NCBI GenBank assembly: GCA_023078555.1 | Contig: CM041198.1 | Location: 6,610,924 to 6,674,923 of the forward strand | Length of the DNA: 64,000 bases | Source of the DNA: Ulva prolifera | Taxonomy: Eukaryota; Chlorophyta; Ulvophyceae; Ulvales; Ulvaceae | Direction of reading: 5' to 3' | In this document: positions 1-64,000 of the stretch, one piece after another | Numbering within the stretch: position 1 is the stretch's first letter | Layout of the letters: every line of letters begins with the position of its first letter | Notes under the pieces: generated by a model | Seen by the model: only the letters and a program-made list of their open reading frames with translations | What the model was told of the DNA's origin: nothing | The model's database searches: none | Made by a program: the position numbers and the translations under genes

Positions 1-648
<648 letters not shown>

Positions 649-748
649 GGCTTGGTGTGTGGCTTGTTGTGTGGTGTGCGGTTCCCCTGGTTGCTGCTCG
701 CGGTGCTACCTGCCTTGTTGATGCGGATGAGATTCGGTTTCAGTGTTT

Positions 749-1554
749 GTTTTCTCCCGTTCACTCTTTTGTAACACCTTATTTTGTAACACCATCGTGG
801 ACAGGTCGCGCATCGCATTCTCCAAGAAGAGCCGGCGGGAGGCTGCGCCTGAACCTGCAGCAACGTCAGCAAGGCAGTTCAGGAAGGCGAATGCAGTCAG
901 GCCGATCCTCCCGTACGTCTCGTGAGAGAGCGGCACCAGGGTGAATGCGCCAGAGCCCGCCCGGCCATATTTGCCGCGCTTGCGCTGGTCGGACTTCGCC
1001 GTGGCGGCGCTGTCGTAGGTTGCCGCGGAGCGGACATTGGAGCCGGCAAGCGGGTGAGACACGCACACGTCGCCGATCACCGGCGAGCCGGGGAAGAACG
1101 CTGAACGTGAGAATGTCACCGCGCTGAGCGCCTCTGCGCGACCGGGGAGGAGGAGCCGAAGGGGCACTCCAGACGGTGCACCGTCTGGAGCGGTCGGCCA
1201 TGGCCGACCGCTGCGAACGCTACCCCCCTGCACACAGTGTGCGCATGTGCGCAGGGCCAGCTGGCCGTCCACAGAACTCTAGCAGGGGTCACATGTGATG
1301 TCGCAACGCTATACTTTCCTCAGTCGTGGCCCTTGTAGGTTCAGCAAATGTTAGCGCGCCAAATCTTCAATGTTGCTAGAGCGTGACAGCCTACTGAAAC
1401 TTCAAGTTGCCGGACGCGCGCGGGCGCGGACACCGGCAGCACAGAAGCATGGATCAAGCCGCTACACAGCGACTGCTACGCTGTGTGTGCTGCTGTTGGT
1501 TCGCTGACCGGCGGATGACATATACTATTAACAAAAGAGTGAACGGGAGAAAAC
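749..1554. repeat. 24-nt inverted repeat pair bounding an ~806-bp segment
   Basis: Bases 749-772 and 1531-1554 are exact reverse complements over 24 nt (left copy starts GTTTTCTCCCGTTC, right copy ends GAACGGGAGAAAAC). The segment between contains the retroelement coding remnant at about 785-1080. A related motif, about 60 nt long and beginning near a GATGAGATTCGGTTT core, occurs at 712-780 and again at 4863-4925, so the left arm belongs to a dispersed repeat family. No convincing target-site duplication is visible next to the arms. Confidence 0.6.
785..1080 (-). pseudogene. Retroelement C-terminal coding fragment (copy 1)
   Basis: On the minus strand this stretch encodes a segment with HPLAGSN, then a basic KRGKYGR run, then LVPLSHETYGRIG, then an Ala-rich helix with FLENAMRDLS. 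The order HPLA, a basic K-rich stretch, VP..ETYGR.G and a final AL.ELS-like motif matches what I know of the C-terminal tail of non-LTR-type reverse-transcriptase elements in algae and other protists. A second copy sits at about 11,500-11,836. There is no catalytic reverse-transcriptase domain nearby, so this is a truncated relic. The surrounding minus-strand ORF (706-1272) is longer than the recognisable homologous part. Confidence 0.6.
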
Positions 1555-3349
1555 TATTAATATTGATCATACCACCCTCGCTGCCGCCGCGGTGCACCAA
1601 CACGCCCCAAGCAAGTCATCGACTGCCTACGTGGACCTGACGCCTCAGCACAGCTATCTCGACATATGACTACGGCTAGAATGGAATGTGAGTTTATTAT
1701 GTGACCATCGGGAACCACAGGCCGGGGATTGCTGAGCAACAGCAACAGAGTAGCCAGCAGACGTGCATAGCGCATCCCCGGCCACCACAGAGCAGGGGTG
1801 AACCTGTAAACACCGCGTGAAAAAGGCGAGGGCGCGCCCGATGTGTTGCACTCGCAGCCGCAGCAGCTGCAGGTACGTACCTGCATGAATATGCATGCAG
1901 CTGGCAGCCGAAGACGACGACGCGGCTGCTGTGACGATGGGCTGCACAGCGGTAAACTTGCCGATAGTCAAGACGTGTGCCTGCAGCAGGACGGAACTGC
2001 ATACATTTCTGCCGCAGTCTTCAACGTCGGCCCAACTCATCGTCGACTACCACGAGCAGGTTTCTTTTGTTGTGTCTGTCTGTCCCGTTCACTCTTCTGT
2101 CACAGTGAGCAGCTGACCCTCCACGTGGTGATAGGCATATCTCCGAGATACGTGCTGTTGCGCCCGGGTCGTATCACACCAAGTCGTGTACGGCGTACAC
2201 TGTACGCCACGTAGCACTGCGCGCTGCTAGCGTTATAGTATTCGATCTGGTGCCTGATGTTCAAGCATCGCACCAGCAGCCACCTCCAGCTCAAACGAAT
2301 CGTGTTACCTTTCAGGTTCGCAAGATACAGCTATAGCGTAGCTACCTCTGCTGCAGCACGACCTTTCGCTGCTCCCAATTTTTATTTGCGGGAGCTGATC
2401 TGTGCTGTTCAGGCACACACATGGGCTCCGCCGTTAGTCAAAAGTTGATCGTGTGTCGCAGCAGGACCACACTGCAGGGCACCGTGTCCTTGCGCCGTGA
2501 TTTCAATCTTTTCACTCGTTCATTTCTTTCGAACGGAAGTTCCGTGTCGGCTGTTCACGCCTTGGAGTAGGACGTGTCTGCTGCTCTACAGATGCCAGGC
2601 ACAAGGTACCGAGGTCAACCACTCGGATGCGGTTGGACAGATGCTGCGTCCATCTGAAAAGCTGTTCGCGATATCAACTTAGCTGCAGTCATCAGTCCTG
2701 TTGGGATGGCGTCTCGGCTTTCGTCCAAGCGAAGAGCTGTTACCTAGCAGCTACGCCTCAGCCTCGATCGCGTGTCCGGAATCCAGAGCTGGAATGTGCA
2801 TTGCGGCACAGAACTCTTGCTCGAAGTTATCTGCAGGATGTGCCCAGTCCATGCGCAACCTTGATCTTACGCGCTGGTGTGTTCGAGGCAAGCTGAAGCA
2901 TCATTGTCCGCAGCCAGATCCGTGCTGTGTTTGCTTGGCAAAAACACTGATTCGAAAGAGCGCGTAGCTGGCGTAAGCCTGTGAGTAAGCATGCTGACCC
3001 TGGCGTCAATGCTTGACAATATGGTTTCGCAACTCACCAGAGCATGGCATCGTTGGGATCATCATGTACATGTTCTACGTAGTACATGTGGGGCCACCCT
3101 GGCAGAGCAACAAATTGCTGTATACATCCGCAATGCAAAAACGGTGTTAACACTGTTTACAAACGTTGACTGCCTACCGCCACCACCGGACGTGCGACAT
3201 GCGAGAGAGCGGCGCCTACAAGAGCTCACTGTTCTCCGGAATCCTGATATTCTTTCAACACGAATCACCTGAGCATCCCTGACTGCTTCCGGGGGTGCAA
3301 TGTATGCACACTGTTCGTGGGTGCACATGTCTGGGTCTGTCCTAGACCA

Positions 3350-3406
3350 GCTTGCTTCTTGCGCGGTGCTGCCCGCCTCGCCGCACTCCTCCTTGTAACA
3401 CACACT
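3350..3406 (-). repeat. Dispersed repeat family A, copy 1
   Basis: Contains GCGGTGCTGCCCGCCTCGCC followed by a C/T-rich run and TTGTAACACACAC. Its reverse complement aligns with the copies at 10,929-10,988 and 44,875-44,932 (GTGTGT, ACAAAG, then GCCGGAGGGGC, then GGTAGCAC). Orientation is assigned relative to the 10.9-kb copy. Confidence 0.6.
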
Positions 3407-3891
3407 GTTCGCACCCCGGACTGATGCTCATGCATGCTTACACACTCATGTCGGGCATTCCCAGTTTACACACGTCTATTACATTTTTCCTTTTTTTTTC
3501 GCTGCGTGTGTGACACGAAGCACATTTACATGCACAGTGCTTCTACGGATGCTGCCGCCGCACACGACAGGAGCAGCCCCCCGAGAGACACCGATGCGCC
3601 TGCTTCGCCTTATTTGCGCACCTACACCCAGTGGTGATAGCTTGTGCGTATCTACTCAAGCCGCACGGTCTGCAGCGAGGTGGCGATTGTGTGGTGCTGA
3701 CCGGGAACGAGGCGCGGCCAGGGACTCCGCGCGGCTCTTCAAATGACGATGTCATTGGTGTCAATGCGAGGTGGGGGGCCTTCCCCTGCCACTACCAAGG
3801 TGGAGCGTTGGTCACCTCTACACACAGCAAAGGTCCTGCGCCGAGGGTTCGTATGCATGTGCACTTGTGGCCATTGCATCTGTATGTGTGC

Positions 3892-3992
3892 AGTTACAAG
3901 GGACAGAGGCCAGGCAGCAAGCCGTTGCTCGAGCGTTCCGATCGGAATGCACTTGCAAATCCACTCATTCACCAGCTCCGTGCACGCCCACA
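3892..3992 (-). repeat. Dispersed repeat family B, copy 1
   Basis: GTTACAAGGGACAGAGGCCA and, about 55 bases on, AAATCCACTCATTCA are the reverse complement (with mismatches) of matching blocks at 43,760-43,870. The same order and spacing of blocks indicates a shared repeat rather than chance. Confidence 0.55.
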
Positions 3993-4191
3993 ACAGGCAA
4001 GTGCAATGCACATGAGCAACTACACAAGCGTCTTCACAATTAGAGAGACCCACAGGCATACAGCTTTGCAAGGAAGCAGCCAGTCATCAGCCACGCAGCC
4101 CATCGTCGCATCTGTGTGTATGCATGATTACATAGCCGTACAGTAGGCGCCAGCAGTGCCACAATTCGTACGGTCGCCTCAGAGGGGCTCC

Positions 4192-4265
4192 GCAGGTGGT
4201 GTACCCCTTCGGCATGTGTGGCCCCGTTCATTCGGAGTTCTTTATGGCCTCTTCAGGATGCGGCG
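4192..4265 (+). repeat. Dispersed repeat family C, copy 1
   Basis: CAGGTGGTGTACCCCTTCGG, then GTTCATTCGGAGTT, then CTTCAGGATGCGG. The same blocks in the same order recur at 15,702-15,765 and 38,958-39,026. Confidence 0.6.
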
Positions 4266-4691
4266 CAGTGTTTTCGGATATACTTCACGCTATGCTGCTT
4301 GACTCTGAGCTGATCAGCTGGCAATGCAGGCCATGGCCGGTGTGCATCGTGTCCAAAAAGTCAGAGCCGTGGCAGCTGTGCATTGGATGTGTAGTCACTG
4401 ATGGCATATGCATGCCTGCGGGGGCATGAGCCACACCATGTGTGGCGGTGCCGGTGTGCAAGCCTGAGGGTCTCGTTGCAAGGCATCAGTTCTGAACATC
4501 TGCATGGACTGATAGCTGCAATTCCGGGGTGCGGCGAACCTGTCCATGTGCTCTAGAGATCAAGATCTTGAGCAGCTCCTGCGGCGCCACCTGCTTCCCC
4601 GAAACGGCGCCCTGTGGCGCACACGCGTGCGCGCTGGCAGCGTGGCGAGTTCTGTTTGTATTGCGTGGGTGCCTGGGTGTGTATTTCATCT

Positions 4692-4748
4692 GCTTGCTTC
4701 GTTCGCGGTGCTGCCCGCCTCGCCACCATTCTTCTTGTAGCACACACA
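4692..4748 (-). repeat. Dispersed repeat family A, copy 2
   Basis: GCTTGCTTCGTTCGCGGTGC, GCCCGCCTCGCC and TTCTTGTAGCACACAC; close match to 3350-3406 and in the same orientation. Confidence 0.6.
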
Positions 4749-5264
4749 TGCTCCCATACACACTCTCACCATAGCGTCTGCTGGTCAACGATCCGCACCA
4801 GGCCGCACGGCGATCGCCGAATCCACTGCGCGCCATATAGTGTGATCGTGTGTGTATGTGTTGCTGTTGATTCGGATGAGATTCGGTTTTGGTGTTTGTC
4901 TTACCCCGTTGACTCTTTGTAATACCATACGTTCGAAGTTATGCATACTATATAGTATGTGGGTGGCTGTGGCAACAAGCTGCACAGAGAGAGCTAGCAC
5001 GGCGTGTTGCCGTGGGTGTACGTACGTAGACGCCACGCCGCTGTGACAAACCATTGGTTTAGCTGCCTCACCACTGGATTAACACAAATTTGTTTAAACG
5101 CTGAGCCTTTTGAGATGCCAACATTGCCGCAATATGGGCCACGTGTGGGCGGCCTATACTATAGCTACTCTCAGCTACTCAAGTCCTTTCCAATCAAACA
5201 CAAAAGTTGGTGACCAAAACAACCACTTCCGTCTCGGGCGTGGCGCTGTGTTCTGAGGGTGCAG

Positions 5265-5396
5265 GCCACGACGCGACCAAGCAGCGGCGACGACTCAGCG
5301 CTGGTGAGAATCGATCCGCTGACCTCCCTGGGCAATCTTGCGCGCGTGTTCCTCAACAAGCTGTCCGACGACAGCTGCAACGCGCGCAGGCGGTGA
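5265..5396 (+). CDS. Isolated exon of an unrecognised gene (partial)
   Basis: After a GTGCAG acceptor (ending 5264) the frame reads 43 residues with normal protein character, including SGDDSALVRIDPL, TSLGNLARVFLNK and LSDDSCNAR, then meets TGA at 5394-5396. A GTGAGG donor lies at 5393, so this may be an internal exon or the terminal one. I cannot place the upstream exon or a start codon. No family recognised. The codon usage (GC-rich third positions) resembles the confident exons further along the window, which is why it is kept. Confidence 0.33.
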   Translation, partial: ATTRPSSGDDSALVRIDPLTSLGNLARVFLNKLSDDSCNARRR

Positions 5397-5867
5397 GGAA
5401 GCTAAAGCGTGCCAAGCTTGCGAGGAGATCCAGGTAATGTTCCGCCAACCTTCTCTCGTACATGTCAGCAGTGCTGAACGCTGTGCGCGAAGTGATGATC
5501 GTGAGCTAGGCCTGCATGAACGCGGAACGACGTGTGCCCATCTAAATGTGATCGGCTGCGCGGTCAGGAGGCATGCGCATTGGCATCATTGCAATGGGCA
5601 GGTCTGGGCAGGCGGCATTGCGAGCGCACTGCGCTGAATCCGGGGCAGAATGTTCTTCTGTTGATGTGGGGATCTGTGTTGCGACGCTGCATAGATTGCG
5701 GCGTGTTTCGCGACAATTCGTGGCAGCCTGGTGGTGTCGTGAACTCTGACCGTGTTTCGGAAAAGGGAAATGCGCCCGAAACGGAACTTATGCACGGCTC
5801 AGTCTACATGCCACCTGTACCCACGGCATTCAGCATGGCGCCATTTAGGAGAGCCGCAACAAGAGCA

Positions 5868-5873
5868 TATAAG
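5868..5873 (+). promoter_or_regulatory. TATA-like motif upstream of the secreted-protein gene
   Basis: TATAAG, about 140 bases before the ATG at 6013. Position would allow a short 5' leader, but one six-base match is weak evidence. Confidence 0.2.
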
Positions 5874-6012
5874 ATAGTCATGGTGAAATGCAGCGTGGCA
5901 AAAATCCTTCGTAAGCATCGTGAGCCCTTTTCCGATTTATTCGACACTGTCACTGTGACACCCAGCTTTCGACAGCACACAATACTCGGCACCACACACG
6001 CAATCCTCTAAC

Positions 6013-7575
6013 ATGAAGATGATCCAGGCTATTTTCTCCGTGGTTCTGTTTGCCACTTCCGCGCTCGGCGCTCGTCACACTTCTGACACTGCGGAAGACA
6101 TCAGGTGCGAGGCTCGAACAGTTCGTTACATCCGGCTGGATTCCGTCAACATGTTAGCCTCAGCTTCATGTTTTTTACGCTGTCTGGTACTCAGCTATTC
6201 ACTACACTAATCAGGTAGGTGTTTCTTCAGTCACACCTCGTTTCGAAGTCTTGCGACGTGTCACACTGTCGACGCAAGTCTGCGCCATCGACGATGGTTA
6301 ATGTTTTAAGTATCACTTTCTGCAAACGTAAAGATGGTTAGGGATTCATCTTTTCGGCAGCGCCCGTCGTTGTCCTCGTCATCCTGACCATATGGAATTT
6401 CGAAATTTTCTCTGCGCGCTGGCACGTTGTGCACACTAGCCGTCGTTCCAATGGTGTATGAGTCGGCGTGAGAGACATCGAATTGCTGATACGAGAAATT
6501 GAGTTTCCAATTTCAGGCATCCGAGATCACTGACGACAACGTCTCATACGCATACGCGATTACATGGTATTCGGCACATGGTCCCACATGTTATGTTGTG
6601 TCAACTACACATCCATTTATGAAAAGATAATTTAATATTGTACACATCTCAACTTTTTTGCTCGTTCTTGTCGGTGCATGCGTGGTCGTCTGGCTCATCG
6701 GCTGGTTGGTGTGTGTTGGTGGTTCCTGCGCAACTCGATGCCGGTTAATGCTGTGTTAATGTGTGTGGATTGACGCGAATCCTTGCGATACAACGGCCCG
6801 AGCTCTGGTAACTTGTGATACCTCCCGGTACGTCACGCTTGTTTTGGCTAGGTGCGCCTCGTTCCCTCGACACCGATTGCGTTCGTCGCGCATGGCGATC
6901 ACTGATCGTTCATAGAGTGTTCGGCTTCGTGCATAAGGCGCACGCTAATAACAGGCAGTGTCTCAACTTACATCACCATATTGGCTATGGCAACTGCGAA
7001 TCGGTACGCAAGCGAAGACTGAATCAGTGATAGCGCCATCAATCAGCAACCCTCCAGTCCGCTAGACGGACCGCATGTGCGACACATCGCATTTTATTTT
7101 ATAGATATGTTGAAATCAAGAGAGCTTTCTGATATCTCTGATGCTTTGCAGTTGCATGGTTAGCTGCCCAAGCTGCTGCACGGACACCAGCTCGCTGTAC
7201 CACGGCAAGTGCCTCGATGAGGCTATCCGGCTTGTGGATTGCAGTGTCGTTGATGTGTCATCTAGTCTCCATCAGGACGGTGAAGCTGAACGTCAGATGT
7301 ACGTCACGACCTCTGCCACATCTCTCACGCGACACTTTGGCACACATCTCACTTCCGCTCGAGTTGCGAGTGCATGGCACTGTTCATTGCATATGTGATG
7401 TCGTCGTTGGATTTGTTGTGCACTTCCTGGTGCCGTGCCTGGTGCTGCCGCTTCCAGCTTTTATATTGGCGATAGGTTTGTTGTTGACTTTTGTCCAGGT
7501 ACACAATACCTGTCGCAATATGCCACCGACTGGAATGTCATCAGATATCTACAACTGTGTACCGTCTTTCACTAG
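6013..7575 (+). CDS. Predicted small secreted Cys-rich protein, three exons
   Basis: Exon 1 (6013-6104) starts MKMIQAIFSVVLFATSALGA, a textbook signal peptide, and ends in phase 2 before a GTGCGA donor. Exon 2 (7152-7279), after a TTTGCAG acceptor, joins in frame and gives a Cys-rich run (SCMVSCPSCCTDTSS, then GKCLDEAIRLVDCS). Exon 3 (7499-7575), after GTCCAG, continues in phase 1 with TQYLSQYATDWNVIRY and ends TVFH-stop. Total 98 residues, with at least seven cysteines in the mature part. Exons 1 and 2 are well supported by phase and character. Exon 3 is less sure, because another frame of the same exon also reads plausibly with two cysteines. A TATAAG motif lies at 5868-5873. I do not recognise the family; a secreted or wall-associated Cys-rich peptide is inference. 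Confidence 0.48.
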
Positions 7576-7599
7576 CCAGGTTATTTGGCATGTGTCACT

Positions 7600-7840
7600 A
7601 GCACCGGTTTCAGTTTCGTCAGCAGCGCGTGTTGTGCAGGGACGCCCAGACAGAAGCTGAAGTTGAGAGGGTTTTGAACAGGCATTCCTAGTGTGTTCTC
7701 GGGCTTCCAATATTCGCTGTCTTTCAATGTGCATATGCCTGTAGTCTCTGTAGATACTCTTTGTGTCACTCTGGTATGTGCTCCCAGTAGGTGTCAACAA
7801 AGATCATGTGTGCGTAACATACTGCATGTGTTTTTTTATC

Positions 7841-7887
<47 letters not shown>

Positions 7888-9650
7888 GTCCACTGATGAA
7901 CCTATAGCTGCTCACTTGGTTGTGTGCTTTTGAAGAATCTGAACTGACTTCTGCTTCCTTGGTGTGCAGATTTTCAAGACACACACCCATCATCATGAAT
8001 CGTGCCGAAGTGGGGTGTATAATAAGCTTCTGGATAATGACCTTAAGACTGGCGATACTGCGAAAGGCTGTAGACAACCTGTCATTGCTGCTGCCATAAT
8101 GGAGTCAAGGTCTACACAGACACTGGTCTTGTCTTTGTTGCGGATGTTTACTGAGCGTAGTGCTACGAATTGCTGGCTTGCATGGTCAAAACATGATTAT
8201 TTTTTGTATTTTTATTCAGGAACCCACAGCGGTACAGTATGTGATGTACACAGCACTCTATACCTCATAATCGCCACTCAGATATGTGGTGTTGCATCTC
8301 AGCTCCGTGTTCCTGGGGTCATTGCACTCTGTAAGAATGTGTGGCAATATGACATCCAATTCCTGTAGGAAACACCCGAACATGATTTGCTGCACGAAGT
8401 AGTGAGTGAACCAGCCAAATATGTTGGGTGCCTGTCCAGCTCAGTATTGATGACTCAATGTATTGAAGTCATAGTGATACGTCTGAGGATCTCTTAGAAC
8501 AAATTGCGGCAGATACGATCCCGATGAAGTATACCACTACAAATCTCTCACAGTGAATACACTAGTCTCAGGGTAATCTAGTTCAAATATCTCATGTGTA
8601 ACCACCTACGCCTGATGCCGTTTCGCTGCAGCTGCACTGTACCTCGTTATCTCGAGTACTGCAGCGCTGCGGGCTGCTGCCATTGTGGCACAGCTGACAC
8701 TGTTCTGAACACAATAGGTACATAAGGCAAGATGCCACAGTTTACCTACGGATTTCGACTCAGTATTCTAATCGTTATCTCGTGTAAACATTACTATCTA
8801 TCCTCAACGGCTTCAACGCCACTGCCACTCGACATAGTGCGAGCGGCACATATCACATAGTAAGTGATACTGTCGTCAAATTACACATGGCCGAATCGAT
8901 CTGTGACCATTTCGATGATGATATCTTCCAGTATGTGAAGGTGGACATCCCACCGGACGGGTACTTGTGTGCCCCCATGTTGACAATGATGGGGAACTGC
9001 ATCCAGGGAAGGTACATGACTATGCAACCCACGCACTGCACATGAGTATGCAAGAGTAGAACAGTGCGTAAGCCTAAGAACGTGAAGTAACCAGGTCGCC
9101 CGCAGACCTACGGGATTGGATACGTCCGCTGGGTGCTGCGGTCTGTGACACGGATCACGGGCTGTCAGCTCAGATCCACCTACACTAGCAGACCGGGAGC
9201 TCTGCCATGCAGCCACCCTGACCTCCCCCTGCCCTCCTGGACGCTGGGGGTACAATTTTTTGCTCCTGATTATGTGCCAGGCGCTGGAAACGGTGAGTCG
9301 AAGGCAGCGGTGGAGCAGTGTCTGTGGTGACATGGGTGTACCTGCATGCCTTCACCACAGTGGCCCTGCTACTGCTGCGCTGTATCCCACAAGGCTGACA
9401 AGCGACGTCAAAAATTCAAGTCAATGGTCTGTTCTTGTGATACTTGAACGGTCGAACGGAGGTTGTGCCCAGAGAGGTGCAGTACGTTCCTGGCGTGGCG
9501 CTGTAGCACACGATCGCCGTGGCTATGTGCACAATAGATTGGCTTAGCTTCACCTGTATAGACACCTGTCACCCTCGCGTTCGTGTCTCCGATTTCTCCC
9601 TTGAACCTGACGTTGGGGCGTCCTCTTTGCCGCACACCGACTAACACTTG
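7600..9650. other. Intergenic stretch, no supported gene
   Basis: Moderate to low GC with a short (GT)n tract at 7841-7885 and scattered short ORFs on both strands (for example 7964-8368 plus, 8881-9333 minus). None has domain-like character or splice-compatible neighbours. Confidence 0.5.
7841..7885. repeat. (GT)n microsatellite
   Basis: About 22 uninterrupted GT units. Confidence 0.95.
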
Positions 9651-12600
9651 ATGAAGGTCCTCGTCACGGGCGGCAGCGGCTACCTTGGCCAATTTGTCGT
9701 GCAGAAGCTCGCTTCAGATCATGAGGTGTGCAGCTTTGATGCTGGAACTCCGGATTGGGCGTGACCATCGAAGGGTCATCTGGTCATCTGGTCAACTGCG
9801 TCCATCTTGCGATCCGCTCCCTGGCTCCGCAGACATCATCACTGGGGCAACAGGCCCGAAAATGTAAGCCAACGTATGCGTGCAGGTGGTGTCAACATGG
9901 CAGTCAAACGCGCCCAAGACAGCTGGTCTGTCCAATTTGACGCATGTTCAATGTGACCTCGCGTCAGGTCCAGCGGCGCAGGAGCTCTTCGCCACGCACG
10001 GCCCGTTCGATGCTGTCGTGAACACTGCAGCGATATCTCAGCCAGGAGTGTGTCAGCAGGATCCGGGCCGGGCAAGGTGAGTTTCCTGCTGAAGGTGTGC
10101 CACAGGTGACGCTCCATGAAGCACGCTGCATCTCTGCAGAGGCCTGCTGTGCACAACTGTGGCAGCCACAAACGCGTCCACATAATCTGTCACCATGGCA
10201 TGTTGGGAAGATTCAGCGCCACCCCATGCCATCGCAGCGTAGCGTCCACCTGGCTGTGATGCAGACGGGCAAGCGTAGCACCATCTGCCCATGCAAACCC
10301 GCCACCACACATCATGCTCAGCATAGCCACTGTGTGTAATAGAGAGCGGCGAGCCCTGACAACTACCTCCAGGCACGACGAATCATCTCACATACCCCAT
10401 CCCGATGACAGACAGGTCCAATAGGATACGGCTCAGTAAATTTAGATTTACTTTTACTTTACAGAACACTGCTGCAGAGCTATCAACGTGCCGACGGCTA
10501 TCTTGGCAGCGCTGCGCAGCCAGCAGGAGAGGCATGGCGTGGAGGCCGTGCTGGTGCACGTCTCGACAGACCAAGTGTACGGCGGCAGCCGGCCGCTGTG
10601 GCGTGAGGGCGACGCCGCGGCGCCGGTCAACGCGTACGGTCAGAGCAAGGCCGACGCCGAGGCGGCCATCCGCGGCGCCTGGCCGCACCACATCATCCTG
10701 CGCAGCTCCATCATCTACGGCCCTCAGTCCCCGTCCCCCGTGCCACGGCCGCTGTTCGTGCAGTTTGTGGTGAGCCGCCCTCCGTGCTGCTGCGGGGGCC
10801 TTGTGTCCTGCCCTGACGCGTTGTGTGCCGCCCTCCGTGGTGCTGCGGGGGCCTTGTGCCCTGCCCTGGCGCGTTGTGTGCCACCCTCCGTGCTGCTGCG
10901 GGGGCCTTGTGTCCTGCCCTGGCGCGTTGTGTGTGTTACAAAGGAAAAAGCCGGAGGGGCAGGTAGCACCGCCAGGACCAAAAGGGAGAGCACAAGAAAC
11001 GCAATGCGCACGCAGCAGGAGAGCCACAGCCAACGCCAAGGCACAACAAGCACACACACACCCCCACGCTCCCACACACCGCCACACGAACCACACACTG
11101 ACACCCGACCCACGCACCCACGCACCCGCACGCGGCCCAGACCCAACCCCCAACACACACACCCACACGCCAACACGCAACACGACCCCGCCGCCCGCGG
11201 CAGCAGCAGCCCAATGCAGCGGCCTGGCCGGCGCCGGCCCCACACGGAAGCCGCCGGGGGCCCCCAGGACCCCCGCCCCAACGCCCCGACCAGGCCAGCC
11301 CCGGGCGCCGGAACAACACACACGGGGGCGCCCCCAGCCACGGACCCACCCGGAACGGGGCACGCCCAAGGCGCGCCGTGTTCGGGGGCCGGGGCACACG
11401 GCCGCGGCAGCACACGCCGCCTACCAGCGCGTCCGAGCCTCGGACGGCGCCCGGCCCGCGAGAGAGCGACGAGGACGCCGCGGGCGGCTCGCCGCTCAGG
11501 CCGGATGGCCAGTGAGCGGCGAGAGATCATCACATGGGACCGCAAGTCCCGTCAGTACCGCCTTGCCCGCGTGACGCGCCATCAGCGGGGCAGCGGCGTG
11601 AACCTGGCGTGCAACGGCGCGGCAGAGCGTCGTGGAGATGTCGCGCATCGCATTCTCCAGGAAGCGCCGCCGAGAGACCGCGCCCGCCCCTGCAGCCACA
11701 TCGGCGAGCCTGTTCAGGAATGCGAACGCCGCCGGGCCCACGCGCCCGTATGTTTCATGCGACAGCGGGACCAAGCTGAGCCCTCCGACTCCCGAGCGGC
11801 CGTACTTGTCGCGTTTCCGCCGGTCGGCGGCGTCCGCGTTGCCTGGCCGCACCACATCATCCTGCGCAGCTCCATCATCTACGGCCCTCAGTCCCCGTCC
11901 CCCGTGCCACGGCCGCTGTTCGTGCAGTTTGTGGTGAGCCGCCCTCCGTGCTGCTGCGGGGGCCTTGTGTCCTGCCCTGGCGCGTTGTGTGCCACCCTCC
12001 GTGGTGCTGCGGGGGCCTTGTGCCTTGCCCCGACCCGTTGTGCCGCGCCCTCCGTGGTGCTGCTGGGGCCTTGTGCCCTGCCCTGGCGCGTTGTGCGACA
12101 CCCTCCGTGCTGCTGCGGGGGCCTTGTGCCCTGCCCTGACGCGTTGTGCGCCACCCTCCCTGCTGCTGCGGCGGCCTTGTGTCCTGCCCTGGCGCGTTGT
12201 GCGCCGCCCTCCGTGGTGCTGCGGGGGCCTTGTGCCTTGCCCCGACCCGTTTTGCCGCGCCCTCCCTCGCGTGCCGCCCTCCGCAGGCTGCGCCGCTGCG
12301 CCGTATCTGCTCGATCTGACATGCCACCGTTTGGACCTGGGACCCGGCAGCAGTTGTCAGGGGTTGGTGGCAGGCACCGCTGTCGGCGCGCGGCCGCGCC
12401 CATACACAGCCCCAGCCCTTTCATCTCAGTGATACTTGAGCACCACAGCCCCGAAAGTGACCGGCCTCTGACGGTCGCCTGTACTCACGCAGCGCCGTTA
12501 CCTGCTCGCACCCCATCTCGCACCTTGGCACACACCCCCCCTCACCCCTACCCACCCTCCCCCCCTCCCTGCACCTCCACACAGAATATAAAGACACCCA

Positions 12601-13072
12601 GTACAGCACTGCTTCCTCCCAAGTTTAAACAGCCCCCCTTCCTGTGCGCCCCCTCACCCCCAACGCTGTGCAGGAGGAGGCCCTCCGCACGCAGCACCCC
12701 GTCAAGTTCTTCTCCGACGAGTTCCGCAGCCCCATCTACGTCACCGACCTCACCGCGGCCATCCTCTTCGCGCTCTCCGCCCCGCCCCCCGCGGCACACC
12801 CCCAGCACGCCCAGCACGGGCCCGGCACGGCGCGCACGTTCAACGCCGGCGGCCCGGAGCGCCTGAGCCGCCTCGGCATCGCGCAGGCCGTCGCCGCGCA
12901 CTGCGGCCACAGCATGGACAGCGTGGAGGCCGCGGCGAGTGCGTCGGTGGCGCGGGCGGCGCCGAGCCCGCTCGACATCTCGATGGACTCGAGCAAGCTC
13001 GCCGCGTGGCTGCCGTTTGAGATGACGCCGCTCGCGGACGCGCTGGCGGACCTCTTCCCGCAGCCGCCGTGA
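9651..13072 (+). CDS. NAD(P)-binding Rossmann reductase, RmlD/MAT2B-like, four exons
   Basis: Exons 9651-9725, 9886-10076, 10478-10769 and 12674-13072 splice with GT-AG borders and matching phases to a 318-residue protein. The N-terminus has the dinucleotide-binding motif GGSGYLGQ (residues 7-14). Exon 2 gives FDAVVNTAAISQPGVC and DPGRARAINV, typical of the dTDP-4-dehydrorhamnose reductase / MAT2B branch of extended short-chain dehydrogenases. Exon 3 has STDQVY (about 118-123) and YGQSK (142-146), the expected catalytic Ser/Thr-Tyr-Lys set. Exon 4 has FRSPIYVTDLTAAI and TFNAGGPERLSR, matching the substrate-side lobe. Length is normal for the family. Whether it reduces a nucleotide-sugar or acts as a regulatory MAT2B-type protein cannot be told by eye. 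Likely cytosolic: no targeting peptide is seen. The last intron (1,904 bp) is highly unusual; see the repeat entries. Confidence 0.88.
10416..10462 (+). repeat. 47-bp dispersed motif just upstream of exon 3 of the reductase
   Basis: Begins GTCCAATAGGATACGGCTCA and ends TTTACTTTTACTTTAC. An almost exact reverse-complement copy lies at 49,513-49,558. It ends 15 bases before the exon 3 boundary, so it supplies part of the intron's 3' region. Confidence 0.75.
10677..10775 (+). repeat. Source copy of duplicated exon 3 end / donor site
   Basis: The last ~93 bases of exon 3 plus the splice donor and following intron bases are repeated at 11,841-11,939 (offset 1164) with no mismatch that I can see; similarity continues into the adjacent minisatellite units. 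Confidence 0.9.
10774..10932 (+). repeat. 53-bp minisatellite, first block (3 units)
   Basis: Three consecutive units of 53 bp, each starting CCGCCCTCCGTG or CCACCCTCCGTG and carrying GCGGGGGCCTTGTG and GCGTTGTGTG. Units differ at a few positions. The block starts a few bases inside intron 3 of the reductase. Confidence 0.9.
10929..10988 (+). repeat. Dispersed repeat family A, copy 3
   Basis: GTGTGTGTTACAAAGG, AAAAAGCCGGAGGGGC, GGTAGCACCGCCAGGACCAA. Nearly the same sequence is at 44,875-44,932. It directly abuts the minisatellite block. Confidence 0.75.
11500..11836 (-). pseudogene. Retroelement C-terminal coding fragment (copy 2)
   Basis: Minus-strand reading gives KRDKYGR, LVPLSHETYGRVG, FLNRLADVAAGAG, SRRRFLENAMRDIST, then LCRAVARQVHAAA. 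It is clearly homologous to the fragment at 785-1080 and extends further toward the C-terminus. It lies inside intron 3 of the reductase in antisense orientation, between the two minisatellite blocks, and directly abuts the duplicated exon-3 copy. No reverse-transcriptase core is present. Confidence 0.62.
11841..11939 (+). repeat. Duplicated exon 3 end inside intron 3 (pseudo-exon)
   Basis: Copy of 10,677-10,775, encoding WPHHIILRSSIIYGP and QFV and keeping the TTTGTG/GTGAGC donor. The bases before it are retroelement sequence and give no obvious AG acceptor in the right phase, so it probably is not a functional alternative exon. Confidence 0.88.
11938..12270 (+). repeat. 53-bp minisatellite, second block (about 6 units)
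   Basis: Continues the same 53-bp unit seen at 10,774-10,932 (CCGCCCTCCGTGGTGCTGCG and CCTTGTGCC cores), with more divergence and a truncated last unit. Confidence 0.88.
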
Positions 13073-14308
13073 CTGCGACGACGGGTGTCTTCCCGCAGCC
13101 GCCATGACTGCGGCGACGGGGGCGGCTGTGTGGCTGTGCTGGGTTGTATGGCACTGCGGTATGTGCTGCACAGAGGTGTATCTGGCACAGGGTGCTGCTG
13201 CAGCGGTGGTCGCGATAAGTCGCTGATGTGGTGCGTGACAACACCCAGGGGGCAACGGGGCGTTGCGGCATGCTGTGGTGCCACAGGGGCATGCCGGGTA
13301 GCCAGGAGTCTGATTGGAGGAGCCATGCCAAGCTGGCGGCAGCTCGGCTGTGTGGTCTCACAAAAAAAAAACAGAAACAACCAAACTGCCGTTTTTAAAG
13401 CTGGCGAAACAAGGCCTGGGCTGTGTGGAGCGTAGTGTGTGCGTAGGTTCGTAGGTGTGGATGGTGAGATGCAGCTCCGGCCGCCCCAGCGTGTGGGTGG
13501 CCAACGCTGCGAGGCCACGGGAACGGAGGCCCAGCCGGGATGTATATACATGTAGATATCTGCTGTGCGGGTGTCCTGTGTGGGCTGGAGGCCTATGTGT
13601 AGAATGCTGAGTGCAGCCCCGCATGGCCGCCGATCTGGGCTCGTGAGCACAGCCCTTGTGTGGGGGTGCTCTGGCACTTGTCTGCGGCACGACATGTGGA
13701 GCGTCAAGCGCATATTCTTCTGGTGCACGGACATTGCCAATCCAGACATGTGGAGCGTCAAGCGAATATTCTTCTGGTGCACCGACGTTGTCAATCCGGA
13801 CATCTGCACTTTTGTGATGTGTCATCGCGTCCCTAGAGAAGGCTGTATGCTTGAGGCAGTGGAGCGTGATCGCAGGTGCAGCACGACATGGGTCATTGGT
13901 GTCCCCAGCAATGCAAGTTTCCATTGCAGCATTACCAACACATGAGACATGTCTCAGAGTGTTCTGGAGAGCAACGCGCATGTGATCGTCGTTTCATCCT
14001 TCTCAAGCAACACAGCTCATGTCGGCATTGCGACGACTGGTAGAACTCATCATGCTGTGATTCCCGCGGCCGCGGGCCACTCTGGTTCACTGTCGCGCTA
14101 TTCCCACGGCTCGCTGCCTGCGTGGAAGCACTGCATGCATCTCAGCGGCATCTTCATGTGACGTCTATAGCTGCCAGACACAAAACCAACAGCTCACTCC
14201 GGTGGGTGATGTCGCACTTGGTGAATTTGTCCGGGTTCTGGAGTCACTAGCACGGGTTCGCGCTCTCTCGTGCTTTGCTAGTTGCTGCCATTTATTAACA
14301 TGTACTAG
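13073..14308. other. Intergenic stretch between reductase and TM9 gene
   Basis: Contains a 54-bp tandem duplication at about 13,691-13,804 and an A-run at about 13,362. A plus-strand ORF (13,565-13,945) spans the duplication but has no other protein character. No supported gene. Confidence 0.5.
13691..13804 (+). repeat. 54-bp direct tandem duplication
   Basis: Two adjacent copies that share ACATGTGGAGCGTCAAGCG, ATATTCTTCTGGTGCAC and CAATCC, differing at a few positions. The unit is 18 codons long, so an ORF across it stays open. Confidence 0.85.
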
Positions 14309-17300
14309 ATGACCATGAGGCGGACGCAAAGCCTTGTACTCCTATGTAGCCTACTCATTAGTGCGGGAGTGCCATCTTTGGGTCGGAATGTCCTGCGCGA
14401 CCTTGAAGGCGAAGGTAACCACGATTTTCAAATCGGCGATGAGATAGAACTATGGGCGAACAAAGTCGGACCATTCGCCAATCCAAGGCGCGTTTTCTTG
14501 AGAGATGGTCGCTTAGGACGAACGTTTGCCGTGGTGATCGGTAGGCCTCGAAGGCGCTCTCGTAAAGCCTGCCTGCACGACAATGCAGCGACCATGCGAC
14601 GGAGACCAGATGGGACTGCAGATGTTGTTTGTCCTGTGCTGCTCTGTTGTTCGATTCGACCGTGCTGCGGAAGTATGCAGCGCATCGTTCCCTTCCTTGC
14701 AGAGAGCGTGCTCTTGCCGGCATCCGGCTGCAATCCTGGGTTCAATCGTCGCTGTCTTCTCTATTGCATGATATTGAATGCAACAGATGCCTTGACTGTA
14801 TCACCCTGCGTGTGATGAATGCCAGATGCTGGCGAATTTGTTCCGTGCTGCAGTGAGACCTACGAGTATTACACGCTGCCATTCTGCCAACCAAGTGACA
14901 TCACCTACAAGAGCCTGTCTCATGTTGGAGAGGTCATCGACTCAAATCGAGATGCAAGCACACTGTACTCGCTGCCCTTCCGCATGGACAAGGCTAGTGC
15001 AACACTGTGCACCAAGCAGCTGAGCGCAGCCGAAGTCAACCAGTTCCGCAAGGTGTGCCACAGTTGCTACACCTCTTGAGCTGGCTTCGGACCAAAGAAT
15101 TTGGCTCTGGCGCATGTGTGTGCCAGCAGTCACCTGGCACAAGTCGACACCACGCCACAGCAGCACAGAGGAGTGACATTTCATTCATTTATCTTGAGGG
15201 AGCACACATACTGATAGCATCTCTCACATCCTCTACAGTGCTTGCACACTGCCGCCACAGTGGCCCTGCCACGATCTTCTGCACTGTGGCTGGTTCCCTC
15301 CTGCAGCTCCCTGCCCATCCATCAATGCGTCCAGTACTCTTCGGGCCACTTCATGTCTATTGACCGCCTCCTGATGTCCTTCCGAGCACAAAAAACCCGC
15401 GACAGGCCAGCGGCGCTGCACCTGCCACCCATACGCAGCAAACTCATCACCTGCAGCCGAGTTCTCAAGCATGGGTCCACCACGTTTTACAAACCCACTG
15501 CACTGCTGGCAGCCTTGCCTGTGCAGCTGCATCGGTCCCTCCGTGTGGCAAGTGCCTGCCCTTCTGCAGGCTCACAACGTATGCCAGAATCACACCCGGT
15601 CCGCGTTCTCATTCGCCGTAGTAATACTGAGCATCACTTCTGGGCATCCATCGGACAGCAGCACTCGTTGCGGAAGGTTCAGTCGGCGTTCTCCGAGCTG
15701 CAGTTGGTACGTAGGCATGATGCCCCGTGCATTCGGAGTTGTGAATGTCGTCTTCAGGATACGGCTAAGGGATTCCACGTTCACATTACCGCACATCAAG
15801 CTGTGCTGTCTGAGGGTGACCGTGTCTCTTTCACTGCTAAGAGTGTGGTGGCAACAGCCTATCATCGCAAGCTGTGTCTCTGCCATCCCGTGGAGTGTGT
15901 TTGCCTACCCGAATAGTGTTTCTGCCCTCTGATAACGTTTCACGCAGATGCGTGTGTCGGGCCGGCGCGATGCTCACGCGATACGGTCAGTGCATCCCCC
16001 AGGCAGTCAGATTTATCCATGCAGCCACACATGCACCTGCTCCCCGGCCGCCAGCGCGCACGCGACCCCTTCACAACACTCGACCGCCCCCGACCAGCCA
16101 ACATCCAACCTGCCACACCCCAGCACCGCCGTCCTGCCTCTGCCGGTCCACCAAGCACCCCACCCCTGACCCGGTGGTGTGCCCCTGCAGGCGATCAGCA
16201 ATGAGTGGTACTACCAGATGTACTACGACCTTCTGCCGATGTGGGCCTTCATCGGCCACGTCGACACCGACCCCGCCGCTGCCGCCGCCGACGCCCCCGG
16301 CCGGCAGCTCCTCTTCCTCCACGTCCACTTTGAGGTGCACTACAACGGCAACAACGTCATCGAGGTGGCTGTGACCCCCGACGAGAGCCAGACTCTCGAT
16401 ATCTCGGAGGCGGCAGTGGGCGTCGAGGCGGAGGTGGCGGCGGAGTTCTCGTACTCGGTGTCGTGGCATGAGACGCCGGTGGAGTACACGAACCGGCTGG
16501 ACCACTACCACCAGGTCTCGCACAACCCCGTCCACCTCGAGGTGTGTGGTTCCTGTGCCGCTGATGGTGGCTGTGTGCACGTGCTGCTTGGGTGCATTTG
16601 TGTGTTTGGGTGCGGGTGCGTGTGACGGCAGCCCAGGGTTATGGCCGCTGTACCGCGTGATGCATGCACGTCGCGGCGTGCAAGGATCCTGTGGTGTAGC
16701 GGCCGTATCACTGGGCTGCCACAGTGCGTCAGCGATGAAGGTAGCGGAGACCCATGGTGGATGCGGCAGATGCTGGTGCGACTGGGCAGACAGTGGCAGA
16801 TCTGGAGGGGGACGAGTCAGCGCGGCTGTGCAATGGAGACCGCACAGAGCCGGTACTGATGCGCCAGCATCCGCCCACGCCAGGGTCCACGTCCTCCGGT
16901 TCACCTCGATCTCCAGATCATCCGTGACCTGAGATTCGACGTTAGTTGAAAGTGTCTACCGATGCACACGAGCCGCCGGATGTCCCCTCAGGCCTTGTCC
17001 AGCGATGACCCTCCCACACGCCCGGCACGTGCGTGCAGATCCACTGGTTCTCGATCATCAACAGCATCCTCTCGGTGCTGCTGCTGACGGCGATCCTCAT
17101 CACGATCTTCATGCGCGCGCTGCGCCGCGACTTTGCGCGCTACACGACCGACGACCCCGCGTCGGACGACGACGAGAGTGGCTGGAAGTACATCCACGGC
17201 GACGTCTTCCGCTTCCCCGACCGCCGCAGCCTCTTCTGCTCGTTCGTCGGCACGGGCACACAGCTCCTCTTCCTCTCGGCCTGCATCTTCTCGCTCGCGC

Positions 17301-18626
17301 TCGCCGGCGTGTTCTACCCGTACAACCGAGGCCTCCTCTACACCGCTCAGATCGTGCTCTACGCGATGACCACCGGCGTGAGCGGGTACGTGAGCGGCGG
17401 GCTGTTCCGGCAGATGGGCGGGGAGCGGTGGGTGCGGAACATCGCGCTGACGGTGGTCGTGTTCGCGGGGCCGTTCTTCGGCGCGTTCTGCGTGCTCAAC
17501 ACCGTCGCGATCGGCTACCGGTACGGCCCCCTCCAATAACGTCTCCGCCTCCTGGCCCCCCTGCGGTGCTGTGCTCCAGGGTAGACGCCCCGGTTCCGCC
17601 GGCCTCTGCAGGCGCTAATCGCAAGATTTTTGTTGTTTTCAGTCTCTTGTCTGTGTTGTCAGGTGCCCGTGCACTTGTGTCATCCCATCTGCTCACCCGA
17701 GCACACTTGGCACCGTCGTCTGCACTTCCGCCTACTGTTGCCGCCTTGGCCACGCACCGCGCCGGCTGCGTCTGCTGCCATCCCATAGCCCACGCGCACA
17801 CTGCACATTGGACATCTGAGGCAGCACCATAGCTGGAGATCGTGATTTCAGGCGTTGCTCAGCCACACAATGGCCCGAGATGTTGTACATTCATCTGTAC
17901 CTAGAGATCGTCCTTGTGAGCCATCTCTGCCACCGTGTGGGGCTCCACGATCGAATGCAAACCATCTGATCCCACACGCTCACATCCTCCCAGCGCGCTC
18001 GTGCATGCAGGTCAATGGCAGCGCTTCCGGCCGGCTGGATCGCCCTCATCATCTTCACCTGGGCCGTCGTCACCGTCCCGCTCACCGTCTTCATGGCCGT
18101 CACAGGCAAGAACGCGTCCGGCGAGTTCTACGCGCCCTGCCGCACCAACAAGTACCCCCGCGAGATCCCCGACCTCCCCTGGTACCGCGGTACCGCCGCC
18201 CAGATGGCGATGGCGGGGTTCCTCCCCTTCAGCGCGATCTACGTCGAGCTCTACTACATCTTCGCGAGTGTCTGGGGGCACAAGGTCGTCGTCATCTGGA
18301 GCATCCTCGCGATCGTCATGGCGATCCTCCTCGTGACGGTCGCGTTCATCACAGTCGCGCTCGTGTACTTCCAGCTCGCCGTCGAGGACCACCGCTGGTG
18401 GTGGCGCTCCTTCCTCTGCGGCGGCTCGACGGGCGTGTTTGTGTACGCGTACTGCATATACTACTACATCTTCCGCAGCCAGATGAGCGGGCTGCTGCAG
18501 ACGTCGTTCTTCTTCGGGTACATGGCGGTGGCGTGCTACGGCCTGTTTCTGATGCTCGGGACGGTCGGCTTCCGGGCGGCGCTGATGTTTGTGCGGAGGA
18601 TATACTACGAGATCAAGGCAGAGTAG
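14309..18626 (+). CDS. Transmembrane 9 superfamily (EMP70/TMN) protein, five exons
   Basis: Exons 14309-14487, 14854-15052, 16191-16541, 17039-17520 and 18011-18626 give 1,827 nt, 608 residues, all phases matching. The start MTMRRTQSLVLLCSLL is a signal peptide (a second ATG follows two codons later). Luminal hallmarks include ELWANKVGPFANP, SETYEYYTLPFC and NEWYYQMYYDLLPMWAFIG. Exon 3 joins exon 4 at HLE/IHWFSIINS, exactly as in plant TMN proteins, followed by the first internal membrane span and GWKYIHGDVFRFP. Exons 4-5 carry the eight or so remaining spans, with FLPFSAIYVELYYIF, EDHRWWWRSFLCGG and MSGLLQTSFFFGYM. The C-terminus is IYYEIKAE, a K-x-E tail known in the family as a COPI/Golgi-retention signal. 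Expected role: multispanning endosome/Golgi membrane protein in trafficking. Intron 1 would be GC-AG (see findings). Confidence 0.95.
15702..15765 (+). repeat. Dispersed repeat family C, copy 2 (in TM9 intron 2)
   Basis: GGCATGATGCCCCGTGCATT, CATTCGGAGTTGTG and TCTTCAGGATACGGC align with 4192-4265 and 38,958-39,026. It lies inside the 1,138-bp second intron of the TM9 gene. Confidence 0.5.
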
Positions 18627-20646
18627 AGATGGGGAGAGCGCGTGTGATTCTGGGCGGCGTGGCGCCCTCGCGGATCTATGGGGTGCATTCACCCCACGCA
18701 GCAGGCGTGTAGTCGCTCAGACACGACTGCGTCAGTGATTGCGTCAGCCGTGGTGGCGTCTGTGTGCTGCCAAGGGCTGCGGACCGGTGATGTCAGGGCG
18801 GGCGGCACCAAGGGGGTTGGCCTCCCCCCACGCCCCCCAGTGGCGTTGCTACTGGACCAACCTCACAATCGAGGGTTGTGCGGGTGTGAAACTGGCTGAG
18901 GCAGGCCGCAACGCATCGGCGACCGACAGCCTGAACGGCCGCCCGGGACGCTAGCAGGGGAGGTGTCCAGGGGTGCGGTGCAGCTCGCCTGCTGCGCCTG
19001 TCCGTTTGCCGTGGTGCCTCCGCGCAGAGCCATGAAAGGGACTGCTCAGCCAGGTTCCATGGTCGCGTGCGCCGCTGTGGATGAAGTGAGGGAATAGTGT
19101 TGGTGTGGCAGGCCTGTGGTCGCGCGGTGGCTGTCGTGGGTTGGATCGATCGCGGGGTTGTGTTTCGTGTAGGGGGTGCGTCTGCAATGCCGGGCGGCTT
19201 GACAGTTGCGTCGGCTAGCGGTCGGGGGTGCTGCTTTCATCAGGCTAGGGCTCAAGCCATTCCCGTTCCATTCACGCGTAGTGCCCCGGATAGAGGCCTT
19301 GATTGTGAAGGAGCATGCATAACGCCATAATGCCGTGGCCACGCCCCAGAGCCCTAGTGGATGTGTAAGGCACAGCTCCAGAGGGGGCCCTGCCAGTGGT
19401 CGAGGGACAGCAGTGCTGGTTGATTAGGCTTCCTGTACCTGATCACGAGTTGTAGACAGGTCGTGGAATGATGTTCGTGGCCATAATGGGGCTCCATGCA
19501 TGCGTTCGTTGGGGTGCCTACAGGGTGCGTTTCATGCCGTCCTGTCGTCGATCCCAAGTCGAGCCCTGTGAGAATTTGAGACACGGTTGGCGATCGACCA
19601 CATGCGCTTGTCCGGCGCGAATCTGCAGGCGATATGTTTGACAAGCAAACGAGGTTGTTGTCGCGTTCGTTATCTGCATGCTGGCGCTTCGGTGCTCCCG
19701 CGCGTGATCACTCGTGATCAATCTTCCCAACGACTCGACCCTACGAGTCGGTAGCGCTTGCTAGCGTTTGCATCGGCGGCGGCGGTGTGGCCATGCATTG
19801 CTGGCGGCGCGCCATGTCGTCCGCGGTTTTCCGACAGCGCGTCCAGGAGTCAAGCGTACACTCGACCCGCGGGAGCCGCAACACATATTACCGCTCTCCA
19901 ATTACCTGGTGTTCTAGGACAATCGAGGTTTTGCAGGAGGTATATGGAAGAGAGACGGCGCATACTGTCACATACATATGTAACAGTCAACACGCAAGCT
20001 GCCACTTGATGAAGCAGTGTGAACTTATTCAAATTCCGCAGCCTCGCGAGGCCTCGACAAGAAGAACACAATTTCGAGGAAGCTGATGCCATCAAACCCG
20101 TGCGCACTTCCTACAGCGTCTGTTTTAGACACTCGATGTTCTCATGTTCTTTTTGCTGGATAATGCTTCACTACCACAAGGATTAATGTTAGCGTGTCTA
20201 TGCAGCTGCAGTCGCAAGCTTGATGACGTGTAGGGCTTTTTCACGTCGACCCAGGACACTGTATGTACCGGGCCACAAGTCAGCCAAAGTTCAATAGGCA
20301 GCGTTCTGAAAATTCTTCAAGGCTAGATTTTCTGGAGCTGAGCAGCTTCGGATGTGGGGTAGCGGACGGCAGATGGCTGGCAACAACCTCGAGCTAAAGG
20401 CATGTCCACCTCATTGTTGGTGCTGCTACTGATATTGCACCTCCTACATCACATCATATCCTGTATCCCACTCTTACACTTCTGAATTTGAATTGGTCTT
20501 TGTTATACCACCTGCCAGATGAAGGAGCAGCAGCTGTGGACGACCATTCAAGCGGTTCAGTGTCTTGGACAAATCTCCGCAATTATGGCCTGCCGACCAG
20601 CCACAAGCTTATATAAGCTACCACATAAAGTACCAGGACATTGCAG
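18627..20646. other. Intergenic stretch, no supported gene
   Basis: Mixed composition, short ORFs only, with no domain character. A TATATAAG string at 20,610-20,617 precedes the next gene region but cannot be tied to a start codon. Confidence 0.5.
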
Positions 20647-22943
20647 TTGTTCAATGGTCAAGAATTCCAGACATCGCGGACAGAAGTTGAGGATGCCTTC
20701 ATGCGTTTACAAGTCAAGCAACGACACGAAGAGCTGCCGAAAACACGAAGAAACGGCGACGTAGGACTTGAACTCAACAGCAACACCACATCATCGACTA
20801 CTGTTGTGGAGCGCGCTAATGTCCAGCCACAGCCACAGCCATCCGCGTCCCAAACCCCCGAGGACAGTATCATCGACGACCTTGATGCCCATAGGCTATT
20901 CCTTGGGAGATGCAATGGCGCAGAGCAATTCTATAAAGTTTTTGTTCTATTGTCAAGCCCTGGTGCAGAAGATACATCGTGGGTGCGTCCGCATTCTGAG
21001 GCACACCTTGAAATTCGCAATTGTCGCGGGCTTGGACCCATGCCTGTGTTCAGCGCAGGCGCCAACTAGAGCTCGTCCAGCCATCAACGAGGCATAGGAA
21101 GAGTAATTAGGCATGTATACGACAGGTTCACCCTCATTCACAATCGCCGGTTTTTGCATGGTCAGCTCAAGTCACAGCGTCCAGGACCACTGACTAGTGT
21201 AACCATAGCGCAGGCACCAGCGCAGTAGCCGTCAAACAGTTGCGACATATGCTGTGTCATGAAGCTGCCTAGTAACCAGCTGCATGCAGTATAGCCCTCA
21301 TTGTGAGGATGGGCTGCCACATATGGTCAAGCCAGGAAGTGCTCGCATGGCAAGCCCCGTACAGCATCCACGACTGCATGCTTGCTTGACCCCGCCCATC
21401 GTTCACCTAGTGAATCGTTAATTTTATTCGTGAGCCTTGCGAGTCCATAAAACTGCTGAGGTAAAGCGTTCCTTGAGCATTGAGCTCCGAGACTGCTCCG
21501 AGACGCACTCACACGATGCACTCACGCGATACACTTCACAGCATGCCAACAGCATGCTTTCTGCATCAATGGCTCTACAGCGTCTCAATCAGCCATATCA
21601 ATGCAAATCACCGCATGCAGGGGCCGCTGAGGTGCTCTGAAGCTCAGGCTGCAGTATACGAAGGTGCCATCAAGCAGTCAACAAGCTTCGCAGTCTTCAA
21701 AAAATGTGTCCCAGATGCCTACGTAAACCCTTCCACCAACATCCTACGCCACATCGTCGCACCTGCGGGAGAGCACATCGCAGCTCTGGACAGCGGAGCG
21801 CCGATGCTGTGGGACCGCGAACGCATCGAGTCTACCTTCAGCCCTGCAATCCTGCAGGGAGCACTTGATGCAAGCCTCACCTCCGAACCGCCTCCATGGG
21901 CGGCCATGATGGGCCCCGACCAAAGATTGTGCAGCACAGGCGGCCTTTTCGATCTCAGGAGCAGCATCGATTCACGCGGGCGCGCCCTCTCCGGGTGCCG
22001 CAGGAAAACGCCAATCCCGCACGTGCACGGCATCGCAACATGGAAAGGGCCGCCGCTGAGCCTTGACGAGTCTACAAAGCAGCAGCTCAAGCAGCAGGTC
22101 CTTGAGGCGCTGTGTGCGCCTGTAGACTCGTCGCTCCACGGCAGCAGCGCCGCCACGCCGGCGGCTTGCCCGGCCACCGCCAGCGCCGCTAGTTGCCTCG
22201 TCGACGGCCCGTCGGTCATGTCCCGCACCGTGAGCTTGCCGTCCGCCGGGAGCCTCGGCAGAGGCGGGCCAGTGCAGCCCGGCCACGCGGGCCTGCGTGC
22301 CGCGACGCCGCCGCCCGCGCAGCGCCCCCGCCCTCCGAGACGAACCTCCGTCGGCGATAGCACCCCCCGTGGAGACATGAGGCCCCAGGCTCCGGTGTTC
22401 CAACGCCACTTTGGCCCCTGGAATGACTGTGCGCCGTTCCAGCCGGCGAGCATGCATGACCAGAACGCGCTATGCGGTGGCCTGCCGTGGGAGCCCCCGC
22501 CGCGCCACAGCGGCAGCGTCGACACGCATGCGATTGGGCCGCTCGGACGGCAGTTCCTTGGGGCGAACCGGATGCCGCCCGCACCAGAGCTTCATGGTGC
22601 TCCGCTGCAGATGCATGGGGGCAGTACTGCCCTCCCTGAGATGCATGGCCACAGCATCGGCAGCCTGGGTCCTGACGCAGGGCACGTGGCGGAGGGGGGG
22701 ATGGCTCAGATGATGATGCCGGGGGGCCCTCCGGGGCAGCTGCCGCATCCTCGGGGGCACATGTATGGTGACATCGCCCCCGAGGAGCTCCCCATGGCGC
22801 CAGCGGTGCCGCCGCAAGAGATGGCAAAGCTGATGTTTAGAGTGGCGAAGCAGCTGGGCTACCCGGTGCAGCACATGCATGAGGTTGTGTCATGCATGCA
22901 GCAGGACTGCCTTCAGGCCGTCACGGGAGCTGCGACGTGGTAG
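20647..22943 (+). CDS. Orphan Pro/Gly/Met/His-rich protein, at least two exons, 5' end unresolved
   Basis: The main exon is open to TAG at 22,943 from a CATGCAG acceptor at 21,620 (or the in-phase CTCAG at about 21,644). It begins with ordinary globular-looking sequence (AVYEGAIKQSTSFAVFKKC, ILRHIVAPAGEHIAALD) and becomes Pro, Gly, Met and His rich, ending with a helical stretch (AKLMFRVAKQLGYPVQHMHE). An upstream exon from 20,647, after TTGCAG, reads NGQEFQTSRTEVEDAFMRL, then a QPQPQP linker and RLFLGRCNGAEQFYK, ending at an AAA/GTTTTT donor (about 20,938) in the phase the next exon needs. The start codon is not located. No family recognised; a scaffold or regulatory protein with a disordered middle is the most that can be inferred. 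Confidence 0.48.
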
Positions 22944-25034
22944 CCTGCCGCAGCGTGCGGTTGCGGCGCAGGGGGGGCCTGTGGCCGATCCCTGGCTGCG
23001 CTTCCAGGGCGCGTGCTGCGGAGGCTCGCATGGACGCCGCAGCCAGGGTGGTCAAGGAATGGTTTCCTCTGGGCCGGGGTGCCGCGCCTCATTACGCCGT
23101 ATGCCTGCATATGTTCTAGGCCTGGCACAAGCAGGTGTTTCCTTGCAGGAGATAGTAAGTATGAGTAGGACCATGGCTCTTTTCGATTAATGCAGTAGCT
23201 CCAGAGTAGGCGGACATGCCGGGTAGGTATGGGTTGTTTTGCGGGTGAATGATCCCCACACGGGCGCAGGGGTAAGCATATGTGCTTCACGATGCCCAAA
23301 AAATGGAGGGACCAAGCAATGGTGATTGCCCAATATGTGTGGAGTTTGTGGTGTGCCGCGTGGTGGCGGCGCGCTGAGGGGGGGGTGTTTCGGTCGCCTG
23401 GGGTGTCAGGCTTCAGGCCAGTGGCTAACGGTGCAGTAGGCGCGGGCATACGCCTAAACATAGACACAGCCATGCATTGCTGCGACCAGGCACGGCTGGC
23501 CGCCTGGCTACTTCGATGAGGTAGTGTGTGTGTTTCTCAGCGTCAGGGGGGAGAGGCAGGTATCAGTGCGAGGACGCGCGCTGTGCCACAGCATTGCTCT
23601 GCATCGAGCGACCATGGCAGGCCTCCCCACTTGCTGTGGTGCTGCGCTCTAGGCAGTCGGCGCTCGTAGAAGTGGGATGATGGCGCAGGCCTCCCCACTT
23701 GCTGTGTGCATGTGCGGTGCCGCGGCTGGAGGAGTGCGCAGTGTAGCCGCGAGACTGCCTGCTTGTTTCAGTTGCTGTCGAGCAATTGTGTGACTGCGTA
23801 CAGTGCCATGCTCAGAGGGTGGCTGTGCTCGGCGCTTGCATGCGCTGCCGACCTTGCTGTGCGGTTGGCAGGCCATGCTGACGCGCTTCATGATGCAGCG
23901 TGCAGCTGCAGGGTTGAATCACATATAACGGCCATCGTTGTGGACAGCAGCGTCCTGTTGAGGGTGTGGTCTGGTCATTGTCCGAGGCGTCCAGATTATC
24001 GTGAAACGAGCGGTCGGATATGATGGATGAATGCAGGTACATGCATGTATGTGGTGATGAGGGGGTGGCTGGTCTTCCACGGGATGCCCACAGCTCCGGA
24101 TTTGTTTGCACAAAAACACGAAAAGGAGAGGCTCCATGCTAGGTTTAGTAGATCAGGTCATTCAGAGTAGATCAGGTTATTGCAAACACGTGTGCGGGTA
24201 CCAACATGCCCTGCGGCAGATGACACAGTGCTTGTGTGTCTATGCCAGCTAAGCCCAGACAGCTTGTGCTTCATGAACAGATATACTTAGGGTCTGGTAT
24301 GGCGTCGGCGGTGGCCACTACATGCATGTCAACCAACTTGCCAAGCGCATATCGACATTGCACAACCCCATGTATGTACTCACAAAGCGACCGCACTCGC
24401 TCTACACCTTCATGGCTTTCACACATACTTCCGGATCATTGGCCGATCATAGGCTGATTCATGCCACCTGCCCAGAAAACCAGCAACACACACGATGTGA
24501 TATCTGCTTTGTCGTTTCACGGATCACCTGCCAGCCTCGCAGGCAGCCCATTGTCAAATATATCTCTGCTTCCCTCAATACAGCTGACTGATCCCTGGCG
24601 GGTCATGCTCAGCAGTCGCGAAACACAAGCGGCGGAGAGGCCAGCCGTGACGGGATGTACCTGCGGGCACACCTTGTTGCCCACTGTGCATGCATCCACC
24701 CCCGCGGATTCAAATCCGCATGAGCTCATATACAAGCAGTGTCCGTCCCTGAGAGAACGCATGGCCACACACCATTCTGACACATCACGCACACAGGCAC
24801 TTGCTCAACGTTGCCGCGTCCGCCGGTGTACTGATCACGCGTAACGCAGCGTGACCAAACGAAGCTGTTCCAATGCATGGCCGGCATGCATGCTCGCAGC
24901 ACACAAAGCAAACGCCTCCCCCACCCAACGTCCCCGCCCGCAGCCGGGCGCCGTCACTCCACTGACCCGAGCGCTGCACGCCCCCGCCAGCCCTCCGAGT
25001 CACGCTTGTGGACACAGCCCTGCGCTGGCCCCCG
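22944..25034. other. Intergenic stretch, no supported gene
   Basis: Short ORFs on both strands, no splice-compatible exons recognised, several TGCATGCA-type palindromes. Nothing else seen. Confidence 0.5.
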
Positions 25035-27090
25035 TCACGCCCCGTCGCCGCCGCCGTAGCCGGCGTGCGTCTCGGCGTACTTCGCGAGGAGGTGGCGCCC
25101 CGCGGTCGTCGGCGGGTAGTGCGGCGGCTGCCGCTGCGTGCATGCCCGCAGGCACGCAACCTCCGCGTCGAAGCTGGGCTCGAAGAAGAAGGGGCATGAC
25201 TGCCGCGGGCCGCCCGACACGGACACCACACGGTGCAGCGTCGACTTGTACATGCCGTTCGTCCACCTGCATACATTGCCCACCTGCACGGCACTTCGTG
25301 CACACAAACTGTCGCCTCCTGTGGCACCAGCCAACGCCTGCTGCAGTGTGTGGCTGGGATGGCCCGTTCGGTCCCGGGATCAGGCGTTGTCACAGGCCCC
25401 ATGGCCACGGCGCGTAATCCATGCATGCACCGACTGCGCGTAGCCGCCACCGCGGCGCTGCCTACATGTGTGTGACGCCATCGCCACCCCTGCGGAGCAC
25501 CGCGGGCGCGACTGCGGCCGTGAGCGGGAGCGATCTACCAACCGCTGCCGGTTGTCGGCACCACGGCCCGGCATGCATGCTCCGCTGCACCACATAGCAT
25601 GCTGGGGGCGGGGGGGGTACCGCTCGCACATGTCGCCGAGGTTGATGACGAGCGCGCCCGGCCGCGGCGGCACGTCGTGCCAGGTGCGGCCCCGCAGGAT
25701 CTGCAGCCCCGGGGTGCCGTCGGTCGCGAGGATGGTGAGCATGCCGTAGTCGGTGTGCGCGCCGGCGCCGTACACCCCCGCCCCGGGGTCCGACCGCTCC
25801 GGGGAGTACCGCAGCGGGCGCAGGAAGAGCATCGGGCGCTCGAACTTGGCGCGAAAGAACGCGCGGTCCGTGCCGAGGGAGTCTGCGAGCGCGTCGAGCA
25901 GCCTGCAGGGGTGTGGCTGTAGGTGCGTGCTGGATCGATTGACGTGCGGCACGTGCGGGGTATGCATGCCATGTGTGCGCTCGAGTGTGAGCCGAGCTTG
26001 TGGAGGCAGGGAGGGACGAGGCGGAGACCTGGTGAGATGCGGGAGGGTATGCAAAGGGCCGTGTGGGTAATGTGCTCAGAGTTTCCTGTGTGTCCATGCG
26101 CCAAAGGGGCTGAGTCCAGCGCTGCTGAGTATGTGAGGGAGCATGCATGGCACTCGGGGAGGTGGTTTTGGTGACATCATCCAGGGATAGACAGCGCGGC
26201 ACCTTCTGGAATGGACCGCCTCAAGTGCCCCACAAGGTGCGTCTGCACATCTAAAACTAGGGGGAAACGGCTTGCGCTTGGGCCATCGCTGTGCAGCTAC
26301 GGCTGTCCATGCCACCGTTGGTGCTCAAGGGAGAGCGCACCTAAAGCCCAGCTTCCGACAGGCCTCAAAGTACCTCTGCACTGTGGGCTGGAAGTCAGGC
26401 AGGGCTTCTGGAGAGGGCCACTGGTTGGGGCCATGCAGCGGCTTGGCTGCCTCAGGATCGTCCGCGGGAATTTCCCTCCCGAAGTAGAGCCCCTCCTTGG
26501 TGTCCCCGGTGCTCTGTGTTAGTGGGCTCAGCGTTTCCTCCTTGTATGGGGTGTACCCCCGGTTGTTCTTGTCTGCGAGGATTTTCATCTTTTCCTCCAG
26601 AGGCTGCTCGAAGAACTTGCGGCATTGCTCGAAGAGCTCTGATTTGAGACTCTCATCAATGCCGTGGTTTGTCACTGTGCACAGTGGAGCGTTGCTGTGG
26701 GAGTATAGAGGGATTGTTTGCCGGATCGAGATGGAAGTGTGCCTAGTTGGGTTGTGGCGATCTGGTGTGCAGCCTCTGCTTGAGGGAGTTGTACGTGTCA
26801 GCGATCGTGCAATGGCAGCACCATTCTTGCAAAGTGCATGATCAGGCAGCGCATCAGCTCCACATCGTTTTACATTCGCAAGACATCATATAGAGCATGT
26901 GATGTGCTGCTATCGGATTCGTGGTAGGGCAACCTGTGCTTGTCGCATGGTTTGGGGGTTGAGGTGGTTGAATCTGTATCAGATGTCTGTGCGTACCATA
27001 GAAGAATCCCGCAGACAGGCAGGCGTCTCTAGTTTGCTCGGCTACTTGATCTTTGGGTAGCTTCAGATCAACGACAGGAATTGCTTCCAT
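25035..27090 (-). CDS. 2-oxoglutarate/Fe(II)-dependent dioxygenase, four exons
   Basis: On the minus strand, exons 27090-26997, 26674-26341, 25902-25621 and 25266-25035 splice (all GT-AG, phases 1, 2, 2) into 942 nt, 313 residues. The N-terminal DIOX_N region shows IPVVDLKLP, ACLSAGFFYVTNHGI, then FFEQPLEEKMKI, RGYTPYKEE and GDTKEGLYFGREIP, followed by GPNQWPSPEALPDF. The catalytic jelly-roll has AHTDYGMLTILATDG (iron ligands His192 and Asp194), LHRV (His248) and RQSCPFF, where Arg258 and Ser260 fit the 2-oxoglutarate-binding R-x-S motif. All key residues are present, so the enzyme should be active. The block order resembles the plant At1g35190 type, widespread in algae, whose substrate I do not know. 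Probably cytosolic: no targeting signal is seen. Confidence 0.92.
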
Positions 27091-27629
27091 AATTGTCGCC
27101 TGTTGCAGTCAGCAATCAAACACTGGAGTGATACCCAGGTAGGCTACAATGCTACACTCATCATGGCACGCATACGATCGAGGTCTCCAACAGCTCCATC
27201 GGTGGGCTGGGGATGTACGGAGACCGCGTATCGATGTCGCCTGGCAGTGGGTAGAAGTTGTGACGCTGCCTCAAAGCTGTCAAAGCCAAGACGCATGTTG
27301 ACATCAAGGCCACACGTCCGCTTGATGCCCCACCGCTGCCGCTGACGTCTTTCCGGGGCATTGGTATCGCAGACGGCGAGGTCCGCGTTGTGACGTGGGT
27401 ACAATGCCAGGCACGAGCATGCACTTACGACACGCATGAAGTTGCCGGCAACGCGACGTCTCGCGAGGATCCACAAAATTCATATGTATGCTGAGCGTGG
27501 CAATTATCTATGATAAAGTATTCAACGAAGTTTCTGCGACAGACTGCCATGACATCGTGCAGGGACAGTCACTCCTGATGTTGTCGATCAAGGCAGTGTG
27601 CCATTGATCTTCGCACACGTAGCCCAAGC

Positions 27630-28411
27630 GTGCCGGAAATGGCTGCTACTCTCGAAGCTACCGTTAGTTTGGCCCCTTTGAACGTGGGCCTGGAAGCAAG
27701 GTATCAGGCGTCAGCGGCCAGGAATGTCGTCTCTGCTGATGACCTGGACGTGTTCCTGGTGTCCTTGCTGCGGCATGCACCGAATTGCTCGAATGAAGAT
27801 GAATACGTTTCGCTCCTGGCTAAGGCTGCTACCGGCATAGACCGTGCGCGTCCTCCTTGTGCCTCTCACGGAGCTGTTGTCGCGGGTGGGGTCTGGTGTC
27901 AGAGCAGTGGGGAACGAGTGCGCAGAAGCAGCAACTGAATTAGACATATAGTAACACGTGGCTTCACATGCACGGCAGCGATGGTGCTATGTGATTTGAG
28001 TCAGTTGTGCATACAGGTAACTTCAGCAATCAAGCCGTGAAGCAGTTGAATCCAGGACCTGTCGTCTCACGCGCACGACGATCTGGGATTGTAGTTGGCA
28101 AAGGAGTCCGCAATCTGGCGTTAGGGATGAAGTCGCAGCGCCAGCCTCTGTGCAATACAGCAGATGGGCTTAGGCAATGCGAAGATATGATCCGCTTCAT
28201 GACTGATCTCTACATGTCGCTGGTTGATCTTGCTACCAGAAATGTTGCCAGGTCCACAGCTGGGCTCACCACGAGCTTGAGAGGGACCCGGCCCTGGCCT
28301 GAAAGCTTCTTGGAAGGCATGCGGTACCAGCTGCGCCGCATGCTCACTCATCTCCTCGACAGGCTGTCTCAGCCCACTACATCTGCGCCGCTGAAGGTGC
28401 AATTCAACTGA
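27630..28411 (+). CDS. Orphan two-exon protein, 216 residues
   Basis: Exon 1 (27630-27885) begins MPEMAATLEATVSLAP and reads through DLDVFLVSLLRHAPN and DEYVSLLAKAATGIDRA. It ends in phase 1 at a GTGGGG donor. Exon 2 (28017-28411), after ATACAG, joins in frame and continues AVKQLNPGPVVSRARRSG, CEDMIRFMTDLYMSLVDLAT and MRYQLRRMLTHLLDRLS to a TGA. The composition is alpha-helical and the frame stays open without bias-driven repeats. A second ATG four codons in (27,639) could be the true start. It begins about 540 bp from the start of the dioxygenase on the opposite strand, so the two may share a divergent promoter region. No family recognised. Confidence 0.45.
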
Positions 28412-29855
28412 CCCCATGTCATCACAGTCTGTGCTGAGTTCTGTCACTGAACATGCCGATACATCATCAAATCATGTGCTGGCTCGCCCGTGCACATGTT
28501 TGCCAGCGCCCCTGCGATGCCTTGCGTACTGGCAAGAGGCAACTGCAACGCAACAGGGCGGCTTTGTATTCGCGTCACCCAGTATTACCCGAAGGCTCTG
28601 CTGTGTGTATCCACCCATACAGCGGCGCTCTCAACACAGGGCGCTGCCCTCTCGTACTGCAGGCCAGTCTGACGGACAAGACATATGCTTCAAGAGTCCA
28701 GGCCACTGCATGATTCAAGAGTCCAGGCCACTGCATGTTTCATGAGTCTGGGCCACTGCATGGAAGAGAACTCAAGCATACATTAAGGCGATGCAGCAGA
28801 AGTGATGGAGGAAATCCACATATTGCTGACTCAGCTGCTATGTGCAGGCCATGTGGGGCCGGAAGAGGTCCAACATCAAGCAAGAGGTGGCTCACGCTGC
28901 AGGCCATCTGCCCTCAGAGGCAGGTGTCCACGCCTTTCTGACACTGCTCGTCTGCAAGTGGTCCTCCGCAGCCCAGGTCCGCCTCCTGTCATCCACACGT
29001 CCACCTCTGCCATAGCGCGACATCTTTCCAGAATGAACAGACAGTGGGCAACTAAGTCGCTCACGGAATGGTCGCAGGGCTTGGTCCAAGCCTAAGATGC
29101 CATACCGTTCCACACACTGCTGCAATAATGGTCGCCCCAGCTCCGCTGACCCTTGGCCCATCTGATGCAGAACGCCTCGATCGCTGCTCCTTCCACTGAA
29201 ACTCACAGCTCCGCTCGATCCAGGTTGTGCATACAAGCCACCCCAGATGAGTCACCTAGCGTGTGATTACACTGCTGCTGTGCAGATCGACGGGCGGTCT
29301 TCGTGGGCCGGCAGTGCAGAGGTTTCAGAGGCAGGCACATCGAGGCCTCTCTCCTTTGCCCGTGCACAGGTGTGATGCAGCACTGCTTGTGCAACCGTTT
29401 CGTTCTCGGCCTGGTGCCACCTCAGGCTGTGCCATTAGCCATCGCCTTCCACCCTCGCCCGGGCTGCCTGGGGGTACTCATTACTGGTGCACCTGCTTCC
29501 CTGTCGCCCTTCACCGCCTGTGCCAAGAGCCAATTGCCTTCCACTCACGCCTGCGCTTTCGGGGGATGCTGCACTGCTGATGTAGCGCAACCATTCTCAC
29601 TTACGACGCCTTGAGGACCCGGTGCTGCCGGACTGAGGAGTGGGCGCTGCTGTAGTGTGGCCAGTGTGTGGCTGTTGGTTCGGACGACGTTCTTTCGTCG
29701 TGTTTGTCTGTCCGCGTTCCCTCTGCTGTACCCACCGACCAGGCGCTTCAGCACGCTGCTGCCACTGTTTCCATGGATCCAGGCGCCGCACCCACACGCT
29801 CCGGTTGTATGGCGTTCATGCAGTCAGATGTGTGGGAGCCGGCACCAGTGTGCAG
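28412..29855. other. Intergenic stretch with a short tandem repeat
   Basis: Contains the 25-bp tandem repeat at 28,686-28,762 and otherwise only short overlapping ORFs. The missing 5' exon of the 29.9-34.6-kb gene may lie in the last few hundred bases. Confidence 0.45.
28686..28762 (+). repeat. 25-bp tandem repeat, three units
   Basis: Three successive units with the core AGAGTCCAGGCCACTGCATG, the third diverged (GAGTCTGGGCCACTGCATG). A related AGTCCAGGCCACTGTATGG occurs singly near 40,886 inside the transporter intron. Confidence 0.85.
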
Positions 29856-32800
29856 GTCAGGGCTCTCCGGCAGCGGCGGCTCCCCCAGAACGGCGGCGCC
29901 GGGCCGGCGGGCGCCGAGGCGCACGGAGACGCCAGGGCGCGGCTGCTGCGGGCGGTGGACGCTGCCATCTCAGATGCCTTCTGCCAGCGTGCCGACGTGC
30001 GCCCCCGCCCATGCATGCCCCATCTATTCGCCACCCCCGCATGGCGATCGGACCGGTCGCTGCCAGGGTCACCAGCCGCGCGTGCCTGTCGGGCTGGTTG
30101 AATGAAACGGGCGCAGCGATGCATGCGGGTGTTGACGGGGCCGGCGGCGGTATGCAGGGCCGTGCGCTTCTTGCCTCTGTGCGCGAGGTTGGGCGCCTCC
30201 GCCGTGAGCTCCGCGCGCACAAGCTCACGCACGCGGTCCCCCTGCTCGCGACCCCTGACGACCTCCTGTCCGGCCTCCTCTCGCCCACCGCGGCCTCCAG
30301 CGCCGCGATCCCCGCGCACAATGGCGACCGCTACTCCCTGTCGGGAACGCTACCAGTGTCTCACTTTGGCGTGCCGGCGGCGGAGCGGCGGCGCGGCGAT
30401 GTGGCCGCCGGGGCCACCGATGTGGATGAGAGCACGGCGCTGCTCTATGGTCGCTGCTCCCTGGACGGCGGCTGGGTGACAATGCGGGCCTCCACAGAGG
30501 AGGCGGGGGCAGCGGCGGCCTCTGTTGCGCTGGACCCGGAGCTCGAGGAGCAGCTCTTAGGTGCGGTGTCCGCTCTGTGTTTGCTTTGGTTTGTGCGGTT
30601 CTACGCGGACGCGCAAATGATGTGATTGGTGTTCTTGGTGCACAGATGCTAAAAATATAATTGTATGGGTGGTGAGCAGTCCTCTTCATGCCGGTTGGTT
30701 TCCTGACTCATTTTGGGAAAAAAATGGGAAAAGTAATGATGGCCAGTGAAGCGAGTCGTCAGTTTTCCTGCCGACACGAGGGGTGTCGCGGTGCAAACCT
30801 ACCGTTTTCCCGACAGATTTTGAAAAATTTGGCAAACTCCTGTCGGCGAGTGAAGCGAGCCGTTGGTTTTTCCGCCAGGAAGAATCCACCTGTAGAGCAC
30901 TGGTGTTGAGCGGCCACCAGAAATAGCCCATCCTCGCCCGCGTTCCCTGTGCGATGGCTGGCACAAGTGGTGAAAGTGCAGGGCTGTTCACGAAACTGCC
31001 ACCGGCGCCGCCTGCCGCAGCCGGCCTCCCGGACCTGGTCGATTTGAACACCCCCCGCACGTCTGACGCCGCCGAGTCCGCCGCGCAGACCTGCGCGCTC
31101 GCTCTGCCTGCAGCGCAGCCGTTCCGCGGCGCGATGACGGCCCCCGCCCGCGCCGCACTGCCTCCGCAGCAGCTGGCCCAGGCGCTGCGGCTGCATGCCG
31201 AGGCGGCCAGTGGCCTGCCGTCCGCTGCTGCCGCTGCCATGGCGGCAGAGCGCGTGAGCGGCGTCGCCGATTCGCGGGAGCGCTCCGCTGCAATTGCGCG
31301 GGCGCTTGGGCTCAGCGCACCACTGAACGAGACACGGGAGGAGGACACTCCTCCAGAGCACCACCTGCCTCGGGCACCGCGCGCCGGGCTGGCTCGTGCC
31401 GAAGATTCCGTCGCTGGCGGCAGTGCTGGAGTGGCAGCTGCTGAAGCGATGGATGCGATGGTTCTGCCGGGCCCCTCACCTCCCGCTACACCCCCCCCGG
31501 CGGAGGAGGAGCCAGAGCGGCTGCAGCACTGGCTTCCTGAGGCAGGGGAAGCGTGCGACAGCGGGACCATCGAGCCACGCGTGTCGCGTGTGTCTGCTGA
31601 ACTCGTCGGAGGCGTGGACTCTGTTGAAGCCGGGCGCATGAGCGCCGGCGATGCACCTGCCGCGTCAGCGCCCTCACCTGTGCCAGGCCGTACGCCCCGC
31701 CTGGCCTGTTGGCGTATCCATGCATGGCATCTTGAATTACATTTGCCCAGCCCATCGGGCAGCCAGGGGATGGTCGCGCCAGCACCATGATTGCTCGCGG
31801 CAGCACTATGATATACACTCCCAGCGACAATGCCCTCCAGGGTTGCGCCGTTGTCATGTGGGGCGTGTGCAGGGGGCGTCGTGAACGCCTCAGGCTCAGT
31901 AGAGCTATGTGTGGCCCCTGAAGCCGCAGAAGTAGAGTCAAGCGTCGCCATGGACCTCCACGCTGCCAAGGTGCCTGTAGAAGGTCAGCAGGATGGTGCA
32001 GGCCGTGCTGTTGCGGCCCATTCGGAACTGGCGGCTGCTGAGGTGGTGGCTCAAGAGGGCGCTGAAGATACTGGGGCTGCAGACATCAGCACACCGGGGC
32101 ACAATGCCGGAGGCGGGGTGCGTCCCCGCGTACCGATGATGGCGTATGTGGCCATCCAATTCATTGGCGCTCTTTGACAGCGGGCACTGCTGCCTATGCA
32201 TGCAGCAGCCCGACCACAGGCGCTTGCTGGCGCGAACTTCGCCACTGCGCAGAATGCAGGCGATCAGCGGGGACTCGTCGTGCAGGTGCGCACCGGCGAC
32301 GCCGGTGGCGGGCGCAACCAACTGGAGGCTGGCCTGGTCGACCGCGCCGCCCTCGTCCCGGCCACCACGATCCACGGCACCCTCGGCTCAACTAGCGGCG
32401 AGCTTGACTCTGATTCGCCCACGCTCCCGCTGCTGCCCCTGGAGGCAGCGAATGACGGTGGCGCAGCGAGGGAGGAGGGGCGCGGTGAGATGGAGCAGGG
32501 GCCCCGGGGTGCGCTGTGGGATCTGGAGGGCCTGGCCGGCATGCTGGGGGAGGATGTGTATGACAGCCTGCTGCGGGAGAGCTCGGGAAGTACAGGGGAG
32601 ACGCGCTCCCAGGAGGTGCTCAGCTGCGGCTTCGGCTGGGACCCGTGCGTCAATGCGGCGACGGCGGCCGCGGAGGCCGCGGCGGCGGCCGCCGCGGCCG
32701 CCGCCGCTGGCGCGCCGGACGTTTACCTCGCTGGCGTTGCAGCGCACGGGGGAAGCTATGAGGGGGGTGGGGACTGCGGGCCGAGGGAGGGGTGTGGGTA

Positions 32801-34596
32801 CAGCAGCGTCGCCTCTGTGTCGAGCGGGGGATTATTTGAGGGGTGGCTGGAGGGGGACGCCGGGGAGGAGCGGCCGCTTTCGGCGCTGGCTGCGGCGGCG
32901 GTGGTGGAGAGCGTTGACGCAGGGAGCGGGGCGACCTTCGAGGGGGCATGGTGCGCGGGCGATGTGTGGGGCGCATTCGGGGACGGCGATGGGAGCACCA
33001 GTGTCGGAGATACGGCGAGCGGGGCGCCGAGTGACGGCGGCGGAGGTGTCGAGGTGGCTGTGGAGAGTATGCTCGGATGTACTCCGAGCAGCGGCAGGAG
33101 CGCTGAGGAGGATGGGGGAGATGGCGGGGTGGTTGGTGTGGCTGCCATGGCAGGAGGAGCGGCGAAAACTGACACTTCCTGTGGGGTAGGTGCGCGGGAG
33201 CAAGAAGATGATCATGTGCAGAAGAGTGCGCCTGGCGGCCGGCGCCGCACCGGTGCTCTGAGCACAGGTGCGCCTGCTGCTGCTACAATATGCACGCTGC
33301 TGAGGACACATGGGCGCGAGCGGGGCGAAGCGCTTCTTGATTCTGTGGCAGAAGGCTAGGGTTACGGCATGTTGTGCATGGGGTATCGCATGCACGCTGT
33401 GATGTGGGCTTGTGACATGGTCGGAGGAGAATGTGGCTGTCACAGCCGCCACGTCTGCCCTACTCCATTCGACATCTACACGACGTATACATGCGCCTGC
33501 ATGCATGAGTGTTCATATGGCAGTTTCTGTGCGACAGCGTGCCGGTGTGCATTCAGACGACGGTGAGAGGGCAGAGGAGGCGGTGGAGGAGGAGGCGCTC
33601 CCAGAGCTGCCGGCGCAGCGGGCGACGCTGCGTGAGACCATGAAGGGCACGCGCGTCATGTGGCTGGAGAATGACCTGTGGAGCACGCTGTGCACGAGCT
33701 CCGAGACGGACGCGTGCAGCCGCGCCAGCGCCGCCGCCGCCGCCGCCTCCGACGGCTCACCGCTGGGCCTCCCGTCCGGCAGGAGCACTGCGACCCCTGA
33801 CTCAGAGCGGCCGCCGCTGGCTGGCGGACGCAGGGGGCGCATGCGCGGTAGAGGAGCAGGGCGTGGCGTGCGTGCTGGCATGGCGTTGGGGGGAATGGCG
33901 CACGTTGGGGGTGCGCATGTGGGCAGGGGCGGGGTGGCAGTTGTGGCGACGGAGCGCGGCAGTGATGTTGCCAGGGAGGTGCTGCTGGGAGGCTGCGGTG
34001 GCTGCGCGGACGTGTTGGACGGGACGGCGGCGCCGCGGTTGCGGAGGGACCTGGACATGTTGGATGACGGCAGCGAACAGATGGGCTCTGGTGTCCAGGA
34101 GCGCTCTGGTGGACATACACCGGCTGACGTGGTGGAGGCGGAGGGGCACGTCGGGGGCCGCTTGGATGTGGACAAGGATTCGGTTGTGCATGACGAGAGC
34201 TGCAGCGCGGAGGACTCCCCGGTCGCGATGATGAGGCTTGCAGAGGTTGTGCGGGTCGCGGAGCAGAGCCACCTGGAAGGTGCGAAGGTCTTGCAGGCAG
34301 GGGAGAGCTTCGAGGAGGCGACAGATGCGATGCTGGGCGGCACCACGACTGAAGTCATAGGCCACGTCTCACCTGGACACCTCACCGTAGATTCTGTGAC
34401 CTCATTTGCGGGGCGGCCACGGCCGAAGCTGTCTGCCGGCGACCTGAGCGCTGCAGCGGTGGCTCTGAGCGACTCAGAAGAGCGCGTCACCGTGGAGTCG
34501 CTTGGAGAGGTGATTGAGCTGCCAATGGTAATCAACCCTCTGCCTCTGATGCAGTACTATGAGGACCATGGAGGTGAAGTTGGACCAGGTGAGTGA
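29856..34596 (+). CDS. Large low-complexity orphan protein, six exons, 5' end unresolved
   Basis: Six exons join with GT-AG borders and compatible phases: 29856-29996, 30158-30560, 30982-31689, 31873-32117, 32253-33185 and 33538-34596, for 3,489 nt or about 1,162 codons with no internal stop. Early exons carry basic helical stretches (RARLLRAVDAAISDAF, REVGRLRRELRAHKLTHAV). Middle exons are Ala, Gly, Pro and acidic rich, including a polyalanine run near 32,660-32,715. The last exon has RATLRETMKGTRVMWLEND, a Gly/Arg-rich patch (RRGRMRGRGAGRGVRAG) and an acidic tail ending QYYEDHGGE. A GTGAGT donor close to the stop (34,589) means it could continue. The start exon is not identified: the ATG at 29,773 would need a 26-bp intron. 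No family recognised; the Arg/Gly patch and disorder hint at nucleic-acid binding, which is inference. Confidence 0.5.
30743..30877 (+). repeat. Two imperfect ~30-bp direct repeats in the 30.56-30.98-kb intron
   Basis: 30,743-30,773 and 30,847-30,877 share AGTGAAGCGAG, CGT and a TTTTCC.GCC ending. They lie in the intron between exons 2 and 3 of the large orphan gene, next to G/A-rich low-complexity sequence. Confidence 0.6.
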
Positions 34597-35262
34597 GTGA
34601 GTGACTTGCAAATGTTTATTACATGTTGTGGGGGGAATCTGGCTGCGATGTTGGAGTTTTGGTCCAGTGGGGCATGGGAAGCTCATACTACGAAATCACG
34701 GCATGTGCCCAAAACAGGACCGATGTAATGTCAATAATAGGGGTTTGGATACGACTGTGACTTTGTGGGGACACCTGCAGATCGCATTGGCACACTGTTG
34801 GTAGGCACGGCCAAAAGAATACCATGGTGCATGAAGGATGAAGGCTTCACACACGGCTTTGAAACAATTACTGGGGTGGGTTGGACTAGGGGTCTCGCTT
34901 GCCATACGAGATGCCCAGTACATAATAAATTGGCAAAAATGTGACATCTTTCAAGCTGTGGACGTAGGCAGTTCCATCAGCGTGATGCAAAATAATGGGT
35001 GCATTTGCCAGCACTGAAACTACTGTGGCCGACCTGCACATTGACTGTGCTGGTTGCCACTCATCATAGAATGAGCAGCTAATGCCAACCAAGACCGTCC
35101 ATGAGCCCCTGGTGGGATTGGCCATGCAGCAACATACAATCACGATCAGCCAGCACGCCCGTAGGCTACACACTGAACCCCTCATGAAACAAAACACCTG
35201 ACAACTGTGCCATGCTGACTGTGAGCACTGCATTGCTCTAACAGTCGCATGGGCCTTGTCTG
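34597..35262. other. Convergent intergenic region between orphan gene and AK6
   Basis: Lower GC than the flanking exons. An AATAAA motif occurs at about 34,924-34,929. It lies between the 3' ends of two convergent genes; no ORF is supported. Confidence 0.5.
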
Positions 35263-35973
35263 TCATGACGGAGGCTTGTGCTGTACACGGAACCGCCTGA
35301 CCCACTCAACGATGCGCTCTACATTGGCTTCGATCTCATCTGTGTCGTTGCTGCTTAATACTTGAATGATTTCCTTCTGGTAGGACCGATGTGCCTCTTC
35401 TGCAGGCACATGCATGATTTCGCACTCTATGTTCTCTCTCATCTTCTTGTCATTGTACCCTCGTGAATTCAGGCGATCGAAAAGTAACGTGTTGTCTGTT
35501 TGTAGCACAATGACGAGGTCAAAGAAGCGCTCTGGAAACAGGTCGCTAGAATGATGGTCAATCACGATCCCACCCTCTGCCATTATATCTTCCAGGTGGT
35601 CATTGACCTGCAGCACGGGATCGCGTCACACCAAGACACGGAATGTGATGCTGCATCCAAAAGCTTTTTCAGGGCCTAGTCTGGTCATCCTGCTTGGCAG
35701 GGTATGCCTTCGCGACGGCACAGGTTGCGCCAGAGCCGGGCGTGCATGCACTCAGCTGATACACCAAAGCCAGGCACTGCACACCTTGTCATCATCTATG
35801 TAGTATGCCTCGAACTCGTTGCTGTATCCATCGTGCAAGTCGTGCTCTTTTACAATGTCGCCAATGTTGATGTGCCGCAACCCGGCTTCTGCAGCAATCA
35901 GCTCACAGTGTGTGGTTTTTCCTGTGCCAGGAGTCCCAGTGATGAGGATGTTAGGATGCTGCCTAGGCGGCAT
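35263..35973 (-). CDS. AK6: Adenylate kinase 6 (AK6/Fap7 family), two exons
   Basis: Minus-strand exons 35973-35785 and 35607-35263 join in phase 0 (donor GTGTGC, acceptor CTGCAG) to 177 residues, the family's normal size (about 170-180). The start MPPRQHPNILITGTPGTGKT carries the P-loop (Gly13 to Thr20). It is followed by HINIGDIVKEHDLHDGY, and by DHHSSDLFPERFFDLVIVL and NSRGYNDKKMRENIECEI, all diagnostic of AK6 rather than the larger cytosolic adenylate kinases. The ATG at 35,973 is chosen because it begins the conserved part; the frame is open upstream to 36,087. The family is a nuclear NMP kinase/ATPase acting with Rps14 in small-ribosomal-subunit maturation (established knowledge). Confidence 0.96.
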
Positions 35974-36280
35974 GGACGCGGAATGGATGTCGCTCGCCGA
36001 CTCTAAGAGCACACGGTGCTTCCGGACGCGCTGCTTATGACGGCCCGGCTCAAGCGCCAAAGACATATCTTGGTCTACAAGCTCCAATTACTCCCTTGAC
36101 CCACCAGAAGGGGGCAGGGGTGAACACAGAAAGGGGCTACTTCTGGGCACAGGTGTATCAATCAGCGCGAATGAACAGCGAAGCCAGTGGCCGTGATACG
36201 CAATTCAATGTACAGAGAATTTCCAGAGCAATGCAGTTGACCACGGCCCTGATGCACCGGGACCAACTAGTGAACTGCAG

Positions 36281-36686
36281 GAGATGTGAGCGCTTCTGAA
36301 GCCTCGAAACGTCGTCGAAATACCCTCAGCAAGCGCCCTCTTGTCCACACACTGAGCAGTGACAAATTTTCTGCGCGCAGTCACGCTTATCAGCGCCTCG
36401 GGCTGGCTCTGATGGAGGTCCGGCTGGTGTCGAACGCAACGATATAGCGCGGCAGCTGCTGGCCAGCTGTCACGCCACTGCTGGCCACTCTCATGCCCCT
36501 CGACATCTTATTCAACGTGATGCGGCGGATTGCGAACAAAGTGGAAACGAACTGTGTGATATCTTGCAGATTCTGAGTTCGTCATTCGCGGCAGCGGCAG
36601 CACGGCTCGAGAGCGATCTGCTGGCTTTCTTATATCCTAATCCCACGAGATGCCTTCAAGATGATTCCTGTTCTACGCCATGCTGA
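36281..36686 (+). CDS. Possible two-exon orphan fragment divergent from AK6
   Basis: After a CTGCAG acceptor (36,280) a frame reads GDVSASEASKRRRNTLSK, LSSDKFSARSHAYQRLGL and ALME to a GTCCGG donor at 36,418. After a TTGCAG acceptor at 36,569 the phase-compatible frame reads ILSSSFAAAAARLESDLL and AFLYPNPTRCLQ to TGA at 36,684-36,686. Both pieces lack an ATG, so the first exon must lie upstream, between here and the AK6 start. No family recognised. An alternative reading without the intron is also open from 36,381. Confidence 0.3.
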
Positions 36687-37256
36687 ATTTCTGACGTGCA
36701 TATGTACTGCGGGCTGTTCTACATATGGCGGACCGACGAGCGCATGGTTGGGAAGGTGTGCTGACTGTGATGCAGGCAGCCCAACAGATTCCCATGACAG
36801 CTTCAACAGCAATCAAAGCTGCAGGATTCTCAGCAGTCTTGACATTGGTAGGTATGAATGCTGTCAGCACAGTATGCATCTGGTGGTCTCAACAGCAGTG
36901 TGCCGTAGCGGAGCCTGCAACATCGGTCAACCCAAATATAGCTGGCAGCATAAGCTGATGTGCCATCCCGATGTCACAGTCCGCGAGCACTCTTCATGTC
37001 CACAAGACTGGGCACCCAAATTCCTCGAGGGAAGTCCTCATCATGCCGCCTGTGGCGATTTGCCTGATGCAGTCGCAGGGTCTCTGATACCTGCACAGCA
37101 TGCCTTCGGGAGCCCCAGAGGCTAGTGACCACTGGGATGCAATCAATCGTCGGCACGCCACCTAACCAGGCCCAGGGCAAAGGGTGGTGTAATCTAGGTA
37201 CGAATAGACATGTTTGAGACAGCGACATGCGCGAACTCTGCAACCAGCTGAGGTAC

Positions 37257-37365
37257 AAGCTGCACACCGGCATCACGCTGGCTTCACACCGGCATGGCAC
37301 CGGCTTCACACCGGCATCGCACCGGCTTCACACCGGCATCGCACAAGCTTCACACCGGCATCGTC
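37257..37365 (+). repeat. Short-unit minisatellite (ACACCGGCATC type)
   Basis: Alternating TTCACACCGGCATCGCACCG and related blocks of about 13 and 27 bp, four to five times, with small variations. Confidence 0.88.
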
Positions 37366-37914
37366 GGGTGCATCAGCCACCTGTCAAGGAAACGAGGCTG
37401 GGCGCTCACGGCTGCAAAAATTGGAGCAATCCACAGCGATGTGGTGCAGAAGCATGCGTCCCCACCCTGGCGTTGGAGTTCACATCCACTCAAGCAGCAG
37501 CTGGGCAACCGTGGAACCTAAGCAGATGACACCGGCTGTGGAACCATGTAAGCATGAAATAAATTGGTTCAAATATCACATCCCACGGACCCTCGAGACA
37601 TTGGCGACTGTGCACCTGAGCCACAGTGGCTGCCCTCACGCATGGCCGTCAGTCGCCACCATGCCCATATGACATCATCACAAGCACATCATGGCGCACA
37701 TTTGCCGCCACCGACACGCAGGACGTGCGTCAAGTGCCAGGAATGCACAGAATTACAATCTAGATGATAAATGACCCCCCGCTGTCACTCCGGGGCCGGA
37801 TCTGGGCCTCACAGCACCGCCGCGGCGCGCCGGCGCATCCTGCCATGCGCCCAAACACATTCCATGCAGGTACACACATGGACACGGACTCCGACTCTAC
37901 ACACTGTGCATCAG

Positions 37915-37915
<1 letters not shown>

Positions 37916-37950
<35 letters not shown>
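37916..37950. repeat. Poly-C tract (35 nt)
   Basis: Thirty-five consecutive C bases. Such tracts are prone to length error in assemblies. Confidence 0.95.
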
Positions 37951-37952
<2 letters not shown>

Positions 37953-37961
37953 ACCCCGGCG

Positions 37962-38031
37962 AGCGCGATTCTGGGCGCGCGCGATTCTGGGCGAGCGCAA
38001 CTCTGGGCGCGCGCAACTCTGGGCGCGCGTG
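37962..38031 (+). repeat. 16-bp GC-rich tandem repeat, four units
   Basis: Units alternate GCGCGATTCTGGGCG and GCGCAACTCTGGGCG; the first two carry GATT and the last two CAACT, so the array is itself two doublets. Confidence 0.85.
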
Positions 38032-38957
38032 CAACCCCACAACCACCGCTCCTCGCCAGCCTCCCATGGCCTACTTATTTAGACTGCCAGCTATGCTACT
38101 CCACATGCCATGCCCCTGACCTCGTTCAGGATGCAGCGAGTGTGCCTGTGCCGGCCTCCGCAATTGTGCATCGCATCTGCAGACTACAGACGACGCAAGC
38201 CTGGCAGCCAAGATGGACCCTCACCCACACACTGAAGCCGCACCCGTTCGCAGATGCCTCTGTGCCTGCACAGCCACCTCGCTGTGATCCGTTCACCCCA
38301 CCGCAACCGGCGCCTTCAGCACCCCTGCAAGCATGGCCCATGCTTCTGCATCTTCTAGTTGACCATTGCACACCCTCGCACAGTGTGGGTGTGCATGGTG
38401 ACGACAAGGCAGGCCGCAACAGAACAGCAGGTACGCCCTCTGCATCTGGGTGGCTTCAGAGCGGATCACCCTGCCGGTGCAGCCTGAAGCCGAAGCGGCA
38501 GCTGGTGAGAAGCTGCCTCTTCTCCCTCCATTGCTCGCGGTGCCGTGTCACTTGCGGGTGCCTTGAGACGGGGCCTACAGTTGACGAGGACGCCGCCTTG
38601 TCGCTCTCTCCTCCCAACGCGCGGCATGCATGTTACAGCGGCCGGTGTCATGGAGCGTGAAGCCCGTATTTATGAGCGCTGCAGTGCATGGCGTGCATGC
38701 ATACGCCTGTACTTCCTGAGCCCCTCAGGGTTTCTTGCCAACGTCTAACATCTCGGTCGCGGCTGCTAGGGTCCGCCGGTTGAAGCTCTGGCCTGCATGG
38801 CGGGCAGCAGTGGCTTTTGGGGCCGCGCGACAGCGGGAACACGCATTCGTGGCCCGGCCAAAAAGACTCACCTGATACGCGATTCGGACTATAGTCACAG
38901 ACCACCGCTTGGGCTGCATGCAGGTGCATGCCTCACCCTGATACACCGCAGCACAAC

Positions 38958-39026
38958 AGGTGGTTTACCCCTTCGGCATGTGGTCCCGGTCATTCGGAGT
39001 AGTCCATGTCTGCTTCAGGACACGGA
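38958..39026 (+). repeat. Dispersed repeat family C, copy 3
   Basis: CAGGTGGTTTACCCCTTCGG, GGTCATTCGGAGTAG and CTTCAGGACACGG, in the same order as 4192-4265. It reaches the 3' end of the transporter reading frame. Confidence 0.58.
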
Positions 39027-41732
39027 AGAAAATCCGCAAACCTTTTCTTTACAACCCAACCGCACACACACAGTCAGCATCACCGTCAGTGTACACGTGC
39101 TGACACAATGGCACATCAACACACCGTTGGTCTCGACCGCGACAGCCGCCTCGCCATCCGCGCCACGCGCGTCCCCGTCGCCGCCATCGCCGAGCAGCCG
39201 CACCGCCTCCGCGTCGGCGGCGTCCCGCGGCGACGGGGGCGCCGGCGGCTCAGCCTTCTCCTTGCTCGTGGTGTAGCCGTAGCCGACCATGCCGGCGACG
39301 GCGAGGGTCATGCCGAGGGCGGTGCGGCCTGAGATGTCATCGCCAAAGACGGCGGCGCCGCCGAGCAGCACGCAGATCGTCTTCGTGTGGCCCATCACCT
39401 GCACGGCACGGACCCTCAGATCAACGCTGTTGGCTGCGATGCATGGTGAAGTGACACGCCAAGTATCTAGATCTAGATAGTGTTGTGCGTTGGTGCACTG
39501 TCATACTGTTGGTGCACTGTCATGTCGTGGCCCGTGCTCATGTGACTACACCCCGTCATCTGCAACACTGGGCGGTGTCCCGTTTGTTTTTGTCCGGGGG
39601 GCGGGGGGGGGGGGGGGGGGGGGGGGGGGCTGCTTATCTGTGCTGATGAGTGCAGCTGTGCGGATCACTGCGCTTGACTGCAATGCCCGGTACTTTTCTG
39701 AGACGCATTGCCACGCAACAGCCCGGGCTCGTGTGGTTGGCGCAAGCATCACAAGCATCACACGGCCTGGGTGCGCGTGTCGCCATGCCATAGGATCGAG
39801 GCGCCCTCTAGCGGCAGCACAGCGTAACAGCTCTCAAGACGTCGCCCGGCCCCCACTCGCTGTTCGCTCGCCGCAGACGTCAAGAGCGGATGAAGGGTTT
39901 ATGGGGGGGGGGGGGGGGGGGGGGGGGGGGTGGATGCGTGAGGGACGTCCAGGGAGACGCTGTCTGCGAGGCGCCGCTCTGTCGTTTGCTGGCGGTTAGA
40001 CGCGATGCGATGCAAAAACATGGTTCAGAAATTTGTGAGGCGTTATGATGATGGGCACACAGTTTGGGCTTCTCGCCGTGCGCCCCAGCCCCCGCAACTG
40101 CGCCCTTGGAAGCAGCAACAGGGGTCTGCGTGCCAGACGCATCCCGCAGTGTACCGGGATGCCAGCGCCGATGCTGCCAATCTGGCAGCACTGGATGGCG
40201 TCCAACAGCACGCGCACATGCCACACCGCACGTAGAGAGTTCGTGGCTTGGCGGCAGGTGCATAGCGTCGAGATGCCTGTTTGTTACTGGCAGTGGCGAT
40301 GCATGGCAGGAAGGAAGGCATGGACAGGGGTGTACAGGAGAGTGGCCACACCTGATACGCCACGGCTGAGAACCGCCCGAGGCAGGCGAACTGAGACAGG
40401 TTGACTCCGATCGCGAGCGCACACGACGACATGATGACCGTGGCCGCTGCCGGCGTGAAGCCATACTGGAACACCCAGCCACCGGTGATCGCCCAGTCCA
40501 GCAGCGGCCCGATGACGAGCAGAAACACTGCCATCGGCCAGGCCGTGAAGAGGAGCATCTCGTTGGAGGTGATCTTGAGGGAGGTCTGGAAGTGCCTGCA
40601 GAGGAGCTGCTGGCTGCCGGCGGCGACGATGGAGAGGACTGCGACGTTGAGGCCGACCCAGTTGACTGCTACACTGGAGACCGTGACCACAGCCACTCCG
40701 AGGACGACGAGGGCGATGGAGAGGATGACACTGTGGCTGAAGCTTCGGCTGTACACCAGGTACTCGACGACGCACACAAAGGGGATCACGCAGAGCTTGG
40801 CAATCTGGTAGAAGCCGACCTGCAGGAGAGTGGAGGTGAGTGAGCAGTGAGTGGGCCAGTGGAGGAGTAACATCCAATGCACAAAAGTCCAGGCCACTGT
40901 ATGGCAGAACACCATCTGAACAAAAACACAGAGCCCCAACAACACATCAGCTCGAGAGTGAGTGACCAGTGAGTGGGCCAGTGGAGGAGTGCAAACCCCT
41001 TGGGCAGTGGGAGACATGACACGAGACAGAGATCAGTGGTGGACCGGAGACTGGGAGTAGCATGGAGCAGCAGGCTACTACGCACACGGTCACAACTTGT
41101 ACCGGTGGTAAGCGACGTTGCACGTTGGCCTGGGGCTGTTCGGATGTCGATGCTTGTCATCGGCAGAGCTGTACTTCGCGAGAGCGGCATAAAAACTGAG
41201 AATATCAGGCACACGCAACTTCTTGACCGTACACAACATCATGAGAAGAACCAGCGGACTCCTGGAAGATGTGCGAGGGTTTGGCGCTTCCCATCGGCCG
41301 AACTAGCATAGCAGACGCAGTGGTCCGCACTATGGCAACGCCAAGCACTTGCCTGGGTCGCCCTGCGAAGGCTAGGCCGTAGACTGTCCAACGTTCATGT
41401 GATACCGTCAGCATAGATTGCACAAGCAAAAAAGCAGAGGTGGTGCGCACATTATTGAGCAGTAGCGAGACGTTCAGTGAAATGATCGACATCGACGCAA
41501 CCGCCACGAATATCAGGCGATCCTTCCACGGCATAGTTCCGTTTGCTGACATAAGGCCACTGCAGCTGTACGTCTGCATCAGCAACGCCGCAGCCAGGTA
41601 GTGCAAGCCGGACAGTGTGACCGCGAAGTTGAAGAGGTAGCCCTGGGATCCCATCAACAGCTTGTTCACGAAGATGATGCATACTGAGGTCGCTACGTTT
41701 GTAAACCATGCCGCAAGGTCTGATATGTTCAT
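39015..41732 (-). CDS. Nucleotide-sugar transporter, TPT/URGT-UXT type, three exons
   Basis: Minus-strand exons 41732-41451, 40819-40352 and 39398-39015 join in phase 0 at both introns to 377 residues. Exon 1: MNISDLAAWFTNVATSVCII, NKLLMGSQGYLFNFAVTLSG (the NK..M...GF.F...LT.FH pattern), ending SLNVSLLLNN. Exon 2: VGFYQIAKLCVIPFVCVVEY, NWVGLNVAVLSIVAAGSQQL and LSQFACLGRFSAVAYQ. Exon 3: VMGHTKTICVLLGGAAVFGD and GMTLAVAGMVGYGYTTSKEK, then an Ala/Asp-rich cytosolic tail. These are the signatures of the plant URGT/UXT subfamily of drug/metabolite transporters, multispanning Golgi antiporters moving UDP-rhamnose, UDP-galactose or UDP-xylose; the exact substrate cannot be read off. The frame is open upstream of the chosen ATG to a TTTTGCAG that could be an acceptor from a 5' leader exon. 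Confidence 0.92.
39603..39629. repeat. Poly-G tract (27 nt)
   Basis: Twenty-seven consecutive G bases, inside intron 2 of the transporter (poly-C on its coding strand). Confidence 0.95.
39903..39930. repeat. Poly-G tract (28 nt)
   Basis: Twenty-eight consecutive G bases, about 270 bp from the previous tract and in the same transporter intron. Confidence 0.95.
40826..40992 (+). repeat. Two ~40-bp direct repeats in transporter intron 1
   Basis: 40,826-40,869 and 40,953-40,992 share AGTGAGTGGGCCAGTGGAGG with similar flanks; the first copy starts a few bases from the exon 2 boundary. Confidence 0.75.
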
Positions 41733-42250
41733 TGCGATGCACCTCCTCGCGCTGCAAAACAAACAAGCCGTTGATGGCTTACTCTGCGTGACAGCCGTGC
41801 CACTGGGACGCGTTACTTCACATGCCACAACAGAAACAGTCCTCGTATGTGGAGTCGTAATTTGTTGCGGACCTTTTGCTGTTATGATCTCCGTTCTTCC
41901 CCTTGTTGAGTCGCACCGATGCCTGCAGAGGCAACCTGGCGCGCCCGAGCGCTACAAGCGACCAGACAGACCGAATGCAGCCGTCATTAACCTCAGCATT
42001 TGCCTGATTTTGCTCATCATGATGGGACCGCTGCAGTTGGTGGACACAGCTCAAGCTGGCAGTTGCAGCAACATAGCGCGATGAACAGTCATGAAAAAGA
42101 CTGACGACGCATGATAGTGAACACAACGGCTGATGGTATCGCTACCTGTTTGAACATAGTGTTTCCGAGCGTAGACCTAGCGCATCCTAGCGTATCAACT
42201 GGCAACGCGTTGGCAGCCCCGCAGTCGCGTTTCACAGACGCCCCGTCGGC

Positions 42251-43005
42251 ATGTCCCACATAATGCCTTCATCTTTGACCAACATTCTGTACAGCGCTTG
42301 TAACCGTCTTCCTACAGCTCGAAAGGCCGTATCGTCACACCGATTGATCAGATTACCGACTACTCCAGGAGCAGACGCATACACATCGATTACTCGACAC
42401 ACCTATGCCCAGCGGGACCTACTCCACGAACGACAGACAGACAACGACGCAGTGAAGGACCGCTGGCGCTCATCTGCATGGAGGCGAAAGGCGCAAGCAT
42501 CGGCGGTTGCAGCAACGCTGTGAATGCGCCACGACGCGACTGCCGACTGTGCGAGCCGTGGCATTGCGCACGTGCACGCGGTTACATCATGAGCTGACTA
42601 CATCGCAGCGTGGCGCCAGGGCAGAGCTCTGCAGCGCGCCTCAGCGCGTGGTATAGATGATGAAGCCTGATGAGCCGGAGCAAAACTTGTGGAAGCAAGG
42701 AAGCGGCGATGCATCGCGATGGCATGCAAGGTGGGACAGCTGGCGAAGACGGCGGTCGAGTACACGGCAGCCTTTCGACCGACGGCATGCGTGAACTGCA
42801 GTTCAAGCTAGCCTCGATGCTGTTGCAGTCGCTGCATCCAAGCTGGCGCGGCACATCTGCAGCGCGGAACGCCGGAGCGCGCGATCGCAACGTCGGAGAT
42901 GCATGCCTCGTCCTGATCGAACAGGTGTACATGTCAGCCGAGTTCATGCTCTGCTTCGCATCGGGCCTCATGCATGTGGGTCCCGCCGCGGCGTTTGTCA
43001 TGTGA
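42251..43005 (+). CDS. Possible orphan gene divergent from the transporter (weak)
   Basis: The frame at 42,670-43,005 reads ordinary protein-like sequence (MRELQFKLASMLLQSLHPSW, DACLVLIEQVYMSAEFMLCF) to a TGA. A separate frame at 42,251-42,523 begins MSHIMPSSLTNILYSACNRL. I could not find a convincing splice pair linking them, so this is a region with possible exons, not a solved gene. No family recognised. Confidence 0.25.
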
Positions 43006-43311
43006 ACAGCGCAGCACGCAGCGCCCGGACTTCCTCATGAGGATCCTCACGAGGCCCCAGCTCAGTTCACACAGAACACTCCTGCTGTCGCTTGCATCTC
43101 TGTGACAGCTGTTGACCCTTCGTCAGAGGAAGCAGCTTCTTCAGTTTAATCAAAGTTTCCTATGCACACCGTGCCCGCGGCGCCTACGCATACAATATTG
43201 CAACATATATATCCCCCCCAGTGCACTGCCGTACGCTACAAACACGGAGTCGAAGGCAGGTAGCACCACCAGTATCACACTGTCACACAGCACAACACTG
43301 TTTGCACGAAG

Positions 43312-43312
43312 C

Positions 43313-43343
<31 letters not shown>

Positions 43344-43353
43344 ACACACACAC
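43312..43353. repeat. Poly-C followed by (CA)n
   Basis: Eighteen C bases then twelve CA units. Confidence 0.95.
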
Positions 43354-43435
43354 GCAGGGGCAATCTGTGGGTGTGTGCTTGGCGGTGATGGGTTTCCTAG
43401 GCGTGGTGGGTGTCGCGTGCGTGGGTGGCTGGGTG

Positions 43436-43497
43436 TTTGCTTCGTCTGTTTGCTTTCGCGATGCTGCCCGCCTTGCTGCCTCTGTCCTTGTAACATG
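43436..43497 (-). repeat. Dispersed repeat family A, copy 4
   Basis: GCTTCGTCTGTTTGCTTTCG, GATGCTGCCCGCCTTGCTGC and CCTTGTAACATGCAG; same block order as 3350-3406 and 4692-4748. Confidence 0.58.
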
Positions 43498-43759
43498 CAG
43501 GGGCAATCTCAGATCACCCCATGGCCATCTGCAGCCACCCCAGATCTGGCTCAGCCTCCACTATAGTGGTTGTCAGCTTCCCTTGATGAGACTGGGACCA
43601 TCTCAAGTAAGCCACAAGAGCTCAAAACTGTGCTAGCACTCATCCTCACCTCTCATCAGGTGTAAGGAGGACAGAGCTTTGCGGAGACAGGCACAGGAAG
43701 GAGCACCACCACTGTGCGCATGATCATGTGACTTAAGATTAACTTAATTAAGTGCATAC

Positions 43760-43870
43760 TGCAAGTTTACATACAAACAAACAAACCGGCAGGGCTGTGG
43801 TGCACATAGTGCCATGAATGACTGAGTGGATTTTGAGAAGCAGCTCCATGCCTGGCCTCTGTCCTTTGTA
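43760..43870 (+). repeat. Dispersed repeat family B, copy 2
   Basis: GCAGGGCTGTGGTGCACATA, GCCATGAATGACTGAGTGGA and CTGGCCTCTGTCCTTTGTA. Copies at 46,651-46,780 (same strand) and 3892-3992 (opposite strand) have the blocks in matching order. Confidence 0.6.
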
Positions 43871-44874
43871 AAAAACAAGCAGCAGAATGCACTTTTGAAG
43901 CTGTGCGTGTGTATGACCTTCATCTGCTTCTTTTGGCAAATACTGCACTGGTTGTCCACACTGTATTTTGCCAAAAACACATGTTGCCATGGGTGACACC
44001 GAGTTATGATGTCAGTACTGCAGACATGTACATCGCAGGTGCTGCATCAGACAATGTGAACTTGTGGTGGGGGGGTCTCTGCTACTGGCTGTGCAAGCTT
44101 TCCTCAAGGCTGCCCATGCAGTGCACTGTTGCAACTATGCGACTATGCCCCATGATTGAGTTAGCATTGCCGTGTCGGATACACACACTATAGCAATGCT
44201 CTGGCAGTGCAGCGTGGTGGCACTGGAGGAGCAGGTCGGCCTGGCGTCTGCCGGCTGACGCATCCGCGGGCGCCCTTCTGCTTAAATTCTGTGTGGGCTG
44301 ATGTGGACGTGGCGGTAGTTGATGTGGCAAATCAAAATAGCTCGGGCAGTTATATGGCAAAGCACCAGCCCAAACTATAACACATTGCCACCACGAAGCG
44401 GTTGGTGATGGGTGTGGCGCAGCTGCTAGCAGAGGGGGAGGGGATTGTGAAATGTGGCCGTATGTGCCCGCCGTAGATTCGTCGCCCGCTGCAGCAGCAG
44501 GGAGGCTGTCAGAGTGCCTTCATGTGGGGGGGCCGCGGAGATGGGCCTGGGGTGAGGTGCGGGGATTGCTGTGGTGGGGCGTTTGATTGTGGCATTCTGA
44601 CGGCGTCTGTGATCGGTAGCTGTGGGTATGAAGGAAAGAAGCGACTAGGCGGGCAGACCCCTAAAACAGCGAGAACCAGGACAACCCAACCACAGCCGCA
44701 ACTATCGTAGACAGGACCCAATGCGCCCGCAACGAAGGACACACAGTGGCTGTAGGTGATCTGGCGGTGTTTGCTCTGGGCTGAATCACTGTTCAGATGT
44801 CTGCTGTCTGCTGTGGGCGCAGCTGCAGTGCCAGCTGCCTCCCCGCATGCATCTATGCTTGCAACAGAGGTGCA

Positions 44875-44932
44875 GTGTGTAACAAAGGAAAAAGCTGGAG
44901 GGGCCGGTAGCACTGCCAGGACCAAAAGGGAG
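44875..44932 (+). repeat. Dispersed repeat family A, copy 5
   Basis: GTGTGTAACAAAGGAAAAAG, CTGGAGGGGCCGGTAGCACT and GCCAGGACCAAAAGGGAG, differing from 10,929-10,988 at only a handful of positions. These two are the closest pair of the family. Confidence 0.78.
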
Positions 44933-45979
44933 GTGCAGTGTGTATGGTCAGTGCAGCTGTGTAGACATTCAAACGGTCAGAGGGTCCGTGACAACGTGTG
45001 ACATGGGGTGGAGTGATGATGGGTGGAGCCGCCTTCGATAGATGCTCCACATCGGGCGTGATGCATCGGACAATCTGTTCAGAAAGGGATTTTTGTTGTG
45101 CCTGGAGGTTGTGGTCTTCTGGTGATCCGGGCGTTGCTGCACCACAGGGGGGTCCGATGTGCATTCAGCATTCTGACATACACTGAACTTGCTGAGCTGA
45201 ACGACCGAGTGCACATAACTGTTTGTACAGCCGGTGGTGCTGATGAAGCACCAGCTTCACATGTTGGTGGTACAATCTACGCAAGTCATTGTTTGGACGG
45301 AGACTGTGTGAACGCAGCCATCGCGGGAAGGGCCGAACCAGGCACACGACAGGACTCGACTGTCTGATCGCCTGGATATGAGATACATTCAGACGTATTT
45401 CTCAGGATCTGGAATATCCGCCATCACAAGTATCGAGCTGTTGTCCGTTCTAGCTTCTCGTCAGCTGATGCGCTAGCGAAACGCAATGGCAAAGCCTCGA
45501 CAGAAAAATCAGCAGCACCGTCAGGAATTTTTGTCTGAGTAGCGTGCCGTGAACATGCTCGTGGTGGACATGCTACGGTCGGGCGGACATCTGGCAAGCT
45601 GCATCTGTTGCCATGTTTGAGCAGGCTAGGGAACCTCTGATCCTGGAACGATGCAAGCTTCCATTCGACAGCCTTGATATGATCATCAAACCTAGGTTCG
45701 CACTGCCGGCTAGCCTTGTGCAATTGTGGATCGGGGCAACGACAAGAATCGTTGCCGTCGAATCGTTCCGGCCCGACATGTCGTGGCATTTGGGGACAAC
45801 TTGAATGCGGAAAGGCCTCGAATCTCTGAGATGGACCTCTGTAGAAGCTGTCATACTGAAAGTTACGTACGCAGAGAACTGTGACACAGCTGACATGACA
45901 CGCTGCAATTGGCACACAGATTCTCGCAAAGATGGGCATGCTCTGTCACTGCCTCCTGAGCTGCAGCTTTATGGAGATG

Positions 45980-46047
45980 TGGCAATCCAGTGATATGACC
46001 GCTATACCTACGTCCAGTGGTATAGCGGTCTTACCACTGGATTGCCA
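45980..46047. repeat. Imperfect hairpin, ~29-nt arms
   Basis: TGGCAATCCAGTGATATGAC and GCTATACC pair with GGTATAGCGGTC and ACTGGATTGCCA across a loop of about 9 nt, with about three mismatches. A single related block (CCAGTGGTAGAGCGGTCATA, ACTGGACTGCCAC) occurs at about 50,284-50,318. Confidence 0.8.
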
Positions 46048-46650
46048 CAGGAGACAGCCCGCACAGCGGTCTCACGCGGTGCCTGCTCCAGACCCCGACA
46101 GAGCAGGTGCACCCGCATACACTGGTGTGCCACTGTGGAAAGCCTGATGCGTCTCAGAAACACAGCAACACACGCAGGTAGCACAGCAAGCAATGCACAG
46201 CAATTCTGCTGCCTCATTGCAAGGTACGTGCAGCATCAGTACATGCATCCTTCTGCAACAGGATCAGACGATCCCTGGTCACCCCAGCCGCCCAGGCCAC
46301 CTTAGCCACTCAAACTCCACCGCAGCCCGTCGTCCGCAGAGGCGACGGTTCAAATCTCCACACGGCTCACCGCACAGGGCCGCATCCCACCTTGGCCAGC
46401 CCACCGGGTGAGTTCGTATGCACAAAAGTGGCTCTAGTTCTGAGGAGGTCTGGAGATGGTTCTGGTCGATGGTTCTGGTCGATGTGCTCCGCAAGGCCGC
46501 ATTCACGTCACACCGGGCATCAGGCACAGCGATCGACACTCGCATTTAGGCCGCATCAGGCATGAAGCATCACCATAGCCACTCAGTGTTATGCTGTATC
46601 AGGCAGAAAAAGGATATCTGCAGCATGTGAGGAATATCTGCAGGATCTGA

Positions 46651-46780
46651 TCATGTAAACATACAGCCAGTAGGGCTGTGGTGCAAGCTCGTGCCCGGCC
46701 TAGTGCCATGAGTGCGTGAATGAGTTTGAGACTGAATTCCGAGAAGTGGTGGCATGCCCGGCCACTATCCTTTGGTACAA
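46651..46780 (+). repeat. Dispersed repeat family B, copy 3
   Basis: TAGGGCTGTGGTGCAAGCTC, TAGTGCCATGAGTGCGTGAA and GCCCGGCCACTATCCTTTG; diverged relative of 43,760-43,870. Confidence 0.58.
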
Positions 46781-49110
46781 ACAGCCATGCTGTCCTTCTT
46801 AAGTGCATACAGCCACTTGCTGTTATGCTGGGCTTCACAGAGCTGCCAGCGCTGCCCGCGCAGCAGCTATGTGTGCCGAGGCTGATGCAGGGATCGGGCG
46901 ACGAGTGTCAGAGCAGGTGGACCGGGTCTCGTGTGTTGAACTCTGACAAAAAGGCTGCAAGCTCTGCGGAATATCCGACTTAACTGAGTGCATGTCCTGA
47001 GGGCCTCGCAGCTCTGAAGTGTGTCTGAGCCTCTGTTATGTGTGTTTCTGCAAGCTGAGCCTGCTGCCCATTTCTACGATTGCTCGGTCCGGAAGCGTAC
47101 TGCCATGGGTGCATGCAAGGATGGCGTGGGCCCCCGGACCTGCCACAATATACCCAGACCACCCCCAACTTTCAAATGTATCTCAGATGCACAAGTGCAG
47201 GCAAAACACATGTGTAGAGACTACATCCCTTCATGCATACCATCCTTGTGGTTCAATGTGGCTGCTTGCAGGCCACCTTAAGTTGCATGCACACGGCCTC
47301 GCGCCCGGGTCGACGCTAACCGGGTCAACACTTAACGTCCCGGACAACATTCTGCGGTGCTGCTTGCCTCGCTCTTGGCCGAGCTGACGTGTGGTCTTTA
47401 ATTGTGCAGCACCCGAAGCTGACATGTTACCTACTACATCACTTTCTGAAAGCAGTTTCGTTAAGAAAGAACATACATTTTTTATTGAAGCAACTCCAAC
47501 TTTGACCTTGTGCCACCGTGTCTACACTTAGTGGCATGCTTCTGCGCCATTTCAGAGCCAGGGGGGTGGGCACTCGGCCCGCATGCACATCCACCACGTC
47601 CACAGGTAGCGCAAGCACCTCAGAACGCTCTGGAACACGCTTTGAAGAGCTATAGAATGAGAAGAACGACTTGAATCGTTACAAATGACACTGGGCGCTA
47701 CAGATATGGATGCCCAGCGAAACGAGGGGTTCTTGAGTCGAGAATCTTGACCAGAAGTGCTATTTGCCCAGCGCGGCTCAAACAGGCGCCCAGCGCATGC
47801 CCAACGCGCTCAGTGGGCCGAGAACACCTCGAAAGCACCATAATATGTGTTACTGGTGATGATTGATCAGTCATCTGGTGTTGAGTGTCCGTCTGACTTG
47901 ACGATACGGGTCGTGACGACTCGTCAGCGTGGCCACGGCGAGCGACCAGCTCGCCGGGGCTGATCCCCACGATTAGGCATGTATTACTGAACGCTATGGC
48001 TATTATTAAATTTACATTGCATTTGTGTCCATCGGCCGGAACAAGTTGATGAGGACATCATCCTTGCTTCGAGCTGAAAGATCGATATCCAGACTCTACC
48101 TGCGCGAGTTTTACGTGTCGCTATCCGATCAGTACCTGGCCACTAGGCAAGAAGCAGCCAACCACTGGCCGTGTACTACAGCTCGTGGATTCACAAGACG
48201 GACAGGCTGTGTTGAGGCCATCGCTGATGTGTCGTGCAGTGCACAATGCCATGAGAGTGACGCACAAAGCATGATGCTTTGGTTTCCCACACCACGAACA
48301 GCTCTGTCTCACTGGGATATATCATCTGATGCATCAAATCTATGTCTCGTGCACGTTCACAAACATGTCAGCACGCCTACATCTGCTCACATCTGGAGTG
48401 GCTTGCGATAAAACATAGCCGACTCGACACCGGACGTACGAGTCTCCGATTGAATTACTGTGCAGCATCTCATGAAATCATGTCATCTAAACATGTATCA
48501 TGTGTCATGCAGAAAGCCGTTTGAGTGTCACCCAGCTGAATGGTTTCAGTGTCACACAACTGGAACAAGATTCAGCTCGTTAACCACCCATACTTTGGTA
48601 CTGATCTGAGCAGCCAGATGCCGCCTACTCAGTGTGTGATGAGTGTGTCGCTCAATGCACAATGCTTCCTGAGCCATCGAGGCATGTAGACGCAGCGCAA
48701 TAGCATGAACGTCAGCAGGAGAGCTCAAGAGCTGACATCACACTTCTGCGGTGCTTGTTTCGTGCACTGTCGCTTCCCAGGAGGCTGCTGGTGGCGTGCA
48801 GCAAGCCACAAATGACAAAACCGCTGCTGAACCGCGCACAGCACCACCAAATACCAATACAACATCATTATGGGCCATGTATAACTATACTGTATGGTCT
48901 GAGTTCAATGGGCGGGCGCTGGGCAGTGTTGGGCAAAACGTGTCTTTATGCCCAGCCATGCATACGATTTGGACGGAAAAGTGTGACTTTGCCAGGCGAC
49001 TAGAAACAAAGGTATAGTGGCACCCAGGAGGGCCTACTTAGTCTATAGACGTTCTCTACAGCGCTTTCCAGAGCATTCTGAGGTGCCCACGTTCCCGGTG
49101 GACGTGCATG

Positions 49111-49162
49111 AGGGCTGAGTGCCCACCCCCCTACAGAGGGCTGAGTGCCCACCCCCCTACAG
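49111..49162 (+). repeat. 26-bp perfect tandem duplication
   Basis: AGGGCTGAGTGCCCACCCCC plus CTACAG, twice in a row without a mismatch. Confidence 0.92.
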
Positions 49163-49512
49163 AGCCGAGAGTCAGATGAGATGCTCCCTTGGCACACTGT
49201 TTGCTTTCACAATATGGTGTCCATGCCCACATGCCCAGGATCCATATGTGTAGCAAGGAACAATCCAAAGATCACGATAGCTTGGGCCCTTGCATGGCAT
49301 AGCGACAAGGCATTGCAGATCAATGCAACCGGCAGCATATCGACCAGAAATGAGCATGCAAGCATCCCACATGGCTTGCTGGGTATCAGATGCAGACGGC
49401 GATCAGCCACACCATCATGAGTGGCCTTCATGCCACTGCATGATGTGTGAACAGCCGCCGTCACGATAGCACCACTGCCACTTCAGTCGTGGCTAGAAGT
49501 GGCGCAGCGGTG

Positions 49513-49558
49513 GTAAAGTAAAGTAAATCTGAATTTACTGAGCCGTATCCTATTGGAC
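49513..49558 (-). repeat. 46-bp dispersed motif, reverse complement of 10,416-10,462
   Basis: GTAAAGTAAAGTAAATCTGA to CCGTATCCTATTGGAC. Against the 10.4-kb copy it differs by about one substitution and one missing T. No coding context here. Confidence 0.75.
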
Positions 49559-52500
49559 ATTGACAACTCCGAGTCAACGGGACCACATATGCCAACATAT
49601 GTCGTAGTCGTCGAGTCTACATAAGCAATTTCCATGGCAATTCAAATTGCAAGGTACGTCCAGTCAATGAGTGCAAACGGCACTTGAGTGTGAGTAGCCT
49701 GTTGCGCCGCTCCACAGGCCAGGTGCAGGAACACAGGGGATGCATGGCGGCTGAACTTCCGAATTCGTTCCAATAAGTCTGACTACAGCTCGAAACAAGC
49801 GCAAGGTGAATCAATCCACCGTGAATACATCCACCGTGATTCGCCACAGTGAGCAATGTGTCAGAGACTTTATGACTTCTACAGCAGCTAGGCGCTGTTG
49901 CCTTACGCATTTGACCTTCACCCCTGCGGCGCATGCCATCGCGTACGCTATGCTGCTATATGCAACAGCCACCGGTTGTTGTTGATTGAAATAATGTCGA
50001 TGATGGCCTATGACAAAGTCCGAGAGGCAGACATGAAGCTCGGTGTCTCTGTCTCTAGACCACCTATGTTTCAGGCACTGTCCAGCGAACATCAGGATCT
50101 GGCACACAGGCAAGTGTGTGGCAGTCCATGGTGTCGCGGAAACCCGTGTCACGTTGTGAGGTCACCTCATGACCTGCAGGAACCAGTGAAATTTCCTGGT
50201 TGGATTAGTGATGCAGTCGACGGACCCGGGCAGCTGCGGACTGACCAGCCTCAATCTCAGAGGACCCAGCTTTTGTTGCATTCCAGTGGTAGAGCGGTCA
50301 TATCACTGGACTGCCACAAAGTGAGCTCCTGAGCCAAATCTGATCACCTGTCCATGAGCCTCAGAGCTGCAATGGCATGCGCAGGCTGATACCAGTACCG
50401 GCTGGGCGGCACAGCAAGAATGTGCCTCTTGAATCTGCGTCCTAGAGAGACTGCTGGCAAAGGGGTTGATGCATACCCAAGGAAGCATGCTGGGGAGGTG
50501 CCTGCAGCCAGATTGCACTCTGGGTTTGTTTTGTGGATGCATGCATGGCAAAGCTGTGCCTGCTGCCAGGTGGGGTCCAGCTTCAGGTTGTGGTGGACAG
50601 GCAAAGCTGGCTGGTGGGACCATCAAGCACCGCAGTCTGGAGTACCAATGTATGCTTCACTTCACTACGCAGTGATGAGACCAGAATGGCTGCTGGGTGG
50701 TGTTGCAATTTACTTGTTGGGAAAATGTTCTATTCATGGCCTGAGGATGGCTGCCACATCTGACACTCATCTGGACATGATAGTGCACGTGATGTGGTCA
50801 GCAAAAGTCCTGAATGACAACCCAGAGATCGGCAACGACTATGCCGTATGGTACAAGAAGTCTTGCACCGATGCTGTGTGTTTGGCCGTGTGCTGTTGTC
50901 ATGCTGTCTATATTCGATATGCAACACTGTTGCCGTGTGCTTGAGTGGGAACAACAGACAGAGCTGAGGTGCACCAAGCTAGCATGTACACGAAATGCAG
51001 ATTGTGAGATACACTGCTACACTAAGTAAGTAACGGCAGTCCAGACCCTAGTCACTAGTGCATGTTCATTCAGCCCATCGGCATGTTTTGAAAATCCTGT
51101 TGCTCAAACCCCAGGTCTAATACCAGCAAGCCATGTTCAGCAAAGGACGCGTTCAGCAAAGGACACGTCGATAATCCGCTGATGGTCTCCGTTACTGGTG
51201 TTCTGAATTTGGTGTGACCCGTTTGCGCCAGCTATGGTGCCCCGCCATTGGTGTGGCAAAACGTCTGGTGCTTTAGCCGAGGGGACCTTGCAGTCCATTC
51301 AACAATTCGAGCGCACACATCACTGGCCCTTCCACAAAAGGCCTTTCTGTGGATGCTATCATGTAATGTAAGACAGCAAAACGCATCGTGTAGAACGGAC
51401 GCGGGACTTCGCACACGTGCAAGCCTGGGTTCGGATGCTCGAAACCCGACAAAAGAGCACAGCTCGTGTTCTTCGTCGCTGGACCGCCTTCCGCAAAGCA
51501 GCGCACATGCTGCAGTAGACGCAGCAACGTAAAGAGATTTTCAGTGGAGCGTGGCTATGCTGTGTCTTTGAGACAAGGAGCATCGCCACGACACACCCGT
51601 CGGTGTTTTTGGTTCCGAGTTCGAGGTCGCTGGGCAACTTGTCGCCCTTCTCGATAGCTGGCCAGCAGATCCCACTCGGCAGACTTGCTTGAATCAAACT
51701 CTGCGGTTTACTTGTCGGCAGCGAAGCGCACCCACCGCGGCCATGGCTGCATTGGGCCGCCGGAGGTCGACGGTGGGTTTCACGATGGGTGCCCACGTCT
51801 CAGGGACACAGCCCGCATCGTGCAGGATCTTTCTCAAGGATATCCGCACTGGTTAACGAAGCAAGCACATTCCTAGGTGTGCAACGAATGGACACGAAGC
51901 GCACGGAGTGAAATATGCTTCTCCTGGCGTTTCGCAGGAGGCATTCCAGGCTCGGAGGACCTCAGCTGCGCCATCCATATCGTGACATCATCAATCCAGG
52001 TCCCACCGTGACTAAGCAGTTTCCTGAGAGCATATCTATGACATCCGAGAGTCTACGCCATGAGCCGCAGAATTTGGCTAGGTACATCCATATGAGGTCC
52101 AAAACAATGCAGCAACTTGTGACGTATCAAAGTTGACGGGTGCGACTACTCGTGGCCTATGGCGCGCGTGTCACAGTGGTGACACATGGCATGCTCAAAT
52201 TTGGCAGCCACAGGCATCCATGCTTCTACGAACGGCTGCAAGCGAAGGAGAATGTGCTTCACATAACAATAGCATCAGCACGATAGCAATGGAGTGAGTC
52301 TGTTGCGGCTGACATTGCAATGTACTGCAATGCTGAGTACTTGCTCCGGCGATTTATCTGACGTCAGCCTGAACGAATCGTTTGGATCTTGCGGGGATGC
52401 CGCGACACCCCGCAGTGCATGGCGTGAATCCACGTGTACAGGCACTCCGCATCAGATGCTCACGGCTCGTGTGTGAAATCTAGGCAGTCTAGCGCCCGGA

Positions 52501-53506
52501 TCACAATGACTTGCTGGGAAGTATAATATTTATGTCCCAGTGCTGCTCTAGAATTTGGCATATGGCTCAACATGTATTCTAAATTCGCGTCGAACATTTT
52601 GAGGGCATCGTGTAATCCCCACCTAATGAGTGCCTGACGTCATCCAGCCGCATTTGTAGCTCGCAGTATTCGAATCTGCATGGCGCAGGGATATGGTGCT
52701 GCAGCTGCCCGTTCCAGGCCATCCACCCACCTCAACAAGAATAAATACAAAGTGTTGACCAAGGGATGCATATATGTGTGTCAGTCCTGGCTGACTCGAG
52801 TATACCATTAGTGGTTCCAACGTTGCGTTCAACGTCAGCCTTTGCCCTTGACTCTATATTCCATCGCTCGACAGAGAAGACAGTCAACAAGCAACATCAT
52901 GCCGCTCGTAACAGGTTCATGCGTCCATTATCCCTCTCGGGCAGCCGTTTCCAGGCCGAGTGCGTGTTCCCTGCTTGCAACGAAGCCGGCGCTGAATGCG
53001 CGTCACGCCATTCCTCACACTGTCACTTATCACAATTCCTTGAATTTGAGTTCAGAGAACCCGCAATAGGACCTTTGGCTTGGGTTGTGCCGGCTTTTTC
53101 TGGTTGGATGGATGGTCGCTGACACGCAAGCAAACTGCTGCATATGCCTACGCGGAAACACGTACTGTATCCGCACTCGATGTCATTCATATATATTCAG
53201 CTTGACTACAAGGCATATTGAAGTTGTTGCTGTGCTTCCGGTGGTGATGGTCAGCGGGCTGTCGAAAAGAGAGGCGCATCCAGGGCCTGTACACGTGGCG
53301 GGTGCCACGTAGCCATATGCGACAGAGCGTCCCGGAATCCGTTGCACCACGATTACGCCTGGTGGCAGTGGCGATATGATCGTGTCACATCACTTCTTTG
53401 TTCGATTCCTATGATGGCCCTTGTCCCTCCCACTTTATCCCGGGAGTCCCAGGCTGAGGCACAATGCTGACTCTATAAAGTCGTGCTTACGCCGTGACGC
53501 TTGCAG

Positions 53507-54290
53507 GCTCCCCTACATCCCATAGAGATTGCGTGGCGGTTAAAGCCGCTGCATCAGGAGGCTCAAGCGTGTCCCGGCGAGGTCAGCGATACGGAGTTGA
53601 TCAGGAGCTATCCTATGGCGAAGGTGTGGATCCGCATCGACGTACCTACCATCGCAGTCGTACCGTTTTCGTACGAAATGCTACCCACGTGTTGATTTCA
53701 CATCCGCGCTACCGCGCTCGTGGCCGTGCACACGAGACAGGTGTCCAAGGCTCAGGGTTGAAATACGCAGCACCCAGAGCTGTTCAGCTGTCAGGTTTTT
53801 GGTTTGTGACCTTTAGTAGTGGTCATCCCTGACACAGTCACATGGCACAGAAGGTTTCACATCAACCACATGGAATCAGCTGATACTGGTGTCCTGGCAA
53901 TCATCTTGCGCCAGTACCGACACAGCCACACCGCAGGTGCCTGTGCCCCACCCCCGCTGCCTGCCTGCAGATGCACCAAACACTGGCTACCGCAAGATGC
54001 CCCCCGCCGAGTTTGGTCGGCAGCCACGCTCCTTTGCAAAGTTCCCACAGCGCAGCATCCAGGACTGCTACAACGCCTTCCCCGGCGAGGTCAAGAGCAG
54101 CTGCCCCGTGATCCAGAGCCTCGACCTGCCCATGGAGGACGACTTTGCAGACCCGAGCACCGGCAGCCGCCACCGCCCCTCCGCCACAGAGGGGCGCGAC
54201 TCGGCCATGGCCGACCCCGAGTCTGCTGAGGCCGCGCTCAACCGCCGCATGCTCGCCGCGCGCCGCGTGCCAGGCTCCATGGAGCAGTAG
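53507..54290 (+). CDS. Orphan protein, last two exons, 5' end unresolved
   Basis: Exon 53507-53623 (after TTGCAG) ends in phase 1 at a GTGTGG donor with RYGVDQELSYGE. Exon 53971-54290 (after CTGCAG) continues in frame with DAPNTGYRKMPPAEFGRQP, FAKFPQRSIQDCYNAFPGE, SCPVIQSLDLPMEDDFADP and a charged Ala-rich end, LNRRMLAARRVPGSMEQ, to TAG. The last exon is GC-rich, like the confident genes. The first exon reads openly in two frames; the frame chosen is the one whose phase fits. The ATG at 52,899 opens a targeting-peptide-like frame (MPLVTGSCVHYPSRAAVSRP) that could be the N-terminus, but no donor links it. No family recognised. Confidence 0.42.
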
Positions 54291-56518
54291 ACCCTCCGGT
54301 GTGCGAGGCACCGCCTGCACAGTTTGTGTCCTTGAGAGTGAGGAGTGTCTGGTTCGGGGCGCTGCGGCACCTTGCCAACACTCAGAATGGCAGAGCCTTT
54401 CCGGTTGTGCTGTGAGGTCTGACTGTGCGATACCGCCTGGCCTTAGTTCGACAGGGAGGCGGGGACCACGGGCGTGCTGGGTTGTTCACCTGCGTCAGTC
54501 GGAGGTGGGTGCTGGTCCTTGCTGCGAATAGCGCTGTCGTGCAGAGCCTTGGAGGTGTGTTGTTCATGGCAGCACCGGGCAGGCCTGCACAAGAAGAACA
54601 GGATTTGACAGGCCTGGCGAATAAGATTCTGCATTGTTGTGTCTTGTGGAGTTGCCATATGCATCGTGGCGATGTGTCGGTTGCCTGAGAGTGCAGCACA
54701 GTAAGGTTTACGTTTCCGGGATGGGCTGGATTGGGGTGTGGGTGTATGGCTGTGTGAAACAAGAGGTACACTTGTGCAGAGCTGTGAATCTGAGTGTTGG
54801 GTGCTGAGATGGTCATCAAGACCTGGTTTCACAGCGTGTAGATTGAGGCATTCATGTAAACCCAGGTGATCATAACATTGCTCACCATTGACAGCGTGTA
54901 CTGTAAGATCCTTCATACTGCCTGCGGCGTTGTGTGTCACACCGTTGCTCTATCATTGCAATGACATGAAGACAACACGTGTTGAAAATGCTTAGACATG
55001 ACAGGTTGAGCTTTGAATTTAACTCCTATGAAAACTGCCATAGAACGTAGTGTTCCAACACAATGTGGCAGTATCTGCTAGGCGAAGGTTTGTGTTTGAC
55101 TTGTTAATGTTCCACAATATCAATGCCCAGCACACCTCGAATGCCATGGGAACATTGTGTACAGGGGTAACAGTGGGACAGATGCAGATATCAAACACCG
55201 TGTGCAGTCCAGAGGTGGAACCAATAACTAGATTCAACGCGGACACCCTTAATGAAGGTATTGATGACGAGGTTTGGCTTGACTTCTCATATGCCCCACC
55301 AAACAATACCTCAATCTTGAATCAGGTCGTCTTGCCTGCACACACCAATCACCTAGCGCTGATGCTGCCGTCCTGATACAACAGCAGCGTTGCAAGTATG
55401 ATCTCGCATTGCCACGAGGTCACCACTCGGGTCGACGTGCATTCAGATCTGCGCTTTGCACAATCGCAGGGCCTCTTGCGCCCTCAGACCACTGCGACTT
55501 GGTATTTGTGGGCTTGACTTGTGCCTGCCAACTCTGTTGCCTCGGACGGTTGACAAACATCCCAACAGACCTGTGACAAGCTACGCGTAGCTGGCAATTG
55601 CATAGCTAACAATGGGCGTCAACGCCTGTGTGTGCAGCACACCACGCTGCCAATGTCAACATTCGAACTGCCAACTCTGCTCTGAGCTGTGCAAGATTTC
55701 AATCAGTGCCAAGCCAACTCTTTCCTCACCAAGAGGAGGTACATGCCGCCGTTGCATGACAGCAGTTCGAGCATTTCCAAATTCGGAACATGTAGCCATC
55801 TGTTCTTACAATCTGCACACCAAATCTCACCAGTGCAGACCATCACGCACCCACATCCCCTCGCAGCCTAACTCTGATACTTCTCTGATACTTCTCTCGT
55901 ACATTCACGGACACCTGTGACCCACAGTCAATCCATACCACACATGCCAGCGCACTGTGTGCTGGTGCGCTGGCACATGCGCGTCCGTGTAAAACACTCA
56001 AACTGATCCAGTTCACGCCAACACCAGGCCCGCCTTCACCGTCCCGCAGTCCTGCAGCAGAACCAAGAGCCATGTCTCCGCACCGTGAAGATTCTTCACA
56101 CTGTGGAGGCACTCCACAGAATCCATACACAATGACGGGACCTCAACTTCCATTGATACGAAGACAAAGGTATGCATGATGCCATTGGCTCGATAAATCG
56201 TTCGGGCCAGCACCCCCAACGCTCGAACCACCGGACACAACCTGTAACAGTACATGCACGCTTCAGCCTCAGCTGAAACCACGAAATGGCGTGAATTGCT
56301 TCAGGTGATGTCGACCCGCTCGAACCTGACAGTGGAGCCATGGCACCCACGCCACCCCGGCGCCCGGCGTGGCTCTGTGGACATGCAGGACTGCCACACC
56401 TCACCACACTGCCATGACCTGCCACTGCCGCTGTGCCTTCAACAACACTGCCGAGCCCCGTCGCTGCAACTGACAGCCTCTCAGTGGCCGCCTCCTGAGG
56501 TACCTGCTGCGGGGGCCG
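54291..56518. other. Convergent intergenic stretch, no supported gene
   Basis: Lower GC between 54,700 and 56,300. ORFs at 55,050-55,376 (plus) and 55,019-55,306 (minus) overlap each other and neither shows recognisable motifs. Confidence 0.45.
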
Positions 56519-59500
56519 TTAGCGCGGAGTCGTCTGTACACTCGCCATTTCGCCGCTGCTGTCCTGGCGGCCACGCGCCAGCGGCACCCGCAGCGACGCG
56601 AGGCTCTTCCGGAACTCCTCCCGAAGCGCCGCCGCCCGCCGCGCGGCCTCCGCCGCCACGCTGCACTGCGCCACCGCCGCGGCTGCGGCGCCCTCCTGGC
56701 GTGGCGTCGTGGGGATGGTGTCCGCCGCCGCTGCGCCGATGAGGTGGTCGGCGGCCTTGCCGGCCTCACGCGGGCTGACGTGGGACGCGGAGCGTGCGGA
56801 GCGGGGGGTGCGCTGCTGCGGCGGGGTCGGCGGCAGCTGGGAGCGCCGGGGGGACGGAGTGAAGGGGTCACGCACGGGAGGGGCGCCGACGCGGAAGGGA
56901 CTGCAGCAGCGTGCACCAGTCAGCGCCACATGGGTGAGATGTGTGCGGCTGTGGTGCAGACGAGACAAGGCTGCGCATGTGGGGTGTCGACATGCCCGCC
57001 GCCGAGTCTGAACTGAGCCTGCAGTAGATATGGCCAGCTTCTGAGTTTGTTGCTGTATGAGTTTCCAATTGTGAAAAGCTGTGGAGAAGCGTAGTTAGAT
57101 CTGGACCAAAAGCTGGGCTGGGCTCCGATAGCACGAGACGATGGACGCGACAGAGACGGCCATGCATGCCACACCTCGCCGCCCCGGCTCCGCTGTGCAG
57201 GCCACGTGAACAGTTCAGGAAGCAATTCGGCAGGACACGCACTGGACATAGTCCAGTGCAGATTCGGCGGACTCGACGTGTATGCGGGAGGTTGGTTACC
57301 TTTGGCCACGCGCTGCGATGCGGGACTCAACCCAGGTGGATGCTGTCGGTGGAGCGCACAACAACGGCCGGACTATATGGCACCGCTGTCACGATTCATA
57401 TACCTTGCACACCATGCAACACTCACTGAGGCACCCACGATCGCTGGCGGTGTGCCGGACGGGGCAGCCCCGTGATGCAGCGCACAGCACACCTCTGGTC
57501 GTGCTTCCACAAGCTGTGCGTCTTGAGCTGCGTCCCCCCTCTGCCATACGCCGCAGGCACCCGAGGGCTGCAGGCGAGCACCGCGCCGCAGCGGCTGTTA
57601 TCCGCCGCCGCCAGGCTGCCCCCGAGGCGGCCCTCCGCACACCCCTCCGCCGCAGCGTGGCCGCCCGCCGGCCGCGGCGACGGCACCTCGACCGCACTCG
57701 CGCCCCTCCGCAGCGCCCGGCACTCCTCCGGGAGATCCCGCGGCAGCGGCAGCAGGGGGAGTGGGGGCGGCACGTGCGCGCGTTCGGGGGACGGAGGCGC
57801 CAGGGACATCGCGGCGAGCCCGGCGGTGAGCAGCGGCGGCGCGGCACCGCTGTGCTTGCGGGGCGTGGACGCGGAGCGCTTCAAGGCGGGGCCTGCGTCT
57901 GCAGCGGCAGCGCCTGAGCCGTCAGACCAGCACGTGTCGGACCAATGAACGGCGCAGGTGAGGCCGCGTGGAAGACAGAGGCTCGAGACAGACGGGGCGC
58001 GGGAGGCATGCACGCGGGTTGGCGACTCCATGTACGATCAATCACACCATCGCAAATGTTCTGTGTGCGTGTGAATGCACAAACGACCCCGGCTCAACAA
58101 CTCCAATGTGCAGACCAGCAGCGCACAGCTGAACCGGCAGCTCATTCATGAGAGAGCATCAACAGTGCGCTCGGGGCGGCAATGCCTCACGGGTGGAACA
58201 CGCTTCCATGCTGTGAGGTGAACCTCCCCGCATGGCTGTCAATGGGGTCCCTCATCGTGCATGAGCCCGGGCATCTGCGGCCAGTGGGCTAGTGACCAGA
58301 AGCGCACATGCGGTGTATGGAGGCTCAGCTGGGGTGGCATGCGCCAGCTCGCCGGTGGCCAGGCACGCCTGCACTCCGAGCCAGCGCTGCCATCTCGGGC
58401 GGCCGTTGGTCACGGACAGCGAGCGGATTGCGTCCCCGGGAGAGCGGAAGCGGGAGTGGCCGGTCGCTTGGGGCACACCGATGACTGCGGTTGTGTCACT
58501 GTGGCGCTTTGCGGCGGGCGGCACCCTGGTGGGGATGGAGGGCTCCAGTGCACCAGGGACTGTGAACGCCTGGCTGCGTGGCTGATCTGTGGATCCGCTC
58601 TTGTAAGGAGGTGCTGCAGGGAGGAATTGGTGATGGGCATCACGACTGATGGGATTGCTTTTGGCCGTGTTATATGCTGCTGGCCGAATTGTGGAGTCAG
58701 AGGGAGGATGTTCGCCAAGGCTTGATGGCTCTGGTTGAGACTCTGGTTGAGTGGGTGGGTCTGGTATGGGCTGGGAAGAGATGGGGCTGGACAGCAGTGG
58801 CTCAGGAGTGGAGGTCTGGGGCAGGGCAGCTACATTACATGCAGCAGATGGTGGCTGATCTGGCACAGGTGATGAACCTGGCAGAGGAAGCTGCTTTTCC
58901 AACTCAGGCAGAAGGGTCTGAATAACTTGGGGCCAAATCTCTTTGACAACTGCCTGAGCGGCATCAAGTTGCAGCTGTGGATGCAGAGTAGCTTGAGGCT
59001 TGAACTGCATGTGCTTTCCAGAGTTGGGCATGGGAACCAGACAGGCTCAGCTCTCTGGGTTTACTGATCTCTGAGGTGGAGTCAGGACCAGCAATTGCAT
59101 GGCCTGCATGCAGAGTGTGAGCTGGGGGTCATCACCTGAGAAGTGAAAGCTTCTGTGATTGATGAGTGGGAGCCTGCTATACATCCAAACAGCTTGGTGA
59201 AACAGTCACCTTCGTTTGTGTGGCTGGCAATGACCTCCTCCTCAAACTGCTCTTCTACTAGCATAGCATCAGCATTAGCACTGGCGTTGCTGTTGCAGTC
59301 AGTTTCCTGATGACCGATGACATTCATGCATAAACCCGCTGGGCGCCATTCCTCAGCAACTGCTTCGTGAGATTGCACTACTTGCTGGTCTGGACGGATG
59401 CGCCTGCTTTGAGACCTTGTACCAGACCCCGAGGTGGCCGAACTTGCTACATGGCACCTACAATGCACGTTTAAGCGTACGATATCAGACAAGAGTACAC

Positions 59501-59828
59501 TCCTGCCGCTGCCGACCTGGTCATGGCGTTGGCGAATGCGGGCTCGTCATGCCGCTGATCAGGCTGCAAATGGTGGAGTACTGCGATGCCTGAAGCTGAC
59601 CGGCACGCGACGCAGGCGAGGGATCGGTCGCACCCGCACGCATCAGAAAGGCACATACGGTCATTTACGTCATTCATCGACTTCCTGATCTGATTCTCGA
59701 TTTCCTGAATCAAGAAGTTGTCTTGTGAGCGGAGGCGAGACAGCTTACCGGTGCACAGCGCTATCACAGGGCTGTCGAGAGATGCGTACCTTATCCCAGT
59801 CCGACTCATCCAAAGCGAAATAGTTCAT
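56519..59828 (-). CDS. Orphan multi-exon protein, Pro/Ser-rich with helical ends
   Basis: Minus strand. The 3' part is firm: exon 57898-57493 ends in phase 2 at AG/GTGTGC and joins the last exon 56900-56519 (CTGCAG acceptor), giving SPFRVGAPPVRDPFTPSPRR, then SPREAGKAADHLIGAAAADT and a final helix AARRAAALREEFRKSLASLR. Further 5' is an exon within 59031-58252 with AAQAVVKEIWPQVIQTLLPE and a Pro/Ser/Gln linker. Before that is a piece near 59,310-59,130 (EEVIASHTNEGDCFTKLFGC) with a CAG/GTGATG donor. A short first exon, 59828-59790 (MNYFALDESDWDK), is separated by an 85-bp intron from EIENQIRKSMNDVND. The internal joins are not all resolved. Helix-linker-helix layout and low complexity suggest a scaffold or coiled-coil protein, which is inference only. 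Confidence 0.45.
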
Positions 59829-60362
59829 AGTTGCTGATGAGTTGCTTTTTTCTGCGAGCAACCAAAATCAGCGAAGCCCTGGTATGAGTTCACGCCGGCA
59901 AGGGCACAGCTGATGACCGAGCCAATTCGGCATTACATGTACGCACTTGCGAGCCAGGTTCCGTGACAGGGTCAGATTGCTGATAAGTAAGTTCAGCCCG
60001 TGCTTCAAACACTGGTGGGTATCGAGGAATCCTTCGCTGGTACCAGAAGTGCCTTCAGCCACATGCACCGTCGTACTCAAGTATGTGCCACCGACGATCA
60101 GCACGACCGTGCAAAGCAAAGAGCCAGACAGTTCATGTGGGCAGCCCGCTAGCAGCACGCCCTTGCAATGCCGTCTACTTCGATAACGCGGACGCGGCGC
60201 CTGGGGCCGCGGATATAAGAGCCCCCAGCTGTCTCAGAGACTTGATATGCGATCCAATCCGATGCACTGCAAACTGAGATACGCTTGCTGATGATGCAGC
60301 CCACATTTCCGTCGAAATGTATGCAAAACCGGACTGGTGCGCGCTAAGCTTTCGCTGCACGC

Positions 60363-60728
60363 ATGGACCAGAGCATGATGACGAGCAGCGCTCTATCAAA
60401 CAGCGACGAGACCGACAGTGAATGGGTGATGGTCCATCGGTCAGACATTCAGACAGGCGACATTGTTGCGACGCTTGCTTTCGTGGTGTGTATTCTCCCG
60501 CCAATCAAAACTTCGTACAAGCTTCAGAGCAGATTAGACTGCTGCAGCGCGCTGGAGCGTGTACGCTGCATACTGCGCATTGCCATTACGTGCGCAGCCT
60601 CGAAGTTTGAGAGTCAATATGGCGGTATACTTGCGCTTCAGCACCAAATCGATGGAGCAGCTGCATCAAGCTGGCATCTGCTTCGCGCATCGAGGCCTTG
60701 CGCTGACCGCAGCGTCCGCCTAATGTAG
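60363..60728 (+). CDS. Possible first exon of an orphan gene divergent from the 56.5-59.8-kb gene
   Basis: The ATG at 60,363 opens MDQSMMTSSALSNSDETDSE, WVMVHRSDIQTGDIVAT, acidic and Ser-rich like many N-termini, then less convincing sequence to a stop at 60,728. It may be a first exon that splices before the frame loses character. The start is about 540 bp from the start of the minus-strand gene, so the two could share a bidirectional promoter. Confidence 0.28.
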   Translation: MDQSMMTSSALSNSDETDSEWVMVHRSDIQTGDIVATLAFVVCILPPIKTSYKLQSRLDCCSALERVRCILRIAITCAASKFESQYGGILALQHQIDGAAASSWHLLRASRPCADRSVRLM

Positions 60729-61333
60729 CTCACATGTGATATCACATGGACTTTCCGAAGTAAGTTCACACCGGCGGCGTGTGCATATGCTGTTGGTTCG
60801 CTCGCCCTCTCTGCAGGCAGGGCATGAGTGCAAGCTGAAGCAGTTCTGCAGCTGCGCGCTGACGGGGTCCCGCAGGGCAAGCTCGAGGTCTGAGCACTTT
60901 GAAATCATGAGGACGTGGATCTTCGCATCGATGGGTCGAAGCACGCAGGCTTACCCGCCATGCGGGCTTGGTCCTGGGATCTACGACGCGCGGCAGCCCG
61001 CTTTGGACCACGTCCACAGATAGCAATGGCTGCAGCGTTCGCTTTGCGGTGCATTGTTGGCAACGTGGCCAGTAGAGGTATTAGCACAACTTGAGAACGA
61101 CGCGACGCTGTGGCCACGCGCGGCACCGTGTCTGCGTCGTGCCTTGTGACCGCGTCACACTGCGGTCCTTAGGTCGAACAAAATTACGCACACGATCACA
61201 CATGGCAGCATAGCGCGCGGGTAATTGTTTCTCGCTGCCACGCAGTCATACCGGATACGTCACAGTATTTAGGACGCAGCCTTCGGCGGTCGAAATTCGT
61301 GCCATATGGCACAATTAATTCCGCGCGCCGTGG

Positions 61334-61385
61334 GTGTGTGATACAAAAACAAAGCCGGAGAGGGCGGCAGCACCACCAGTGCAAC
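61334..61385 (+). repeat. Dispersed repeat family A, copy 6
   Basis: GTGTGTGATACAAAAACAAA, GCCGGAGAGGGCGGCAGCAC and CACCAGTGCAAC; a diverged copy in the same orientation as 10,929-10,988. Confidence 0.55.
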
Positions 61386-61549
61386 GAATAAGCACGCCGG
61401 CGCCACCAGGATCGGGTGTGTACCAGGTGGAGGCCGCGGGTAGTGGCAACAGGCTGCTGTGTCCGGGATCACCGGGGCGCGGTGGCATGCATATGCGTGT
61501 TATATATATTCACGTGCACGTGCCACGTGGGGCGCCCATGCAGCGCTGC

Positions 61550-61557
61550 GTCTCCAG
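61550..61557 (+). repeat. 8-bp target-site duplication, left copy
   Basis: GTCTCCAG, identical to 62,818-62,825 and fitting the nTnnnnAn pattern preferred by hAT transposons. Confidence 0.9.
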
Positions 61558-61791
61558 TAGAGCTGTAAATTTAACTTTTGGAAGCACGGTTTAACGTTAA
61601 TTAACAAAGCTAAAGTAAAATAAAAGTAAAATACGGTCAAAAAGCTTTACTTTAAACGTGTTTTAAAATGGTGCTTTGCCACTTTACCATTAAAGTTGTT
61701 AAATACGTCGAAGAGGCATTTGCTGCCAATTGCACGGCATAAACACGGCACAGACATGTCCACAACCACCTACATGCATCTATTGCACGAC

Positions 61792-62520
61792 CTACCAACT
61801 ATCTGCATCGCCTGAACAACTTGACGACGATGGAGATGCTCCTAGGCTGTCAGAATCTGGGTCACATGCAACGGAACCCATGTTCTGCATCACCAACTCC
61901 TCCTCATCCACTTCATCGACAAATTCGAGCAGACTGTCGAAGCGTGGAGCTTCAACAACAGCACCATCATGTTCGTTCAGAAGTCCTCCTGAACGAACAT
62001 GATGGTGCTGTTGTTGAAGCTCCACGCTTCGACAGTCTGCTCGAATTTGTCGATGGAGGTGCACGTTCATCTTGGCGTACACTGTCATTGCAAGCGTCTT
62101 GTTCTTCATTGACCTTCGCTTGGCAGTCAAGTTGTCTCCAAATGAGTTCCACAGCCTCTCGACAGCTGTTGAGGAGGGCTTCGCAGACATCACTCTGATT
62201 GCAGCCTCTCTCAACAAACACTTTTCTGGGACTTGATGCATCCAAAAGGCGACAGGCGGCTCACCATCTACCCCAACCTGCTGCAATTTGCGGCTATCTA
62301 TGTGCAAGTGCTTCAGAGTCTTAGTCTCATGCACACCAAGAAATGCTGTGAGAGCTCCCGACAGGAGAGCAGCCTTGATATCAGTGAGGGAAAGTGACAT
62401 GTTGCTTTCACGGCGTTGTTGAACAACAGTGTGCTTGTCTTTTGTCATGTCTAGAACTTGCAGCTGCCAATTCAAACTGAGGTCTAGAGTTCCTGGTTCT
62501 TCAAGCATGAGCAAGCGCAC
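61792..62520 (-). CDS. Truncated hAT transposase, C-terminal dimerisation region
   Basis: 242 residues from ATG at 62,520. The diagnostic part is PSSTAVERLWNSFGDNLTAK followed by RRSMKNKTLAMTVYAKMNV, the conserved block of the hAT C-terminal (dimerisation) domain. The N-terminal BED zinc finger and the catalytic DDE core of an autonomous transposase are absent, so no catalytic activity is expected. The C-terminal part runs through both arms of a 67-nt inverted duplication (residues RADCRSVELQQQHHHVRS, then NEHDGAVVEAPRFDSLLEF), then an acidic Ser-rich tail ending SSSSCSGDADSW. It may make a protein that could still bind full-length transposase, or be inert. Confidence 0.8.
   Translation of the reverse strand: MRLLMLEEPGTLDLSLNWQLQVLDMTKDKHTVVQQRRESNMSLSLTDIKAALLSGALTAFLGVHETKTLKHLHIDSRKLQQVGVDGEPPVAFWMHQVPEKCLLREAAIRVMSAKPSSTAVERLWNSFGDNLTAKRRSMKNKTLAMTVYAKMNVHLHRQIRADCRSVELQQQHHHVRSGGLLNEHDGAVVEAPRFDSLLEFVDEVDEEELVMQNMGSVACDPDSDSLGASPSSSSCSGDADSW
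61914..62055. repeat. 67-nt perfect hairpin inside the hAT coding region
   Basis: Arms 61,914-61,980 and 61,989-62,055 are exact reverse complements around an 8-nt loop (AAGTCCTC). Both arms are in the transposase reading frame. Confidence 0.93.
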
Positions 62521-62574
62521 AGCGGCACAGATAAGTACTAGGAGCCAACAGTAGGTGACTAGCTGTGACTGAGC

Positions 62575-62583
62575 TTTATATAA
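62575..62583 (-). promoter_or_regulatory. TATA box-like motif upstream of hAT ORF
   Basis: TTATATAAA on the minus strand, about 55 bases before the ATG at 62,520 and inside the element. Confidence 0.45.
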
Positions 62584-62817
62584 CGTGCTTTGCTAGAGTT
62601 GTTTGTCCTATGAGGATGGTCAAAGTCATCTACATACAGCCCTTTTGGGCTGCCATTTTAGCTTTAAAGCCCGGTTAAAATTAAAAAAGTGTTAAAGTAA
62701 AATAAAAGTAAAAATACCCCCTTTAACGCCACTCACGCGTTTTAACGCTAAAATAGTTAACTAAAATAGCTTGTTAAAATTGATTAAAATGGGATTAAAA
62801 TTAAATTTACAGCTCTA

Positions 62818-62825
62818 GTCTCCAG
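62818..62825 (+). repeat. 8-bp target-site duplication, right copy
   Basis: GTCTCCAG, identical to 61,550-61,557. Confidence 0.9.
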
Positions 62826-64000
62826 TCGGTTCGAATCACATTAGCTGTCCATGCGTCGACTACAAGAACGACTTGACCCGAGACTCACACCCGAGGCGCG
62901 ATTTGAGGGGGTGTATCTCGGGTGCGCGCGGCCGAATGAGTGTCACGCGGACAGAGTCTGTGGAAAGCTTTTTGCTTCGGAGATCGCGATGGAGTCTTCC
63001 AATACGTCCTGGAAGACGGTTTGCGTGCGCTGGTCTGTTCCTGGAGATGCATGTCGGGCTCTCTGGTCGGTTGTTTGTGCGTGCATGAGCTACAGGTAGA
63101 CGGCTGGTTAGCGTATTTCACTGCTGTTGTCGTGTCAGATGACACCGAAGCGATACATTGGAACAATCGGTCGCGTAGGGGTAATTACGAGGCCATTCGA
63201 CGTCCGCCTGTGTTGAACTCTACGCTGCAGCATGCCAGATGTGCTAGGTCTGCATCTCGTATTGCTACGATCGGACGGGTACAGGCGGTCAAATATCAAG
63301 TAGAACGTATGTCAAATCGCTGGAGCGTGTATTCGTTGCGAATGGTCCCGGTATCCGTGCCTGGCGTGCAGTGAGGACTTGCGATGCTGAGGTGCGAGTA
63401 TTGTCCCCGGGTGTCTGCAGACCCGGTGCTGGGTAAGGTGAGTCACCAAAAGTATAACATATGCATTCGAGTGCTGCTCGCTGTGGTCGGTTGGCCTGTC
63501 TTCGTCGCATGTTGTGATACCGTCGTCGGTTGACTTGGAGAGTAGGTGCGTATGCCCGGCTGTTCGAGCGCGCATACCGTATCTTGAACACGCTTCTTGA
63601 AGCTGTAGCTATATACTGCAATACTGCATTCCGATGTGTGCAGTATCGCCCAGTCGACGGCGGTCTGGTCTTCTTCGTGCCGTACACTCTGCGTCGCTGT
63701 TCTCGCTGTGAGAGACCGCTTGGTCGCTGCCGACGCCTCCCCATGCCCGACTTGTCACGCCAATGTCAACATTGTATTGTCAGAGAACTTCACTGACTCA
63801 ATCGACTACTTTAGCGCTTGCGTTGCCCCGATCCCGTGTACCCGCGACTCGCTGTATCGGCCGCGTCAAAGAGAAGTCCGGATGTAGTTGAGGGTGTAGC
63901 GTGTACCGGGTGACATTTGGCAAGCCGCATGCAGCGCGAATACGCTTGTATATTGCATATCATGACACATACTTTACATTACAATGCTTTCACATGCTCC
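62826..64000. other. Right end of window, no supported gene
   Basis: Plus-strand frames at 62,851-63,099 and 62,940-63,374 are open and overlap, with some protein-like stretches (GDRDGVFQYVLEDGLRALV), but no motif or solved splice pattern. A gene entering from the right side of the window is possible. Confidence 0.4.

Follow-up and report, generated by a model that had tools for sequence, protein, structure and literature searches.

The locus examined here raises the question of whether a short repeat-bounded segment in a 64,000-nt stretch of Ulva prolifera DNA (hereafter the window) is a complete transposon and, if so, how its kind came to spread through the genome. The original prediction had placed a 1,260-bp element at positions 61558–62817, and both this length and these coordinates proved exact. 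The left terminal inverted repeat (TIR), TAGAGCTGTAAATTTAA, occupies 61558–61574 on the plus strand, and its perfect 17-mer partner lies at 62801–62817 on the minus strand: the two matched at all 17 positions, as had been claimed, and at 20 of 21 when the comparison was lengthened. The same 8 bp, GTCTCCAG, border the element at 61550–61557 on the left and at 62818–62825 on the right, and form the exact target site duplication (TSD) that had been proposed. An 8-bp TSD and short TIRs of 10–25 bp are given as features of the hAT superfamily (PMC3942097), and the 17-bp repeats fall within this range. The TIR of the window element starts with TAGAG and that of a sibling group, described below, with TAGGG; for comparison, the Ac/Ds TIR is C/TAGGGATGAAA (PMC3260210).

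In the host assembly (88.9 Mb, 44 contigs) the first plastocyanin exon agreed with PDB 7pcy at all 45 aligned residues, 1iuz coming second, and a 56-aa exon of nuclear RbcS had its best matches among chloroplast small subunits. The 7pcy protein is from Enteromorpha prolifera, a name that leads to Ulva prolifera (taxid 3117), and 1iuz is from Ulva pertusa, so that the source is probably U. prolifera or a very near sister species. A search of this whole assembly with the 17-bp TIR at no more than one mismatch returned 112 sites, 52 forward and 60 reverse, while the same repeat read backward, used as a control, returned none in either orientation. The recurrence of the TIR is thus far above chance. 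The ends of the element are AT-rich, with 29% GC in the left subterminal block (61558–61707) and 31% GC in the right one (62618–62817). The hexamer TTTAAC/GTTAAA, which was picked after inspection of the sequence, occurs three times in the left and five times in the right block (61570–61703 and 62674–62778) against none in the 910-bp middle; 2,000 single-base shuffles gave a mean of 0.53, and the observed number of eight was reached by none of them. These hexamers are possibly transposase-binding repeats. A sequence of about 35 bp in the right flank, starting at the end of the TSD (62823–62857), has 26 other matches in the genome and forms an array at C1:11878944-11904297 with a spacing of 4.5–6 kb. 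Neither a tRNA search of 60000–64000 nor an Rfam family search of the window called any gene or family.

Further copies with other target duplications had been anticipated, and they were found. With a 1,301-bp query and the best 40 of 91 candidates scored, so that the copy counts are lower bounds, at least 12 full-length copies were recovered, including that of the window, at 98–100% identity. Nine of them have exact and mutually different TSDs, one matches at 7 of 8 positions (L016) and two are unmatched (L012 and L020). Segmental duplication was ruled out as the source of the copy number, because flanks and TSDs differ between the copies. The 12 copies fall into sharp subgroups: L009 and L010 are identical over 1,260 bp at separate sites 138 kb apart, L011 and L018 differ by one substitution, six copies (L012, L013, L014, L015, L017 and L020) by 0–5 and the pair L016 and L019 by 18, and the subgroups are separated from one another by 14–34 substitutions. 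The identical pair indicates that the element moved recently, and the subgroup pattern is what several recent rounds of transposition from a few sources would leave. When the two flanks of the window copy were put together and compared with the genome, no full uninterrupted match corresponding to a complete empty site was found. Two partial matches, C3:9896864-9896915 (52 bases over the joint at 90%, with just 12 of them left of the TSD) and C5:2011119-2011163 (just 5 bases left of the TSD), are suggestive of empty sites at most.

The two copies with unmatched TSDs are located on contig C2, 65 kb apart (right junction of L020 and right flank of L012 at C2:10927803 and C2:10992635). The intact right end of L012 is followed by GTGGAGCC, an octamer found also at the left end of L020, and then by 46 bp beginning with TGGAGCC in common with the right flank of L020, after which the two sequences diverge. 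The right junction of L020 reads CTCT-CCAC-TGGAGCC, a small palindrome, and the last base of the element is lost. Small palindromes of this kind are left behind by hAT excision. The junction of L020 looks like an aborted excision footprint, and L012 would be an ectopic gap-repair copy made before that junction was damaged.

For the wider family, element bounds consisting of a TIR at each end, 0.7–2.5 kb apart, were sought in 40 loci (L009–L048), a range in which a long copy could not appear. Bounds were obtained for 36 of them (all except L022, L023, L026 and L042), comprising the 12 copies described above and 24 relatives. Among these 36 elements, 30 have exact TSDs, two match at 7 of 8 positions and four have no match (L012 and L020 together with the relatives L031 and L046). 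Ac-type hAT elements prefer targets of the form nTnnnnAn. The original prediction had assigned this form to the TSD, and it stood as a preference (of the 30 exact TSDs, 19 have T at position 2 and 22 have A at position 7), not as an invariant rule, C being found at position 2 in nine and G at position 7 in five. The sibling group consists of 21 bounded elements within L027–L048, mostly with TAGGG ends, which share about 73–85% identity with the window element in the common parts; 19 of them are 1.12–1.15 kb long and the other two 1.27 and 1.59 kb. Five members with TAGGGCTGTAAATTTAA ends (L031–L035, at C6:3666656, C10:1850770, C8:1666815, C2:11840331 and C6:8111746) are identical over 1,140 bp, and four of the five have exact, different TSDs. 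They represent a very young burst alongside that of the window element, and a transposase acting on such ends must therefore have been active recently.

One relative, L025 on contig C5 (1,903 bp, exact TSD), retains 702 bp more of internal sequence, which was found whole in no other of the best 40 of 46 candidates, the others having at most its last quarter. A third group of short copies (C2:5150517, C2:8962010, C5:852034, C5:6715461 and C9:645672) has only the N-terminal transposase segment in common, at about 50% identity, and some of its members adjoin TAGGG ends. MITEs are defined as short elements of high copy number and no coding capacity (PMC3942097). The present family includes the 12 or more near-identical copies and the 112 TIR sites, and most of its elements are 1.1–1.3 kb long with coding remnants.

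The coding remnant of the window element is a 266-codon stop-to-stop frame on the minus strand (61792–62592), in which the transposase C-terminal (dimerisation) region, at 62056–62418, follows a remnant N-terminal segment. The surviving hAT C-terminal domain of the original prediction proved weaker than claimed: the match to PF05699 had E = 0.0064 and 16.7 bits, below the cut-off of 21.4. The region is 37–38% identical to the C-termini of three larger transposase-like genes of the same genome (L085, L086 and L087), with 19 invariant columns in the alignment of the four proteins. The frame of L025 was likewise below the curated cut-off (E = 0.018), L085 matched at E = 0.2, and neither L086 nor L087 had a match at E ≤ 1 in its C-terminal frame. 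The family name hAT is based on the TIR, the TSD and weak protein evidence. The statement that the element codes only for the dimerisation domain had, in addition, overlooked a 73-bp inverted duplication that interrupts the end of the frame.

This inverted duplication, at 61911–62058, is made of transposase C-terminal coding sequence and consists of one arm at 61911–61983 on the plus strand and another at 61986–62058 on the minus strand, complementary at 71 of 73 positions and separated by a 2-nt spacer. A single arm, corresponding to the first, is present in the hairpin-less L021, L022, L024 and L025, so the first arm is the ancestral and the second the added copy; the latter was found in all 12 copies of the subfamily and in none of the 24 bounded relatives. 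The stem folds as RNA at -139.8 kcal/mol against a mean of -45.4 for shuffled sequences (z = -22), and none of 200 shuffles was as low. In eight of the 12 copies the arms differ only at the same two positions, close to their ends; two copies have three mismatches and two (L011 and L018) have seven of 73, which indicates that the stem of the founder was nearly perfect. Variable sites are as frequent in the arms (6 of 146) as among the other positions of the element (52 of 1,114), with Fisher p = 1.0 over the 12 copies, and compensatory change between the arms was seen in none of the 12. A coevolving hairpin was rejected, since the arms vary like the rest and do not compensate: the hairpin dates from just before the bursts and has drifted from then on with the remainder of the element. 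Its simplest origin would be a repair event, by foldback or template switching, while a gap was being filled. It was not needed for a burst, because the five identical copies L031–L035 do not have it. Most likely the hairpin is a passenger repair scar, and any function is putative.

Autonomous hAT elements encode BED and RNase H-like domains. Their length is given as 2.5–5 kb (PMC3942097). A longer copy of this family with BED and DDE domains had been expected, and none was found among the matches listed. A genome search with PF05699 gave 16 matches, all distant (the best tblastn E value of the window C-terminus against them was 0.013), and no autonomous copy. Nor was there one among the matches listed for the C-terminal protein (75) or the N-terminal segment (98), nor in the best 40 of 46 candidates obtained with the internal segment of L025 as a probe. 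When the TIRs were paired, using 100 of the 112 sites, 80 sites formed 40 pairs, of which 39 span 942–1,776 bp. The remaining pair, L022 (C6:6153959-6164201), spans 10,243 bp, and it was rejected as a long autonomous copy because its length is owed to nested Copia-type retroelement sequence. In this hairpin-less relative an insert of about 9 kb, at approximately 600–9810 of the element (C6:6154606-6163810), has Copia-type gag-pol frames by eye, and its several direct and inverted repeats suggest that it is probably more than one nested element. L026 was also set aside as a long copy, only its left end lying in the stretch examined. Twenty of the 100 sites had no partner within 20 kb at no more than one mismatch, and several single sites, for example in L025, L039, L043 and L045, have another end that is more diverged. 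At L085–L087 (4.6–6.2 kb each) no paired TIRs were found, with a single site at no more than four mismatches, in L085.

The identical copies point to a recently active transposase, the gene of which may have escaped the matches listed, be missing from the assembly, or have been lost or diverged. The reading in which a full-length autonomous copy is present in the strain, but was missed, lies outside the assembly or has diverged ends, with the short copies as its Ds-like satellites, refines rather than opposes the explanation preferred below, and is regarded as possible without being expected. Recent movement requires a transposase, and such a copy could lie among the unpaired sites, the 12 TIR sites not listed or the candidates beyond the best 40 of 91, or be longer than the 0.7–2.5 kb taken in by the bounding; against it stand the narrow size range of 39 of the 40 pairs, the splitting of the only long one by a nested element, and the finding of the internal segment of L025 as a whole in that locus only, among the candidates scored.

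A more far-reaching reading would make the element a mobile self-silencer: its transcripts would form the 73-bp double-stranded stem, and dicing of this stem by the host would yield small RNAs directed at the C-terminal transposase region of the family itself, as Mu killer is proposed to act on MuDR in maize. The foldback in each copy would thereby shut down the autonomous partner, and the element would be a mobile version of that locus. Self-silencing, if true, would explain why the autonomous copy is missing while the hairpin carriers persist. The near-perfect and stable stem common to all 12 copies agrees with this, as do its transposase-coding origin, the 21-mers that it has in common with L021 (27 of 53), L022 (7 of 53) and L024 (7 of 53), and the precedent of Mu killer itself (PMC3440606). 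In the genome, two loci also match a Piwi domain and one match to an RNase III domain was found, so that small-RNA machinery is likely to be present in the host. However, the arms are neither conserved nor compensated, down to the seven mismatches in the L011 and L018 subgroup; no 21-mer of the stem is in common with L025, L026, L027–L048 (22 loci), L049–L064 or L085–L087; and the hairpin carriers have themselves multiplied recently. The silencer reading is made less probable still by the hairpin-less siblings, which burst as well, and we consider it quite unlikely. The original prediction had offered another alternative, in which the element is the source of a dominant-negative transposase fragment with the dimerisation region. 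An open frame persists at 266 aa in two of the 12 copies, at 235 aa in two and at 204 aa in two, but in the other six, the largest young subgroup, a 4-bp deletion breaks it; the domain match also falls short of the Pfam cut-off, and the C-terminus of the frame runs into the hairpin. From the frame lengths and the breakage in half of the copies, a selected dominant-negative protein is unlikely, and this alternative is given hardly any credence.

The explanation preferred over these is that the window holds a non-autonomous hAT transposon, what is left of a larger hAT element after internal deletion and rearrangement, and that it is cut and pasted in trans; this we hold with high confidence. In this part the original prediction of a deletion derivative moving in trans was supported by the near-identical copies at different targets and by L025, which keeps more of the gene. 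The explanation is carried by the ends, the TSDs, the 12 copies with their sharp subgroups and identical pair, and the short relatives. The order of events would have been an internal deletion of a larger hAT element, followed in a single founder by the foldback event that duplicated 73 bp in inverted orientation, and then the bursts of this hairpin-bearing founder. We infer both that the transposase acts in trans and what it is: it would be a hAT enzyme that recognises TIRs of the TAGAG/TAGGG type and, probably, the repeats of the subterminal blocks as well. Against this explanation count the failure to find an autonomous copy with these TIRs among the matches listed, which leaves the moving enzyme to be deduced from its effects; a protein-level assignment to hAT that stays below the Pfam curated cut-offs in each scan; and the four unmatched TSDs (L012, L020, L031 and L046) together with the lack of a complete empty site.

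Among known systems, the closest are the Ds elements of maize, in particular the Ds-del class of internal deletions of Ac (PMC3260210), which are alike in the hAT ends, the 8-bp TSD, the internal deletion and movement in trans. The present element, with several copies at independent TSDs and an internal deletion relative to a longer relative, is Ds-like in this sense, but it differs in its 17-bp TIRs, in having no autonomous partner among the matches listed and in the single 73-bp inverted duplication common to the amplified subfamily; the words "hairpin" and "inverted duplication" have no occurrence in the main text of PMC3260210. The hAT MITEs described from Brassica and Drosophila (PMC7385995, PMC3517528) are likewise non-autonomous, multi-copy and provided with hAT ends; the element described here is set apart from them, by description, through its length of 1.26 kb and the transposase coding sequence that can still be recognised in it. 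In Mu killer (PMC3440606), too, a portion of a transposase gene is duplicated in inverted orientation and, on paper, the present hairpin could give a hairpin RNA as well. Mu killer, however, occupies a single locus, its proposed hairpin RNA is about 4 kb long and its silencing has been measured; the present stem is of 73 bp and lies inside a mobile element at 12 or more places, and any silencing by it is putative. The element is thus ordinary for its kind except for the hairpin in the recently spread copies.

No hAT or MITE family from Ulva was named in the titles and abstract openings of the open-access papers listed. With the present locus, hAT elements that moved recently are described from a green alga, probably Ulva prolifera, as a family with well-defined bounds. 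Should the hairpin be transcribed, the family would allow a direct test of the ability of a transposon to spread the trigger of its own silencing; otherwise it would illustrate well how a repair scar can hitch-hike on a burst.
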